Position numbers and translations under genes: made by a program. Shown here piece after piece: positions 1 through 64,000 of a DNA stretch of 64,000 bases; the stretch's first letter is position 1; each line of letters opens with the position of its first letter. Origin of the DNA: an uncultured Bacteroidales bacterium (lineage in GTDB: Bacteria; Bacteroidota; Bacteroidia; Bacteroidales; Salinivirgaceae); assembly GCA_937981765.1 (NCBI GenBank), contig CALJOM010000002.1:248001-312000 (forward strand). The letters run 5' to 3'. The notes beneath the pieces were generated by a model. That model saw only the letters and a program-made list of their open reading frames with translations. It did not search any database and was not told the DNA's origin.

Positions 1-471
1 CGGGCCTACACTTGCCAGAATGTTTTGTGGATTTGCCCCCAAGTTGGTCAACTGTTTAAGCGTTTTTCCAACCAGGTTGCATTGAATCCCTCTCCATCCG
101 GCATGTACAAGGGCAAGAAGAGATTGCTGAGGCTCATAAAGAATTATAGGCAAACAATCGGCTGTTAAAATGCCAAGCGCTATATCTTTTCGGTTGGTAA
201 TTACAGCATCAGCATCCTTAATGGCAAGTTCTTCCGTAACATGCCAAATACTGTCGCCGCTGATTTGTTTAGGGAAAATTATTGGAAGGTTTGATTGTAG
301 ATATTTCTGAATTATGCTAATGTTTTTGTCGCGTTTTGAGACTGTTTGTTGTTTTCTGGACAGGTTGAAATCTGATTGTCCGAAGGAATTTCTGGTAGTA
401 GTAAGATGTTTCAGTCCGGCTTGAAGTAGCAGGGGCGATTGATAAATCTGGTTTATAGGGTCAAAAATCAT
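1..471 (-). CDS. pgeF: PgeF/YfiH (LACC1-like) purine nucleoside/polyphenol oxidase family protein, partial
   Basis: The reading frame is open from the ATG at 471 to the window edge, giving 157 codons; the C-terminal part lies outside. Read on the minus strand, the product contains LTADCLPIILYEP and ALVHAGWRG. These are the hallmark Cys/His-containing motifs of the YfiH/PgeF (DUF152, LACC1) family. Family members have been described as multicopper-type polyphenol oxidases and more recently as purine nucleoside phosphorylase/adenosine deaminase enzymes; some act in peptidoglycan editing. Which activity applies here cannot be told from sequence. The gene diverges from recR, with about 250 nt between the start codons. 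Confidence 0.85.
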   Translation of the reverse strand, partial: MIFDPINQIYQSPLLLQAGLKHLTTTRNSFGQSDFNLSRKQQTVSKRDKNISIIQKYLQSNLPIIFPKQISGDSIWHVTEELAIKDADAVITNRKDIALGILTADCLPIILYEPQQSLLALVHAGWRGIQCNLVGKTLKQLTNLGANPQNILASVGP

Positions 472-668
472 AGTCTGCTGCTTTGCTTTATGTTCAGTAT
501 GCAAAAATAGCCCTAAAATGCTAACTTTTTGAAAAAATGTGAATTGAAGTGGTGTTTTTTATTTCGCTTCCATTGCAATCTAATTTTTGTTCATGGTATG
601 CAGATTGAGATTTTTCCCCCGAATTTGACAAATCGCATTTGTCTTACCAAAACTTTGAAAAAATCGAT

Positions 669-700
669 TTTGGTATTTCCTTTGTCGTTCAATAATTTTG
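669..700 (+). promoter_or_regulatory. Candidate Bacteroidota-type promoter of recR
   Basis: TTTG at 669-672 and TAATTTTG at 693-700 are separated by 20 nt, matching the known -33 TTG / -7 TAnnTTTG arrangement. The ATG at 719 is 18 nt downstream. This supports 719 rather than the upstream TTG at 698, which overlaps the -7 element. Confidence 0.5.
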
Positions 701-718
701 CTGATAATTCGTAGTTTG

Positions 719-1333
719 ATGAATGATTTTAACCTGCCTTCTAGAATTTTGGAAAAAGCCGTGAATGAACTGGCCAAACTGCCCGGAGTAGGGCAAAAAA
801 CTGCGTTGCGGTTGGCCTTGCATCTACTTCGGCAGAAGAAGGAAGAGGCTATTCAGTTAGGAATTGCTTTAACAGATTTGGTGGAGAACATACAATATTG
901 CCGGGAATGCCACAATATTACCGAATCGGATTTATGTCTTATTTGCAGCAATCCACAACGCGACCACGCAACAATTTGCATTGTGGAAGATATTCGCGAT
1001 ATGATGGCCGTTGAAAATACTTTGAGGTATCAGGGAGTTTATCACATTTTGGGCGGAATAATTTCCCCCATACATGGCATAGGACCTCAGGATTTGACTA
1101 TTGAACTGCTAGCACAAAGAATAGCCGAAAAGCCTGTTAAAGAGTTAATTTTTGCCCTACCTACCACTATGGAGGGAGATACAACGGCCTATTATCTTTA
1201 CAGGCGTTTTCGTGATTTCGTTCCGTTGATTTCAACTTTGGCAAGGGGAATTGCTTTTGGCGACCAGTTGCAGTATATCGATGAAATTACGTTGGGAAAC
1301 AGCCTTACCGCTCGAGTACCATTTCATGAATAA
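719..1333 (+). CDS. recR: Recombination mediator protein RecR
   Basis: This 204-residue protein has the usual RecR length. It has an N-terminal helix-hairpin-helix (KLPGVGQKTALRLALHLL, about residues 20-37). A four-cysteine zinc finger follows at C61, C64, C73 and C76, then a Toprim domain beginning around CIVEDIRDMMAVE and a C-terminal Walker-B-like region. RecR acts with RecO, and RecF where present, to load RecA on gapped single-stranded DNA in the cytoplasm. The ATG at 719 fits the family start (MNDFNLPSRILEKAV). The next gene starts 22 nt after the stop and may be co-transcribed. Confidence 0.97.
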   Translation: MNDFNLPSRILEKAVNELAKLPGVGQKTALRLALHLLRQKKEEAIQLGIALTDLVENIQYCRECHNITESDLCLICSNPQRDHATICIVEDIRDMMAVENTLRYQGVYHILGGIISPIHGIGPQDLTIELLAQRIAEKPVKELIFALPTTMEGDTTAYYLYRRFRDFVPLISTLARGIAFGDQLQYIDEITLGNSLTARVPFHE

Positions 1334-1355
1334 TCTTATAATTAATTCAACAACC

Positions 1356-3962
1356 ATGAAAAAACTGACTTTTTTTGTTTTAATCCTTTTGACAGCCATT
1401 ACTGTCATTTCACAACCAACCGAACGTTACCATCGGGTGAAGGTGTTTGCTACTCAGCCGGAACATTTTCCAATGTTGATGTCGACCGGAATTTCTATGG
1501 AATCTCTCGAATATCACCCCGGGAAATTTTTCGTGGCTGAATATTCCGACACAGAATTGCAATTGCTAAAAAGCACAGGCATTCCCTACGAAATCCTGAT
1601 AGAGGACGTTTCGTTACACTATCAGAAACAAAACGAAGGGGTGATACTTGAGGAGTTAAACCGGCAAATGAAGCAAAAACGGAACAGCTATTTTGGATAT
1701 ACAACCCCTGTTAATTTCTCCCTTGGTTCTTTGGCGGGATATCATACCTACGACGAAATTTTGCAAGAGCTCGACGAAATGCACATCTTATTCCCCGGCT
1801 TAATATCGCCCAAAATGCCTGCAAGCGCCACTCAAACTATCGAAGGACGAACTGTATACTACGCAAAGATTTCCAATAATCCCACAATCGAACAAAACAA
1901 GCCGAAAGTTTTGTATACAGCGCTTACCCATGCACGGGAACCCATGGGAATGCAACAAATGTTGTTTCAAATGTGGTATCTGCTGGAAAACTATGCCACC
2001 AACCCCGAAATACGATATTTGGTTGATAACTTGGAGATCTATTTTATCCCTTGTGTAAATCCCGATGGATATATCTACAACCAAACTACCAATCCCAACG
2101 GTGGAGGAATGTGGAGAAAAAATCGCAGAAATAACGGTGATGATACCTATGGTGTGGATTTAAACCGTAACTTTGGGTATATGTGGGGCTACGATAATTT
2201 AGGCTCATCGCCGGTGACTAGTTCACAGACCTATCGCGGTACAGGGCCATTTAGCGAGCCCGAAACCCAGGTTGTTAAACAGTTTTGTGAATCTCGACAA
2301 ATTTCTCTCGCACTTAACAATCACACATACAGTAATCTGTTGATATACCCCTGGGGCTATGCAAATATGTTAACTCCCGATTCGTTGGTATTTATTGAAT
2401 ATGCCAAACGAATGACACGTTTAAATGGGTATCGATACGGAACTTGTTATCAAACCCTGAATTACACAGCCAACGGAGGAAGCGATGATTGGTTTTATGG
2501 CGAGCAGACAACAAAAAACAAAATTATAGCCTTCACCCCTGAAGCAGGAGATCCGGCAGACGGATTCTGGCCTGCAGCCACAAAAATTGAGGCTACCTGC
2601 GCCGGGCATTCCGAAATGAATCTCTATTTGATGCGCTTTGCCCTACCGTATGCAGAGATGGAAGATATTTCTCCCCTGGAGGTTAGCAGCACAACCTTTA
2701 TCCTACCTGTTAAAATTAAAGCCTTAGGGCAATTTCAAAATGTGAACTTTACTGTTTCGATCGAGCCGCTATCCAACAAAATACTATCGGTTGGAGAACC
2801 TGTTGTTTTATCGAATATGCAAACTTTGGACGAACAGGTTGCTAATTTCCCAATAGTATTAAAAAACAACATTGCGTCAGGAACGGTTTTTTCGATTGTA
2901 GTGAAAATTAACAACGGTTTGTATACCTTCACCGATACCATTACCAAATATTTCGGAAACTATATTTCGAGTATCGACAACTGTGAAACCATGAACAAAT
3001 GGGTTTCCTCAATATGGGGAACTACTACCTCACACTATGTTTCTCCAACCAGCTCCATTTGTGACTCTCCTTCCGGAAATTACAGCAATAACGCTAATAC
3101 CACAATAACTTACGTTCCGGTTATCAACCTAACAAATGCGGCTAATGCCTTTGTGGAATTTTATGCAAAATGGCATATTGAACAAACCTATGACTATGTA
3201 CAATTTCAAGTTTCCGAAAATGGAACTACCTGGGTGGCTCTGCCCGGAAGATATACCGTAAATGGTTCTCAAGCTCAAGGGCAACCATTGTGGGATGGGG
3301 AAAAAGATTGGGTGCAGGAAAGAATTAGCCTGAATGGTTTTCTGGGGAAAACATTACGTTTTCGCTTCCGCCTTGTGAGCGATGGCAGTGTTACTTTCGA
3401 CGGATTTTATTTCGACGATTTTGCCGTTCACATACTTCCGATTCAATCAACGCCGGAATTTATTCTGCCACAGTCCTTTTCTTTCGACCAAGGTGACGAA
3501 CTTACAATCGATTTTGAAGATTTTATCACGGCATATTCTTTCGATAACATTAACTTATCTTGGAGCGGAAACAACAATATTGCAATACAGAAAAACGAGT
3601 GGGTAGTTAATTTCAGCACCATTAATCCCAACTGGTATGGACAGGAAGTAATCGACTTTGTGTTGTCGCATCCTAACGGGCAAATTCAGCAGCAAACTAC
3701 TGTTCAAGTTAATCAGATAGTAGGTCTTACTGCTCTCAACAACGAAATCCAAATTTACTATTCAGGTCTCAACAAACAGCTTCACTTGAAAAAGGATCTG
3801 CCTAACCCAACCGGTAGTGTAGTTGTTTACAACATTTATGGTCAAAAGGTGCTTGAAACAACCGAATTTCATTTAACCCAAGGCATAGATGTTACCAGAT
3901 TGGCCAGAGGCGTTTATTTAGTTCGGTGTGGAGGACAAAGCTCTAAGGTGGTTATTTATTGA
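1356..3962 (+). CDS. Secreted M14 zinc carboxypeptidase with T9SS sorting domain
   Basis: The product has 868 residues. A signal peptide covers about residues 1-19, so I prefer the ATG at 1356; an earlier in-frame ATG lies inside recR. The M14 catalytic set is complete: zinc ligands H192 and E195 (in THAREPMG) and H323 (NNHTYSNL), arginine in GVDLNRNFG (R271), and the general base E396 in TPEAGDP. After the catalytic domain come an Ig-like section (about 440-530), a jelly-roll/choice-of-anchor-type domain (about 535-690), a cadherin-like stretch, and a C-terminal type A T9SS sorting domain ending in GVYLVRCGGQSSKVVIY. It is probably a surface or extracellular enzyme that trims peptides. A rho-independent terminator follows at once, inside the end of the convergent PAP2 gene. 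Confidence 0.93.
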   Translation: MKKLTFFVLILLTAITVISQPTERYHRVKVFATQPEHFPMLMSTGISMESLEYHPGKFFVAEYSDTELQLLKSTGIPYEILIEDVSLHYQKQNEGVILEELNRQMKQKRNSYFGYTTPVNFSLGSLAGYHTYDEILQELDEMHILFPGLISPKMPASATQTIEGRTVYYAKISNNPTIEQNKPKVLYTALTHAREPMGMQQMLFQMWYLLENYATNPEIRYLVDNLEIYFIPCVNPDGYIYNQTTNPNGGGMWRKNRRNNGDDTYGVDLNRNFGYMWGYDNLGSSPVTSSQTYRGTGPFSEPETQVVKQFCESRQISLALNNHTYSNLLIYPWGYANMLTPDSLVFIEYAKRMTRLNGYRYGTCYQTLNYTANGGSDDWFYGEQTTKNKIIAFTPEAGDPADGFWPAATKIEATCAGHSEMNLYLMRFALPYAEMEDISPLEVSSTTFILPVKIKALGQFQNVNFTVSIEPLSNKILSVGEPVVLSNMQTLDEQVANFPIVLKNNIASGTVFSIVVKINNGLYTFTDTITKYFGNYISSIDNCETMNKWVSSIWGTTTSHYVSPTSSICDSPSGNYSNNANTTITYVPVINLTNAANAFVEFYAKWHIEQTYDYVQFQVSENGTTWVALPGRYTVNGSQAQGQPLWDGEKDWVQERISLNGFLGKTLRFRFRLVSDGSVTFDGFYFDDFAVHILPIQSTPEFILPQSFSFDQGDELTIDFEDFITAYSFDNINLSWSGNNNIAIQKNEWVVNFSTINPNWYGQEVIDFVLSHPNGQIQQQTTVQVNQIVGLTALNNEIQIYYSGLNKQLHLKKDLPNPTGSVVVYNIYGQKVLETTEFHLTQGIDVTRLARGVYLVRCGGQSSKVVIY

Positions 3963-3974
3963 TGCAGGGAATGT

Positions 3975-4553
3975 TTAATTTTCAGGCTCTCGGTGATTTT
4001 CGGGAGCCTTTTTTATTTTAAGGTTAACGTTGTTGGCAAAATAAAACATGGAAATTCCAACAACAACTCCCAGTAATGCACCTCCAATAATGTCCGAAGG
4101 ATAGTGAACTCCAAGATATATTCTACTGTAGGAAACTAGAGATGCCCACAGAAACATAAACACCAGCCAGCTTTTCTTACTGAAAATGAATACAATAAAA
4201 GCAGCAAGCCCAAAAGAATTAGCCGCATGCGACGAAACAAAACCCAACTTCCCGCCACGATAGTTGTTCACTATATGAATTAAGCCCTCCAGTTCCGGAT
4301 TATGCGATGGTCGTAGCCGTTGGAAGTAATTTTTAATTAAAAGGCTGATTTGGTCGGTTAATACTATGGTTAATATTATGGCAGCAATGAAAATCAGGCT
4401 TCGGGTTTTGTATTTCTGAATAATTCTGTAAAGCAGATACAAATAGAATGGCACCCAAAATCCTTTCCCGCTAATCTGCCACATGACGGGGTCGAGAGTG
4501 GGTGAATGCAGGCTATTAAGCCATAGGAATAGCGCTTTATCGAGTTCAATCAT
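3975..4553 (-). CDS. PAP2-family membrane phosphatase
   Basis: The 192-residue integral membrane protein has about five to six hydrophobic segments. All three PAP2 signature motifs are present: KNYFQRLRP (KX6RP type), SSHAANSFG (PSGH type, with the histidine) and [12 protein letters not shown] (SRX5HX3D). The family hydrolyses lipid phosphates or pyrophosphates, such as undecaprenyl pyrophosphate or lipid A phosphates, at the inner membrane; the substrate is not determined here. Its ATG overlaps the obg stop region by 8 nt, so the two are translationally coupled in an hpt-obg-PAP2 operon. The hydrophilic C-terminal tail is encoded by the terminator hairpin of the convergent M14 gene. Confidence 0.9.
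3984..4014 (+). terminator. Rho-independent terminator of the M14 peptidase gene
   Basis: AGGCTCTCG (3984-3992), an 8-nt loop and CGGGAGCCT (4001-4009) form a 9-bp stem with one wobble, followed by a T-run. It lies entirely inside the last codons of the convergent PAP2 gene (stop at 3975). Confidence 0.85.
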
Positions 4554-5547
4554 TGATGTTGGGATTTAAGGTGCGCCATATCATATCCTTTAGTGCGTCG
4601 ATGTTGCGTCGAGTAACAGCCGATATGAATTCATACGGGATGTTAGGCAAATCTTTTTTTAGTTCTTCTTCTATCTCACTATCAATAAGGTCGCATTTAG
4701 TTATGGCCAGCATCCTGGGTTTATCGAGTAATTCCGGATTGTATTTTTCCAATTCACTGAGAAGTATTTTGTACTCGTTTTTGATGTTAGCATTATCGGC
4801 CGGAATAACAAAAAGAAGAGCCGAATTTCGTTCAATATGGCGAAGGAAACGTAGGCCTAACCCTTTGCCTTCGGCAGCTCCTTCGATAATTCCGGGAATA
4901 TCGGCTACCACAAACGAATAGTTATCGCGATACGATACCATTCCAAGGTTAGGGGTAAGGGTTGTAAATGGGTAATCGGCTATTTTGGGTTTTGCTGCCG
5001 AGATTACTGAGAGAAGTGTGCTTTTGCCGGCATTGGGAAATCCTACCAATCCTACATCAGCCAATACCTTTAATTCCATAACAAACCAGCCTTCTTGTCC
5101 TTTTTCACCGGGTTGGGCGTAGCGTGGGGTTTGGTTTGTAGATGTTTTAAAATGAGTGTTCCCAAGGCCTCCGCGTCCCCCTTTCAATAAAATCACTTCC
5201 TGTTGGTGTTCGGTAATTTCGGCAACAATTTCGCCAGTTTTTTCGCTTCGAACAATTGTGCCAAGGGGTACTTCAAAAATTAAATCTTCGCCATCGGCTC
5301 CAAACGATTGTTGTTTGCCTCCGGGTTCTCCGTTCCCTGCCACCAGATGTTTATGGTAGCGAAGGTGCAATAATGTCCACATGTTGCGGTTTCCGCGAAG
5401 AATTATATGCCCTCCTCTTCCGCCATCGCCTCCATCGGGGCCTCCTTTGGGTACAAATTTCTCTCGGCGCAAATGTGCCGAACCTGCTCCTCCATTGCCC
5501 GAGCGACAATAGATTCGGATATAATCTACAAAATTCAGGTTTTCCAT
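4546..5547 (-). CDS. obg: GTPase Obg/CgtA
   Basis: The 333-residue protein starts with the glycine-rich Obg fold ([27 protein letters not shown]). The GTPase domain follows, with P-loop [11 protein letters not shown], switch region [17 protein letters not shown] and the TKCD specificity motif. No OCT domain follows the G domain, as in many Bacteroidota Obg proteins. The protein is involved in late 50S ribosome assembly and stress control. It follows hpt by 12 nt and overlaps the PAP2 gene. Bacteroidota often have adk between hpt and obg; it is absent here. Confidence 0.97.
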
Positions 5548-5559
5548 GGAATTATTAGG

Positions 5560-6096
5560 TTATTCCGCTATTACATAAATATCCCGGTAGTTTCGGCCAT
5601 AGCCATTGTAATCAAGTCCATAGCCAATTATAAAATCGTTGGGAACCTTAAAACCAACATAGTCAATAATTATGTCTTCTTTGTAAGCGTCCGGCTTTAG
5701 TAACAGTGAAGCGTATTTGATTTCATCGGGTTCGTATCCTACAAGTTGTTTTTGAATTTGTTTTAGAGTTATCCCGGTGTCTATAATGTCTTCAATAACT
5801 ACAACGGTTTTGCCGGCAATATCTTCGTTCAACCCTATAAGGCGTTTAACATTCCCGCTACTTGTAGTGCCTTGATACGATGCCAGTTTTAAAAACGTAA
5901 TCAGACATGGGAAATTTATATGCTTCATCAAATCCGACACAAACATAAAACTACCGTTTAGAATTCCCACAAAAATTACATCCTTTGGGCTAAGGTCGGT
6001 ATTGATTTGTTCTGCCAACGTGCATATTCGTGCCTGAATTTCATCGTGTGAAATATAAGGCTTGAATTTCTTGTTTAAAACCTGAATTGTATTCAT
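5560..6096 (-). CDS. hpt: Hypoxanthine phosphoribosyltransferase
   Basis: The product has 178 residues, normal for a bacterial type I phosphoribosyltransferase. The PRPP-binding loop VVVIEDIIDTG is clear, as is the region around LLKPDAYKEDIIIDYVGFKVP that contacts the purine base. It salvages hypoxanthine and guanine to IMP and GMP in the cytoplasm. It is the first gene of the hpt-obg-PAP2 operon, with a promoter-like element immediately upstream. Confidence 0.95.
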   Translation of the reverse strand: MNTIQVLNKKFKPYISHDEIQARICTLAEQINTDLSPKDVIFVGILNGSFMFVSDLMKHINFPCLITFLKLASYQGTTSSGNVKRLIGLNEDIAGKTVVVIEDIIDTGITLKQIQKQLVGYEPDEIKYASLLLKPDAYKEDIIIDYVGFKVPNDFIIGYGLDYNGYGRNYRDIYVIAE

Positions 6097-6115
6097 GCTG
6101 AAAGTTACTTTTTGG

Positions 6116-6143
6116 CAAAGGTAGGAATTTTTAACGGAACAAA
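6116..6143 (-). promoter_or_regulatory. Candidate promoter of hpt operon
   Basis: On the minus strand, TTTG (6143-6140) and TACCTTTG (6123-6116) are separated by 16 nt. The start codon lies about 20 nt downstream. This matches the Bacteroidota -33/-7 pattern. Confidence 0.5.
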
Positions 6144-6261
6144 TGAAGGGTAATGGTCAACTGCACTCCATTTTCGATGTGTTAAAAGTGCAATCATAAT
6201 TACTTCAGAAGGCGATAGGCCTGCATGGGGCATATCTCGATAAATAACAAAAATCTTTTCA

Positions 6262-6269
6262 TAAGTTTG
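6262..6269 (+). promoter_or_regulatory. Candidate -7 element for the FAD/Fe-S dehydrogenase gene
   Basis: TAAGTTTG matches TAnnTTTG. It lies 15 nt before the ATG at 6285 and downstream of the earlier in-frame ATG at 6225, so it supports 6285 as the real start. No good -33 TTG is visible. Confidence 0.4.
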
Positions 6270-6284
6270 TGGCAAAATTTTCGT

Positions 6285-9185
6285 ATGAATCTTGAAAAAT
6301 TGCTTCCGTCCATCGACATTGATACCGATATAACCACTCGAATCGTTTATGCAACCGATGCTTCGGTTTATCGTGAGGTACCCAGGGGGGTAATATTTCC
6401 ACATAACGAAGAGGAAATTCAACAAGTTGTTGCCGTATGTTATAAAAATAAAATTCCTATAATTGCCAGAGGCGCCGGAACTTCGCTGGCCGGACAGGTA
6501 GTCGGATCGGGATTCATTTTGGATATGAGTCGATATATGAACCGAATTCTTGAACTAAACGTTCAGGAACGTTGGGTTTTGGTTGAACCGGGTGTGGTTC
6601 TCGACCGATTGAACGACTTTCTGAAACCGCACGGTTTGATTTTTGGCCCCGAAACTTCCACATCCTCACGTTGTACAATTGGCGGAATGGTAGGTAACAA
6701 CAGTTGCGGCTCGCATTCGCTGATCTATTTTACAACCCGCGAACATTTATTGGAAGCCTCAGTAATTCTCTCCGATGGTTCAAAAACCATTTTTAAAGCT
6801 CTTAATCCTGAGGAATTGAAGCATAAGTTATCTTTACCCGGGGTGGAGGGAAATATTTACCGAACAATATACGATTTATTAATCGATGCTGGGAATCGAA
6901 AACGTATTGAAGAAAATTTCCCCGATAAAAGCCTGTATCGCAGAAACTCCGGGTATGCGCTCGACTTGCTTGCTGCTGCTCAACCGTTTAACGCTGAAGG
7001 TGAGAATTTTAATCTCTGTAAAATCCTAGCCGGAAGCGAAGGAACCTTAGCTATTGCTACTAGGATAAAATTAAATCTTATGCCTCTGCCTCCAAAAAAT
7101 AAGGTGCTGTTGTGTGCCCATTTTAATACACTGGAAGAGGCTTTGAAGGCCAATTTGGTAGCATTGAAACATCAACCCGGAGCAGTCGAGTTAATGGACA
7201 GAAAACTTCTTGAAGCTGCATCCCGAAACATTGCTCAACAGCGTAACCGATTTTTTATTGAAGGTAATCCAGAGGCAATTTTGGCCATTGAAATGATGGA
7301 CGACTTCCCGGAAGATCTTAAACATAGGGTTGCACAGCTTATTAGTGAATTAAAAAATTCCGGATTTGGATATCATTTTCCGATTATCACCGGAAGCGAT
7401 ATTTCACGAGTTTGGTCATTAAGAAAGGCTGGGTTGGGCGTTTTAACCAACATCCCCGGTGATGCCAAACCTGTTACGGTAATTGAAGACACCGCTGTTC
7501 CGGTAGAAAAACTGCCCGAATACATTGCCGATTTGAAAAAAATATTGAAAAAATATCAGCTTGAATGTGTTTATCACGCACATATAGGCAGCGGGGAACT
7601 CCATTTGCGCCCGGTGTTAAACCTTAAAGATTCGTCCGATAGACGTAAATTTCGGGCGTTAGCTTTTGAAATAGCCAACTTGGTGAAAAAATACAAAGGC
7701 TCACTAAGCGGCGAACATGGCGATGGTCGCCTGCGCAGCGAATTGTTGGAACATTTGTTGGGAAAAGAGTGCATTACGTTGTTAGAGAAGATTAAATTAG
7801 CCTTCGACCCACATTTGCTTCTAAACCCCGGTAAAAAAGTTTTTCCTGTTCGCATGGATGAGTCCCTGCGCTATGAAGAACGACAAGCGACAAAAGAAAT
7901 TAACACGTGGTTTGATTTCAGCAATTCCCTGGGATTTTTACGTGCAGTTGAAATGTGTAACGGCTCTGCCGATTGCCGCAAGGATACCATCGATGGGGGA
8001 TTTATGTGTCCCACCTACATGGCTACCCGCGATGAGAAATTTTCGACCCGAGCTCGTGCTAATTTATTGCGGGAGGTTTTAACCCGCTCCTCGGTAAAAA
8101 ATCCCTTCGATTCCAAAGAAATTTACCACATTCTCGACATGTGCATCGCATGTAAGGCATGTAAGTCTGAATGTCCTTCAAATATCGATATGGCAAAATT
8201 TAAATCCGAATTCCTTTGGCGCTACCACCGCATCCATGGAGTTTCCATTCGCACCCAAATTTTTATGTATTTCGATAAAATTTATGCCATAGCCTCATTG
8301 GCACCAAGGCTTACAAATTTCGTTTTGAAGACACCTGTTTTAAACAATGTTATTAAGAAAATTCTTGCCATAGCTCCACAACGAAATCTTCCATTGATTG
8401 CAGAAAAACCTTTTGCGAAGATTAAACCGAAAAAGGAGTTCCGATCTTCCAATGGAAAGGTTGTTTATCTCTATATTGATGAGTTTACCAACTATTCCGA
8501 ACCCAATATTGGAGTTGCCGCCCTGCGTTTACTGCAAAAGTTGGGATATGATGTAAAAACTATTACCAATCAATCCAGCGGTAGAACCTACATTAGTAAA
8601 GGAAATCTTAAAAAAGCATCCCAAATAGCACAAAAACAGCTGGAAACATTGTATTCTCTTGTTTCCACCGAAAGGCCTCTAATTGGCATTGAGCCTTCGG
8701 CAATCTTTTCATTCCGCGACGAATATCCGGATTTGTTACGTGGCGAATTGCAGCAAAAGGCTAAGAAATTAGCCGAAAATTGTCTGTTAATCGACGAATT
8801 CCTTGCCAGAGAATATGCCGGGGGAACCATTCGTAAAGACCAGTTCGACATAACTTCACGGGAAATTTTGCTGCACGTACATTGCCAGCAGAAATCCCTT
8901 ACCACATCACGGCCAACCATCGAAATGCTAAAAATACCCGAAAATCACAGGGTTTCTGAGATAAATTCCGGGTGTTGCGGTATGGCGGGAGCCTTTGGAT
9001 ACGAAAAAGAACACTATGAGTTATCCATGAAAATAGGAGAGCAATATTTATTTCCGGCAATACGAAAAGCATCCCACGATACAATCATTGCAGCCAACGG
9101 AACAAGTTGCCGTCAACAGATTTACGACGGAACCGGACGTAAAGCTCTCCATCCTGTGGAAATTATGGCTCTAGCCGTTTTGTGA
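6285..9185 (+). CDS. FAD-binding and 4Fe-4S oxidoreductase, D-lactate dehydrogenase-like (YdiJ/GlcD-GlpC fusion)
   Basis: The product has 966 residues in three parts. First is a PCMH-type FAD-binding domain (PIIARGAGTSLAGQ, then GMVGNNSCGSHS). Next is an FAD-oxidase C-terminal domain with YHAHIGSGELHLRP and SGEHGDGRLRSELL. Last is a GlpC-like iron-sulfur part with cysteines C558, C564 and C575, the cluster motif C620xxC623xxC626xxxC630P, and a CCG-type domain (SGCCGMAGAFGYE, C897/C898). Proteins of this layout oxidise D-lactate or other 2-hydroxy acids and pass electrons to the quinone pool. The substrate is inferred from the family only. The symporter gene that follows could import a substrate, but it has its own promoter. 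Confidence 0.9.
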   Translation: MNLEKLLPSIDIDTDITTRIVYATDASVYREVPRGVIFPHNEEEIQQVVAVCYKNKIPIIARGAGTSLAGQVVGSGFILDMSRYMNRILELNVQERWVLVEPGVVLDRLNDFLKPHGLIFGPETSTSSRCTIGGMVGNNSCGSHSLIYFTTREHLLEASVILSDGSKTIFKALNPEELKHKLSLPGVEGNIYRTIYDLLIDAGNRKRIEENFPDKSLYRRNSGYALDLLAAAQPFNAEGENFNLCKILAGSEGTLAIATRIKLNLMPLPPKNKVLLCAHFNTLEEALKANLVALKHQPGAVELMDRKLLEAASRNIAQQRNRFFIEGNPEAILAIEMMDDFPEDLKHRVAQLISELKNSGFGYHFPIITGSDISRVWSLRKAGLGVLTNIPGDAKPVTVIEDTAVPVEKLPEYIADLKKILKKYQLECVYHAHIGSGELHLRPVLNLKDSSDRRKFRALAFEIANLVKKYKGSLSGEHGDGRLRSELLEHLLGKECITLLEKIKLAFDPHLLLNPGKKVFPVRMDESLRYEERQATKEINTWFDFSNSLGFLRAVEMCNGSADCRKDTIDGGFMCPTYMATRDEKFSTRARANLLREVLTRSSVKNPFDSKEIYHILDMCIACKACKSECPSNIDMAKFKSEFLWRYHRIHGVSIRTQIFMYFDKIYAIASLAPRLTNFVLKTPVLNNVIKKILAIAPQRNLPLIAEKPFAKIKPKKEFRSSNGKVVYLYIDEFTNYSEPNIGVAALRLLQKLGYDVKTITNQSSGRTYISKGNLKKASQIAQKQLETLYSLVSTERPLIGIEPSAIFSFRDEYPDLLRGELQQKAKKLAENCLLIDEFLAREYAGGTIRKDQFDITSREILLHVHCQQKSLTTSRPTIEMLKIPENHRVSEINSGCCGMAGAFGYEKEHYELSMKIGEQYLFPAIRKASHDTIIAANGTSCRQQIYDGTGRKALHPVEIMALAVL

Positions 9186-9208
9186 AATTTTTATTTCTGA
9201 TACCTTTG
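9178..9208 (+). promoter_or_regulatory. Candidate promoter of the sodium:solute symporter gene
   Basis: TTTTG (9178-9182) and TACCTTTG (9201-9208) are separated by 18 nt, a good match to the Bacteroidota consensus. The upstream element overlaps the last codons of the dehydrogenase gene. Confidence 0.6.
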
Positions 9209-9244
9209 ACACTCTATTTTTTCTAACCCTGCTTAATTCATTCT

Positions 9245-10705
9245 ATGAGTCCAATCGTGCTTTTTTTTGTTCTTATATCCTACTTTTTGTTGCTGTGGAT
9301 AGTATCCCGTCTTACGTGTAGAAACGACAGCAATGCAACATTTTACTTGGCATCGCGCAAATCTCCATGGTATTTGGTGGCCATTGGCATGCTGGGAGCC
9401 TCTATTAGTGGAGTAACCTTTATTTCCGTTCCCGGATGGGTCATTTCCGGCAATTTTAGTTATTTGCAAATGGTTTTTGGATTTGTTGCCGGATATTTTA
9501 TTATTGCTTATGTGTTGTTGCCTATTTATTACCGGCTCGAAGTTACTTCCATATATTCCTATTTTGAAGAGCGATTCAATATTTCGGCTTATAAAACGGG
9601 AGCGTGGTTGTTTCTTATTAGTCGCACCATTGGTTCTGCCTTTAGGCTTTATATTGTGAGTTTGGTACTTCAAACAGCCATATTTACACCCTTGGGAATT
9701 CCCTTATGGTTAACGGTGATATTAACCATATCGCTTATTTGGCTCTATTCTCATCGTGGAGGCATTGGAACCATAATCTACACCGACGTACTGCAAACCT
9801 TCTTCCTGATAGCAGCAGCATTAATTACTCTTTATGAAATTTCGGAAGCCATGGGGTTGGACTGGAGTGGTACTATAAACACCATTGCGCGAAGCCACTA
9901 CTCTAAGGTTTTTTATTTCAATGATTGGCGGGCTTCCAACCATTTTGTAAAATATTTTCTGAGTGGAGTTTTTATTACTATTGTTATGACCGGCCTCGAC
10001 CAGGATATGATGCAAAAAAATCTCTCGTGTCGTTCTTTGAAAGATGCTCAGAAAAATATGATTACCTACGGTTTGATGTTTATTCCAATAAATTTGTTAT
10101 TCCTTTCATTAGGAGCACTTTTGGTTATATATTCTCAATGGAAGGGAATTCCGCTGCCCGCTAAAACAGACGACCTTTATCCGTCGTTAGCCTTTGGTGG
10201 AATGTTGCCCACAGCGGTTTCTATACTCTTTATCATTGGTGTGGTGGCCGCAGCCTACTCATCAGCCGATTCTGCCCTTACGGCATTAACTACATCATTT
10301 ACCGTTGATATTCTTAATTACAGCCACCAACGTTTTGATTCGCCTGAAGCTGTTCGGGTGCGCAAACTGGTGCATGTGATTATTGCTGCAGCTATGGTTG
10401 GTGTGATTTTAATTTTTCACGCCATTTCCGATGAAAGCGTAATTCAATCCATTTTTAAAGTGGCCGGCTACACTTATGGCCCACTTTTGGGAATGTTTGC
10501 TTTTGGAATTTTTACCAAGTGCATGGCTTACCCGCTAGCTTTCCCTATTTTGGCGGTGCTTTCTCCTTTGACATCATACTGGATACAAAATCAGATCCCG
10601 CATTGGATTCCAGGCTATCAGATTGGCTTTGAGCTCTTGATTATTAACGGGACAATCACATTTTTGGGGCTATTCTTTAGTCATAAAAAAACGTCTGTTC
10701 ATTAA
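9245..10705 (+). CDS. Sodium:solute symporter (SSS family)
   Basis: The 486-residue polytopic inner-membrane protein has about 13 hydrophobic segments, the normal topology of the SSS family. Family features include the early segment with LGASISGVTFISVPGWV, YFEERFNISAYKTGAW (the ERF region near TM3) and the later segment GVVAAAYSSADSALTALTTSFTVDIL, which matches the Na+-site region. The substrate is unknown; relatives carry sugars, amino acids, nucleosides or monocarboxylates. The gene follows the hydroxy-acid dehydrogenase by 59 nt, so a monocarboxylate is possible, but the strong intergenic promoter argues against strict co-expression. Confidence 0.9.
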   Translation: MSPIVLFFVLISYFLLLWIVSRLTCRNDSNATFYLASRKSPWYLVAIGMLGASISGVTFISVPGWVISGNFSYLQMVFGFVAGYFIIAYVLLPIYYRLEVTSIYSYFEERFNISAYKTGAWLFLISRTIGSAFRLYIVSLVLQTAIFTPLGIPLWLTVILTISLIWLYSHRGGIGTIIYTDVLQTFFLIAAALITLYEISEAMGLDWSGTINTIARSHYSKVFYFNDWRASNHFVKYFLSGVFITIVMTGLDQDMMQKNLSCRSLKDAQKNMITYGLMFIPINLLFLSLGALLVIYSQWKGIPLPAKTDDLYPSLAFGGMLPTAVSILFIIGVVAAAYSSADSALTALTTSFTVDILNYSHQRFDSPEAVRVRKLVHVIIAAAMVGVILIFHAISDESVIQSIFKVAGYTYGPLLGMFAFGIFTKCMAYPLAFPILAVLSPLTSYWIQNQIPHWIPGYQIGFELLIINGTITFLGLFFSHKKTSVH

Positions 10706-10777
10706 TTAAAATAGCGGGCTTGTGAAATAATTCATGCCTTAATGCAACATCAATGCGTAATTTCACGTACATTAAAG

Positions 10778-10785
10778 TAGCTTTG
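10778..10785 (+). promoter_or_regulatory. Candidate -7 element before the 184-residue unknown gene
   Basis: TAGCTTTG matches TAnnTTTG. It sits inside an imperfect hairpin of AAAGTA-GCTTT and AAAGC-(4 nt)-TACTTT arms (about 10774-10802). The gene start is 51 nt downstream. No clear -33 element is visible. Confidence 0.35.
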
Positions 10786-10835
10786 TAAAAGCAAGTTACT
10801 TTTTGTGGCATAAATTTTGATTAAAAGCTAGCGTT

Positions 10836-11390
10836 ATGGATTCAGATTTACATTCGCAGATTCACGAGATTATTGATATTCTTCGGGAAGAAGTAACCCG
10901 AAATTTAAAGCGAATGAGGGTTAACGAGCAAAAAGCCCGGGAATTGTTAAAAGAACAGGGGCTAACCCTTCGGTTTCAGATAGAAATCGATGCATTGTAT
11001 GAGGAGAACCGTGAGTTGTTGAAATTAAACAAAGAAGCAATTAATATACAATTGCAGTTGGTTAATTTCTTGAATTTACGTAGAGCGGTAAAAGGAGTAA
11101 AGGGAGAATTTGTTCAGCCGACAAAAAAATTACAAAACATTAACGAGTTGGAACAAATTTTGAGTGAAACAATAATAAGTATCCCCGTAAACAACGACAA
11201 ATTGTTACAAAATGAAACATTATCGCCGGAGGAGATTTTTGAATTAACAATAAAACAGGAAATGGTTTACGACAAAAACCATCCATACTGGAACGACGAA
11301 AAATTTTACGATAAACTACTCGCTTATTATACCGAGCAGGAAAATTATGAGATGTGCCACCTTTTGGTAAAAGGGAAGCAGTGTCAGTAA
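10836..11390 (+). CDS. Hypothetical helical protein, unknown function
   Basis: I do not recognise this 184-residue protein. It has no signal peptide or membrane segment and should be cytoplasmic. Residues 1-85 are strongly charged and look continuously helical or coiled-coil (heptad-like LLKEQ, ALYEENRELLKLNKEA). A low-complexity linker follows (about 90-125). The C-terminal part contains YDKNHPYWNDEKFYDKLLAYYTEQENYEMC and ends in CHLLVKGKQCQ. It has its own promoter-like element and ends at a strong bidirectional terminator, so it is probably a real single-gene unit. The codon pattern looks like that of its neighbours. Confidence 0.75.
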   Translation: MDSDLHSQIHEIIDILREEVTRNLKRMRVNEQKARELLKEQGLTLRFQIEIDALYEENRELLKLNKEAINIQLQLVNFLNLRRAVKGVKGEFVQPTKKLQNINELEQILSETIISIPVNNDKLLQNETLSPEEIFELTIKQEMVYDKNHPYWNDEKFYDKLLAYYTEQENYEMCHLLVKGKQCQ

Positions 11391-11430
11391 GTTTCTTTTC
11401 ATGTAGGTTTTGGTTTTGGTTAGTGTTGGT

Positions 11431-11456
11431 AAGCCCCAGTCGGGAGATTGGGGTTT
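11431..11456. terminator. Bidirectional terminator between the unknown gene and murF-alr
   Basis: AAGCCCCAGT (11431-11440), a 6-nt loop and ATTGGGGTTT (11447-11456) form a 10-bp stem with two wobbles. It lies in the 72-nt gap between convergent genes and can serve both. Confidence 0.75.
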
Positions 11457-11462
11457 ACTACT

Positions 11463-13916
11463 TTATTCACGCACGTAAATGCGTTTAACCCGTGCTGAAA
11501 TTCCCGTTAAAACTTCGTAGGGAATGGTATCCATGGCTTCGGCAATTTGTTGAATGGTAGGATAATGACCAAAGATGATAACTTCGTCGCCGGGTTGTGC
11601 GTTGGTGTTGGTAACATCAATCATGGTAATATCCATGCAAATATTTCCTATGGTAGGAACTAGTTTGCCTTTAAGAAGCATCTGTCCTTTGCCGTTACTC
11701 AAGGCTCGACGGTATCCATCGGCATAACCAATAGGGACTGTGGCAATTTTCGACGGGCGGTGAACTACTCCTTTACGCCCGTAACCTACCGTATCCGGCG
11801 GAGTTACTTCCTTAATCTGCAAAATTCTGCTGCGTAGGGTTGCTACCGGAAGTAACTCTCTGTTTTGATTAAAACTTACACCATAAAGCCCAATTCCAAG
11901 GCGAACGGCATCCATCTGAAACGTTGCAAAGCGCTCTACTCCGGCTGAATTTAAAATATGGCGTAAAAAGGGGTATGGAGTATGCTGCTGAATTTGCTTG
12001 CAAATAGTCTGGAAGCTGTGAATCTGTGAGAGAGTAAAGCTGTCAAAATTAGGGTCGTCGGCTGCGGCCAGGTGGCTAAAAACTGATTTTACGTTGATTC
12101 TAGAGTTTTGGTGCAACTCCCGTATCAGAAAATCTATATCTTCGTTGCGAAACCCTGAACGGTTCATCCCGGTGTCGATTTTAAGATGTATGGGATAGGT
12201 TTCTATGTTGTTTTGTTCTAAAAACGATGAAAAGTGTTTGAGAAAATCGAAATAGAATACTACTGGCTCTAGGTTAAATTCGACGATTTCGCGACAGGTT
12301 TCAACTCCGGGATTCATTACCATGATGGGTATTTTAATTCCCTGACGACGAAGGTCTATACCCTCGTCGGTAAAGGCTACTGCAAGATAATCCACCCGAT
12401 GGTGTTGAAGTATGTTTGCCAATTCGAATGAGCCACTACCATAGCCAAATGCCTTTAGCATTACTATGATTTTTGTTCCAGGATTTAGCAGCGAACGGAA
12501 AAAGCGAAGATTGGCTATCAGGTTGTTAAGGTCAATTTCCAAAACAGTGCGGTGGATTTTTTTTTGCAGAAGGTCAACCACATTTTCAAATCTGAAATTT
12601 CTGCTTCCTTTGAAAAGAATGGTTGAGTTATGAATGGGGTTGTTTTGGAAGTAATGGATTAATTCGGCTGTGGAAGTTAAAAATTGCGATGTTTCCGGAA
12701 ATAGATGTTTTTGCGTGGAGATTTGCGGGCCTATTCCAATAAAGTCGAAAGAAAAATGTTTTACAAGGTTGGCTACTTCGGCATAAAGTTTTTCGGGAGG
12801 TATGCCAATTTGCTCCATATCGCTAACAACAGCTATTTTCCTTGGGGTTTGGTTCTGAATGGAGAGATATTCAAACGATGATGCTAACGAAACTAAATCG
12901 GAATTGTAACTGTCGTTAATTAGTGTGCAGTTGTTTTTCCCTTCCAACAGTTCCATGCGCATTGATATGCGTTCTAAAGCAGCTATACGTTTGCGTACAA
13001 TGTTTGGGTTTTGCTCCAGAAGTAGGAGTGCCAGGGCAGTTAACAAAGCATTTTGAATGGAAGGTTTGTCGGTAAAAGGAATGGTTAGCTCGATGATGTT
13101 GTCCCTGTATTTAACCTTGATTTCCGTTTTCTCGGCTAATTCATGAATATTCATAATTTGAAGCGTATCCCACGGATTGCTGCCCCAAGTAACGATGTTT
13201 TTTTTCGTATAGGTTTCTTTTATGGTTTGTAGAACCATTGTGTCGTTGGAGGATAAAAGTATAGTGTGGCAGGTTTCGTAAAGCCGGATTTTCTCTCTGA
13301 GTTTTTCTTCTTTCGATGAAAAGTTTTCTTGATGAGCATCGCCTAAGTTGGTGAAAATACCTAAGTCGGGCAGGATGATTTGAGCAAGTTTTTCCATTTC
13401 GCCGGGTTTTGAAATTCCTGCCTCAAACACTGCTATATCGGCAAAAGGGTCTAATAGTAAAACCGACAATGGAACGCCCAATTGTGAGTTGTAACTTTTA
13501 GGGCTGCGGACTACGTTCTTATCTTTCTGCAACGATTGCGCTAACCATTCTTTAACAATTGTTTTTCCATTGCTTCCTGTGATGGCTATTACCGGGCAGT
13601 GGTGTTGTTTCCGGTGATGGGCTGCTAGCTGTTGGAGAGCGGTTAGTGTGTTTTTAACAAGTATAAAGGCGGTGTTATCCGAAATTTGTTTTTTTGTGAA
13701 ATTTTCGTTTACGAGAAAAATTTTTACTCCGTTGTTTAATAATTGTGAAATGTAGTTGTGTCCATCGCCGAATTTCCCCTTTAGTGCAACGAACATTACC
13801 TCCTCTGGAGAGCGAAGCTGCCGTGAATCGGTTACTATTTGTGTAACAATTAGTTGATGATTTCCCAGGAGTTTTCCGCCAACTATGTTACAAATTTCTG
13901 ATGTAGTGTATATCAT
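11463..13916 (-). CDS. murF-alr: Bifunctional UDP-MurNAc-tripeptide:D-Ala-D-Ala ligase / alanine racemase (MurF-Alr fusion)
   Basis: This 817-residue fusion is typical of Bacteroidota. The first ~440 residues are MurF, with a Mur-ligase N-terminal domain, ATP-binding loop AITGSNGKTIVKEW, central FEAGISKPGEME and LINDSYNSD. MurF adds D-Ala-D-Ala to the peptidoglycan precursor. From about residue 445 the chain is a fold-type III PLP alanine racemase. It has the PLP lysine in MLKAFGYGSGSFELA, the partner tyrosine in TVGYGRKGVV and the conserved GNICMDITMIDVT. The racemase supplies D-alanine for the ligase substrate. The gene follows tdk by 14 nt and is likely in the same operon. Confidence 0.96.
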   Translation of the reverse strand: MIYTTSEICNIVGGKLLGNHQLIVTQIVTDSRQLRSPEEVMFVALKGKFGDGHNYISQLLNNGVKIFLVNENFTKKQISDNTAFILVKNTLTALQQLAAHHRKQHHCPVIAITGSNGKTIVKEWLAQSLQKDKNVVRSPKSYNSQLGVPLSVLLLDPFADIAVFEAGISKPGEMEKLAQIILPDLGIFTNLGDAHQENFSSKEEKLREKIRLYETCHTILLSSNDTMVLQTIKETYTKKNIVTWGSNPWDTLQIMNIHELAEKTEIKVKYRDNIIELTIPFTDKPSIQNALLTALALLLLEQNPNIVRKRIAALERISMRMELLEGKNNCTLINDSYNSDLVSLASSFEYLSIQNQTPRKIAVVSDMEQIGIPPEKLYAEVANLVKHFSFDFIGIGPQISTQKHLFPETSQFLTSTAELIHYFQNNPIHNSTILFKGSRNFRFENVVDLLQKKIHRTVLEIDLNNLIANLRFFRSLLNPGTKIIVMLKAFGYGSGSFELANILQHHRVDYLAVAFTDEGIDLRRQGIKIPIMVMNPGVETCREIVEFNLEPVVFYFDFLKHFSSFLEQNNIETYPIHLKIDTGMNRSGFRNEDIDFLIRELHQNSRINVKSVFSHLAAADDPNFDSFTLSQIHSFQTICKQIQQHTPYPFLRHILNSAGVERFATFQMDAVRLGIGLYGVSFNQNRELLPVATLRSRILQIKEVTPPDTVGYGRKGVVHRPSKIATVPIGYADGYRRALSNGKGQMLLKGKLVPTIGNICMDITMIDVTNTNAQPGDEVIIFGHYPTIQQIAEAMDTIPYEVLTGISARVKRIYVRE

Positions 13917-13930
13917 GATGTTTCCTACGG

Positions 13931-14515
13931 TTATTGTTCATTTTTTAGAGCTTGGTTGAAGCATTTACGGCACAAGGGTTCGTAAGAATCTTTTTCTCCC
14001 AATTGAATTAGTTGCGAATTGTTAGTGAGCCTGTGGGAATAATTGGCCAGATTGCCGCATCGCACACAAATGGCATGTACCTTGGTAATATATTCGGCTT
14101 TTGCCATCAAAGCAGGCATAGGGCCGAAAGGCCGGCCAAGATAATCCATATCGAGCCCAGCTACAATTACCCGTGTTCCATAGTTTGCTAGCATTTCACA
14201 CACGTCAATAATGCCTTTGTCGAAAAATTGTGCTTCGTCGATTCCAACAACATCAACTTCCGATGCCAGAAGTAATATTCTACCCGATGCTTCTACCGGT
14301 GTAGACGGAATAGAATTGGCATCGTGTGAAACAACGTTGTTTTCTGAGTAGCGCGTATCTATAAGGGGTTTGAATATTTCTACCTTTTGTTTGGCGTATT
14401 GGGCGCGTCGTAACCTACGGATTAATTCTTCGGTTTTTCCTGAAAACATGCTTCCTACGATTACCTCAATCCACCCTGCCTGATGCTTTTCGATGCTGCC
14501 TGCGTTATGTAACAT
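13931..14515 (-). CDS. tdk: Thymidine kinase (type II)
   Basis: The 194-residue protein has the P-loop [19 protein letters not shown] near the N-terminus, the GIDEAQFFD motif, and a zinc-binding lasso with CVRCG and CRKCF cysteine pairs. It phosphorylates thymidine to dTMP for salvage. The length fits the family. It is the first gene of a tdk-murF/alr operon, with a promoter-like sequence and a perfect inverted repeat just upstream. Confidence 0.96.
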
Positions 14516-14536
14516 GTGTTTGCTTTTTTACTGTTT

Positions 14537-14564
14537 CAAAGGTACAAAATAGCCCTTTTATCAA
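14537..14564 (-). promoter_or_regulatory. Candidate promoter of tdk-murF/alr
   Basis: On the minus strand, TTG (14564-14562) and TACCTTTG (14544-14537) are separated by 17 nt. The tdk ATG is 21 nt downstream of the -7 element. Confidence 0.6.
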
Positions 14565-14580
14565 CAACCCCCTTGTTGAT
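14560..14580. promoter_or_regulatory. Perfect inverted repeat overlapping the tdk promoter -33 region
   Basis: ATCAACAA (14560-14567), CCCCC and TTGTTGAT (14573-14580) make a perfect 8-bp inverted repeat. No T-run follows on either strand, so an operator is more likely than a terminator. No binding protein is known. Confidence 0.45.
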
Positions 14581-14650
14581 GTGTTACATTTTTTACACCG
14601 AATAAAATTCTCCTGCCAGTTTAATGTTTCGGGATATACTTTGTTATAGA

Positions 14651-15889
14651 CTATAGTCCTAACAGTTCTTCATCGGCATTGGATGTTTTTGCAAGCAATT
14701 TATAAGGGTTTTCAATCAGGTTTTTTATGGTTTTTAAGAATCCAACCGAATCGCGCCCATCGATAATTCGGTGATCGTAGGAGAGAGCAACATACATCAT
14801 GGGGCGTATTACCACTTGACCGTTGAGGGCTATGGGGCGTTCCTGAATGGTGTGCATTCCCAGGATTGCGGTTTGAGGTGCGTTGAGGATTGGTGTGCTG
14901 AACAGCGATCCAAACACACCTCCGTTGGATATGGTGAAGGTTCCGCCTTTTAGCTCATCGATAGTGATGATGCCTTTTCGTGCTTTGTCGGATAGAAGGG
15001 CTATTTCTTTTTCAATCTCTGGAATGGTTTTTAGGTGAGTTTGACGAACTACGGGCACCATCAGCCCTTTCTGAGTTTGAACGGCTATGCCTATATCGGT
15101 GTAATTGAAATATACAATTTCGTCGCCATCAATCATGGCATTAACGTCGGGAAACGTTTGCAGTGCCAAAGTTGTGGCTTTGGTAAAGAACGACATAAAG
15201 CCGAGCTTAACTCCGTGTTTTTCCTGAAATTGTTGCTGATGTGAGTTTTTGAGTTGAAGGAGCGCCGACATGTCAATTTCATTAAAAGTGGTGAGCATGG
15301 CGGTTTGATTTTTAGCTGCCACCAACCGCTCACTGATTTTTTTTCGAATAGTGCTCATGGGTTTCCGAATTTCCATCGGTTTGTCTGACGACCCGGGAGT
15401 GAATGATGGATTCGAACCCTTTTGTTTGAGAATTTGAACAACGTGCTGTGAATTAATTCTTTGAATAACTTCTTCGGGTTGAATTTGGTGCTCTTCCATT
15501 ATTTTACGTGCCAGCGGTGTGATTTTTATGTTGGCAGGTTCGATGGTGGCTGTATTTGAAGAAGGTGGTTCAACGATTTTTGATTCTGGCTTTAAATTGT
15601 TAATGTCAAGTTTGGAATTTGTTTTGGACTGTTGGAGTGGAATATTGGTGCTTTTTAAAGTGTCGATAATGCAGGCTACCGAGTTCACCGGTATGGGTTT
15701 GTGGGTTGGCGCCAAAATTTTGATTTGCCCCGAGGCCGGAGAGAACACGGTTAGGGTTGCTTTTTCCGACTCAATTTCCGCCAGTTCCTGATCGGCGTTA
15801 ACAAATTGTCCGTCGGTAACAAACCATTGTACAATTTCTACGGTGCTTATCGATTCTCCCGGAGAGGGGATTTTAACTTCCACAATCAT
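14651..15889 (-). CDS. sucB: Dihydrolipoyllysine-residue succinyltransferase, E2 of 2-oxoglutarate dehydrogenase
   Basis: The product has 412 residues from the ATG at 15889, chosen because it overlaps the sucA stop as ATGA and yields the family N-terminus [13 protein letters not shown]. Domains in order: lipoyl domain with the lipoylation lysine in [11 protein letters not shown]; a linker; a peripheral-subunit-binding domain ([19 protein letters not shown]); and the catalytic acyltransferase domain with the C-terminal [12 protein letters not shown] active-site motif (His and Asp). It transfers succinyl groups to CoA in the citric acid cycle. The E3 gene is not in the window. Confidence 0.96.
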
Positions 15890-18684
15890 AGACTTATTTC
15901 TTTTAGATGCATTAAATACTCCCGTTGTTTCAGAATTCGTAACCGTTCTTTGCCCGATATACATTGTAAACCGCAATACTTTAATTTTCGTTCGCAGGTG
16001 CAGGGTTTAAACACTTTTTGAATTATTTCGTTTTGCTCCATTTTATGAATAGCCTGTAGGCCTACAGCGGTAGTAGCGGTTCTGCGGCGCGCAACTACCT
16101 TAAGTTCAGGAATGGTTATTTGGTCGCGTATGTAGGTCCATGCTCCCATATTTTCAGGTTCTTCCTGAACCCAAAGCCATAGGAGGGCATGGTGATATTT
16201 TTTTATAAGCGCATCTATTCTGCTTTTGGGGAAAGGATACAACTCTTCAATCCGAATCAGGGCAATGTCGGTCGCGTTGAGCATCTCCTTTTGTTCGAGC
16301 AAATCGAAATATATTTTTCCGGTGCAGAAAACCACTCGGGTAACTTCATCACCGATATTTGTATTGTCAATCACCGGTTCAAACTCACCGTAGGCTAGTT
16401 GATCGATTTCCGAAATCATTTTGGGATGGCGGAGCAGGCTTTTGGGCGTAAACAAAATCAGAGGTATTCGGAAGTTGCGTAGCATTTGTCTTCGTAGGAG
16501 ATGAAAGAGGTTAGCTGGTGTAGTGCAATTTGCAACGGTTATGTTTTCATCGGCCGCCAGAGCTAGAAAACGCTCCATTCGAGCGCTTGAATGTTCGGCT
16601 CCTTGGCCTTCGTAACCGTGGGGAAGGAATAAAACCAGCCCGTTCATGTTGCCCCATTTTTCTCCTGCCGATACAATGTATTGGTCGATTATAACCTGTG
16701 CGTTGTTGCTGAAATCGCCAAACTGTGCTTCCCAAATGGTCAGTGTGTCGGGGGAAGCCAATGCATAGCCATATTCAAAGCCCATTACGGCGTATTCGCT
16801 CAGGGGACTGTTATAAATCTGAAATTTTGGGAAACTTAGTTTGTCACGAAGGGGATAGATTTTTTGTTCGGTTTCTTGGTTGAGAACGGCAGCATGTCGA
16901 TGTGAAAAGGTGCCGCGAACACTATCCTGGCCACTGATTCGAACGGCATAGCCTTCGGATAGCAAACTGGCGTAGGCTAATTGTTCGGCCAAGGCCCAAT
17001 CGACTTTCCCGGCATGCAACAATTCAATACGTTCTTGCATGATTTTCAACGTTTTGTGAAACAATCCGTCTGATTCGGTGAATGTATTAAGGGCAGTCCC
17101 CATTTCCACTAACTTAAGTTTTTCAAATCCTGTTTCAAGACTAATTTGAAGCATTTCTGCTGTTGGAAACCGAAAGTTTTTCCACCGGTCGGCAAGAAAT
17201 GACTTAATGCTAATAGTTTTATTCTGTTGGCTTTGATGGTATTCTTCCTCCAAAAATTGGACAAATCGAGTTTTTTCTTCTTGTGCAATTTGTTGGTTAT
17301 CAAATATTTTTTGGGCATATATTTCTGCGGGGTTGGGATGCTGGGCAATGATTTTGTAAAGTGAGGGGTGTGTAAATCGGGGTTCATCGCCTTCGTTGTG
17401 CCCGTGTTTGCGGTAGCCTAACAAATCGATAAACACATCGCGGTGGAATTTTTGCCGAAACTCTATGGCAAGTTCTACGACATAAATTATGGACTCAATA
17501 TCGTCGGCATTTACGTGAAAAACAGGGCTTTGAGTCACTTTAGCCACGTCGGTGCAATAGGTCGACGAACGCGCTTCGGTATAGTTTGTGGTAAACCCCA
17601 CCTGATTGTTAATAACCACATGAATGGCACCCCCAACAGTGTATCCTTCAAGAAGTGCCAACTGAACCGTTTCGTAAACAACTCCCTGGGCGGCAATAGC
17701 GCTGTCGCCATGAATTATTACCGGCACCACTTTGTTGTAATCCCGTTCGTAGGTATCTTCTGCAATTGCACGGGCAACTCCCATGGTTACCGGAGTTACG
17801 GTTTCAAGGTGGGAGGGGTTGGGCAACAAATGCAGGTGAGCCCGTTTATTGGCATGGGTTATCACCGTATTATTATATCCCAGATGATATTTCACGTCGC
17901 CTACGTTGATTCCCTCGGCGTAGGATGTTGCAGTAAATTCACTGAAAATATCGCGGTAGGGTTTTCTAAGAATGTTTGCCAGCATGTTTAGGCGGCCGCG
18001 GTGTGCCATGCCAATAACAAATTCTTCAATTCCATGCGCAGAGCCGTACTCTATTAATTGGTCCATCATGGGAATCATAGCTTCGCCACCTTCCAGCGAA
18101 AAACTTTTTTGTCCCGGAAATTTTCGTATGATAAATTGCTCAAAAAGAACAGCTTGCAACAGATGACGAAACAGATGTAATCTTTCTTCCTTCGAAAAGT
18201 TTTTTCGACTTTTATGACTTTCAATACGGTTTTCAATCCAATGAACAATTTCCGGTGTACGAATGAATTTATATTCAACGCCAATAGACTGACAGTACGT
18301 TTCCTGCAAATGTTGAATAATATCTTTCAATGGTGAAGGAGGAAGGCCGATAATAGCTGCTGCTTCAAACGTAGTTTCAAGATCAGCATTGCTAAGACCG
18401 AAATTTTGAATATCGAGCGTTGGGGTATATTTTCTTCGTTGACGCACCGGATTGGTTTTTGTGAACAGGTGTCCACGATTTCGATACCCTTCGATAAGGT
18501 TAATCACCTGGAGTTCTTTATTTGATATGTGCATTGATGAACCAGAATCGGTTCGAGCAAAATCAAACCCTTCGAAAAAATGCCGCCAGTCGGGGGATAC
18601 AAGATCGGGATTGGTTTTGTATTCCCGGTAAAGTTCGTCAATAGCCTGAGGGGTTATATTTCCGATAAAGCCACTGTGTTTCAT
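15886..18684 (-). CDS. sucA: 2-oxoglutarate dehydrogenase E1 component
   Basis: The product has 932 residues from the ATG at 18684; an ATG 12 codons upstream is possible. The N-terminus ([28 protein letters not shown]) matches the E2/E3-binding start of E1o. The ThDP-dependent core has [28 protein letters not shown], the cofactor-binding [13 protein letters not shown], and [19 protein letters not shown]. The family normally ends soon after [12 protein letters not shown]. Here about 38 extra residues follow, with cysteines spaced CxC-x7-C-x3-C (in [14 protein letters not shown]) and a basic helix. It is translationally coupled to sucB by a 4-nt overlap. Confidence 0.96.
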
Positions 18685-18849
18685 GGTAGTTCTTTTGTGT
18701 TGAACTTTTTTAAATAACAATTCAATTACAGTATTGTTTCATTCCTGAACAAACCTTATTCTTTTTTTTGCAAAGGAATGTGCTTGGCGCTTGAAATAAA
18801 AAATCCGGAAGTAATTCGGTGAAAATGAATAACTAATTTTCGAAATGTG

Positions 18850-18857
18850 TATTTTTG
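18850..18857 (+). promoter_or_regulatory. Candidate -7 element of the MFS transporter gene
   Basis: TATTTTTG matches TAnnTTTG, 67 nt before the ATG. The -33 element is unclear. Confidence 0.35.
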
Positions 18858-18924
18858 CACAGATAAAAATGCTTGGGTTATTTAAAAAGCATGTGCAAGT
18901 TATCTGGATTTTTAAGTTTTCTGT

Positions 18925-20103
18925 ATGAAAACTATTAGCAGAACGGTTTGGATACTATCGTTGGTTAGCCTTTTTACAGATACGGCCAGTGAAATGTTGT
19001 ATCCAATCATGCCTATTTATTTAAAAACCATTGGCTTTTCCGTGGTTTTGATTGGAATACTTGAGGGAATAGCGGAGGCCACTGCCGGATTAAGCAAGGG
19101 CTATTTCGGGGAGTTGTCGGATAATATAGGGAAGCGGGTTCCGTTTGTGAAGCTAGGGTATTCTCTGAGTGCCATTTCTAAACCAATAATGGCATTTTTT
19201 ACCTACCCATTATGGATATTTTTTGCTCGCACTCTCGACCGGCTTGGGAAGGGTATTCGAACCGGAGCCCGTGATGCTCTTCTCTCATCTGAAGCTACCC
19301 CGGCTACAAAAGGACGGGTTTTTGGGTTTCACCGGTCGATGGATACGTTTGGAGCCGTTTTGGGGCCTGCGTTAGCGTTGCTGTATTTGTATTTTTATCC
19401 CGAAGATTATAAAACCTTGTTTATTATTGCCTTTATTCCCGGGCTGCTTGCAGTTTCGGCTACTGTATATCTTAAGGAAAAAAAAACAGAGGAATTAAAA
19501 CCCAGGGTTAAAACTACGTTTATTTCGTTTTTAAACTATTGGAGAAAAAGCCCAAAAATCTACCGGAAGCTGGTAGTTGGTTTGCTAATTTTTACCTTAT
19601 TTAACAGCTCTGATGTTTTTCTGCTTTTGAAGATAAAAGAGACGGGAATAGACGACAGTTCACTAATTGGAGTTTATATTTTCTACAACCTGATTTACGC
19701 GCTTTTTGCCTTTCCAATTGGGGTTCTTGCTGATAAGGTAGGATTAAAGACCATTTTTATCGCTGGCTTGATTCTTTTTGCCGGTGTTTATATTGGTATG
19801 GCATTCAATTCGAATCTTTACCTATTTTTTGGTTTATTTTTTCTTTACGGAATTTATGCGGCAGCCACTGAAGGAATTGCCAAAGCCTGGATTACGAATA
19901 TTACCGATAAAGCCAATGCAGCCACTGCTATCGGTACATTTGCCGGATTTCAAAGCATTTGTACCATGCTTGCGAGTTCGTTTACCGGAATAATATGGTT
20001 CTCTTTCGGGCCTATTACTGCTTTTTTATTAACCGCTATGGCTTCCCTAATGGTAGCAATTTATATTTCTACATTACCCATAGCTGACTCCAGCCACCAT
20101 TAA
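18925..20103 (+). CDS. Major facilitator superfamily transporter
   Basis: The 392-residue protein has about 12 hydrophobic segments. The opening SLVSLFTDTASEMLYPIMP and the loop between segments 2 and 3 (GYFGELSDNIGKRVPFVKLGY) match MFS motif A of a subgroup of uncharacterised efflux-type permeases. A second motif-A-like loop, FPIGVLADKVGLKTIF, begins the C-terminal half. RLGKGIRTGARDALLS lies in the cytoplasmic loop after segment 4. The substrate cannot be predicted. It is monocistronic by position. Confidence 0.9.
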   Translation: MKTISRTVWILSLVSLFTDTASEMLYPIMPIYLKTIGFSVVLIGILEGIAEATAGLSKGYFGELSDNIGKRVPFVKLGYSLSAISKPIMAFFTYPLWIFFARTLDRLGKGIRTGARDALLSSEATPATKGRVFGFHRSMDTFGAVLGPALALLYLYFYPEDYKTLFIIAFIPGLLAVSATVYLKEKKTEELKPRVKTTFISFLNYWRKSPKIYRKLVVGLLIFTLFNSSDVFLLLKIKETGIDDSSLIGVYIFYNLIYALFAFPIGVLADKVGLKTIFIAGLILFAGVYIGMAFNSNLYLFFGLFFLYGIYAAATEGIAKAWITNITDKANAATAIGTFAGFQSICTMLASSFTGIIWFSFGPITAFLLTAMASLMVAIYISTLPIADSSHH

Positions 20104-20252
20104 AATTTCGTAGCCTTTGGAGAAAAATGTTCGGTTGAGAAGTTAAATGAAAATAACAGCAGTCACGATCTTTTTTTTTTCTGGATTTTTTTATATATTT
20201 ACTTGGATGATTATTCGGGATATCATCGTTGTAACCCAAAAAATCAATACCT

Positions 20253-22553
20253 ATGAACCGCCTTTTAATTTTCTCAGTTAGTTGGGTTTTATGTTTGTTT
20301 ACAACATACGCTCAACTTCAATCCGGATTTAATTATCAAGCTGCATTAAGAAGCTCCGATCATACCATTATGGCTAACCAAAGTGTAGTTATCCGGGTAA
20401 CTTTAACGAATGAAAATTCAACTTTAAGCTACTATTGCGAAACACATCAAACATCGACCAACTCACAGGGGATCATAAACCTTGTTATTGGTGGTGGAAC
20501 TGTCGTTTTTGGTAATTTCGATCAAATTCCATGGGAAACGGGAAACGTTTATCTCAAGGTAGAGTTAGAATCTTCCAACGGCTCTTTTGTTTCATTAGGA
20601 ACAAGCAAAATAGTTCCAGTACCTTATGCTATGTTTGCCAAAAAAGCTGAGGGAGCCGTGACCGGCACGGGAATTCCAGGAAAAGTGGCTTTATGGTCCG
20701 GAGAAACAACCCTTACAAATCTTACGGCTTTAAATATCGATCCGAATGTTGCTATAGTTAGTAATCCAAACGCTTCCGACGACGACCCAATATTCGAAGT
20801 CAAAAATAAACAAGGACAGGTAGTTTTTGCTGTTTATCAAAAGGGTGTTCGGGTGTATGTCAGCGACGACGAAAGTCGATCGATAAAGGGTGGGTTTGCT
20901 GTTGGTGGACTCTCAAGCGGGAAGACGGATGACACTCTTTACATGAAAGTGACACCTGATAGTGTAAAAATTTTATTCCGCGAGAATGCTAATAAATCGG
21001 TTCGCGGAGGGTTTGCTGTAGGAGGCCTTTCTTCAGGGAAAGCGCGATATAATTTATTGGAGATAAATCCCGACAGTACCCGCGTTTACTTTAAGCAAAA
21101 CTCTACCAAATCGTTAAAAGGTGGTTTTGCCGTGGGAGGTTTATCTTCGGGTAAACCTACTCCGGATAACTTAATGAATCTTACCCCTGAAAACTATTTT
21201 ATTGGGCATAAAAGCGGTGAAAATATTAGCTTAACGTCGCGATATAATTCGGTTATTGGATACAATGCCGGAATGTCGCTTTTTTCAGGAAGTAAAAATA
21301 CTGTTTTGGGGGCATTTGCCGGTAAAATGCTCAGCCATGGTAATTCTAATATAATTATAGGAAATTCAGCCGGATACAATATTACCACAGGATCGAATAA
21401 TGTTTTGATTGGAGATTCAGCCGGTTTTATGGGAAACGGATTTCGGGCAATAATTATAGGTAATAACGCGGGGAAAAATTCTACAAATTTTTCCGAATCG
21501 TTGTTTATAGGCAACGGTGCCGGGGAAAACGATATCAGCTCTTTTTCCAATACATTTATCGGGAATTTAGCTGGGAATAAGAACACAACAGGAAGGCAAA
21601 ATACGTTTATAGGGAATCATGCCGGATTTAATAATACTACGGGTACCAGTAATGTGTTTATTGGAAATTATGCCGCCTTTAATAATGTTTCGGGGGGGCA
21701 AAACGTTTTTATTGGCGAAATGGCAGGATATAGTAATACAACAACCGGAGGAAATGTTTTTATTGGATTTTTTAGTGGATATAATAATACCGGATACGGC
21801 AATTCATTTCTTGGAAATTATTCAGGATATGCTAATACCACAGGCTATGCCAATACTTTTATAGGAAATGGAGCGGGTGGAAATAATACAACGGGGACGC
21901 ATAATACCTATGTAGGACAAAATTGTGGCAATCATAATCAAACGGGATCCCACAATTCATTTTTTGGGCAATCTGCCGGTTTAAACCTTACCAGCGGCGA
22001 TTTAAATGTCTTTTTAGGTTATGGCGCCGGATATTATGTAACGCAGGGACAAAGAAACGTTTTTATTGGACCATGGGCCGGAGCCCAAGCATCCGGCAAT
22101 GATAGACTTTACATAACAAATTCGTTTACAGATTCCACACAATCTTTAATTTTTGGTAGGTTTGATCAAAAAACTTTGTCGTTTAAGGCCAAGGTAGGGA
22201 TTAATACCATAAATCCAGATAAGGATCTTCACGTGGTTGGAGATGCTAGGATAACCGGCGACATTTATTACGGAACGGGGAATAATACTTACAATAAACC
22301 TGATTATGTTTTTCTTCCCGACTATAACCGTGACCTAAGCCCGTTAGAAGTTGAATCTTTCATCCGGGAAAATGGGCATTTACCTTGGTTTACCAAAGCT
22401 ACCCAAGAGAACGACGGTATTAATCTTACCCGAATGCAATTCGAAACCGTAGAAACAGTTGAAAATTTACAATTGCAGATTATTCGCCAGCAAAAAGAAA
22501 TCGACAGGCTAAAAGCAGAACTTGAAGCTATAAAGCAAATGTTGAATAAATAA
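20253..22553 (+). CDS. Secreted fibre-like protein with 17-residue IG-AG repeats
   Basis: The 766-residue protein has a signal peptide (about 1-20). Residues 25-130 form a domain common in Bacteroidota surface proteins (FNYQAALR...VPYAMFAKKA). Next come three copies of GGFAVGGLSSGK, at about residues 213, 252 and 290, each followed by a PDS-type strand. From about 327 to 616 there are about seventeen tandem repeats of mostly 17 residues, consensus TTGxxNxFIGNxAGxNN, probably a beta-roll or beta-helix. The end (DLHVVGDARITGDI, PLEVESFIRENGHLPW, then a coiled coil) resembles the trimerising tail of Bacteroidota fibre proteins. I see no T9SS domain. It is probably a trimeric surface fibre or adhesin; function unknown. 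Confidence 0.85.
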   Translation: MNRLLIFSVSWVLCLFTTYAQLQSGFNYQAALRSSDHTIMANQSVVIRVTLTNENSTLSYYCETHQTSTNSQGIINLVIGGGTVVFGNFDQIPWETGNVYLKVELESSNGSFVSLGTSKIVPVPYAMFAKKAEGAVTGTGIPGKVALWSGETTLTNLTALNIDPNVAIVSNPNASDDDPIFEVKNKQGQVVFAVYQKGVRVYVSDDESRSIKGGFAVGGLSSGKTDDTLYMKVTPDSVKILFRENANKSVRGGFAVGGLSSGKARYNLLEINPDSTRVYFKQNSTKSLKGGFAVGGLSSGKPTPDNLMNLTPENYFIGHKSGENISLTSRYNSVIGYNAGMSLFSGSKNTVLGAFAGKMLSHGNSNIIIGNSAGYNITTGSNNVLIGDSAGFMGNGFRAIIIGNNAGKNSTNFSESLFIGNGAGENDISSFSNTFIGNLAGNKNTTGRQNTFIGNHAGFNNTTGTSNVFIGNYAAFNNVSGGQNVFIGEMAGYSNTTTGGNVFIGFFSGYNNTGYGNSFLGNYSGYANTTGYANTFIGNGAGGNNTTGTHNTYVGQNCGNHNQTGSHNSFFGQSAGLNLTSGDLNVFLGYGAGYYVTQGQRNVFIGPWAGAQASGNDRLYITNSFTDSTQSLIFGRFDQKTLSFKAKVGINTINPDKDLHVVGDARITGDIYYGTGNNTYNKPDYVFLPDYNRDLSPLEVESFIRENGHLPWFTKATQENDGINLTRMQFETVETVENLQLQIIRQQKEIDRLKAELEAIKQMLNK
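21231..22100 (+). repeat. Tandem 51-bp coding repeats of the fibre gene
   Basis: About seventeen degenerate repeats of 51 bp (a few 48 bp) encode the 17-residue unit. DNA identity between units is modest, so the array is old rather than freshly expanded. Confidence 0.8.
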
Positions 22554-22619
22554 ACGGTCAATGGTAGGGGGGCTATCCTTTATCGTAACATTGATGCCCT
22601 CTGAGAGTAAAACCAAAGA

Positions 22620-23279
22620 TTAGCAGAACATCCGAATGATGTCTTTATTATCAAGGGCAAACATAAGAAGATTATTGTTGCCTTGAATTTCAAGTTTGCG
22701 ACAAATGTTTGCCCTATGATTTTCAATAGTTTTGTAGCTATTGCAAAGAATGTCGGCTATCTCCTGAGTGGTTTTGCATTCCATAATTAGTTTCAAAACT
22801 TCAATCTCCCGGGCGGAAAGTTGAGCTATTTTTTTTTCAATGATGCGAATTCTTTCAATTAGTCCTTTGTTATGTTCAAGAAAGTTGTGGCAGATCGGGC
22901 TGATATAGGTTCGTTGGTCTTGTATCCGTTGTAGAGCGGTGGTAATTTCGTCCAGTGCGTTTTCTTTGAAAAGAATGGCACTTAAATCCAACTGTAGGGC
23001 TTGATATATTTGGTGAGGACTAGTATGGCTGGTTAAAATCATTATATGGGTTTGAGGACTGTTTTTCTTAATCCATTGTGCCGCTTCCAATCCATTCACC
23101 AAGGGCATGTCTATGTCGAGAATTGCTAAATCGAAATAATTGTCGTTGAAAAATTCAATACATTCTTTGCCATTAGAGGCAATTGCAGCAATAGTGTAAT
23201 TGGGTTGAGACTGGAAGAAGGCTGTTAAGCCCATTCGTATCAGGGGATGATCGTCGGCAATTATCACTTTAAGGGGCAT
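22620..23279 (-). CDS. LuxR/NarL-family response regulator
   Basis: The 219-residue protein has a receiver domain (IIADDHPLIRMGL) with phospho-acceptor D55 in LAILDIDMPLVNGL. A C-terminal LuxR-type helix-turn-helix follows (LSAREIEVLKLI, TTQEIADILCNSYKTIENHRANICRKL). It is 20 nt downstream of the sensor kinase gene on the same strand and is the obvious partner. Its targets are unknown; the two flanking surface-protein genes are candidates by position only. Confidence 0.94.
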   Translation of the reverse strand: MPLKVIIADDHPLIRMGLTAFFQSQPNYTIAAIASNGKECIEFFNDNYFDLAILDIDMPLVNGLEAAQWIKKNSPQTHIMILTSHTSPHQIYQALQLDLSAILFKENALDEITTALQRIQDQRTYISPICHNFLEHNKGLIERIRIIEKKIAQLSAREIEVLKLIMECKTTQEIADILCNSYKTIENHRANICRKLEIQGNNNLLMFALDNKDIIRMFC

Positions 23280-23299
23280 TGGTTGTTAATCAAGCAATT

Positions 23300-25486
23300 T
23301 TAACCTTGTAAAATTAACGAAAATGTTGATCCAATGTTCATAATACTTTCTATTTCAATGATAGCATTCATTTTTTTGGCAAACTCGTAACAAAGAATTA
23401 AGCCGATACCGGCTCCTTTTTCGCCATTTGTCCCGGGCTTGGGAGAAATTTCTTTCTGATTTTTAAGTCTTTCTATATCTTCTTTACTGATTCCAATCCC
23501 TGAATCTTTAACCCGAATCGCTATTTTGCCGTTTTCTTTTTTGGCCGATATTATTATTTCGCCTGTTTCCGGTGTGTATTTAATTGCGTTTGACAAAAAA
23601 TTCCGAATAATAAATTGCAACATGTTTTTATCGGCTTGGCATTTCAAATCCGGGTGGATGGCGTTGGTGAGTTTTATGTGTTTAATACGGCAATGTTCTT
23701 GAAATAGTAAGGTAGTTGACTCGATAACTTTTGAAACGTCGACAGGTTCGGCTTTGGTGTTAATTTGTCCTCGATGGTTAATGGCCCAATGCAAAAGGTT
23801 GTTGAGCATTTCAAAAATATTTTCCAATTCCTTGCTCATTCGGTTAATGACCGATTCCATCATTTGCGGCGTAATGGTATTTTTAGAAATTTGGTAGACG
23901 TTTAGAATATTTTTCAAGGCTGCCAAGGGAATTTTTAAATCATGGGCTATTATGGATAAAAGTTTATCTTGAGCGGCAATTTCTTGTGTTAGTTGTGTTT
24001 CTGAGGCAATAAGTTGCTGGTTTATGGTGTTGAGTTCGTCGTTCATTTGATTAAGCTCTTCGTTTTTTTCCTGAATTTCGAGATTTTGCAATTGAAGAAG
24101 TTTGTTTTTCTTCTTGCCTGAAATTAAAAGACGAGTGATTGTTGCAAGAAAAATAATAAGCAAAATTAGACCAACAATTAAGAGTCGGTTGGTTTCAACT
24201 TTTTTTTGATAAAGCCGGTTTTTAATTTCGCTTTCTTTGTATAGGAGATTAATTCGTTGCTCTTTAAGGGCAAGATCGTATTGTGTTTCAATTTCGCCGA
24301 GCATACGAAGTTTTTCCAGTTGCCTGGCTGAGTCGATAAGTTGGATATGTTCTCTGAGATATTGAGTTGCTTCAGCATGTTTCCCTTGGCGGCTAAAAAT
24401 ATTTGAAATTTCCAATGCAGCAGTAGCTGCGTGCTGATAGTCTTCTTTGGAATACGCTAAAAGATTTTTATAAAGACTAATGGCTTTATCTGATTTACCA
24501 CTTTGGGCGAATGTTTGTGCCAATTTAAGGGTAGCTTCTCTTACGGTTGGGTTTTTAAAATCGTTTTTTAATTGCGATATGCACTCGGTTAAGTATAATT
24601 GAGCGGTAGTAATATTCCCTGTTTCAGATTCAACAACACCTAACCAACACAGAATTTGCGTGCATAATTCAGAATTACCGGCTGCTTTTTCATATAATTC
24701 CAATGCCATTAATAAATTCCGTTTGCTTTCTTCTTTGTTGCCAATGAAATAATTTGTTTTCCCTAGGTTCAGTAACAAGGGTGTTTTAATCTCAAGTAGT
24801 TTTGGATTTTGAATTAAATCAATAGCTTCTTGAAATGTGCTGGCTGATTCGTTAAATCTTTTAAGTTCAAAAAACAATTGGCCGAGTTGGGCTCGAGCTT
24901 CTACCATATTCATTGTGTCTTCTTTCAAAGCAAAAATACGATACTGTTTCTCGGCGTACTCCAAAGCTTTGTCGTAGGAACGACGTAAGGCAAAATGTGT
25001 TGTAAGATATTTTGTATAAAATCCCAGTTGTTCTAACTCTTCAGTCTTTAGGCTTCTAATATACTGATCAAATGGAATCCCTAAATTACCTTTTTGTTGG
25101 TATAAATAACCAATGAGGTTTAGAATTTTAAGTTTGGTGTTTTCTCGTTTTGCACTATTAAAAAGGGGAAGTGCCTTATGAAGAATCTGTAATGCAACAT
25201 CGTTGTTGCCTTGTAGGCGTTCAAGTTCTGCTTGTAAATAGATTTGCGATATCTGTAGTTCGGGCGATTCCGTTCGCTCGTTTAGTTTCTTTATCATTTG
25301 AAATAAATTGACGTAATCCTCCGGACTAGCCACCTGGCGTACAGCATCGGCTATGCTGTCGACAACTGCTGCCTGTTGATGTGGAGATAAAGTTTCGAGG
25401 TAGGCTAGTGTTTTGTTTTCCTGATAATTACCGCTTTTACTGCACGATACCAAAATTGCAAGTAAAATCCAAAGTATGGGTTTCAT
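23300..25486 (-). CDS. TPR-containing sensor histidine kinase with lipobox-like N-terminus
   Basis: The 728-residue protein begins with a short hydrophobic stretch ending in LVSCSKSG, a lipobox-like site with C15. Residues about 30-410 form TPR-type helical repeats, predicted periplasmic. One membrane span follows (LLIVGLILLIIFLATITRLLI, about residue 435), then a coiled coil. The HisKA domain has phospho-acceptor H515 in SIIAHDLKIPLAAL. The ATPase domain has N-box NFLSNAIKYTPE, VKDSGIGIS and KGAGIGLILCYEF. TPR sensors of this type in Bacteroidota sense unknown envelope signals and signal to LuxR-type regulators, such as the one 20 nt downstream. Confidence 0.94.
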   Translation of the reverse strand: MKPILWILLAILVSCSKSGNYQENKTLAYLETLSPHQQAAVVDSIADAVRQVASPEDYVNLFQMIKKLNERTESPELQISQIYLQAELERLQGNNDVALQILHKALPLFNSAKRENTKLKILNLIGYLYQQKGNLGIPFDQYIRSLKTEELEQLGFYTKYLTTHFALRRSYDKALEYAEKQYRIFALKEDTMNMVEARAQLGQLFFELKRFNESASTFQEAIDLIQNPKLLEIKTPLLLNLGKTNYFIGNKEESKRNLLMALELYEKAAGNSELCTQILCWLGVVESETGNITTAQLYLTECISQLKNDFKNPTVREATLKLAQTFAQSGKSDKAISLYKNLLAYSKEDYQHAATAALEISNIFSRQGKHAEATQYLREHIQLIDSARQLEKLRMLGEIETQYDLALKEQRINLLYKESEIKNRLYQKKVETNRLLIVGLILLIIFLATITRLLISGKKKNKLLQLQNLEIQEKNEELNQMNDELNTINQQLIASETQLTQEIAAQDKLLSIIAHDLKIPLAALKNILNVYQISKNTITPQMMESVINRMSKELENIFEMLNNLLHWAINHRGQINTKAEPVDVSKVIESTTLLFQEHCRIKHIKLTNAIHPDLKCQADKNMLQFIIRNFLSNAIKYTPETGEIIISAKKENGKIAIRVKDSGIGISKEDIERLKNQKEISPKPGTNGEKGAGIGLILCYEFAKKMNAIIEIESIMNIGSTFSLILQG

Positions 25487-25625
25487 GCGTTAAATCTTTT
25501 GCGTAAAAGTAATAAAATTTGAGTGGAAACCACTATATCGAAATTTAAAAGTTGATTTATTATTGCCGATGGTAAAATTTAGCCTTCCTTGAGAGTAATT
25601 TCTTAAACATTAAATCTATTTTAAT

Positions 25626-28600
25626 ATGAAGCAAATCACGTTAGCATTGTTGTTGAGTTTGAGTATCGTTATTGCTCAATCTCAAAATTTTGTTGAAATT
25701 GGGTCAGGAACTGTTTCTACCGGTTATCCGGTTTATGGAAGCTGGAACTATGCCTGGTATTCTGTTATTTACACTCAAGCTGAAATTGGTTCAGCCAAGC
25801 AGATTACCAAAATTGCATTTAACTGTATCAACGGACCCAAAAATCACAACAACCAGAAAATTTATATGAAGCACACCTCCAATACAGTTTTTAGCGACGC
25901 CAGCTATGAAAATCCAACCAACACCGGTTACACATTAGTATACGACGGGCCTATTAGTTACAACGGTTGGACAGAAATTGTTCTATCCACTCCGTTTGAC
26001 TATAATGGTACGGACAATCTGATTATTCATTATGAGAACCGACATGGGAGTTCAACATATGTTCAATTTAATTCAACCTCTAGTTCAATCAATAACAATA
26101 AATCGAAGGGTGACGATAATTCTTTTCCAACGAGTTCGGGGTGGTTAAATCCCTATCCAAGTTCTAGACCAAATGTTCGTTTTTACTATACCGCTGGAAG
26201 CAATCCATGTACCCCCGATGCGGAATATCCACAAAATTCTGCTATTAAAGTAAGTATAACTCCTACCTTAAGTTTTACGTTAGGCTGCAACACAACCTCC
26301 TATGATCTATACTTTGGTCCAACCTCAACGGGGATGCAACTGGTGTTAAACAATGTAGTCATTACCGATCCTGGCACTTACTCCTGGCAACCATCGGAAA
26401 TGTTGCAACCAAAAACTTCCTATTCTTGGAAAGTGGTGGCTAAAAATGGTAGCTCTTCCACCGAAAGTCCGGTCTTTACATTTACAACCGAAGGCGTAAT
26501 TAGTAATTTCCCCTATTTTAACGGATTTGAAGACAACGAAGTTTGGACACCGGGTTGGTATGGAACTTTAGATTTCACCGATTGGTATTATATGCCCAGT
26601 CCAATCAACTGGAATCGTTCCAGTGAGCTAAATGCCTATGAAGGAACGGCTGCTGCATATATTTCAATGAACGTTACGGGCAGTTGGCCTTTAGTTACGC
26701 CTCGTATCCTATTAGGAAATAATAAAGTGATAAAATTTTGGTGGAGAAATAATTCGGTAATAACTAATAATAAGGTTGCTTCTTACGACACAACCTTTTT
26801 TCAAATTTCTCAAAATGGAGGTCAAGATTGGGAAACCCTAGGTGTTCTTGCTCCTGAGACTCCCAATGAATGGACTCTGGCCATGTTTAATTTGTCACCT
26901 TACGCTGGAAACAACGTTAAGTTGCGTTGGCTTCACAGTATCAACTCCACTGGTGGCAATAAGGCATTCTTTCTCGATAATATTCGTATAGAAGACATTA
27001 CTTATACTCCAGAAATAGTTTTATCCACAACGTCATACAATTTTGGTGATTTGTGCCAAAACGGCATAACCACGTTTACTCTAGGAATAACCAATCAGGG
27101 TTCAGGGAATCTTGAAATTACAGGTATTTCGGTCGATGCACCATTTTATTCAACCTACACCGGAACTATTGCTCCGGGAGCAACCGATTATGCTACTATT
27201 GTGTTCGACGCCACCGCAATGGCTGTTTCCACTTACAACAAAATAGCTACGCTGAACATTAATGGACAATTTGTTGGAGGTAATACAATTTCATTAACCG
27301 GAATGGTCATAGCCCCATTACAAGAGATTTACGAGACGTTCGAAACTACACCTGTAAACACTATTCCAATAGGGTGGAAAAAGTTCCGAACATCCGATCC
27401 AAACGAACAATTTAACGATGTTCTGGTTAAAAACGGAACGCAATACGATTATCACTCACCGGTGCGCGTGTTAAAATTCCTAAATGCCAACGATTCTATC
27501 TCGTTGTTAGCGATTGTGCTTCCAGGGGTTACAAACTTTAATACTCATCAGTTAAGTTTTTGGGCAACCAAAAATACCGGAGATCCAACTCCCTTGGCCT
27601 TAATAGTTGGATTAACGAACGATCCCTACAATCCTGAAGCTATGGATACCATCCAAGTTATTCCTGTGGCTGATCAAGTTACGCAGTACACAGCTACCTT
27701 TGCTCCCAACAATACCAAGCCCTACATAGTTATAGCTCATAACAATGCACTAAAATGGCGGTCCATTTATGTTGACGATATCGCCTGGCAGGATCCAAAT
27801 ACCAACACTGTTCCGAATCCCGCACAAAATGTATATCCTGCGCATAACGCCACTAATACGGATGTCATGTCGGGGCTTAACCTCAAATGGGCTAATGGCG
27901 GAGGCAATCCTACTGGCTATCGACTCAGCGTAGGGACTAACAATCCGCCTTCTAATATCGTAAACAATATTGATTTAGGCGACAATGTAGGATATTTTAT
28001 GAATCGCGAACAACTACCTTATGGTGCAACCATTTATTGGCAAGTTGTGCCTTATAATAACTTTGGCGATGCTGTAAATTGCCCGATTTGGAGTTTTACT
28101 GTAATGGAAGATCCAACTATCTTTACATTTCCTTGGATTGAAAGTTTTGAGAACGTAAACACCACTTCAGGATTTGACTATCCTTTAGGTTGGTCACTAG
28201 AAAACGGTGCAGAACAGTTTGTGTGCTGGGATGTAATTAGCAATACGGGAACGGTTACTGATAATGCTTATCATGGCCAAAAAGCAATGCACAATACATT
28301 TGGGTTTATAAGTCAACTTAATGATTGGCTTTTCACCCCTCCAGTGTTCCTTGAAGCCAATAAAACCTATAAATTTTCATTCTATACTAAGGTCAAACGC
28401 TTCCAAGGCGAAACATCAGAAGCTCTGGCCGTAAAATGGGGCACAAACAATAGCTCTTCGGCAATGTCGGTTCAACCTCTTTTTTCAAACAGTAATATGA
28501 CTGATGAGACCTATACCCTGAAAGAATTTCAGGTAACACCATCGGCATCTGGGCAATACTTTTTTGGGTTCCACAGCTTTAGTCAACCACTTCAATTTTT

Positions 28601-28886
28601 AACTTACATCGATTATGTTACAATCGATCTGGTTACCGGACAGGAGCATAATAACGTTAGCGATATCAAAATCTATCCAAACCCATCTTCCGACCGTGTA
28701 TGGATTAGCGGAAATGAAATTATCGAAGAGGTTTCGTTGGTAGATGTTGCTGGAAAAGTAAGGTTGAAACAAACTCCATTTTTAAATAAGACGTCGATCG
28801 ACATTTCATCATTGACTAATGGAATCTACTTCATAAAAATTAACACCTCTAAAGGCATGTTGAATTTAAAGGTTACTAAGAATTAG
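25626..28886 (+). CDS. Large secreted adhesin-like protein with T9SS sorting domain
   Basis: The 1086-residue protein has a signal peptide (about 1-20). Approximate domains: an N-terminal jelly-roll region (25-190); an Ig/Fn3-like domain (195-285); choice-of-anchor-J/cleaved-adhesin-like domains starting near FPYFNGFEDNEVW (295), IYETFETTPVNT (568) and FPWIESFENVN (835); an ASH-type domain with NFGDLCQNGITTFTLGITNQGSGNLEI (470-565); an Fn3-like domain (about 735-830); and a type A T9SS sorting domain starting at DIKIYPNPSSDRVWISG. No catalytic motif is seen. It is probably surface-anchored and binds polymer or matrix. It diverges from the TPR kinase gene and ends at a strong terminator. Confidence 0.9.
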   Translation: MKQITLALLLSLSIVIAQSQNFVEIGSGTVSTGYPVYGSWNYAWYSVIYTQAEIGSAKQITKIAFNCINGPKNHNNQKIYMKHTSNTVFSDASYENPTNTGYTLVYDGPISYNGWTEIVLSTPFDYNGTDNLIIHYENRHGSSTYVQFNSTSSSINNNKSKGDDNSFPTSSGWLNPYPSSRPNVRFYYTAGSNPCTPDAEYPQNSAIKVSITPTLSFTLGCNTTSYDLYFGPTSTGMQLVLNNVVITDPGTYSWQPSEMLQPKTSYSWKVVAKNGSSSTESPVFTFTTEGVISNFPYFNGFEDNEVWTPGWYGTLDFTDWYYMPSPINWNRSSELNAYEGTAAAYISMNVTGSWPLVTPRILLGNNKVIKFWWRNNSVITNNKVASYDTTFFQISQNGGQDWETLGVLAPETPNEWTLAMFNLSPYAGNNVKLRWLHSINSTGGNKAFFLDNIRIEDITYTPEIVLSTTSYNFGDLCQNGITTFTLGITNQGSGNLEITGISVDAPFYSTYTGTIAPGATDYATIVFDATAMAVSTYNKIATLNINGQFVGGNTISLTGMVIAPLQEIYETFETTPVNTIPIGWKKFRTSDPNEQFNDVLVKNGTQYDYHSPVRVLKFLNANDSISLLAIVLPGVTNFNTHQLSFWATKNTGDPTPLALIVGLTNDPYNPEAMDTIQVIPVADQVTQYTATFAPNNTKPYIVIAHNNALKWRSIYVDDIAWQDPNTNTVPNPAQNVYPAHNATNTDVMSGLNLKWANGGGNPTGYRLSVGTNNPPSNIVNNIDLGDNVGYFMNREQLPYGATIYWQVVPYNNFGDAVNCPIWSFTVMEDPTIFTFPWIESFENVNTTSGFDYPLGWSLENGAEQFVCWDVISNTGTVTDNAYHGQKAMHNTFGFISQLNDWLFTPPVFLEANKTYKFSFYTKVKRFQGETSEALAVKWGTNNSSSAMSVQPLFSNSNMTDETYTLKEFQVTPSASGQYFFGFHSFSQPLQFLTYIDYVTIDLVTGQEHNNVSDIKIYPNPSSDRVWISGNEIIEEVSLVDVAGKVRLKQTPFLNKTSIDISSLTNGIYFIKINTSKGMLNLKVTKN

Positions 28887-28914
28887 TGGTTTTGAGAAAA
28901 ATTTCTCTTTGAGT

Positions 28915-28956
28915 GTAAAGCGGCAACGAAATATTCGTTGTCGCTTTACTTTTATA
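28915..28956 (+). terminator. Rho-independent terminator of the adhesin-like gene
   Basis: A 16-bp stem (GTAAAGCGGCAACGAA, 28915-28930, paired with 28934-28949; one G-T wobble) is followed by a T-rich stretch. It starts 28 nt after the stop codon. Confidence 0.88.
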
Positions 28957-29549
28957 TCCATAATAACTCCAGTCAGTGTTAAGAAACTGTTTTTCGACGA
29001 TGCAGCTAAATTCCTTTAAGAGTGGTGCTGTAAGAGGATACAACAAACGGAAAACTATGTCGGATAACATTATGGTTATTGGACCTGAAAATTACAGTAT
29101 AGGTTTTCAAGAGTTGAACTACCATTAACCATTGCTTTTTACAACTCTTTTTTGAGGATATCATGCTAGTAAATTTACTGCTAGAGGTAACAAAAATTAG
29201 GTATAAACGCTGGATAAAATAATTTGGGTAGTGATATATTTTATTGGATACATAGCGGGGGTAATCTCATACCAATTGAGGATAGGATATTTGCAGGGGG
29301 AGCGAGGCTGTGCTTCGACTAATTTTTATCCAGAGGTTTTAAAAATTGGTTCCAAAAATTGATAAAGCAGAACGGTTTTCTAACAGAACAGATAGTTATC
29401 CAATAGTAAATCTTTGTTAAGACAGAGGAACAGCAAATAGGAGGGGATATCCAAAAGTTTCTACTAGGTATTTGCAACAGAAGTTTTTTATAATCCCAAC
29501 TATGAGGCAAGGGGCCATCAATTATGGAGGTGGTTGAAGGGCGGATAGT
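28957..29549. other. Gene-poor interval with no supported gene
   Basis: Short open stretches exist on both strands but lack recognisable protein sequence, sensible starts or plausible spacing. A perfect 12-bp palindrome AGTAAATTTACT lies near 29167. I see no tRNA-like cloverleaf and no insertion-sequence ends. It may hold a decayed gene or an unrecognised small RNA. Confidence 0.5.
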
Positions 29550-29663
29550 ATGTTTAAGATAAAAGAACTTATTCAAAAGAATAAAGCTCTTAAGAAAGGG
29601 ATTGAAAAACTCAACAATGAGTTGTTGAAAATCCTTAAAAATTTATACCCCAACGCAAATTGA
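29550..29663 (+). CDS. Possible 37-residue small protein
   Basis: An ATG-to-TGA frame of 37 codons encodes a Lys/Leu-rich amphipathic helix beginning MFKIKELIQKNKALKKG. A purine-rich GAAGGGCGG lies about 6 nt before the ATG. It ends 15 nt before the strong bidirectional terminator at 29678. No homology is recognised, and it may be chance. Confidence 0.25.
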   Translation: MFKIKELIQKNKALKKGIEKLNNELLKILKNLYPNAN

Positions 29664-29677
29664 AATCAAATTGTTCC

Positions 29678-29706
29678 AAAAAAGGCGGCTTCCAAGCCGC
29701 CTTTTA
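29678..29706. terminator. Bidirectional terminator at the end of glnA
   Basis: GGCGGCTT-CC-AAGCCGCC is flanked by an A-run on the left and CTTTTAT on the right. It abuts the glnA stop (29707), giving an ideal intrinsic terminator on the minus strand and a usable one on the plus strand. Confidence 0.9.
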
Positions 29707-31215
29707 TCACATACAGTGCATATATTGCATCACTAGTTTTTTGATTTCGTCATTTTTTCCATAAAGCCGTTCGCTTAGTTCAAAATCGTTGTAGCTGCGC
29801 AGATGTTTGAGGAATCTGTCGATAGTTCCATGAGGGAAAATACCATCTTTTTCAAAATAATCGCGAGCTTTTTCCAGTGCATCTGCCGATTCGGCGCAGC
29901 TTGTTGGCAGCGCTTTAAATTTGGCTCGCTTATCTTTGTGTTCTTCTTTGAAGATATTAACATCACTGTAGAGCTCCTGGGCTAGTTCAAGGGCGTTGGG
30001 CATTTCTAATCCGTGTAGAGAAGCAACAATAATTCCTGCCACAAAATGATAAATGTCGGCCGAACCATCTCCCGACCGAAGCTCAAATGTTTGCTTAACC
30101 TTGCAGTCTCGCTTTATTGTTAGGTCGAGGGGATTTTCTCTGGAAGCCATACTTGCTGCATTTCCAAGCCAGCCTAGTGGAACTCGTATCAACGAGGAGC
30201 GATTCCTGTCGCCCCAGCAAATGTTGGTTGGAGCTTCCTGGTGCGGTACTAAACGCAGATAGGATGTGGGAACTGTATTTCCGAAAGCTGTTAACGGAGC
30301 TGCTAAGTCTAAAATTCCGGCAATCATCTTTTTGGCAATATCGCTTAGCTTCCCATGTTGAATCAACATATTTTTGCCATCCTTTTCGGCATAAATATGT
30401 ATGTGGAGTCCACTGCCAGCTTTACCAACAGTTATTTTAGGAGCAAAACTTATCAGCAGATTATATTGGTCGGCAAGCATGCGAAGAATCCATTTGGCAA
30501 CCAAAAGTTGTTCAACAGCCTGTTCGGCCTCTACCGGGAGAAACTCTATTTCCTGTTGTTCGTAATAGGCCTCTTCGGTTGTAAAATTACCAACTTCCGA
30601 GTGTCCATATTTTATATTTCCGCCACACATGGCTATGAGCCTCATGCCTTCGTCTTTAAAGGCATGAAATTTAGCGTATGGCGATGATTCGTGGTATCCT
30701 TTTTGGTCACGTGCCGGATAAAGGTTTTCTTCGGCGTTGGGCACAGAGAGGTAATACTCCAGTTCTCCCATGCATTTGAAGGTCATCCCGGTGCGTTTTT
30801 TAAACAAATCGTGCGCTTTTTTCAAAATGTAGTTTGGAGCACTTTCCAGAGGATCTCCTTCGGAGTTGTAAAACGAGCATAGTATATCCAGCGACGGAAT
30901 TTCGCTAAAAGGATTGTGGAAAGCTGTACGATATTTAGGTACAACGTATAAATCGGAACTCCCCGCTTCGATGAACGAGAATAGCGATGAGCCGTCGACC
31001 CGCTCACCGGTGGTTAGAATTGACTCCAAATACTCTAAATCGGTGATTACAAACGTTAGGGTTTTCAATCGGCCGTCGTCGGCAGCGTAGCGAAAATTAA
31101 TAAGCTCAATATTATTTTCAATGACATAGCGCATTATGTCTTCATGAGTAAATTCACTTGCCGGTTTTTTCAAAAATTTCACCAGCGGATTCATACTGTG
31201 TTCAAACTGCTTCAT
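29707..31215 (-). CDS. glnA: Glutamine synthetase
   Basis: The 502-residue protein has the N-terminal beta-grasp region (NIELINFRYAADDGRLKTLTFV, DGSSLFSF) and the catalytic domain. Visible signatures are GELEYYLS (metal-binding Glu), GSGLHIHIY (ammonia/ATP-site His) and the ATP/Pi-binding TNICWGDRNRSSLIRVP. It makes glutamine from glutamate and ammonia using ATP. It is slightly longer than the classical 470-residue GSI, with an extended C-terminal helical end. The first ATG is used here; a second ATG seven codons later is possible. A well-formed promoter lies upstream, divergent from proline dehydrogenase. Confidence 0.95.
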   Translation of the reverse strand: MKQFEHSMNPLVKFLKKPASEFTHEDIMRYVIENNIELINFRYAADDGRLKTLTFVITDLEYLESILTTGERVDGSSLFSFIEAGSSDLYVVPKYRTAFHNPFSEIPSLDILCSFYNSEGDPLESAPNYILKKAHDLFKKRTGMTFKCMGELEYYLSVPNAEENLYPARDQKGYHESSPYAKFHAFKDEGMRLIAMCGGNIKYGHSEVGNFTTEEAYYEQQEIEFLPVEAEQAVEQLLVAKWILRMLADQYNLLISFAPKITVGKAGSGLHIHIYAEKDGKNMLIQHGKLSDIAKKMIAGILDLAAPLTAFGNTVPTSYLRLVPHQEAPTNICWGDRNRSSLIRVPLGWLGNAASMASRENPLDLTIKRDCKVKQTFELRSGDGSADIYHFVAGIIVASLHGLEMPNALELAQELYSDVNIFKEEHKDKRAKFKALPTSCAESADALEKARDYFEKDGIFPHGTIDRFLKHLRSYNDFELSERLYGKNDEIKKLVMQYMHCM

Positions 31216-31280
31216 GGGTTAAACCGTTTTTAAACATTAGTTACTTTTAGCGAGGGTTAATCTCCTTTTCGTTAGTTATG

Positions 31281-31310
31281 CAAAGTTAGTTCTTTTAGCT
31301 AAATGCAAAA
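31281..31310 (-). promoter_or_regulatory. Candidate promoter of glnA
   Basis: On the minus strand, TTTTG (31310-31306) and TAACTTTG (31288-31281) are separated by 17 nt, close to the Bacteroidota consensus. The 5' leader is about 65 nt. Confidence 0.6.
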
Positions 31311-31453
31311 ATGTTTTCAAACATTACTTCAAAGTTATGTAACTATCAGAATTGATTCGTATCACATGGTGAATTAAGAATTTAATTACAAGCATGTTGA
31401 ATTTCGACAAAATGATATTTTGGTTAAACATATCCTAATTTGGCTTGTTAAGC

Positions 31454-31484
31454 TTGTGGTTTCCATATATTTTACGTATCTTTG
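31454..31484 (+). promoter_or_regulatory. Candidate promoter of the proline dehydrogenase gene
   Basis: TTG (31454-31456) and TATCTTTG (31477-31484) are separated by 20 nt. The ATG at 31513 is 28 nt downstream of the -7 element. Confidence 0.6.
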
Positions 31485-31512
31485 ATATGAGGCACCCAAA
31501 TAATTCCTGATT

Positions 31513-32682
31513 ATGAATTTTTCAGACACAAAAATTGCCTTCTCTCACAGAACCGACAAAGAAATTGCCAGGGCACGAATCCTATTCACAATGATTCAAT
31601 TTCCCTTTATTGTTAAAACGGGAAAAGCCTTAGTGCGAACCGCCTTGGCTATCCGCTTCCCCATTGGGTGGATACTCAAACCCACGTTATATCGTCAGTT
31701 TGTTGGAGGCGAGAATCTTTCGGAGTGTTTGCCCATTGTCGATAGATTATCCAAGCAGGGGATTTACTCCATACTTGATTACTCTGTGGAGGGTGCTAAT
31801 TCGGAAAAAGAATTTGATTCGGTAACTGCTGAAATAGCTCGAACCATTGAAACAGCAGCCCAAAACCCACATATAGCCTTTGCCGTATTTAAACCTACTG
31901 CGTTAATCTTTCCTTCTATATTGAAAAATAGAGGGTTTGACAAAAAACAACTCACCGATGAAGAGCAAAAGGCATTCGATAACTTCTCTAAGAGAATAGA
32001 TTACCTTTGTAGTCTTGCGAATGAAAAATCCGTGAGGCTACTGATTGATGCTGAGGATGTTTGGTATCAAGATAGTATCGATGAAGTGGTTGAAGCTATG
32101 ATGGAAAAATACAACTCACAAAAAGCCATTGTATGGAACACATGGCAAATGTATCGCACCGACAGGCTTGAACATCTTCAGAAAACTATCCAGTGGGCCC
32201 GGTCAAAGAATATAAAGGTAGGGGTGAAACTTGTGCGGGGTGCTTATATGGAAAAAGAACGCAAACGAGCTCTTGAAGGAGGATATCCTTCGCCCATCCT
32301 GCCCGATAAACAATCTACCGACAAAAGTTACAACGACGCCCTACGAGTAACTTTAGAAAATATTGATATTTGTGAATTGTTCAATGGAACCCATAACGAA
32401 GAAAGCTGCTACTACCTAGCCCAACTAATGAAACAAATGCAACTTTCCCCCAACGATTCCCGAATCTGGACCTCGCAATTATACGGAATGAGCGATCACA
32501 TATCCTACAACATGGCAAATTCCGGTTATAACGTTGTAAAATACATACCGTATGGCCCGGTGAGAAGTGTGGCCCCATATCTTTTGCGACGAGCCGAAGA
32601 AAACAGCGCTATCCGAGGACAAACTACGCGTGAACTTAACTTGATTTTAGAGGAAACAAAACGCAGAAATGTAAAATTATGA
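31513..32682 (+). CDS. Proline dehydrogenase (monofunctional PRODH)
   Basis: The 389-residue protein has the FAD-binding TIM-barrel of PRODH. Motifs include ILDYSVEGAN near the N-terminus, FAVFKPTAL, LLIDAEDVWYQ, VKLVRGAYMEKER, FNGTHNEES, and the C-terminal substrate-binding helix VRSVAPYLLRRAEENSA with its paired arginines. It oxidises proline to pyrroline-5-carboxylate and reduces the quinone pool. The second enzyme, P5C dehydrogenase, is not in the window. The stop overlaps the next ATG by 4 nt (ATGA). Confidence 0.94.
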   Translation: MNFSDTKIAFSHRTDKEIARARILFTMIQFPFIVKTGKALVRTALAIRFPIGWILKPTLYRQFVGGENLSECLPIVDRLSKQGIYSILDYSVEGANSEKEFDSVTAEIARTIETAAQNPHIAFAVFKPTALIFPSILKNRGFDKKQLTDEEQKAFDNFSKRIDYLCSLANEKSVRLLIDAEDVWYQDSIDEVVEAMMEKYNSQKAIVWNTWQMYRTDRLEHLQKTIQWARSKNIKVGVKLVRGAYMEKERKRALEGGYPSPILPDKQSTDKSYNDALRVTLENIDICELFNGTHNEESCYYLAQLMKQMQLSPNDSRIWTSQLYGMSDHISYNMANSGYNVVKYIPYGPVRSVAPYLLRRAEENSAIRGQTTRELNLILEETKRRNVKL

Positions 32683-33143
32683 TAATCGAAAACAAAAAAA
32701 AATCTCAAAAGATTAAATTAATTTTCCTATCTATCCCCTTAATAATTGCCATAACGGTAATTGTTTTTGTTTTGCTCAATATCGACTGGGGAGTATTGGT
32801 AATTGCCCCAGTGGCTGCCGTTGGAGTAATTATTTATGTCTTTATGTATGCCATGAAATATTCTTACATAAACGCAGAAATCGACCCGCAGAAAATATTC
32901 ATTCGTTTTTATCAGATAACACCCTTTTTCACCGAGTATAAAGCCTATAGAATTCAGCCTGATCAACTGATTTCATATTCCATAAAATCATCGTTTATGG
33001 GACTGGTGCCAAATTTAATATTAACAGTCCGTACAAAAAGCGGTAAAGGTCTTTACCCGCCAATAAGTTTATCTGCCCTTACAAAAGAACAAATTGCTCA
33101 GATCGAAAAAGCGTTAACATTACTAATTGCAATTAACAAATAA
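32679..33143 (+). CDS. Small membrane protein with PH-like domain, hypothetical
   Basis: The 154-residue protein has two adjacent membrane spans (about residues 12-60). A soluble C-terminal part (YINAEIDPQKIFIRFYQITPFF, QPDQLISYSIKSS) resembles the small bacterial PH-like domains found in membrane proteins. Function unknown. It is translationally coupled to proline dehydrogenase by an ATGA overlap and followed 25 nt later by a beta-barrel gene, so these are probably one transcript. Confidence 0.75.
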   Translation: MIIENKKKSQKIKLIFLSIPLIIAITVIVFVLLNIDWGVLVIAPVAAVGVIIYVFMYAMKYSYINAEIDPQKIFIRFYQITPFFTEYKAYRIQPDQLISYSIKSSFMGLVPNLILTVRTKSGKGLYPPISLSALTKEQIAQIEKALTLLIAINK

Positions 33144-33168
33144 TTATTAAACCTTTAAATATTTAACA

Positions 33169-33738
33169 ATGAAAAAATTAACATTAGTTTGTTTTATGGT
33201 GCTTTCCATGGCTCTCGCGAATGCTCAGGTTTTTAACACCGGACAAACCTTAAAACCCGGTAAAATTAGTTTAGGGATTGAGCCGGCCTTTGTAGTTAAC
33301 GGCGGCTCCGATTTTATGCTATTCCTACACGGCGGATATGGCCTAAAATCGGGAATCGACTTTGGTCTCTCTGTTGGCTTTTTAAAAGGAGATACCTATA
33401 TTGGAGGGGATGTTGAATTTGCAGTTAGCAAATACATGTCGTTTTCTGTAGGAGCGCACCACTGGGGCAATTTTGGGCTTGATGCGACCTTATTAGGCAC
33501 CTATCCACTCCGAAAAGATGTTCATCTTTTTGGAGGTCTCGATTCCGACATTAACTTCCTCCGTTACGATAAAGATAACGACGGCGATAAAGATACCGAC
33601 ACTCAATTCCTTTTGTGGCTACCAATTGGTGTTGAAATTGGTGTGAGGAGCAATTTATCGTTTATTTTCGAGGCTTCTGTGGGATTAACAGATCCCGCCT
33701 ACCATCTCATCGGAGGTGGTGTTTCTATTTACTTCTAG
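33169..33738 (+). CDS. Small outer-membrane beta-barrel-like protein
   Basis: The 189-residue protein has a clear signal peptide ending near ALANAQ. The mature part shows alternating aromatic/hydrophobic strands (GIDFGLSVGFLKGD, YMSFSVGAHHWGNFGLDATLLG, SFIFEASVGLTD) and ends in an aromatic residue (VSIYF), as in outer-membrane barrels. An acidic loop, DKDNDGDKDTDT, could bind calcium. Function unknown. It ends at an extended hairpin terminator. Confidence 0.75.
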   Translation: MKKLTLVCFMVLSMALANAQVFNTGQTLKPGKISLGIEPAFVVNGGSDFMLFLHGGYGLKSGIDFGLSVGFLKGDTYIGGDVEFAVSKYMSFSVGAHHWGNFGLDATLLGTYPLRKDVHLFGGLDSDINFLRYDKDNDGDKDTDTQFLLWLPIGVEIGVRSNLSFIFEASVGLTDPAYHLIGGGVSIYF

Positions 33739-33753
33739 AAAGAATTCCCAAAG

Positions 33754-33825
33754 AAGCATGGTGTCTCGGCTATCCGATTCGTACCTCAAAATTTGGATAG
33801 AATTTAAGAGCCACCATGCTTTTTT
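33754..33825 (+). terminator. Extended hairpin, probable terminator
   Basis: Outer arms AAGCATGGTG (33754-33763) and CACCATGCTT (33812-33821) pair perfectly and are followed by TTTT. An inner helix, CTATCC (33770-33775) with GGATAG (33795-33800), extends it. The interior is long for a simple terminator. Confidence 0.7.
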
Positions 33826-33936
33826 CAGCAAGAAAAGATTTCTGCTTCGTTTTTATGAAAATGTTTGAATACTTATTGACTGCGATTGAAACCATGAAAT
33901 CAACATTTTGATTTTTTTTGGCAATAAATAAACTAT

Positions 33937-35079
33937 ATGAAACTATCGAGACGGTTTTTTTGTTTGGCTGTGATTATTTTACTTCTTACACAAAATGACT
34001 CTTACGGGCAAAACAGTCGTAAGTATATTCGACAATCAGTTTTTTTATTAATCCAAGGAAATCACAAAGACAGCTTACCGAATATCATAGCTTCACAAAG
34101 TAATAATGGTTTTTTTTCTTCGTTGGAACTTTTTCTCCTACATATCTATACAGGTCAATTTTCTCATGCTCTGGACATTTTTCTGGCTAATTCTTCGACC
34201 ATTATTTCAGAACTTGAAAATCCGGTAAAAGACAGCACAGCACATTTTCTTCCTTTACTGAGTAAAGCCATTATGGAAAACCAAGCGGCAATTGAACAAG
34301 AATTGGCCACATCGGCACTTACCATGGAATCAAAGCTTTTTATTAAGATAGCGTATTGTTTTGCCAACAACCGGGTGCTTGACAAAACGGATACTGAAGA
34401 CTATTCCATTCAAGTAAAGGAATATCTGGAACAATATCCTAACGGGCGCTTTCGACGACTAGTGGATCAATATTTTGTTTCAAAATCAAAATCCCAGAGT
34501 GGGATATACGGTTACAGTACTTCAATTAGTCTTGCGGGTATAATTCCAATCAACTCTTATGCCGACAATTTTATAACAAAAACCGCCCTGCAATTTGATT
34601 TCGATTACTTTTTCTATAATTTTTTGTTTGGTGTCAGTGCAACAAATTACTACACTTCACTTTTGCGCGACGTAGTTCTATTTGATACTACTTTGTGGAA
34701 AAAATCGAGCAACGTAAATCATGTTTCCTTTACCTTGAATGGAGGGTATAGGCGGATATTTTCCGAGCGTATGATGGCATTTTTCCGTGCCGGACTAATG
34801 CTTGGATGGTTATTCCCTACCTCAAGCGATGTTAAAATCCAGAATTTGCCTACTGATTTTCTCGTAAAAAGCACTGGTGGTAAACTTACAATCGGAATGT
34901 CGTACACAATAAGACAAAGAGATGTTTACACAATTACACCGGGATATAAAAATCGATTGAAGTATGGTTTCCAACTACAATACTCCTTGTCGCTCGAAAA
35001 ATTTGATCAATTACAGGTTCAACCAGTGTGGATAAATTCTTTCTCATTAGGAATCAATATAGGTGCGTTTAATTTATAA
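33937..35079 (+). CDS. Secreted protein with helical N-terminal and barrel-like C-terminal part, unknown
   Basis: The 380-residue protein has a signal peptide (about 1-24, ending DSYGQ). Residues 30-185 look all-helical and TPR-like (LELFLLHIYTGQFSHALDIFL, VKEYLEQYPNGRFRRLVDQYF). From about 195 onward the sequence is strand-rich with aromatic girdles (LQFDFDYFFYNFLFGVSAT, GYRRIFSERMMAFFRAGLMLGW, GFQLQYSLSLEKF) and ends SLGINIGAFNL, consistent with an outer-membrane barrel. I do not recognise the family. The next gene begins 5 nt after its stop, so the two are probably co-expressed. Confidence 0.75.
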   Translation: MKLSRRFFCLAVIILLLTQNDSYGQNSRKYIRQSVFLLIQGNHKDSLPNIIASQSNNGFFSSLELFLLHIYTGQFSHALDIFLANSSTIISELENPVKDSTAHFLPLLSKAIMENQAAIEQELATSALTMESKLFIKIAYCFANNRVLDKTDTEDYSIQVKEYLEQYPNGRFRRLVDQYFVSKSKSQSGIYGYSTSISLAGIIPINSYADNFITKTALQFDFDYFFYNFLFGVSATNYYTSLLRDVVLFDTTLWKKSSNVNHVSFTLNGGYRRIFSERMMAFFRAGLMLGWLFPTSSDVKIQNLPTDFLVKSTGGKLTIGMSYTIRQRDVYTITPGYKNRLKYGFQLQYSLSLEKFDQLQVQPVWINSFSLGINIGAFNL

Positions 35080-35083
35080 GTGG

Positions 35084-35782
35084 ATGAAATTTAGTAAACT
35101 TTTACCAAAAGTAGTTTTTTTTTTCCGTAGAAAGAGATGGTTAATTGGAGGGGTCGTTTTTATTATTGTAAGCATGGTTATTTTTCTGTCAGACACGGAA
35201 ATATATCGAAAACTACGTAAACAATTACGAACTACTTTTTCATTGCAAAAGACCTATGTTATTAAGCCCGTTGTCTTAGCTAACGATCCAATACACAAAC
35301 ACCGCAATGAAGCTCAGAGGCATGGTATCGCATATCTTCAAGACGATGATCATATCGAGAAGTATATACGTACAGGGAAGTTGGTAAAAGTTAGAGATAA
35401 TATCGGCTATCGCTTACATCGACTTCAATACAGTAGTCCTGTTCTGGTTCCTCAGGCCTATAAAGTTCTGAAAGAAATAGGCAGAAAATTTGACGATTTA
35501 ACCAACGGCGATTACTTTGTGGTTACGTCATTAACCCGTGCCGAAGCTGATCAAAGGAAACTACGAAAAAATAACACCAATGCAACCTCTAACGAAAGCA
35601 CACATAGCTACGGCTGTTCATTCGATATAAGTTACACACGTTTCAACAACGAGCGTGGTTACAATCCACAACTTCAAAATGCTCTCGAACGCGTGCTTGC
35701 TGAAATGAAGCGAGAAGGCAAAATTTTGGTAATAAAAGAGCGGAGAATAGCCTGCTATCACATTACGGTTACCAAACACTAG
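35084..35782 (+). CDS. DUF5715-like, membrane-anchored M15-type (LAS) peptidase homologue
   Basis: The product has 232 residues from the ATG at 35084; a GTG seven codons upstream overlaps the previous gene and is less likely. One membrane span near the N-terminus (LIGGVVFIIVSMVIFLS) suggests an inner-membrane anchor with a periplasmic body. STHSYGCSFDISYTRF carries the HxxGxxxD arrangement of M15/LAS zinc peptidases, and ACYHITV near the end can provide the last histidine ligand. The preceding VVTSLTRAEADQRKL matches the conserved SxxR region. These point to peptidoglycan cleavage, by inference. Partner: the barrel-like protein just upstream. Confidence 0.78.
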   Translation: MKFSKLLPKVVFFFRRKRWLIGGVVFIIVSMVIFLSDTEIYRKLRKQLRTTFSLQKTYVIKPVVLANDPIHKHRNEAQRHGIAYLQDDDHIEKYIRTGKLVKVRDNIGYRLHRLQYSSPVLVPQAYKVLKEIGRKFDDLTNGDYFVVTSLTRAEADQRKLRKNNTNATSNESTHSYGCSFDISYTRFNNERGYNPQLQNALERVLAEMKREGKILVIKERRIACYHITVTKH

Positions 35783-35887
35783 CCTATTAGAGATTCAAAT
35801 CACAAAGAATAGCTTGAATTCTCCTTAGTGTTTAGCTTATGCTGGAATATTCGTATTAAAAACGAGTTCCATTCGCAATAAAATTGC

Positions 35888-35895
35888 TATATTTG
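35888..35895 (+). promoter_or_regulatory. Candidate -7 element of exbB-exbD-tonB
   Basis: TATATTTG matches TAnnTTTG, 34 nt before the exbB ATG. The expected -33 TTG is not clear. Confidence 0.4.
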
Positions 35896-35929
35896 CGTGT
35901 AATAGAAACGAAATAAAAAAACCGAAAGT

Positions 35930-36613
35930 ATGTTATTTCTGATTGCAGATCAAGCTTCCGAAACGCTTGTAAACCAGCCGGTGGGTGAACTAAAGATGTC
36001 GTTTTTTGAAATGGCCGTTAAGGGTGGAATTATTATGATTCCAATACTTCTGCTCTCCATTATTGCCGTTTATATATTCTTTGAGCGTTATTTTGCCATT
36101 AAGAACGCCTCAAAAGAGGACCCATTGTTTATGGAGCGACTTAAAGATTATATCCATGCCGGACAATTGGAGTATGCGCAAACGCTTTGCCGACAAACCG
36201 ACAATACCATTTCGCGTATGATAGAAAAAGGAATAACCCGGATTGGCCGGCCGTTAAGCGATATTCAAACAGCTATTGAGAATGTGGCTAACCTTGAAGT
36301 AGCGCGCCTGGAAAAAGGGCTGCCAACTTTAGCCACGGTTGCGGGGGCAGCGCCGATGATCGGATTTTTGGGAACGGTTATTGGTATGATTCAGGCATTT
36401 TACGATATGGCAAATGCCGGTAGTAACATCGATGTGCAATTGCTATCGAGTGGTATCTATACCGCAATGGTTACCACAGTTGCGGGGCTTACCGTTGGGA
36501 TTATTGCTTACTTCGCCTACAACGTCCTCGTAGCTCGTGTAGAACGTGTAGTGTATCAGCTCCAGGCAAGGGCTACCGAATTTATGGATCTACTTAACGA
36601 ACCCGTAAACTAA
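35930..36613 (+). CDS. exbB: ExbB/TolQ/MotA proton channel family protein
   Basis: The 227-residue protein has three membrane spans, including GGIIMIPILLLSIIAVYIFFERY and the conserved pair ATVAGAAPMIGFLGTVIGMIQAF and YTAMVTTVAGLTVGIIAYFAYN. With ExbD it converts proton-motive force into movement of TonB to energise outer-membrane receptors. It starts a compact exbB-exbD-tonB operon; exbD follows after 6 nt. Confidence 0.94.
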   Translation: MLFLIADQASETLVNQPVGELKMSFFEMAVKGGIIMIPILLLSIIAVYIFFERYFAIKNASKEDPLFMERLKDYIHAGQLEYAQTLCRQTDNTISRMIEKGITRIGRPLSDIQTAIENVANLEVARLEKGLPTLATVAGAAPMIGFLGTVIGMIQAFYDMANAGSNIDVQLLSSGIYTAMVTTVAGLTVGIIAYFAYNVLVARVERVVYQLQARATEFMDLLNEPVN

Positions 36614-36619
36614 ATCCTT

Positions 36620-37030
36620 ATGGCCATTAAAAGCAGAAGTAAAGTAAGCGCACAGTTCAGTATGTCGAGTATGACCGACATAGTGTTTCTGCTCTTAATT
36701 TTCTTTATGGTTACAAGTACGTTGATAGCACCCAATGCTTTGAAACTTTTATTACCACAAAGTAACAGTCAAACACAAGCCAACAAACCAATAACTACTG
36801 TTTCGATAACAGCTGATTTAAAATATGCGGTTGAAACAACCATAGTTCCATTCGATCAGTTGGAATCGTTCCTTGTGAAGAAAGTTGGTCCGGCAGCCAG
36901 TTATAAAGAGCCCCCAACCATCTCGCTTCATGCTGACAAAAGTGTAGCGGTGGAGCACGTAGTAAAAGTAATGAACATAGCCAAGCGTAACCGTTATAAA
37001 CTTATATTGGCAACTGCTCCTGAAAAATGA
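36620..37030 (+). CDS. exbD: Biopolymer transport protein ExbD/TolR
   Basis: The 136-residue protein has one N-terminal membrane span with the functional aspartate in MSSMTDIVFLLLIFFMVTSTL and a periplasmic domain ending VMNIAKRNRYKLILAT. It forms the proton channel with ExbB. Only one exbD is present, whereas some Bacteroidota operons have two. The stop overlaps the tonB start by 4 nt. Confidence 0.93.
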   Translation: MAIKSRSKVSAQFSMSSMTDIVFLLLIFFMVTSTLIAPNALKLLLPQSNSQTQANKPITTVSITADLKYAVETTIVPFDQLESFLVKKVGPAASYKEPPTISLHADKSVAVEHVVKVMNIAKRNRYKLILATAPEK

Positions 37031-37896
37031 TTGACGACCGAAACAAACAAATCGGAGTTTTGGCAACGATAATTTTTCACGTTGTTTTAGTCATACTAAT
37101 TGTTGTATATGGTTTTGTAACCCCATTGCCCTTGCCTGAAGAAGAGGGAGTTTTAATAAATTTTGGAACTGATGCTGTTGGGAAAGGAGAGGTTGAGACT
37201 ATGATTTCTCCGCAACCTGCACAACCAACGCCACCACCTCCAAAATCTGCACCCGAAACAGCCGTTGCTTCTAATAAAGGTGAGAAGGAGGTTATGACCC
37301 AAGATTATGAGGAGACCGCCCGAATAGAAGAACAGAAGAGAAAGGAGCGAGAAAAAAAAGCTGAAGAAGACAGAAAACGGAGGGAAGAGGAGCAGGTGCG
37401 GAAACAACGGGAGGAAGAGGAGCGTAGGCGACGCGAGGAAGAGCAACGAATTGCAGAGCAAAAGCGTCGAATTGAAGAAAGCACGCGAAGTGCTTTTGGG
37501 CAAGCCGCAACCAACGCTACCAGTGACGGTACGGGTAATGCCTTTGGAAATCAGGGAGATCCGAAAGGAAGCCCTGATTCTCGTTCATACACCGGAGGCC
37601 AAGGTGCGGGTTCCGAAGGAATCGGTTACAACTTAACCGGTAGAACACCTCAGGGTGGTAGGCTACCTGCACCTCAATATACTTCAAATCAAGATGGTGT
37701 TGTTGTTATTAAAGTTAAGGTTGATCGTAGTGGCAGCGTTATAGAGGCGGAGTTTCAACCCAAGGGGTCTACAATTACCGACCTAAAGTTACGAAATGCT
37801 GCATTGCAGGCTGCTCGAATGGCAAAATTCAACCCAGATCCCAACGCGGAGCCCATTCAGGTTGGAGAAATCATTTACAGATTTTATATTCGGTAA
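37027..37896 (+). CDS. tonB: TonB-family energy transducer
   Basis: The 289-residue protein has an N-terminal membrane anchor (IGVLATIIFHVVLVILIVVYGFV) and a short Pro-rich piece (PQPAQPTPPPPKSAP). A roughly 60-residue run of nearly pure Glu/Arg/Lys/Gln follows (residues about 98-155), then a Gly-rich linker and the TonB C-terminal domain (VVVIKVKVDRSGSVIEAEF ending IQVGEIIYRFYIR). It carries energy from ExbBD across the periplasm. The charged run is likely a long single alpha-helix replacing most of the usual Pro-rich spacer. Confidence 0.92.
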   Translation: MIDDRNKQIGVLATIIFHVVLVILIVVYGFVTPLPLPEEEGVLINFGTDAVGKGEVETMISPQPAQPTPPPPKSAPETAVASNKGEKEVMTQDYEETARIEEQKRKEREKKAEEDRKRREEEQVRKQREEEERRRREEEQRIAEQKRRIEESTRSAFGQAATNATSDGTGNAFGNQGDPKGSPDSRSYTGGQGAGSEGIGYNLTGRTPQGGRLPAPQYTSNQDGVVVIKVKVDRSGSVIEAEFQPKGSTITDLKLRNAALQAARMAKFNPDPNAEPIQVGEIIYRFYIR

Positions 37897-37907
37897 ACCA
37901 AGCGTTT

Positions 37908-38357
37908 TTAACGTATTTTCCCAAAACGCTCGTTATCGCGTTTCATATCTTTTTCTTTAATCGATTCACGTTTATCGTAGATCTTTTTCCCTCGGGCAAG
38001 GGCAATTTTTAGCTTAGCCCATCCACGCTCGTTAATAAACAGAGCAATCGGGACAATTGTCATCCCTCGTTCCTTGACCTTTCGTTCAAGTCGCTTTAAT
38101 TCAGTGCCGGTTAGTAGTAATTTTCGGTCGGAGCGGGGATCGTGATTAAAATGTCGTGCTTTTTCGTATTCAGCAATGTGAATTCCCTTGGCAAACAACT
38201 CTCCATTTTGAAAAATACAATAGGAATCTACAAGACTTGCTTTGCCTTGTCGGATTGCTTTTATTTCTGTGCCTTTTAAAACAATACCGGCAATAAATGT
38301 TTCTAGAAATTCGTATTCGAACGAAGCTCGTTTATTTTTTATTTCTAGGCCTGGCAT
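37908..38357 (-). CDS. smpB: SsrA-binding protein SmpB
   Basis: The 149-residue protein has conserved parts [23 protein letters not shown]-like [21 protein letters not shown] and RDRKLLL-like [15 protein letters not shown]. The basic C-terminal tail ([19 protein letters not shown]) enters the ribosome mRNA channel. It binds tmRNA for trans-translation. The ssrA gene is not in the window. It lies 3 nt after the metallo-hydrolase gene and is co-transcribed. Confidence 0.96.
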
Positions 38358-38360
38358 TGG

Positions 38361-39197
38361 TTAAAGTTTTTCAATGGCTAATTCTTCTCTAACTTTATAC
38401 CCTTTGGGGGTTAATTCTACCGTAACAGCTTCTATGCGAATATCGTGCTGAAAAATTATTACTCCGTTGTTCTTGACAACTTCCTCTAAAATGGCCTCTT
38501 TTTCTGCTATGGCATCGAGCGGGTAAATATCGTAAGCCGAAAGGTAAATCGGGGGAATATTGGCCGCAACAGGTATTAGATCGCCTGCATATACGATCAT
38601 TCGACCGTTATGGTTAATTACTGGTACTAAAAGACCAACAGTGTGCCCTCGATGCAAACGCAATTCAATTTCGGGTGTGAGAAAAAACGATGAATCGATG
38701 AGGTTTAACCGTCCAAAATTGTTAAGGGGTAGAATTAAGTTTTGGGGATAGGCTGCTGATTCACGTATGTTGGGGTTTATTGCCCATTCCCATTGTTGTT
38801 TCGATACCCACATCTGTGCATTGGGAAATTGAAGTTGTGGATTTCCGTTGAAATCGTTTACAAGGGCTCCTCCGCAATGATCCCAATGCAGGTGAGTGAA
38901 CACAACATCTGTTATCTGTTTCGGGCTGTACCCTAATGTGTGCAAACTCCCCATTAGGGTGTCGTTTCCGTTAGGATACTGAAATTTTAGAAATTCTGCC
39001 GATATACGCGTTCCTATGCCGGTGTCTACCAAAATCTTTCGTTCACCGGTATCTATTAATAGGTTTCGTGTTGTAATGTTGCAGAGATTATTTTCGTCGC
39101 ACGGATATCGTTTGCTCCAGATGGCTTTGGGAACAACGCCAAACATGGCGCCTCCATCGACTTTAAAGTTGCCGCATAAAACTCCAAAAATTTTCAT
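38361..39197 (-). CDS. MBL-fold metallo-hydrolase
   Basis: The 278-residue cytoplasmic protein has the zinc-binding motif THLHWDHCGG (HxHxDH), a further histidine in LHRGHTVGLLVPV, and an aspartate in VYAGDLIPVAA. The C-terminal HDIRIEAV fits quorum-quenching-lactonase-like or general MBL hydrolases. The substrate is unknown. The N-terminal DGGAMFGVVPKAIW is typical of the subgroup that resembles lactonases. It precedes smpB by 3 nt. Confidence 0.9.
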   Translation of the reverse strand: MKIFGVLCGNFKVDGGAMFGVVPKAIWSKRYPCDENNLCNITTRNLLIDTGERKILVDTGIGTRISAEFLKFQYPNGNDTLMGSLHTLGYSPKQITDVVFTHLHWDHCGGALVNDFNGNPQLQFPNAQMWVSKQQWEWAINPNIRESAAYPQNLILPLNNFGRLNLIDSSFFLTPEIELRLHRGHTVGLLVPVINHNGRMIVYAGDLIPVAANIPPIYLSAYDIYPLDAIAEKEAILEEVVKNNGVIIFQHDIRIEAVTVELTPKGYKVREELAIEKL

Positions 39198-39268
39198 AAT
39201 TGAATCATCTCTTTATTTGACAATTAGGGTTGGGTAGGTCTTTTTAATGACAAATTTAATACCTAAGT

Positions 39269-42163
39269 TTATTTTTTTCTCAGGCATTGATAAACAGATG
39301 AGAGTACTTTATGTTCGTTAAGTGGTTTTACAATATAGACGTCGAAACCTACTTGGAGGATGTTAGATTGGTCGGGATAAAAATTATAGGCCGTTTGCGC
39401 AATTACGGGTAAGGATGGACGAAGGCTTTTTATTCGTTGCATGGCTGCAATTCCGGAAATTCCAGGTAGCTTTAAATCCATGAGTACTAATTTTATTGCA
39501 TCGTTGTGAGCCGCCATTTCAACAGCTCGCTCTCCGCTGATTATTGTTAAGGTGCGATAGTTTGCTGCACGCAAAACTACTTCTAGATATTCTCCACAGG
39601 CAGGATCATCATCAACAATTAAAATTAGTTCGCCGTTGCCGCTTAGTGATTCCGGAATGTTGTATATCTGGTTATAACCCTTTACTGTGTTTGGTTTTAA
39701 AGGGATTTCGATGGTAACAGTGGTTCCTTCATTTTCAACAGAGTCCAAACGTATTTTCCCGCCAAGCAGATCCACGTAAGCTTTTACAATGGCTAACCCT
39801 AGACCTATTCCGCTAGTGGTAGGTTGCAAATTGGTTTTAACCCGGTAAAATTTTTCAAATACCAAAGGGATATCGTTTTTGGGAATTCCGATGCCGGTAT
39901 CTTTAATGCTAATGATAGCTTTATTTTTCTGAGTGCGGCAATTTAGGCTGATTTTTCCCTGTTGGGTATAATTTAGTGCGTTATTTAGGAGATTTGAAAT
40001 TACTTTATGCAGTTTATACCAGTCGGTTTTTAAAATTAGCTTTTCGCTTGCCTGATCTATTTTCGATTCGAACTCTAGGCCTTTTAGTTGTGCTTTGATA
40101 CGGTATTCTTCAACTAGGCTGTCAATCAATTGTTTGAATTCAAAGGTTTCCGGTAATAGATTTATACTTCCTGTATCGATCATTGACATCTCAAGGATGT
40201 CGCTGATAATTCCGAGAAGCTGCTTTCCGGAGGTATTAATCATTTTCAAGTAATCGTGTTGTCGATTGTTTTCGATGTTTGACAGGAGAAGGTCGCTAAA
40301 TCCTAAAATGGCATTCAGGGGGGTGCGAACTTCGTGGGAGAGGGTTTGTAGGAAAACGGTTTTTAATCGGTCGCTTGCCTCAACCTTTTCTTTGGCTTTA
40401 ATGAGCTCTTGTTCGTAACTTTTTCTCTCGGAAATATCACGGATAACTGCCAGGTCGCGTTCTTTACCACCGATAAAGGTTCGTTTGAGGCTAACTTCAA
40501 TCCAGAATCGATCGCCGTTTTTTCGCTTTGCTAGCCAGTCGAACCGTTGTGGCCCTTCACTGGCTGCTTTTTGAGAGAATTCTCCTATTTGTTGGTTGTA
40601 GTAGGGGGCGATATCCGCACTTAACGTAGCAGCGGTGTTTTTAAGAAATTCTTCTTTGCTTTCGTAACCGTACATTGTTATAGCACGTTCGTTGCAATCT
40701 ACTATCTGTCCATTTTTAGTGTCGTAGATGATAATGGCTTCGGTTGTGGCATTAAATATTTCACGAAATTCGTGTTCTTTTTCCAGAGCTTTACGTTCAG
40801 CAAGTTTTCGGCCAGTTATGTCCAAAATATAGCCATCAAGGTAGAGAAGATTTCCTTTTTTATCGTACACTCCTTTGCCTTGTTCCCAAACCCACCGGAT
40901 TTCTCCGCTCTTGGTTTGTATTTGGTATTCATCAACAAATCGTTCTTTTTGGGATAAAACTTGTTGCCATTTGTCCCATAGATATTGCCGGAAAGGGGGC
41001 AAAATAATATCGTTAAAGGATAGTAGTTGGTTGTTTAGTAACTCATCTACTTCATACCCTGTTACTTTTTTCACTGTAGGGCTCAGATACAACATTGTCC
41101 GGTGTGGATCATTATTGCAACGGTAAATAAATCCGGAGAGGTTATCAACAATATTGTTGAGGAGTTCTTGTTGTTCTTTTAATCTTTTTTCGGATAACTT
41201 TCGTTCAGTAATATCACGTGCAATTCCATTGATTCGTACGAGTTCTCCATCTTCATCGAAAATAGGTGAATTTATCTGCTCTACCCAAAGAATATCTCCG
41301 TTTTTTTTCAGCCAACGTAGTTGTATAGGTGTATTGAAGTTCTTCCCAGCTGTGAGGTCTTGCAATATTGTAGCATCATCGGGGTGAATTAGCTTTATGA
41401 CCAACAAAGGATCGGCGTAATGTTCTTCTGGAGTGTAACCGGTTAGGTGTGTAACCGAAGGGCTAACGTATTCAAATCCGGAGACGGGTTTTAAGCGGTA
41501 GGAGTAAATAATATCGTTGGCGTGTTCAGCTAGTAAACGATATTTTTGTTCACTTTCGGCTAAGTTGATTTTGGTTTCCCAATTTTTTTCACGATGCAGA
41601 AGTAATTTTGCAATTAGGGATGTAGCTGCTGGATATACTATTATAACTGGTAGTGCAATGGTTTTAAGGGTTTCCCAACGTTTATCTTCTGGAAGAAAAT
41701 AAGTACAGGCAAGCATTACAAGGTGTACAAATAAGCTCACAAGATACACCCCAACTATCTGATGATTCTGCCGGATAGATGGCCAAAAATTTCGCCATAG
41801 CATTGCTATGATTGCTGAGGATAGTATAACAGCTATTCCCATATAAACTCCGTCGCCGCCTAAGGTATAACGGAAAATAGCTGCTCCAATCATGGATATT
41901 ATTGTGGTAAGGCTGCCAAAGAAGATGCCTGTAATAGTTAGTAAAATCGATCGGGTGTCGAAAACTATACCATTCTCATAAATCCATGGGTTTTTCATTA
42001 ATAGAATACATAATCCCGAAAGCAGCAGTCCCAAGAGGATTTGTACCAAAATTTTCCGTTGCTTTTCGAATCTTAACCATACAAAATCGTAGAGAACAGC
42101 CGCAGCTACGAGTAGTGCAGCGTTTTCTATAACGGCTATGTAAAATGACGATGGAGTATTCAT
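39269..42163 (-). CDS. Multi-PAS hybrid sensor histidine kinase with receiver domain
   Basis: The product has 964 residues from the ATG at 42163, chosen because earlier starts run back into the M23 gene. About six N-terminal membrane spans resemble the 5TM-LYT sensor (residues 10-190). Three PAS/PAC units follow (starting near AEHANDIIYSYRL, NIVDNLSGFIYRC and IFNATTEAIIIYD). HisKA has H610 in QTLSHEVRTPLNAIL; the ATPase has ISNLLNNALNYTQQG, IKDTGIGIPK and SGIGLGLAIVKAY. A C-terminal receiver has D896 in LVLMDLKLPG. Signal and output are unknown. It follows the M23 peptidase by 22 nt. Confidence 0.93.
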   Translation of the reverse strand: MNTPSSFYIAVIENAALLVAAAVLYDFVWLRFEKQRKILVQILLGLLLSGLCILLMKNPWIYENGIVFDTRSILLTITGIFFGSLTTIISMIGAAIFRYTLGGDGVYMGIAVILSSAIIAMLWRNFWPSIRQNHQIVGVYLVSLFVHLVMLACTYFLPEDKRWETLKTIALPVIIVYPAATSLIAKLLLHREKNWETKINLAESEQKYRLLAEHANDIIYSYRLKPVSGFEYVSPSVTHLTGYTPEEHYADPLLVIKLIHPDDATILQDLTAGKNFNTPIQLRWLKKNGDILWVEQINSPIFDEDGELVRINGIARDITERKLSEKRLKEQQELLNNIVDNLSGFIYRCNNDPHRTMLYLSPTVKKVTGYEVDELLNNQLLSFNDIILPPFRQYLWDKWQQVLSQKERFVDEYQIQTKSGEIRWVWEQGKGVYDKKGNLLYLDGYILDITGRKLAERKALEKEHEFREIFNATTEAIIIYDTKNGQIVDCNERAITMYGYESKEEFLKNTAATLSADIAPYYNQQIGEFSQKAASEGPQRFDWLAKRKNGDRFWIEVSLKRTFIGGKERDLAVIRDISERKSYEQELIKAKEKVEASDRLKTVFLQTLSHEVRTPLNAILGFSDLLLSNIENNRQHDYLKMINTSGKQLLGIISDILEMSMIDTGSINLLPETFEFKQLIDSLVEEYRIKAQLKGLEFESKIDQASEKLILKTDWYKLHKVISNLLNNALNYTQQGKISLNCRTQKNKAIISIKDTGIGIPKNDIPLVFEKFYRVKTNLQPTTSGIGLGLAIVKAYVDLLGGKIRLDSVENEGTTVTIEIPLKPNTVKGYNQIYNIPESLSGNGELILIVDDDPACGEYLEVVLRAANYRTLTIISGERAVEMAAHNDAIKLVLMDLKLPGISGIAAMQRIKSLRPSLPVIAQTAYNFYPDQSNILQVGFDVYIVKPLNEHKVLSSVYQCLRKK

Positions 42164-42185
42164 AAAAAACGTTAAATGCCATTTT

Positions 42186-43124
42186 TTAGCGATAGTGATT
42201 GAGATATCCTTTGGGATCAACCGGTGTACCATTGAGGCGAACTTCATAGTGAAGATGCGGGGCGGTAGAACGACCGGTATTGCCCGAATAACCAATGAGA
42301 CTCCCAAATGTGATTATGTCGCCTTTTGTTACCAAAATCTTTGCCAAGTGTGCGTAAACAGAAGTATAACCATTGCTGTGTTCAAGAACCAGGTAATTTC
42401 CGTAGGTAGAGTTTTGATCTACTAGGATAACTTTTCCGTTAGCAGCGGCATATACAGGCGTATTTAAGCTTGAACCAAAATCTATTCCTGTGTGCATTTT
42501 GGGGATTTTAAGTATAGGATGAAGACGGTAGCCGAAGGGAGAGGTTATTTTCGCTTGCTCTTTTGGCAGTGGTGTTTGCGAGGGTACTAAATAGATTTCG
42601 TTGCTTAGGGGTTTTAGAGTAGTTTCAGCAGTGGTAGCTGGCGTTGTATTTTCACTTATCGCGGGCTTTTCTGGAGTTGAAGGAGTTGGTACATCTACAT
42701 TTTTTTCTTGTGTTTTAACTTTGTATTCTGTGGGGGAATCTGCACTTTTTCCATATTTTGTTTGCAATGTCTGTGGTGTTACATTGACTTTTTCTGTTTC
42801 TTGGAGAATTTTACCCGAAGCGGCGCTAACTTTTTGTTCGTAATCAATTATTCCGGAAACCGTTTTTGCCGCGGCCGTATCTTTTTTCTCCTCATAGTAG
42901 CGTTTTAATCCCAACATGTTGTTGTAGTAGTCCTGATATTCTTGTTGCAGTTTGCGTATTTCCTGTTCTCTACGTCGCTTGAAATCCTCAAAATCTGCAT
43001 TGTATTGTTGATTAAATTGTTGCATTTCTTGCTCAATTTTCTTTTTTCCGTCCTCTTGTGCAGCTATTTTGGACGCAAATAAAGCAACTGTGCTGATAAA
43101 AGTTAAAACGAATGATCTTTTCAT
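42186..43124 (-). CDS. M23-family peptidase (LytM domain) with coiled coil
   Basis: The 312-residue protein has a signal peptide (about 1-22). A highly charged coiled coil follows (residues 25-115), then a Thr/Pro/Glu-rich linker and a C-terminal LytM domain. The zinc ligands are visible: HTGIDFGSS (H and D), the central histidine in SVYAHLAKI, and APHLHYEVR. It is either a peptidoglycan endopeptidase or an activator-type factor; with all ligands present I favour an active enzyme. The histidine kinase gene follows 22 nt downstream. Confidence 0.92.
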   Translation of the reverse strand: MKRSFVLTFISTVALFASKIAAQEDGKKKIEQEMQQFNQQYNADFEDFKRRREQEIRKLQQEYQDYYNNMLGLKRYYEEKKDTAAAKTVSGIIDYEQKVSAASGKILQETEKVNVTPQTLQTKYGKSADSPTEYKVKTQEKNVDVPTPSTPEKPAISENTTPATTAETTLKPLSNEIYLVPSQTPLPKEQAKITSPFGYRLHPILKIPKMHTGIDFGSSLNTPVYAAANGKVILVDQNSTYGNYLVLEHSNGYTSVYAHLAKILVTKGDIITFGSLIGYSGNTGRSTAPHLHYEVRLNGTPVDPKGYLNHYR

Positions 43125-43259
43125 AGTGAATTATTTTAGACATTAGTTTTACCATAAAAACGGATAATAGAGTGAAAATCTTGTAACTTTCTTCCTAAGA
43201 TAGCATGTTTTTATGGAATTTAAGAATGTTTAGTTAATTTTTAACAATTCATGGTTTAT

Positions 43260-43292
43260 AAAAAAAACTTGCCGGATATTGCTGCCGGCAAG
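43260..43292 (-). terminator. Terminator of the lamin-tail gene
   Basis: On the minus strand, CTTGCCGG, 9 nt and CCGGCAAG form a perfect 8-bp stem followed by a run of T residues. It begins 20 nt after the stop codon. Confidence 0.92.
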
Positions 43293-43312
43293 TGGTTGTG
43301 AACATAAGTCCG

Positions 43313-46300
43313 TTATTTTTTATAGGCTAGAGTTACTATCAACTTTTGAACTTTTTTTGTTCCGGCAAGGTTGAAATATTCAATGTAAATTAAGTAAGGG
43401 CCTATAGGGGCTTTTTTACCATCGTTGGTGGAGCCATCCCATTTTATACTTCCTTGGGTTCCTAACATGTAGTTGGTAACTAATTCGCGAATCAAGCGGC
43501 CATTTGGGGTGAATATTTTAATGTTTGCCATAAATCCAGGTGTATCGAATTGATAATTAATGATAAGGAAGTCGTGGAATCCATCGCCATCGGGGGAGAA
43601 TATTGGTGTTGATAATGAGAATTCCGACTGATTAATTTGATAATCAAGTGCTTGTGAGTTTCGATATCCCGGAGTAGCATAACCCACCGATTTTGCTGCC
43701 GATTGCCAGTTGGATGGGTCGTCGGAGGCAACATTAACGTTAATTCGTTCTAGCGAAACACCTTTTACATTGCGAAGTAAAGGCGAGTGCATTTTGCTAG
43801 TGTAGTAAAATTGGTCGATACCTACTCCGTTTAAATCTAAAAGAATTACATTTCCCTCCGATGAGGGTAAAGAGGGCATGGTAGTTATTTCAACAATTTT
43901 TAGACTATCAACGTTGGGGTAAAAATCGAATACTTTTTTTCGCGATTTGGCCAAAACTAGATACTGTCCCGGATAAATCATGTGTCCGTGAGGTGATACG
44001 ATTTTGGGTTCATCGAGGTTACCGTTTAGTTCTCGGGTAATGTACATTCTGTTGATAGTCAGAATTTTGTTGGATTTATTGTAGAGTTCTATAAACTCGT
44101 TACTGCCAGTTAGGGGGTAAAACAATAGCTCGTTTATAACCAAATCTCCGGCTAGTGGGGCAGTGGGTTTGTGGAATTTGGCGGGTTGAATGGTAGTGCT
44201 GTTGCCTACACAATCGAATATGGTGGGGGGTATAATGGTGTACTCCTGGTTTTCAATCAAAGGTTCGCGCAGTGCAACTTTAATTTTATCGCTATTGGGG
44301 AAGTTTGGCTGAATATCAAGCGGAATTCCACCCGGTATGATTTGCCATTGGGTAATATCTCTTATGAGTTCGGCATGGAGTGCTTCATTAAAATGAAGCG
44401 TAACACTGCTGTCATCGTCAACGGTGACATACATAATTTTTGGGGAGGTAGTGTCAGGATTGGCTCCTTCAATAGAGTTGCGACGTCCGGGTGTTCCTCC
44501 TAAAGGATCGTTAGAGGCTCGCCAGTTATTACCACCGGCACAGATATTTTGCCAATCAATTTGTTCAAGCGACCATCCTCCGAGTTTTTTAAATTCATCC
44601 TTGTACCATGTGTCGGAATAGGTAATAGTGTGAATTAGAATATCTTGAGAGGAGTATAAAGCTAGGGTTTTCCCTGTTTTTGAAAGGAATGTGGACGAGA
44701 AAAGACCAATTTCCGGGATTTGGTTGTTTAAAACCGGGGGGGAATTTGTTGGGCGTATTATCAAATAACCAAGTGAATCTATCGCTATTGGTGGAAATGT
44801 ATATGTGGTTGAGCCTGAACGAAGTTTCCATCCATTGAGGTTAATGGGGTAGGGGTTAGGGTTAAAAAGTTCAATGTAGGGCGTTGGATATGGGGTTCCT
44901 ACTTTAGGGTTACACATTATTTCGTTAAACACAACGCTTCCCAAAGAGGGGATTACGTAAGCAAATTCTTTATTAACATCTGTCATTAAATTCCCGCAAA
45001 AATCACTAATGTTTTTAATAGTAATTTCTGCAGTGCCATTTAAGGGGATAGCTTGGTTTAATATAAGAAAAACTAAATTTTTTTCAACAGTATCAAATTC
45101 AAGTGAAGTAATTGAATAAGGGACACTAAGTTGATAGTTGAGCGGATTAGAGGCAATTGTTGAGGGAATTTGTTCGCTGAATAAAATTCCGATTTTTCGT
45201 CCGGTTTCTGCCCATACGGAAAGAACGTTTGGGGCTACGGTGTCAGGATTAGAAGCTCGAACTGAGTTTACCGCACCGGGGGTCCCTCCTATGGGGGCAA
45301 TGCTTGCCCTCCAGTTCGATTTTTGCTGGCACCAACTTTCGGGATCGATTAGCTCTATGGAATAGCCTCCCTCTTCTTTACTTGGGTCTTGATAATACGA
45401 TAGGTTGTATGAAACACGATGCATTTGTTGCTCATTTTGGTCGCGAAGTACTATTTCTCTTCCGGTGGTTGGTAGGTCGGTGGTTGAAATTAAGGCTAAA
45501 ACAGGTCCGTATTGAGCATAATCAGCGGAAGCTGACGATGGGGTTAAAAGCAGGTAAGAATTGGGCTCCATTACATAAACAGGGAATGTAATATTTTTTG
45601 TTCCTATCTGAAGTTTCCAACTGGTGATGTTTATAGGATAGTTTTTGCGATTATAGAGTTCAAGAAAGTCGTAGTCGGGAAGACCGTAGCTTGGTGTTGG
45701 GTCGAAAAATATTTCGTTAATAACGATATCGCCGGGTTGAGGAGTTTTATATACTATACTGAATTGAGTGGGATTCATAATGTTACCACAATAATCCGAA
45801 ACATCATGAATAAAAAGTGGGTAGTGAACTCCTTCAAGAATTGGGGATACTAAATTTAAATAGATAAGAGTTTTGGTTGAGTTGTCGTAATCAACATTTA
45901 AAATTTCGGGGCCATTTATCACGATGTAATTTCCAAGATCGGTTGCAGAGGATTGAGGTATCTCTTCACTAAATCGAATACCAATTTTTTGATGGTTTTC
46001 TACCCAAACCGATATGACTCTGGGAGGAATGCTGTCGGGATTTGATGCTCGAACCGAGTTTATCGCACCAGGAGTTCCTCCTATGGTGGCAATGCTTGCC
46101 CTCCAGTTCGATTTTTGCTGGCACCAACTTTCCGGATCAATTAGCTCTATGGAATAGCCGCCTTCCTCTTTATTGGGGTCGTTGTAGTACGAGAGATTGT
46201 AGCTCACATAATGGATTTGCTGATTGTTGTTGTCCCTTAAAATAATTTCACGTCCGGTGGTTGGTAAGTCGGTTGTTGATATAAGGGTTAGTACTGTTCC

Positions 46301-47548
46301 ATATTGGGAATAGCTTGTTGCTGCGGCAGAAGGGGCTATTATTAGATAAGAATCGGGTTGCATGGTGAAGGTTGGAAACGTTATTGTTTTTGTTCCTATT
46401 TGTAGTTTCCATTCTGAAATCTTTATCGGATAGTTACGACGATTATAGAGTTCAAGAAAGTCGTAATCGGGGAGTCCGTAGCTTGGTGTTGGGTCGAAAA
46501 ATATTTCGTTGATAACGATATCGCCGGGCATGGGTGGTGCCCATAAAATGGGGAGGTGTATTGGCTGAGGTATCGTGTTGCCATATTCATCAGCTATATT
46601 GCTGATGGTAAGGGTTAGGGTTATTCCATGTGAAAAGGTATCATTAAATGAGAGTATTACAGTTGTATTTGTGGTATTTGTAAAATCGACTGTAGCAGGA
46701 TTTCCAAAATTTTGCAATTGATAATTGGTTGGTACTATTGCGGTGGTATTAACTGGTTCATTGAATGTAACCTCAATTTGGTTTGATGATATAGCCTCAG
46801 CTGAAACTACTTCCGGGGGGGTTGTGTCGTAAATAATGTCGCCACAATATAGATTATCAAACCAAATTACACGAGCCGCCGATGGGCTTGAGATGTTGGT
46901 AACTATTCCAAAATATTGTCCGGTGGTAATTGTATTATCGACCGCTGTTCCCCGAAGTATTCTAGCAGTTTTGTCCCACACCTCATCAATGTAAATAGAC
47001 CACTCTCCTTGAGTGGTTCGTAAAATTCTGAACGAACGGGGAATACTAGCCGTACCATCTTCATTGTTAGGGTATCCTGTATTAATAACAACAGTTTTTA
47101 TTGTGCCTTGTTGGCGATACAATACAAATTTGTCGGTAACGCTTCCATCGAAGCGCAAGTAGTAACCGTTGAAATTCAAGGTGCCTTTATAGGCATTAGG
47201 ATCGTTGGTGTCGGAGAGCAAAACAATAAAAAAGTCGTTGGTGGAGCTAACCGACCAGTTTCGGCCGTCGGTGGCCGAAAAGCTCCATTGTCCGTAAGCC
47301 CTGTTGGTTTGTGTAAATATGGCTGAACTTGGTGTGCTTGGCTTACTTCCCAATACTGTTCCATCGGTGATGGCATTGAGGCTTCCATCTCCGGATGTAT
47401 GTGGTGTAACAGCCTGGAAGTTGTTGATATCGCCAGTCCATGCTGGATTATTTGGGAAATCGTTGAACGAATCAACAATGGTTTGAGCAAATGAAGGTTT
47501 TAGGAGTGTCAGGAATAATATAACCCCTATCAAGGCAAGTTTTTTCAT
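43313..47548 (-). CDS. Giant surface protein with repeated lamin-tail domains and gliding-type C-terminus
   Basis: The 1411-residue protein has a signal peptide (1-21). A lectin-like N-terminal domain (25-240) is followed by alternating SbsA-type Ig domains (such as PPEVVSAEAISSNQIEVTFN) and lamin-tail domains. Lamin-tail starts lie near GDIVINEIFFDPTPSYGLP (two copies), GSVVFNEIMCNPKVGT and GDLVINELLFYPLTGS. The C-terminus (FSPDGDGFHDFLIINY, then FTPNGRLIREL, IKWDGSTNDGKKAPIG) is the type B T9SS/FlgD-like domain of gliding-associated proteins. Two domain pairs are near duplicates. It is likely a T9SS-secreted surface protein; no enzyme motif is seen. Confidence 0.88.
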   Translation of the reverse strand: MKKLALIGVILFLTLLKPSFAQTIVDSFNDFPNNPAWTGDINNFQAVTPHTSGDGSLNAITDGTVLGSKPSTPSSAIFTQTNRAYGQWSFSATDGRNWSVSSTNDFFIVLLSDTNDPNAYKGTLNFNGYYLRFDGSVTDKFVLYRQQGTIKTVVINTGYPNNEDGTASIPRSFRILRTTQGEWSIYIDEVWDKTARILRGTAVDNTITTGQYFGIVTNISSPSAARVIWFDNLYCGDIIYDTTPPEVVSAEAISSNQIEVTFNEPVNTTAIVPTNYQLQNFGNPATVDFTNTTNTTVILSFNDTFSHGITLTLTISNIADEYGNTIPQPIHLPILWAPPMPGDIVINEIFFDPTPSYGLPDYDFLELYNRRNYPIKISEWKLQIGTKTITFPTFTMQPDSYLIIAPSAAATSYSQYGTVLTLISTTDLPTTGREIILRDNNNQQIHYVSYNLSYYNDPNKEEGGYSIELIDPESWCQQKSNWRASIATIGGTPGAINSVRASNPDSIPPRVISVWVENHQKIGIRFSEEIPQSSATDLGNYIVINGPEILNVDYDNSTKTLIYLNLVSPILEGVHYPLFIHDVSDYCGNIMNPTQFSIVYKTPQPGDIVINEIFFDPTPSYGLPDYDFLELYNRKNYPINITSWKLQIGTKNITFPVYVMEPNSYLLLTPSSASADYAQYGPVLALISTTDLPTTGREIVLRDQNEQQMHRVSYNLSYYQDPSKEEGGYSIELIDPESWCQQKSNWRASIAPIGGTPGAVNSVRASNPDTVAPNVLSVWAETGRKIGILFSEQIPSTIASNPLNYQLSVPYSITSLEFDTVEKNLVFLILNQAIPLNGTAEITIKNISDFCGNLMTDVNKEFAYVIPSLGSVVFNEIMCNPKVGTPYPTPYIELFNPNPYPINLNGWKLRSGSTTYTFPPIAIDSLGYLIIRPTNSPPVLNNQIPEIGLFSSTFLSKTGKTLALYSSQDILIHTITYSDTWYKDEFKKLGGWSLEQIDWQNICAGGNNWRASNDPLGGTPGRRNSIEGANPDTTSPKIMYVTVDDDSSVTLHFNEALHAELIRDITQWQIIPGGIPLDIQPNFPNSDKIKVALREPLIENQEYTIIPPTIFDCVGNSTTIQPAKFHKPTAPLAGDLVINELLFYPLTGSNEFIELYNKSNKILTINRMYITRELNGNLDEPKIVSPHGHMIYPGQYLVLAKSRKKVFDFYPNVDSLKIVEITTMPSLPSSEGNVILLDLNGVGIDQFYYTSKMHSPLLRNVKGVSLERINVNVASDDPSNWQSAAKSVGYATPGYRNSQALDYQINQSEFSLSTPIFSPDGDGFHDFLIINYQFDTPGFMANIKIFTPNGRLIRELVTNYMLGTQGSIKWDGSTNDGKKAPIGPYLIYIEYFNLAGTKKVQKLIVTLAYKK
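45255..45745. repeat. Long direct repeat, copy 1 (second lamin-tail domain)
   Basis: This matches 46047-46537 at a constant offset of 792 bp with no visible indel. In the first ~97 nt aligned by eye from about 45271 I count seven differences. The repeat covers one whole lamin-tail domain. Confidence 0.85.
46047..46537. repeat. Long direct repeat, copy 2 (first lamin-tail domain)
   Basis: This is the partner of 45255-45745, offset exactly 264 codons, encoding nearly the same lamin-tail domain. A recent in-frame duplication or gene conversion is likely. Confidence 0.85.
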
Positions 47549-47604
47549 ATCGTTAGCTATTAGTGGTTTGCGTTTGAATCTAAAATTGAAATATCCTTAA
47601 ATAG

Positions 47605-47612
47605 CAAAGTTA
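47605..47612 (-). promoter_or_regulatory. Candidate -7 element of the lamin-tail gene
   Basis: On the minus strand the site reads TAACTTTG, 57 nt before the start at 47548. It lies where the -33 region of the divergent asd promoter would be. Confidence 0.4.
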
Positions 47613-47630
47613 AATTCACGTGAAAAATAA

Positions 47631-47638
47631 TATTTTTG
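47631..47638 (+). promoter_or_regulatory. Candidate -7 element of asd
   Basis: TATTTTTG matches TAnnTTTG. It lies downstream of the first in-frame ATG (47620), so it supports translation from 47722. The leader is about 80 nt. Confidence 0.4.
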
Positions 47639-47721
47639 CAGCAAAGGAACAAATTTTGCTTTCCCAAAAGTTCCAATTATTCGCAATTTTTGGAGTATCA
47701 CGATGTAAATTTTTAAAAATC

Positions 47722-48714
47722 ATGAAAATAACAATTTTAGGTGTAACCGGACTGGTGGGACAAACTTTGCTAAAGGTACTAGAAAACAGCCATATTGATG
47801 TAACTCAGTTAATTCCTGTTGCTAGTGAACGTAGTATTGGTAAAATAATCAATTTTCGTGGGAATGAATATCCAGTTGTTGGTGTGGAGCAGGCTTTATC
47901 ATTACGTTCTCAATTGGCAATTTTTTCGGCAGGAGCATCAGTCTCTAAAGCTTGGGCCCCTAAATTTGTTGAAATGGGAACGGTTGTTATTGATAATTCG
48001 TCAGCTTGGCGCATGGAGCCCGATATTCCTTTGGTCGTTCCTTCGATTAATGCTAATGAACTTCACACCCATCCTAAACTAATAGCTAATCCTAATTGCA
48101 GCACAATTCAGATGGTTATGGCCTTAGCCCCGCTGCATAGAAAATATGGGATAAAGCGAATTGTGGTATCTACCTATCAATCGGTAACCGGTACAGGTAT
48201 GAAAGCGGTTAAGCAAATGGAGAGTGAGCGTCGTGGCGAGCCTGTTCAGGAAATGGCGTATCATTATCCCATCGATCGAAATGTAATTCCTCATTGCGAT
48301 GTTTTCCTCGAAAACGGTTATACCAAAGAGGAAATGAAACTGGTTAATGAAACCAAGAAGATTCTAAACGATTATTCAATCGCTATTACTGCTACCGCTG
48401 TGAGGGTGCCAACTATGGGGGGGCACTCCGAAAGTGTGAATGTTACTTTCCACAACAACTTTTCCCTTGAGGAGGTTCGACAATTAATTGCAAACACTCC
48501 CGGTGTTGAGCTTTACGACGATCCCTTTAACAATATTTATCCAATGCCCCTTATAGCCCATCAAACCGACAAGGTGTTTGTTGGTCGTATTCGCAGAGAC
48601 GAATCTATGCTAAACTCTCTCAATTTGTGGATTGTGGCCGATAACTTACGCATTGGTGCAGCAACCAATGCAGTATGGATTGCTGAATATTTGGTTAATA
48701 ATAAACTGGTATGA
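47722..48714 (+). CDS. asd: Aspartate-semialdehyde dehydrogenase
   Basis: The product has 330 residues from the ATG at 47722, which gives the family start MKITILGVTGLVGQT (NADP-binding GxxGxxG). The catalytic cysteine is C126 in ANPNCSTIQ. VTGTGMKAVKQME and VRVPTMGGHSESVNV match substrate-binding parts. It reduces aspartyl phosphate to aspartate semialdehyde for lysine/diaminopimelate, threonine and methionine synthesis. The upstream 34 codons of open frame are not part of the protein family. It is monocistronic, convergent with rlmB. Confidence 0.96.
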   Translation: MKITILGVTGLVGQTLLKVLENSHIDVTQLIPVASERSIGKIINFRGNEYPVVGVEQALSLRSQLAIFSAGASVSKAWAPKFVEMGTVVIDNSSAWRMEPDIPLVVPSINANELHTHPKLIANPNCSTIQMVMALAPLHRKYGIKRIVVSTYQSVTGTGMKAVKQMESERRGEPVQEMAYHYPIDRNVIPHCDVFLENGYTKEEMKLVNETKKILNDYSIAITATAVRVPTMGGHSESVNVTFHNNFSLEEVRQLIANTPGVELYDDPFNNIYPMPLIAHQTDKVFVGRIRRDESMLNSLNLWIVADNLRIGAATNAVWIAEYLVNNKLV

Positions 48715-48806
48715 ACCGAGGTTGAGTGTTAGCTTTTGGGTTGCTTCAAAAATCTAAAAATAGAGGGGGCAAATTGGTATTTATTGCTTTTTAATGCACC
48801 GGTAAA

Positions 48807-49550
48807 TTAAAAGGGTTCTCTTTGTCTAACGGCTTCATAAAGCAAAACGGTTGCTGCATTGGAGACGTTTAATGACGAAATTTTCCCTAATACTGGAATT
48901 TTAACTAAGCCGTCGGCCAATCGCAAAATGTCTGGCGATATGCCGGTATCCTCTGCTCCCATTACAAGAACAGTTGGTTTTGTGAAATCATGATTATAAT
49001 AGAGTTGTGAGGCTTTTTCGGTTGCACAAACTATTTGGAGACCGCTGTTTTTAAGATTTTTTAATGAAATGTGAAGCGAGTGGGTTCTACATACGGATAA
49101 GTGGAAAATAGCTCCGGCCGATGTTTTTACCGCATCACCTCCGAGCCGGGCAGAGTTTTTCGAAGGAACTAGAATAGCATTTGCTCCGGAACATTCTGCT
49201 GAACGTATAATTGAACCAAGATTCCGAACATCAGTAACCTGGTCAAGAGCAACAATCAAGGGGTTTTTGCCTTTACAGAAAAGTTGATGAACTATTTCTT
49301 CAATTGGTTGAAATTCTACTATAGAAAGCAGTGCAATTATGCCTTGATGGTTTTTTGTGGTGATTCGATTTAATTTTTCCTGTGGAACCCGTTGAATTGG
49401 AATTCCCTGTTGTTTGGCGTGGGTTGATATTTCATTGATTATTTCGCTGCTAAGTCCTTTTTTAAGCAATATTTTATCAATTGGTTTACCGCTCTCCAGT
49501 GCTTCTAATACTGGGCGGGTTCCGAAAATAAAGTCTTTAGTGTTTTCCAT
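48807..49550 (-). CDS. rlmB: 23S rRNA 2'-O-methyltransferase, SpoU/TrmH family (RlmB-like)
   Basis: The 247-residue protein has an N-terminal substrate-binding domain (FIFGTRPVLEALESGKPIDKIL) and a SPOUT knot domain. SpoU motifs are DVRNLGSIIRSAECSGA, VLVMGAEDTGI and IPVLGKISSLNVSNAATVLLYE. The family methylates a ribose in 23S rRNA; position G2251 is the RlmB target, and specificity here is inferred. It is the last gene of the nhaC-subtilase-rlmB run, 7 nt after the subtilase stop. Confidence 0.92.
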   Translation of the reverse strand: MENTKDFIFGTRPVLEALESGKPIDKILLKKGLSSEIINEISTHAKQQGIPIQRVPQEKLNRITTKNHQGIIALLSIVEFQPIEEIVHQLFCKGKNPLIVALDQVTDVRNLGSIIRSAECSGANAILVPSKNSARLGGDAVKTSAGAIFHLSVCRTHSLHISLKNLKNSGLQIVCATEKASQLYYNHDFTKPTVLVMGAEDTGISPDILRLADGLVKIPVLGKISSLNVSNAATVLLYEAVRQREPF

Positions 49551-49557
49551 AGTGGGG

Positions 49558-52176
49558 TTATTGTTTTGTGATAATTACCGGATGTGCCGTAAACGAATTA
49601 TTATCGTGCAAGAGAACATAATAAATTCCTGGAATTGAGGAGAAAATTTTGATATGGTAGATGTTTGGTTTTGTTTTTATGGTGGTAGTTGGCACAGGTC
49701 GGCCAGATAGGTCGAATACCTGAAATGATGGATTTTGCGCCGTAGGACCGAACTTCACGTAAAATTCCCCGTTGGTAGGATTGGGATAAAGTATTGGTGT
49801 TTCATCAACCCCAGATTCTTCTCTTTTTATAAAAACCGGATCGTTGCCGGAATAAACGGCAATATTGTCAACAAACAAATCGTTTCCATCCCGGTTTATG
49901 GTTTGAAAACGAATCCAGATCTTTTCGGCCGTACGAAAATGGGAGAGATTTATGTTCACATATCTCCATTGACTTGGAGTATTGGGCAGGAATAAGTTGT
50001 AGGACATCCATTGACTAACGGTAGCCAGCGTTGTGGATGAACGACAAAAAACAGTATCGTTAAAATTCACACCGTCGGTTGAAACCATTACCATAAGGGT
50101 ATCTTTCGAATACGTTGATTTAACGGCATAGGCATATTGAAAGCCCAGGTACAAATCGTCGGGGTTATTCAAAACTATCGGAAACAGGTTCATATTATCC
50201 CGTTGACCGAATTGCAGATTGTAGTAACGGAATTTCATAGATGCAGAATGCTGGCTCCCTCCAAACTGTGGTATGGTATCTAAACGCCATGTGAACGAAT
50301 TGTCAAAATTTTGAATTTCTACTTTTGCTCCTTTTAGGTCGAATTGGGCATTTTCGAAAGTTTCAATGTAGGGTAGCGCTACTGGGAATGGCCTTACAAG
50401 TTCTACCCATGCGTGGTTGTTGATAGTGTCGATATCGTTCTGACAATGGAGATAAAAACGGAATTGGTTATAAACCGACAATGGAAAAGTGTTCATGGGG
50501 AATTGTCGGGCGAAGGCTGTTGTCAATCCTGTTGGAATACTGAAAGTAGTGTCTAAATCAACGGTAGCTTCCTCAATTTTTATGGTTAATCCCTGTACTG
50601 TGACTGGGCTTGTTCCTAGGTTTTGAATGGAGAATCTAAAGGAGATAACTGAATCGTTCTCGGTTCGGATAAAATTACCCGCAACGGATAGTTGAAGATC
50701 ACCACCGGTTACAGGTTGTGCCGGAGTGTTGTTTTGAGATAGCCATTGAAAGGCGTTCCATAGATTTATGAGGCCATTACCGAAAGTGTTATCTTCACCA
50801 GGGGTACCAAGATCCACAGCACTATAGTATAGGGCTTCCAAAATTTCAGTTGATGCTATTTGCGGAAATGCTTCCCGTAGAATTAGTACGGCCCCAGCTA
50901 CATGAGGCGCCGCCATACTAGTTCCCGACAGGGTACCGTAGTCGTTGAGTCCTTGGGCCGAAAAAACATTTACCCCAGGAGCTACCACCTCGGGTTTTAG
51001 GTGAAGGGGCGATCCTAACTCTGCTGGGCAATTAGTAGGGCCACGGCTTGAAAAATCGGCTATATTCCAACTTGATATAGAAGTGTTGAGTGCCCCTACG
51101 CTGAAAATATTTGTGGTAGAGCGGGCAATATGTGCCGGCATTCCAATGGTGCCGCTTCCCGGTCCATTGTTTCCTGCAGAAAAAACAAGGGCAACTCCGG
51201 CTGCATCGAGCACATTAAACACTAAGGTTTCGGGACGATCGCAATCGGCAATGTTGTTCGAATTCTTTAATCCCCAGGAATTTGTTATTACATCGGGTAA
51301 GTCGTTTACGGTTTCAAAATTTCCATCGGGGTTAAGTGCCCACTCGAAACATTCCAAAATTTCGCTTAATCGGCGTACCTCGGAAAGTCGGCTAACAATG
51401 GGGTCGGAAATCATGAAATAGGCATTTGGGGCTACCCCAATTGTGTCGCCATTGATGGCTGTTCGCCCTAAGACGGTGCCGATAGTATGGGTTCCGTGCG
51501 AGGAGCTTGAAATATCCACCGAAACAGGATTGTTATAGGGGTAGAACGACTGGCTTATAGGTAAATATTCTCCCAAAAATCTGCCGGCGAAGGTTGGGTG
51601 GCTGGTATTAACCCCTGTGTCGACTCCCAGAGCTTTTCTACCTCTCCCGGTGTACCCCAGTTCCCACATTTTTTGCACTGCAATAGCTTTCAATCCATGA
51701 GTTGCTTGTCCTTGTTCATCGGTATATTCTCCTGGCTCAACGGGATCTGCTTTGTAGTCGGTGTGGTCGTAGTAGACATATTCTACATCGGGGTGTTCGG
51801 CTAGTTTCCGTATGGAAGCTTCACTACCCCAAACCGCTATAATGTTTGCACACCAGAAAGGTTTTAATTTCTGGATTTTAACACCTTGTTTCTTAAGATT
51901 TGTTGCCTTTTGCAGAAACGATTCCTGAGTTTGTTTTGTAAATTTCTTTACTTCATTTATAGTGATTTTAGCCCGTAAATTGGCTGGTAACTTTTGTTGG
52001 CGATATACAACTATGGCGCTATCCGAATTCCATTGCTGCCGTAACCTGAATAAGGCATGGACGGTAGCCCCATCCGAATTTTTAAGTGCAGCCTCAAGAG
52101 CGGGCTCTAGGTTGTTTTGGCTAAAAATTGTCTGTACAATGAAGGTAAAGAAGGTTGTTATTACGATGCGATTCAT
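49558..52176 (-). CDS. Secreted subtilisin-family (S8) serine peptidase with T9SS sorting domain
   Basis: The 872-residue protein has a signal peptide (1-19) and an I9-like propeptide (about 30-145, ending EHPDVEYVYYDH). The S8 catalytic triad is D186 (LGVDTGVNTSHP), H227 (HGTHTIGTVLG) and S420 (GTSMAAPHVAGAV), with oxyanion Asn in FSAGNNGPGSG. Downstream are a CARDB-like domain (about 500-600), a choice-of-anchor-type beta domain (605-790) and a type A T9SS sorting domain starting ILYPNPTNGEFYVKFG. It is an extracellular or surface protease. It begins 1 nt after the nhaC stop, an unusual operon partner. Confidence 0.94.
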   Translation of the reverse strand: MNRIVITTFFTFIVQTIFSQNNLEPALEAALKNSDGATVHALFRLRQQWNSDSAIVVYRQQKLPANLRAKITINEVKKFTKQTQESFLQKATNLKKQGVKIQKLKPFWCANIIAVWGSEASIRKLAEHPDVEYVYYDHTDYKADPVEPGEYTDEQGQATHGLKAIAVQKMWELGYTGRGRKALGVDTGVNTSHPTFAGRFLGEYLPISQSFYPYNNPVSVDISSSSHGTHTIGTVLGRTAINGDTIGVAPNAYFMISDPIVSRLSEVRRLSEILECFEWALNPDGNFETVNDLPDVITNSWGLKNSNNIADCDRPETLVFNVLDAAGVALVFSAGNNGPGSGTIGMPAHIARSTTNIFSVGALNTSISSWNIADFSSRGPTNCPAELGSPLHLKPEVVAPGVNVFSAQGLNDYGTLSGTSMAAPHVAGAVLILREAFPQIASTEILEALYYSAVDLGTPGEDNTFGNGLINLWNAFQWLSQNNTPAQPVTGGDLQLSVAGNFIRTENDSVISFRFSIQNLGTSPVTVQGLTIKIEEATVDLDTTFSIPTGLTTAFARQFPMNTFPLSVYNQFRFYLHCQNDIDTINNHAWVELVRPFPVALPYIETFENAQFDLKGAKVEIQNFDNSFTWRLDTIPQFGGSQHSASMKFRYYNLQFGQRDNMNLFPIVLNNPDDLYLGFQYAYAVKSTYSKDTLMVMVSTDGVNFNDTVFCRSSTTLATVSQWMSYNLFLPNTPSQWRYVNINLSHFRTAEKIWIRFQTINRDGNDLFVDNIAVYSGNDPVFIKREESGVDETPILYPNPTNGEFYVKFGPTAQNPSFQVFDLSGRPVPTTTIKTKPNIYHIKIFSSIPGIYYVLLHDNNSFTAHPVIITKQ

Positions 52177-52177
52177 A

Positions 52178-53671
52178 TTATTGGAGTTGGTTGTTGTCTA
52201 TAGATTCTTGTTCTTCAGGTGTGTCAATTTTGCGGATTTTATAATTAATGGTTGCTACAAAGATACTCATAAACGGGCTGATTATGTTAAAAAATGCGTA
52301 GGGGGCAAAGCTAATCACAGGGATTCCAAGTACGGCTGATTGAGTTGCTCCGCAGGTATTCCACGGGATAAGTACCGACGTTACTGTTCCCGAATCTTCC
52401 AGTGCACGGCTCAATACTTCGGGTTTTAAACGACGCTTTCGGTATGTTTCAGCAAACATTCGTCCGGGTACCACAATCGATAAATACTGGTCGGAGGCAG
52501 TTATGTTAAAAAACAAACACGTTGCAACCGTAGAGGCTACTAGTGAAGCAGTGTTTCGTGCCAAACGAATAATGTACGAGGTGATTTTAGATAATAGTCC
52601 GCATGAATCCATTACTCCCCCAAACACCATAGCCGAAAGAATAAGCCAAATGGTGTTAAGCATTCCTCCCATGCCTCGAGTTTTCAGAAGTTCATTAATA
52701 TGCGCATCGGAAGTGGATATTGAGATGCTTCCAAACATACTTTTCATAAAAGCCACGTACGATAGTTCCAAATAGTTTCCCTCAAAACCAGCAACCTGGG
52801 CAATAATCTGTGGTTGAAAAATAACAGCAAAAATTCCTCCTAGCAACGTTCCAATCATGAGCGATGGCAGAGGGGCTGTTTTCAAAAGAATAACTGTAAT
52901 TAAAACTACTGGAACAATAAAAAGAATGGGCGATATGTTGTAGGTGGAACGCAGTACTTGCCGTGTTGATTCTATGCCTGTTTCCACATGTAGCGTATCG
53001 TGATAGAAGCCCATTACAGCAAAAATAAGTATTGTTATTAAAATCGATGGGGTAGTGGTAATAACCATGTATCGAATATGGGTAAAAAGATCCGTTCCGG
53101 CCATTGCGGGTGCCAGGTTGGTGGTATCAGATAACGGCGACATTTTATCGCCAAAATAGGCTCCCGAAACTATGGCTCCGGCAACCACTGCTGAATTGAA
53201 TCCAAGTGTTTGCCCAATTCCCAGTAAGGCTACTCCTATTGTTGCTACGGTCGACCATGAACTTCCGGTTCCCAACGATACCAGCGAACTTATAATAACC
53301 GTGGCTGCCAGAAAAAAAGTGGGGTGAAGTATTTGTAACCCGTAATAAATCATGGCCGGAACCACACCACTAAGCATCCAAGTCCCCGCAAGGGCTCCGA
53401 TCATCAATAGAATGAGCATGGAGGGCATAGCGTCACTGATGCTTTTTACAATTCTTGAGCGAACATATAGCCAAGGATACCCCAAATTTACGGCTATAAC
53501 ACTACCTATGCCCGCTGATAGAAGCAGTGCAATTTGATTGGCTCCGCTGAGGGTTTCATCACCGAAAAACCAAACGTTAAGTGAAAGTAACAATAGTAAT
53601 GCGATGATAGGAATCAGAGCGAGAAATAAATTCGGCGATCGTTTCCCTTCAAGACTTATGTTTTCAGACAT
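52178..53671 (-). CDS. nhaC: NhaC-family Na+/H+ antiporter
   Basis: The product has 497 residues from the ATG at 53671; an ATG nine codons upstream is possible. About 11-12 membrane spans are visible. The family-defining regions are SLVSLGTGSSWSTVATIGVALLGIG, GAIVSGAYFGDKMSPLSDTTNLAPAM and, near the end, TSVLIPWNTCGATQSAVLGI. It exchanges Na+ (or other ion/metabolite pairs in some relatives) for protons across the inner membrane. It is the first gene of a tight three-gene run with the subtilase and rlmB. Confidence 0.93.
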   Translation of the reverse strand: MSENISLEGKRSPNLFLALIPIIALLLLLSLNVWFFGDETLSGANQIALLLSAGIGSVIAVNLGYPWLYVRSRIVKSISDAMPSMLILLMIGALAGTWMLSGVVPAMIYYGLQILHPTFFLAATVIISSLVSLGTGSSWSTVATIGVALLGIGQTLGFNSAVVAGAIVSGAYFGDKMSPLSDTTNLAPAMAGTDLFTHIRYMVITTTPSILITILIFAVMGFYHDTLHVETGIESTRQVLRSTYNISPILFIVPVVLITVILLKTAPLPSLMIGTLLGGIFAVIFQPQIIAQVAGFEGNYLELSYVAFMKSMFGSISISTSDAHINELLKTRGMGGMLNTIWLILSAMVFGGVMDSCGLLSKITSYIIRLARNTASLVASTVATCLFFNITASDQYLSIVVPGRMFAETYRKRRLKPEVLSRALEDSGTVTSVLIPWNTCGATQSAVLGIPVISFAPYAFFNIISPFMSIFVATINYKIRKIDTPEEQESIDNNQLQ

Positions 53672-54004
53672 AGACACAGTTTTGCGTGCAAGATACACAA
53701 TTTTCAGTTAGCTTTTTCGACTGTCAGAAAAACCAATACTAATTCCATCAGTTCTTGGAGAGGATTTTGATTATTGAACGGGTTAAGCCCCTGCTGTTAT
53801 TTATAAACAGATGTTTACAATATTTTTTGTGAAAAATTGTTATAATATTTCCAAATTCTTAGCTCATGGTGGGGCAAAAACTAAAATGTTTCTTTAACTT
53901 TGAGATAGTATTAATCAATTATGCCAAGTCGTTGGTTACTTTAAATAAACACTCGTAAAAAAACATGGTCTTCACTTTCAGTATTAACGTATAAGTCATT
54001 TCTT
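53672..54004. other. Divergent promoter region between nhaC and the tricorn-type gene
   Basis: This is 333 nt of AT-rich non-coding DNA. The only feature I can support is TAACTTTG at 53895-53902, a -7-like element for the plus-strand gene with a roughly 100-nt leader. No -33 TTG is placed well. No ORF or stable hairpin is recognised. Confidence 0.45.
53895..53902 (+). promoter_or_regulatory. Candidate -7 element of the tricorn-type protease gene
   Basis: TAACTTTG matches TAnnTTTG, about 100 nt upstream of the start codon. Confidence 0.35.
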
Positions 54005-57000
54005 ATGAAACGAAATTTAACACTGTCGTTGCTGCTTTTGGCGGGCATTGCTTTTTCAAATACCGAAGAATCAAGGCTATTAAGATTTCCCACAGTATTT
54101 GGGGAGCAATTGATATTTACCTACGCCGGCGATCTTTATAGCGTTTCGCTTCAGGGCGGAATTGCTCGAAAACTCACCTCGCATGTAGGTTATGAAATGT
54201 TTCCGCGGTTTTCGCCCGATGGAAAAACAGTGGCTTTTACCGGTCAATATGATGGAAACACCGAAGTTTTCACCATACCTGCTACAGGTGGAGTTCCCCG
54301 GCGATTAACAGTTACCGCTACCCTCGAAAGGGATGATGTTGCTGACCGAATGGGCCCCAACAACATTGTTATGACCTGGACTCCGGATGGTAAATTTATC
54401 GTTTACCGATCGCGTAAACAGAGTTTTAATAGTTTTATTGGTAACCTGTTTATGGTTCCTGCAGAAGGCGGCATGAGCACTGAAATCCCACTAACCGATG
54501 GTGGGTTTTGTTCCTTTTCTCCCGACGGTAAAAAATTAGCCTTTAATCATATTTTCAGAGAGTTTAGAACATGGAAGTACTACAAAGGTGGAATGGCCGA
54601 CGATATCCGGATTTTTGACTTTGACACCAAACAAATCACAAACATAACCCAAAATCCCGCTCAGGACATTTTTCCCATGTGGATCGGCGATGAGATTTTT
54701 TATGTATCGGATCGCGATAGAACAGCCAATTTGTTTGTTTATAACACAAAAACCAATGTTACTGAAAAGGTTACCAACTTTACAGATTATGATGTTAAAT
54801 TTCCTTCGCACGACAAGAATACCATTGTGTTTGAAAAAGGAGGCTATATTTTCGCATTCGATGTAAAATCCCGAAATACCCGTAAAATTCCCATAACCAT
54901 TGTCGTCGACCAGATTTATGGACGCAATAAATGGAACGATGCTTCAAAACGAATTACTAATTATTCCCTCTCTCCCAACGGTGAACGGATAGTATTTAGC
55001 GCACGTGGAGACATTTTTACGGTTCCTTCCGAAAAAGGAATTACACGAAACCTGACCAATAGCTCTGGAGCTCACGATCGGGAAGCAGTTTGGTCGCCCG
55101 ATGGAAAGTGGATAGCCTTTCTCTCTGACAAAACCGGTGAATATGAAATTTACATTCAACAACACGATGGTTCAACGCCAGCGCAACAAATAACTTCGGG
55201 AGGCAACACCTATCTGTATGGATTGTTATGGTCTTCAGACAGTAAAAAACTTCTTTTTAACGACCGTAAAAGTCGCTTACGCATAGTTGACATTGAAACC
55301 CGAAAAATTACCGAAGTAGCTACCGGAAAATATAGTTTGATATATAGTTACGCTTGGTCGCCCGATGGACAATGGATTACCTATTCAGCCAACGACGAAA
55401 ACCATTTTTCGATTATCTATATCTATCATGTTCCAACTCAAACCACCAAACCGGTTACCAATAATTGGTATAGTTCTTACAACCCAATCTTTTCGGCCGA
55501 CGGAAAATATTTGTTGTTTGTTTCGTCGCGCGATTTTAAACCAATTTACAGCGCCACAGAATGGAACCATGCCTATGTTGACATGAACCGGATTTATATT
55601 GTTTTACTCTCGAAAGATACGCCATCTCCCTTTGCACCACAAAATTCAGAAGTTGACTTCAGTTTAGATAAAACTCCAAAATCGACCGAAAAAAAAGAAT
55701 CTGGTAAAAAACTATTGACGCAAAAAACAAACGAACCCACCCCAGAGGTTAAGGTTGCTATTGATTTCGATGAAATTGAAAAACGCATTATATCAATCCC
55801 GACCTCTCCCGGGCAATATTTCAACGTTTATTGTAGCGACGATAAAATATATTACACCTACTCCCGCTATGGACAATCCAAAAATAAGCTAATTCTGTAC
55901 GATCTTAAAAAGCTGCAAGAAATCGATATTGCCGAAGGCGCCGATTTTACCATTTCACCAAACAACAAAAAAATGCTGGTCAACATCGACAATCGATACG
56001 CTGTAATCGATCTTCCCAATACAAAAATAAATCTGGAAAAATTTGTCGATTTAAGTAACATGAAGCTATGGACTGACTACCGTCAAGAATGGAAACAGAT
56101 TTATGACGAAAGCTGGCGGCATATGCGAGATTTTTTCTATGTTGAGAATATGCATGGAGTTGACTGGAAAGCCATGCATGCTAAATATGCCGAATTGTTA
56201 CCATATGTGAACCATAGGAACGATCTTACCTACATTATTGGTGAATTAATTGGAGAACTCAATGCCGGACATGCCTATGTAAACAGTGGTGATCGTCCCG
56301 AACCCGAGCGAATTAAACTTGGGTTACTGGGCGCAAAAATCAGTAAAGACCCAGTTAGCGGATATTTTCGAATTGATAAAATTCTGCAAGGGGCAAACTG
56401 GAGTAACAGCCTCTTTTCTCCGCTTCAGGCTGTTGGAGTAAATGCCAAAGAGGGAGAATTTATCATTTCTGTTGACGGTGTTGATTTAAAAAATCATCCC
56501 GATATTTATACTTTCCTCATTGGCAAAGCAGGTAAAACCACAGAACTAACTCTTAACTCAAAACCACAACCATCAGGAAGCCGCAAAGTGTTGGTTACAC
56601 CGATAGATGATGAATCAAAACTCTATTATTTTAACTGGGTACAAAATAACATCCGTAAAGTAAACGAAGCCACTAATGGCCAAGCGGGATATATCCATAT
56701 CCCCGACATGAGCGCAGAGGGATTGAACGAGTTTGTAAAACACTTTTATCCACAGTTAAATAAAAAGGCACTAATTATCGACAACCGTGGAAACGGAGGT
56801 GGCAATGTATCTCCTATGATATTGGAGCGACTTAACCGTAGTGTGTATCGTATGACCATGTGGCGAGGATTCGACACTCCCAGAACTATTCCGGCTCAGA
56901 CTCACCATGGACCTAAGGTAGCCCTTATAAATCAATATTCCGCTTCTGACGGCGATTTGTTTCCCTATGGCTTTCGCAAACTTGGTATTGGACCTATCGT

Positions 57001-57286
57001 TGGAGTTCGCAGTTGGGGAGGTGTGATAGGAATAACCGGCTCGCTTCCGTTTGTCGACGGAGCCGATCTACGCGTACCTCAGTTTACAAGCTACGGCTTC
57101 GATACCGGCGACTGGATTATTGAAGGTTACGGCGTAGACCCAGACATTGAAATTCATAACGATCCCTACCGTGAATACATGGGCGAAGACGCGCAACTTT
57201 CAAAAGCCATTGAGATTGTTATGGAACGTTTGAAGGAATATAAACCACTCCCACCCATACCTAAAGCTCCTGATAGATCAAGGTGA
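54005..57286 (+). CDS. Tricorn-type protease (S41 family) with beta-propeller and PDZ domain
   Basis: The 1093-residue protein has a signal-peptide-like N-terminus (LTLSLLLLAGIAFSN). WD40/PD40-type propeller blades repeat FSPDGKTVAFTG, WTPDGKFIVYRS, FSPDGKKLAFNH, WSPDGKWIAFLSD and WSPDGQWITYSA (about 25-530). A Lys/Thr-rich linker (about 545-590) leads to a second propeller portion. The core domain has WRHMRDFFYVENMHGVDW, a PDZ domain (about 770-870), and the S41 domain with IIDNRGNGGGNVSP and the nucleophile region YSASDGDLFPYGF (S981). Tricorn enzymes degrade oligopeptides; this one is probably periplasmic. It lies near other peptide-handling genes. Confidence 0.93.
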   Translation: MKRNLTLSLLLLAGIAFSNTEESRLLRFPTVFGEQLIFTYAGDLYSVSLQGGIARKLTSHVGYEMFPRFSPDGKTVAFTGQYDGNTEVFTIPATGGVPRRLTVTATLERDDVADRMGPNNIVMTWTPDGKFIVYRSRKQSFNSFIGNLFMVPAEGGMSTEIPLTDGGFCSFSPDGKKLAFNHIFREFRTWKYYKGGMADDIRIFDFDTKQITNITQNPAQDIFPMWIGDEIFYVSDRDRTANLFVYNTKTNVTEKVTNFTDYDVKFPSHDKNTIVFEKGGYIFAFDVKSRNTRKIPITIVVDQIYGRNKWNDASKRITNYSLSPNGERIVFSARGDIFTVPSEKGITRNLTNSSGAHDREAVWSPDGKWIAFLSDKTGEYEIYIQQHDGSTPAQQITSGGNTYLYGLLWSSDSKKLLFNDRKSRLRIVDIETRKITEVATGKYSLIYSYAWSPDGQWITYSANDENHFSIIYIYHVPTQTTKPVTNNWYSSYNPIFSADGKYLLFVSSRDFKPIYSATEWNHAYVDMNRIYIVLLSKDTPSPFAPQNSEVDFSLDKTPKSTEKKESGKKLLTQKTNEPTPEVKVAIDFDEIEKRIISIPTSPGQYFNVYCSDDKIYYTYSRYGQSKNKLILYDLKKLQEIDIAEGADFTISPNNKKMLVNIDNRYAVIDLPNTKINLEKFVDLSNMKLWTDYRQEWKQIYDESWRHMRDFFYVENMHGVDWKAMHAKYAELLPYVNHRNDLTYIIGELIGELNAGHAYVNSGDRPEPERIKLGLLGAKISKDPVSGYFRIDKILQGANWSNSLFSPLQAVGVNAKEGEFIISVDGVDLKNHPDIYTFLIGKAGKTTELTLNSKPQPSGSRKVLVTPIDDESKLYYFNWVQNNIRKVNEATNGQAGYIHIPDMSAEGLNEFVKHFYPQLNKKALIIDNRGNGGGNVSPMILERLNRSVYRMTMWRGFDTPRTIPAQTHHGPKVALINQYSASDGDLFPYGFRKLGIGPIVGVRSWGGVIGITGSLPFVDGADLRVPQFTSYGFDTGDWIIEGYGVDPDIEIHNDPYREYMGEDAQLSKAIEIVMERLKEYKPLPPIPKAPDRSR

Positions 57287-57509
57287 CTAGTTTTTGATAG
57301 AGTAGATTTTTTATAACATAACAGGTGAACCGATTACCCGGGTGGATTTGTCTTTTGTTTCACGGGGAGTGTTTTTCCCAAATTTCCCCTCAATTGAGAG
57401 CTAAATCTCCTATTCAACAAATAATTTTGATTTCCTTTGTGATTTGAAGTAGATATTTAATTATAATTTGAGAGTTTGCATCATTAACCCTGAACTCGAA
57501 CAAGAATAG

Positions 57510-58853
57510 CTATTGCTGTAAAAAAATAGGCCCATCAGTTCCGAGAGGAATACCTACGAGCATCCAAATAACCAGCAATACCCCCCGATGGTTAACATAA
57601 CGATGTAGGGAAGCAAGGAGCTGATTATGGTTCCGATTCCAAACCGATGGTCGAATTTTTGGGCAAAAGTCACTATCAGTGCGAAATAACTCATCATTGG
57701 GGTAATAATATTGGTTACCGAATCTCCGATACGAAACGCAGCTTGGGTAATGGCCGGATGGTATGGCGGATCTATCAGCATTAGCATGGGAATAAATACC
57801 GGTGCCATAATAGCCCATTCCGCTCATGGCTTGTCCCAAATGTTTTGCTTCATCTTTATCGCTGCGAATTGTACCAATAATAATTCCATAAACCGGTCCC
57901 GGAATGAAAAACATCAATAAAATAGCAATAATAATTGCCTTAAAAAACGGAGAATGCAGTATTGACTTAGTTTCGGGGTCGCGGAAAATTCCGTTTTCAG
58001 GGATAACAGCAAGCGAGATTAATGCCAGAAAAACAGAAGCGTTATTCCTGCCCAGCGTAGTCCCTTTTTTCAATGGGTTTTAATTGTTCGATAGCTAATT
58101 TTTCGGTAGTCCCCAGATAAGTGCCCAACCGTTGTTCCACTATCCGTTCGGTTACCCAGGTTTCGATGATAATAATCAGAAAGCTCGATGCCCCCAAAAA
58201 GTAGTAGTTCACTGCTGGATTGACTTCTATTCCCGGCATAATCATTTGTTCTGCTGATTCGGAAATGCCAGAAAGAATTGGGCCAATAGAGCCGATGAAA
58301 AAATTAGCCCCGAAGCCGCCGCTTACCCCGCAAAAGGCTATGGCAAATCCGGCCATGGGTGTCTGCCGAGGGCGTAAAAAATCATTGACCCAAGCGGGAT
58401 AAGAATAATGTATCCGGCTTCGGAGCTCAAATGCGATAAAATTAAGGCAAACACAATAGCCATGGTTATGTATTGTGGGGGAGCACTTAATACCATGGAG
58501 CGTATCAGGATGATGAATAGCCCTGAACCTCCGGCTACTCCAATTCCGATCATGACTAGAATACATAGCCCGATGGTGGAAATCGTAGAAAGTTTTCAAT
58601 TAGATGAGTGTATATCCAGCGGATCCCGTCAGAACTAAGAAGGTTGCGTGCTTTTATAATGGTTCCGTCAACCGGATGCTCTGCCTGAAGATTGAGGGGG
58701 TGTCCAAATCACGATAATAGCACTACCAACAACGCTAGCAATGCAAATAGAGTTGCTGAGTGGGGCAGCCTGTTACCAATGATTTCTACGTAGGCGAGCG
58801 CGCGGGAAAAATTTTTGAAAATTGTGATCTAATCTGACTGAGTTGTATTTCAT
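57510..58853 (-). pseudogene. Decayed AbgT-family transporter (p-aminobenzoyl-glutamate type)
   Basis: AbgT-like protein is spread over all three minus frames. Order: start at 58853; [113 protein letters not shown]; and [14 protein letters not shown]. Lesions: frame breaks near 58795, 58575, 58358, 58065, 58030 and 57585; an in-frame TGA at 58709-58711; and a deletion junction near 57810 that removes roughly 80 residues between GQAMSGMG and AIMAPVFIP. The intact family has about 500 residues and imports p-aminobenzoyl-glutamate or exports sulfonamides. This copy cannot make a full transporter. Confidence 0.9.
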
Positions 58854-58874
58854 AGGCTGAGATTATTACGTTTT

Positions 58875-60614
58875 TTATTGTTTTTCGCCTGGGTAAAGGA
58901 ATTTATCTCCGGTTTGCTCAATAATTACACGCTTCCACTCGTTGCGATATTCGGGATGCTTAGGTTTGGCAGGGAAACCGTATGGATTACGGAGAAATTC
59001 ACCATTTTTTTCTGGCTTTATATTTCCATCGAGATATTTTACCAACAGCCCGTTGCCAAATTCCCGCCACTGATCAACCACCGAATTGGCCATGAAATGG
59101 GAGAAATCGGTCAAAAATTGAATGGCATTTTCGGGATTCTGAGCGTAGAGTAATTGGGCTCCAGTGTCTATGGCGGGGATGTAGCTTGCGTGTTTTTTAT
59201 AAAATTCTTCCTGTTTTTGGCGGATATCGTTGATAACTCGGTCGTAAAAAAGGTAAGAAAAATGGCTCACACGGTTGAATACCCAAAAAGCGGAGGTTTC
59301 TGAATAGGTTAGCAGGTCTCCGTTTCCTTCGGCAAAACAGTGGGGTACGGTGTTAATTCCGCAATAGAAGGGCACATGAACAGTGTGGTTGGCATCGTCG
59401 ACACCATACCAAAGAATGCCTCCGATAGGATTTGGCAACCAGTTTCTCAACTGAGCCACCCAGGAGAAGGCAGTTTGTTGAGTAGCAGTAGTGCGTTCGT
59501 GAAAATATTTTTTTCCTTCGTATTCCCATACCATTGGACGCCATCGGTAGGGTGTGCCATGGGGGCCGGCGCCAACATCCAACGACATGTCTAATTCGGT
59601 ACCTTGAAGATAATCGGCTTTGGCGAGCATCAGATCGCGCGGGGTTAGCTTTCGGTTAGGTTTAACGTAGAGCGGCATTCTTGGCTGGCTGCTTTTTCCC
59701 GTTGCATAATCCCAATACTGAGACATATCGTCGCACATACGGTTAAAAAATGCCCAAACCCTCAAATCGCAAAATCGGGCAGCGTTGAAAGTAAGAGGAT
59801 CGTAGGCATCGCAAAAGCTGAATTCTTCATCCTTACCGTTAAAATAGCCTTTGCTTCTGGCAAAAGAGATAACGTCGTGGGCATAGACATTCTCCACCTG
59901 CGGTTCAAATATTTTGTTCAGATTTTTGGAGCTAATGGATTTTACGCCATCTTCGAGTGGGAATGTTGTTATCCGTGCATGGTTAGCATGGGCGCTAATA
60001 TAACCATCGGGAATGCGAATGGCTACCCACACCGCTCCTCGGCTTAGGTTGTATGTTTTTTTTGTGCTCTTATCGGTTTTGAGATCTACTCCTTTTCCTA
60101 CAATTTCAAGTATCCAGGCTTCGTTAGGATCGGCTATGGAATAGGATTCGCCCTCGCTGTAAAATCCATATTCGGCTGTTAATTCTGCGATAACTTTGAT
60201 GGCTTCGCGGGCGGTTTTAGCCCGTTGAAGCGTTATAAACATTAAACTCCCCCAATCGATAAGCGCAGTGGAGTCGGCCAGTTTTTCTCTTCCGCCAAAA
60301 GTGCTTTCGCCAATAGCTACCTGAAATTCGTTAATGAATCCTACAACTTGGTATGTTTCTCGAGGTTGAGGAATTTCTCCAAGGAGCTTATTTGAACTAC
60401 GGTCGTAAATGGTAATGGTTGAGCCGGAACTCCATTGTGCCCGTGGTCGGAAGTAAAGATTTCCGTAACGCACATGCGAATCGCCTGCGTATGAAATCAT
60501 AGTTGACCCATCGGCACTAGCGCCACGGGTTACAAGGTAGCTGGTGCATGGGAACAGTGAGTTGAGCAAAAATATGTTTCCCAGCACAATCCACAGAATT
60601 TTCTTCGTAGCCAT
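58875..60614 (-). CDS. C69-family dipeptidase
   Basis: The product has 579 residues from the ATG at 60614. The earlier ATG at 60665 lies upstream of the promoter-like element. After a signal peptide, C23 in FPCTSYLVTRGASADGSTM is the N-terminal nucleophile expected in this Ntn-hydrolase family. Other conserved parts are GINEFQVAIGE-like VGFINEFQVAIGESTFGG, EAWILEIVGKG and NHARITTFPL. It probably cleaves dipeptides in the periplasm. It sits 21 nt upstream of the dead AbgT transporter, which may once have imported its products. Confidence 0.93.
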   Translation of the reverse strand: MATKKILWIVLGNIFLLNSLFPCTSYLVTRGASADGSTMISYAGDSHVRYGNLYFRPRAQWSSGSTITIYDRSSNKLLGEIPQPRETYQVVGFINEFQVAIGESTFGGREKLADSTALIDWGSLMFITLQRAKTAREAIKVIAELTAEYGFYSEGESYSIADPNEAWILEIVGKGVDLKTDKSTKKTYNLSRGAVWVAIRIPDGYISAHANHARITTFPLEDGVKSISSKNLNKIFEPQVENVYAHDVISFARSKGYFNGKDEEFSFCDAYDPLTFNAARFCDLRVWAFFNRMCDDMSQYWDYATGKSSQPRMPLYVKPNRKLTPRDLMLAKADYLQGTELDMSLDVGAGPHGTPYRWRPMVWEYEGKKYFHERTTATQQTAFSWVAQLRNWLPNPIGGILWYGVDDANHTVHVPFYCGINTVPHCFAEGNGDLLTYSETSAFWVFNRVSHFSYLFYDRVINDIRQKQEEFYKKHASYIPAIDTGAQLLYAQNPENAIQFLTDFSHFMANSVVDQWREFGNGLLVKYLDGNIKPEKNGEFLRNPYGFPAKPKHPEYRNEWKRVIIEQTGDKFLYPGEKQ

Positions 60615-60637
60615 GGAATTAATTTTTAGTTTTGCGA

Positions 60638-60645
60638 CAAAAATA
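60638..60645 (-). promoter_or_regulatory. Candidate -7 element of the C69 dipeptidase gene
   Basis: On the minus strand the site reads TATTTTTG, matching TAnnTTTG, 23 nt before the start at 60614. Confidence 0.4.
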
Positions 60646-60715
60646 GTCGAAAATTTATATTTCACTAATTTGCTCCAAAAATTGATTATTGTTAACTGTT
60701 TTATGATAAAATTGT

Positions 60716-62596
60716 ATGGAAGCTACTCAAATTTTAAAAGTTTTAATGATTGATGCCGCTACCGGATACTATAAAATTCAACGCTATAAGCTGGGCGATT
60801 TCTTTGGTCCGGTTGATTTAGGAATTCATCTAAGCTACAAGTACAACAGCCTGAATATTGGAACCGGACTTTTGGCCGGTTCGATATTTCCGGGATCAAA
60901 CCGGTTGATATTTTCCGGCATGTCGCCCTGCTGGCACGGCTTTTACATTTCGTCAATGGGAGGAGCTGGTTTGGTTTTCGATAACCTGGGTATTAACTTA
61001 CTGTCGATTCACGGCAAGAGCGCCATTCCATCAATACTTTATCTCAACCGCAATCACGGGGAGGATGTTGAGGTGGAGCTTCTTCCGGTTCGCCGACGGG
61101 AAATTTGGAATTCGGGCCGAAGGGGCGTTTATGCGGTTATGGAGAAAGCCATGGAATATTTTGGGCATCGATACGAAACCGACCCACGTGTTTTGGCTAC
61201 CGGACCAGCATCTATGTATACCGATTTTGGAGCTATTGCTTCTGCGCCGACTAAAGACGGGAAAATCTCGTATGTGGATACTTGGGCCGGACGTGGTGGC
61301 CTGGGAACCAAAATGCTGATGGAACACGGCATAATGGGAATTATCTACGGTGGTACTTACATTGACGATGATTTTCGCGACAGAAAAGTGGCCGATCAAT
61401 GGTTTGAAGATAAATACAACCAGAAAATGGTGGCCAAAAACCTCGAAGCTACCACTAAATATCGTTTCGACCCTAATTTCAACACCGGTGGAACGTTTGG
61501 AGTTAATTTCGCCACTATCGAAGAACGAATAATTGCTTTCAATTATCGTACAATATTTATGACCAAGGAGGAGCGGTTGCGTATTCACCGCAATTTTGTT
61601 GTTGACCACTATCTGAAGCAGTTTAACGAAGAAACCATCCAAACCAAACAGCAAAAGACTTGTGGAGAACCTTGCCCAGCGGTTTGTAAAAAGATGCGCG
61701 ACAATTTTAAAAAAGACTACGAACCATACCAAACCATGGGGCCTCTTTGCGGAGTTTTCGACCAACGGGCTGCCGAATTACTGAACCATCACGCCGACAC
61801 TCTAGGTTTCGATGCTATCTCTGTGGGCGGAGTGCTTGCCTGGCTTATGGAGTGCCTGCACGAGGGGTTGCTTGCGCCCGAAGATTTAGGAGTTAGCACA
61901 AAACCTGTATTTACTCCCGAAAATTTTCGCCTGGTGGAAGATTCTATGCACAATGCCCGGTTAGGAGTTGAACTAATAAACCAAATGGTTCAGGAAAACG
62001 GAAAAATTGATCTTTCGCTTGGTGTTCGTCGTTTCGGGCGTCATCTGGCGCGTCAGAAAGGACGTGCTATTCTCGATTGCTTTGTTTTCACCTCTTTTGC
62101 TCGCCGTGGCTGGATGGTCCCTAATCAGTATTGGACCCCAGGTGTGCTCTCCCCAATGGCAATTATGGGTAAATATTATAACCATTACGGAAAAGAATTT
62201 ATCCCTCCCCGTGAACTTGGTCGAATCAATGCCCGGCGAATGATGGCGGAACTCACTTTGGACAATCTCGGTGTATGTCGTTTCCATCGAAGTTGGGCCG
62301 AGGAAATAATGCCCGATATTATTGATAAACTCTTTGGCTTGCGAAACGAATACCTTCAATCGGTGAAACTCATTGCCAGCAGAATTCACAGCCGAAACGC
62401 TTCGGTGTTCTGGGAAAGCCGGCGAAATATTGATTTTGTTTACTACTATTTGAAAAAATTACGCAACGAAGACGGAGTTAATCACCCGGAACTGATCGAA
62501 TGGTTAGCCCGATTTGAGGAAAATTGCACCCAGGCCGCCTTCGATTTCTGGTACGAAATTCACAAAGGTGCTCATGAATTGTTGCGCGAGTTTTAG
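60716..62596 (+). CDS. Aldehyde:ferredoxin oxidoreductase (AOR) family protein
   Basis: The 626-residue cytoplasmic protein has the AOR N-terminal domain (GTGLLAGSIFPGSNRLIFSG, SSMGGAGLVFDNLGINLLSIHG, VLATGPASMYTDFGAI, GRGGLGTKMLMEHG). The C-terminal part carries a 4Fe-4S cysteine set, C316-x3-C320-x3-C324 with C521 in LDNLGVCRFHR. The canonical Pyrococcus AOR spacing is Cx2Cx3C. The family uses a tungsten or molybdenum bis-pyranopterin cofactor and oxidises aldehydes or related substrates, reducing ferredoxin. The substrate here is unknown. The cofactor pathway is not in the window. A methionine at codon 11 is an alternative start. Confidence 0.9.
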   Translation: MEATQILKVLMIDAATGYYKIQRYKLGDFFGPVDLGIHLSYKYNSLNIGTGLLAGSIFPGSNRLIFSGMSPCWHGFYISSMGGAGLVFDNLGINLLSIHGKSAIPSILYLNRNHGEDVEVELLPVRRREIWNSGRRGVYAVMEKAMEYFGHRYETDPRVLATGPASMYTDFGAIASAPTKDGKISYVDTWAGRGGLGTKMLMEHGIMGIIYGGTYIDDDFRDRKVADQWFEDKYNQKMVAKNLEATTKYRFDPNFNTGGTFGVNFATIEERIIAFNYRTIFMTKEERLRIHRNFVVDHYLKQFNEETIQTKQQKTCGEPCPAVCKKMRDNFKKDYEPYQTMGPLCGVFDQRAAELLNHHADTLGFDAISVGGVLAWLMECLHEGLLAPEDLGVSTKPVFTPENFRLVEDSMHNARLGVELINQMVQENGKIDLSLGVRRFGRHLARQKGRAILDCFVFTSFARRGWMVPNQYWTPGVLSPMAIMGKYYNHYGKEFIPPRELGRINARRMMAELTLDNLGVCRFHRSWAEEIMPDIIDKLFGLRNEYLQSVKLIASRIHSRNASVFWESRRNIDFVYYYLKKLRNEDGVNHPELIEWLARFEENCTQAAFDFWYEIHKGAHELLREF

Positions 62597-62711
62597 ACAC
62601 AATCTTCTAAAGTTCCAATTACCGGTCTGAATCCTGCAAGCTCGTTTTTTAAGCTTTCAACATTACGAGTAACATTTATTATGTGCGGATTTTTTGATTT
62701 TTTATTAAAAG

Positions 62712-62749
62712 CGATTATCTTGTAATCGAAAAAATGATTATAATATAAT
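62712..62749. promoter_or_regulatory. Two tandem palindromes GATTA-N5-TAATC, candidate operator
   Basis: GATTA-TCTTG-TAATC (62712-62726) and GATTA-TAATA-TAATC (62735-62749) share identical half-sites and spacer length, with centres 23 bp apart. The second is a perfect 15-bp palindrome around a central A. They end 15 nt before the dnaE-type start codon, where a repressor would block transcription. Confidence 0.6.
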
Positions 62750-62764
62750 CAAAAACTACGCCCT

Positions 62765-64000
62765 ATGCTTTTGGCATCGCACAGCTATTACAGCCTGCGT
62801 TACGGGGTTCTTTCACCACGGCAGTTAGTGAAAGTGGCAGCTAACGCCAGACACCCGGTGATTACGCTTACCGATATCAACAACGTTACCGGAGTATTTG
62901 AATTTGTGAAAGCCTGCAACGAATATCGCATACATCCGGTTGTGGGGATAGAATTTCGTGTTGGCAGCCGGTATCTTTATTCAGGAATTGCCAGAGATAC
63001 GGAAGGCTTAGCCCGTTTGAACGAATTTCTTTCGTACCACACCCTAAACGGCATTCCTTTACCGGTGCGGGCGCCAAGTCTCGAACGTTGCTTTTGGATT
63101 TATCCATGGAACAATTTCCCTCCAGATACCTCCGATGTCGAATATCTTGGGGTAACGCTTGCCGATCGAGGAAGGCTACTCACGGCCAGCCGTAAACAAC
63201 TCTCGAAAATGGTAATTCGCCAGCCGCTTACGTTTACCACCGAGCTTGGATACCGGTTTCATCAGCATCTGAGAGCTATTGACCAAAACATGCTGCTCAG
63301 CAAACTCGATCTTGGCTTAGCGGCATCGCCCGATGATTGTTTGCATACCCCAACGGCACTTAAGGAAGCATTTGAGACCTGGCCCCAACTTTACGCAAAT
63401 ACTCAGCGTCTGCTGTTGCAATGCGATTTCCGATTCGATTTTGACACTCCGAAAAACAAACAAACCTATACCGGCAGCCGTTCCGACGATCACATCCTGT
63501 TGCGAAAATTAGCCTATGAAGGCTTTGCCTTGCGATACGGAAACGGAACCCCGTTTGCAAAAGAGCGGCTTGAGCAGGAACTGCAAACCATTTGCAACCT
63601 TGGATTTGCAGCCTATTTTTTGATTACCCGCGACATTGTTAACTATAGCCTTTCCCACGGCATCTATCATGTGGGAAGAGGAAGTGGTGCTAACAGTCTG
63701 GTGGCCTATTGTCTTCGGATTACCGATGTAGACCCTATTGAACTGAATCTCTATTTTGAACGCTTTATAAATCCCAACCGATCGTCGCCACCTGATTTCG
63801 ATATCGATTATTCATGGCGAGATCGCGATCGAGTTCTCGACTATATCTTTAAACGATTTGGTTCGCGCCATACAGCATTGTTGGCCACGATATCAACATT
63901 CCAAACCAACTCCGCAATCCGGGAACTGTCGAAGGTTTATGGGATACCTAAAGAAGAAATCGACCGACTGATATGCGATCTTCACAACAACAAACCTAAA
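62765..64000 (+). CDS. dnaE: DNA polymerase III alpha subunit (DnaE-type), N-terminal part
   Basis: The frame stays open from the ATG at 62765 to the window edge (412 codons). The N-terminal PHP-like domain (SHSYYSLRYGVLSPRQLVKVA, VITLTDINNVTGVFEFVKAC, IHPVVGIEF) has lost several metal-binding residues, with TDIN instead of TDHG, so it is probably inactive. The polymerase part has GFAAYFLITRDIVNY, HVGRGSGANSLVAYCL and the catalytic aspartates in PPDFDIDYSW (D344, D346). The catalytic motif lies about 57 residues earlier than in E. coli DnaE. This fits the shorter second DnaE (ImuC/DnaE2-like) seen in Bacteroidota, by inference. Two palindromes precede the start. Confidence 0.9.
   Translation, partial: MLLASHSYYSLRYGVLSPRQLVKVAANARHPVITLTDINNVTGVFEFVKACNEYRIHPVVGIEFRVGSRYLYSGIARDTEGLARLNEFLSYHTLNGIPLPVRAPSLERCFWIYPWNNFPPDTSDVEYLGVTLADRGRLLTASRKQLSKMVIRQPLTFTTELGYRFHQHLRAIDQNMLLSKLDLGLAASPDDCLHTPTALKEAFETWPQLYANTQRLLLQCDFRFDFDTPKNKQTYTGSRSDDHILLRKLAYEGFALRYGNGTPFAKERLEQELQTICNLGFAAYFLITRDIVNYSLSHGIYHVGRGSGANSLVAYCLRITDVDPIELNLYFERFINPNRSSPPDFDIDYSWRDRDRVLDYIFKRFGSRHTALLATISTFQTNSAIRELSKVYGIPKEEIDRLICDLHNNKPK

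Follow-up and report, generated by a model that had tools for sequence, protein, structure and literature searches.

Twin GATTA-N5-TAATC palindromes before a stand-alone dnaE gene of a Bacteroidales bacterium, very probably sites of a phage-like S24 repressor

The closest described relatives of the locus reported here are the non-canonical LexA proteins of Bacteroidetes. According to the main text of Sanchez-Osuna et al. 2021 (PMC8565304) these are S24 repressors whose HTH is of the CI type and whose sites are CTAA-N5-TTAG or GGA-N5-TCC; they control dinB, dnaE and other SOS genes, and their regulon is induced by mitomycin C. That text reports both groups to be absent in Bacteroidales, accepts diverged half-sites as members (TTAC-N5-GTAA, for example), describes small regulons in diverged clades, and does not use the word "cooperative". 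A DnaE2B-PolY-RecA module has also been described in Bacteroidetes (PMC12926913).

The features considered here lie in the 64-kb stretch of DNA that was analysed (64,000 nucleotides, called the window below) and are as follows:

62693..62696, + strand: putative -33 element TTTG of the dnaE promoter, read from the sequence, 19 nt before TATCTTG
62713..62750, + strand: candidate tandem operator unit, 15 + 8 + 15 bp, 23 bp start-to-start; two genomic places, control 0
62713..62727, + strand: candidate operator palindrome 1, GATTATCTTGTAATC, exact pattern match
62716..62722, + strand: putative -7 element TATCTTG within palindrome 1, read from the sequence
62736..62750, + strand: candidate operator palindrome 2, GATTATAATATAATC, perfect 15-bp palindrome, exact match
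62765..64000, + strand: dnaE-like error-prone polymerase gene, running past the window (in full G000:C2:310765-313725, 986 aa)

The preliminary description of this DNA had pointed to two palindromes with identical half-sites and spacing near a start codon, and this is borne out: GATTA-N5-TAATC is present in two exact copies (62713-62727 and 62736-62750) that read the same on both strands and start 23 bp apart, with 14 nt between the second copy and the dnaE ATG at 62765. No further exact copies are present in the 64-kb window, and no phage records matched the operator region. A minus-strand open frame of 51 codons that overlaps the operator (window 62596-62748) was also considered and rejected; it has no start codon and no Pfam hit, its matches are chance ones that stem from the palindromes, and it is probably fortuitous or a remnant.

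The gene behind the palindromes encodes a DnaE with PHP, DNA_pol3_alpha, finger and HHH (helix-hairpin-helix) domains. A second, separate DnaE of 1211 aa, presumably the replicative polymerase, is encoded at G000:C6, and the 986-aa DnaE of the window is therefore presumably non-replicative. In relatives dnaE is found behind dinB, with the S24 gene divergent; in this genome dinB does not adjoin dnaE. The upstream neighbour of dnaE (window 60716-62596, + strand) encodes an aldehyde-ferredoxin-oxidoreductase-type enzyme (AFOR_N/AFOR_C) and scores under the cut-off of the archaeal GAPOR model.

Could the two palindromes have arisen by chance in intergenic DNA that is rich in A and T? Single sites alone might suggest so, as one-mismatch singles are common in the 2.317-Mb genome (116 vs 74 for the control, which was the reversed pattern). 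The exact site occurs seven times (control 1), and five of these copies lie beyond the window: the S24 promoter (below) has one, and the other four are in or beside unrelated genes that were named by eye as RpoB-like, TonB-type receptor, DAHP-synthase/chorismate-mutase-like and RelA/SpoT-like. Scanning for single sites is thus too noisy to define a regulon; single copies also lie at unrelated places, so that it is the 23-bp twin that carries meaning. With up to 3 mismatches allowed, the genome has just two copies of this 38-bp unit, one ahead of dnaE and one in the interval that separates dinB from the S24 gene, and no copy of its control; shuffled versions of the window's upstream region never came below 4 mismatches; and the twin is kept in 63 of the 77 related S24 promoters described below. 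These counts, the shuffles, the conservation and the order-level association with S24 genes refute a chance origin of the twin, which the preliminary description had already thought improbable and to which we leave a vanishingly small likelihood. Single copies do fall at unrelated genes, but the 23-bp twin does not show the random scatter through the genome that would have spoken against an operator.

The second twin (G000:C7:198174-198211, again 15+8+15, GATTAAATTTTAATC caaattta GACTACAATATAATC) lies between dinB, which runs leftward, and an XRE/S24 gene, which runs rightward (G000:C7:198243-199022). The latter is the one S24-peptidase gene found in the genome and our candidate for the repressor gene; its own promoter carries GATTA-N5-TAATC as a pair with the 5-bp spacer fixed, so that its half-site is GATTA and neither the CTAA nor the GGA of the two main groups. 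Since the sole other genomic twin stands at this dinB|S24 junction, and S24 promoters of relatives carry a twin as well, the earlier proposal of an operator for a local S24/XRE-type repressor with SOS-like polymerase control is, at the level of sequence, strongly supported. The expected company of Y-family polymerase, S24 or imuA/imuB genes was found in part: dinB and the S24 gene are there, but the polymerase partner appears to be DinB, as in a DnaE2B-PolY-like pair, and not ImuA/ImuB. The twin-bearing loci of this genome are dinB/S24 and dnaE only, and no box was found upstream of recA or SRAP in it, so the regulon appears to be small and not a full SOS regulon.

The S24 protein scores over the cut-off of PF00717 and matches HTH_3 (PF01381, a CI-type HTH) with 52 bits, and the winged HTH of canonical LexA (PF01726) is absent from its Pfam hits. 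Its predicted N-domain (residues 1-63, block pLDDT 84-94) consists of helices only with no winged helix, and the predicted linker and C-terminal helix (243-258, pLDDT about 56-58) are of low confidence; an additional alpha-helix at the C-terminus is one of the marks of non-canonical LexA. Structural matches are to LexA mainly via the C-domain (the peptidase part) and to the P22 c2/SinR type for the N-domain. Ala114-Gly115, Ser152 and Lys191 are invariant in 7 and in 30 homologue sequences. Among 20 promoters of more distant homologues from the class (36-40% identity), 7 have a perfect CTAA-N5-TTAG, which ties the S24 protein of this genome to the non-canonical LexA family; the recognition-helix region reads KRSTLSGYENG-VAQP in the GATTA group vs KRSLVGAYEE-RAEP in the CTAA group.

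Seven aligned S24 proteins served as the query of a scan that hit 80 loci; the genomes concerned belong to Salinivirgaceae, Marinilabiliaceae, Prolixibacteraceae and unclassified Bacteroidales (L072, from the window's own genus, is labelled Salinivirgaceae, a family that NCBI puts in Bacteroidales). The sequences are MAGs, and their promoters share ancestry. When the 77 loci with an upstream region were searched with up to 3 mismatches and gaps of 4 to 13, the twin was found in 63 of them, 57 at gap 8 and 6 at gap 9. Among 198 genomes of the order the twin (up to 2 mismatches) is present in 50 and the control in 4; 46 genomes have both twin and S24 gene, 4 the twin only, 39 the S24 gene only and 109 neither (Fisher P = 6.5e-17, a value that overstates independence because the genomes are related, so that positional evidence weighs more). 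The 39 genomes with an S24 gene and no twin at this threshold may have diverged sites, a gap of 9 or broken contigs. The positions are as follows: nearly all of the order-level twins that were fetched and have an identified neighbour lie at S24|dinB or before dinB, dnaE or SRAP (SOS-response-associated peptidase family; L177, L178 and L196), the exception being the extra twins of genome G115 (below).

Conservation upstream of orthologous genes, the check that the preliminary description had set, gave a positive outcome, in that the twin also stands before stand-alone dnaE genes of other families. Among the order-level twins, those of L158, L164, L195 and, with a small ORF between, L165 lie before dnaE. 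Eight dnaE genes, that of the window included, lie apart from dinB, and their twin is perfect in 3, degenerate in 2, weak in 1 and absent in 2; where dnaE is behind dinB there is none (0 of 12). The candidate operator thus occurs at dnaE genes that would have to have a promoter of their own. The ORF between twin and dnaE in L165 (L165:1237-1497, genome G048) has 86 aa and no Pfam match. The SRAP genes lie directly under or divergent from their twins (L196:2029-2066; L177 and L178 near 1501).

The arrangement of the sites relative to the promoters is also regular. In 58 aligned S24 promoters the site consensus is tGATTA-N5-TAATCa, with which the t/a flanks of palindrome 2 in the window agree; in 47 of the 58 the final base of the -7 box TAnnTTTG is the first G of palindrome 1, and the spacer of palindrome 2 is conserved as (C/T)AATA. 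In the dinB/dnaE direction the S24 promoters have TATATTG inside the palindrome, and the window equivalent is TATCTTG at 62716-62722. Promoters of Bacteroidota follow a -33/-7 consensus, and its application to the window would make TTTG and TATCTTG the core promoter of dnaE; the stand-alone dnaE promoters of L158, L164, L165 and L195 have a similar TTG/TTTG-N17-20-TAnnTT layout. With the operator so placed, a bound repressor would be expected to act by occluding the core promoter together with the start region.

Inverted repeats can alternatively work in RNA, as terminator, attenuator or leader hairpin, instead of as protein operators, and indeed each half can pair here, and over 15 nt one palindrome is 87% complementary to the other. 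A spacing that is fixed at 23 or 24 bp, a -7 box locked to the palindrome edge, a single array that serves both divergent genes, and A/T-rich stems with the T-run terminator pattern absent all argue for sites in DNA, and we hold a role in RNA to be highly improbable.

Does the spacing of the two palindromes extend beyond the GATTA half-site? A set of 49 S24 promoters from the class, most of them without GATTA, was searched for pairs of N5 dyads in which both members have the same half-site, whatever its sequence, at spacings of 16 to 40. At up to 3 mismatches, spacing 23 was found at 16 loci, each other spacing at 0 to 3, and the shuffled value was 0.3; the half-sites include GTTTA, GATTG, GTCTA, GCTAA, ACTAC and ACTAA. 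A peak at 23 in spite of such varied half-sites means that the tandem geometry seems to be older and more stable than the half-site. Adjacent operators among OR1, OR2 and OR3 of phage lambda are about 23-24 bp apart, centre to centre, and the fixed 23-bp tandem suggests cooperative pairs like those of lambda CI. We therefore lean towards a functional SOS box that is a rigid double operator, two N5 palindromes exactly 23 bp apart that two dimers would occupy cooperatively as in lambda. In class Bacteroidia its geometry would have stayed the same through repeated changes of half-site (GATTA, GTTTA, GATTG, GTCTA, CTAA, ACTAC). The likeness to lambda CI comprises the CI-like DNA-binding domain, the similar operator spacing and, presumably, RecA-triggered self-cleavage; unlike lambda CI, the protein described here is chromosomal and would repress polymerases and not a prophage, and it has two sites with no third, at which cooperativity is a conjecture from the spacing.

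The twin palindromes are, then, very probably the sites of a phage-like repressor that would hold mutation-prone polymerases off until DNA is damaged. More fully, we give a probability of roughly 0.9 to the reading that the twin is the operator of the stand-alone dnaE and is bound by the CI-like S24 repressor, a Bacteroidota non-canonical LexA, which would co-repress the S24 gene and dinB and be released by damage. The palindromes, the way they are spaced and conserved, and their association with S24, dinB and dnaE can all be read directly in the DNA; from these we infer binding by the S24 protein, repression, cooperativity, cleavage and damage induction as follows: Two S24 repressor dimers at a distance of 23 bp, over the core promoter and the start region, would block dnaE transcription, and the same protein would repress its own gene and dinB through the twin of equal geometry between them. 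Upon DNA damage, RecA filaments would cause the repressor to cleave itself at Ala114-Gly115 by means of the Ser152/Lys191 dyad, and dinB and dnaE would be released together for translesion synthesis.

A repressor that binds the twin but is blind to RecA and damage, and answers another signal or serves housekeeping, would accord with the lack of a box at recA and with a regulon that here seems limited to S24, dinB and dnaE. However, the Ala-Gly site and the Ser/Lys dyad are invariant in 30 homologues, the genes behind the twin encode translesion polymerases and, elsewhere in the order, SRAP, and the main text of PMC8565304 describes homologues as mitomycin-inducible, so we consider such a repressor unlikely.

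How does the proposed damage-released S24 system compare with those described? With non-canonical LexA, as presented in the main text of PMC8565304, it shares the CI-type HTH joined to an S24 peptidase, the conserved Ala-Gly/Ser/Lys residues, an N5 palindrome in its own promoter and (as proposed here) control of dinB and dnaE, but it differs in the GATTA half-site, the strict 23-bp twin, the Bacteroidales host and the small regulon without recA, in place of a broad SOS network that takes in recA. The Elizabethkingia anophelis site TTAC-N5-GTAA of the same text is similar in its diverged half-site, its N5 spacer and an S24 gene opposite an error-prone polymerase, and it is mitomycin-inducible; it has a different half-site and belongs to a Weeksellaceae paralogue, and that text describes no fixed tandem for it. 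In the DnaE2B-PolY-RecA module (PMC12926913) a DnaE2-type polymerase goes together with a Y-family polymerase that is active, and ImuA/ImuB take no part. This fits dinB and the dnaE of the window, but here dnaE has left dinB and has its own operator copy.

Relative to the main text of PMC8565304, GATTA looks like a new, third half-site (its Supplementary Table S10 may list it). Two further points also look new: that kin of non-canonical LexA occur in Bacteroidales, in Salinivirgaceae among other groups, and that a fixed tandem spacing of 23 bp holds throughout the class even where half-sites differ. Bacteroidales would thereby gain a defined candidate repressor with a third kind of box and a small set of target genes, although the main survey reports the LexA groups to be absent there. 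The conserved spacing could provide a motif-independent route to SOS boxes in Bacteroidota whose half-sites have drifted. It also suggests that mutagenic polymerases are under a cooperative switch of the phage CI kind. A dnaE that has parted from dinB and still has its own copy of the operator amounts to a natural experiment in support of joint control.

Several individual genomes deserve mention. G002, which belongs to the same genus and is 100% complete, has no S24 gene, no second DnaE and no twin, which suggests that the whole module was lost. G115 (L170, L183-L186 and L188) has seven twins, one at S24|dinB and the others mostly near genes without an evident SOS role; the extra twins often have the common spacer ATTTTTTT or its complement, and they may represent either a repeat that has spread through the genome or a wider regulon. 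In the twins of G099, G120, G183 and G200 one half-site is GACGA/TCGTC in place of GATTA/TAATC, apparently a recurrent variant.
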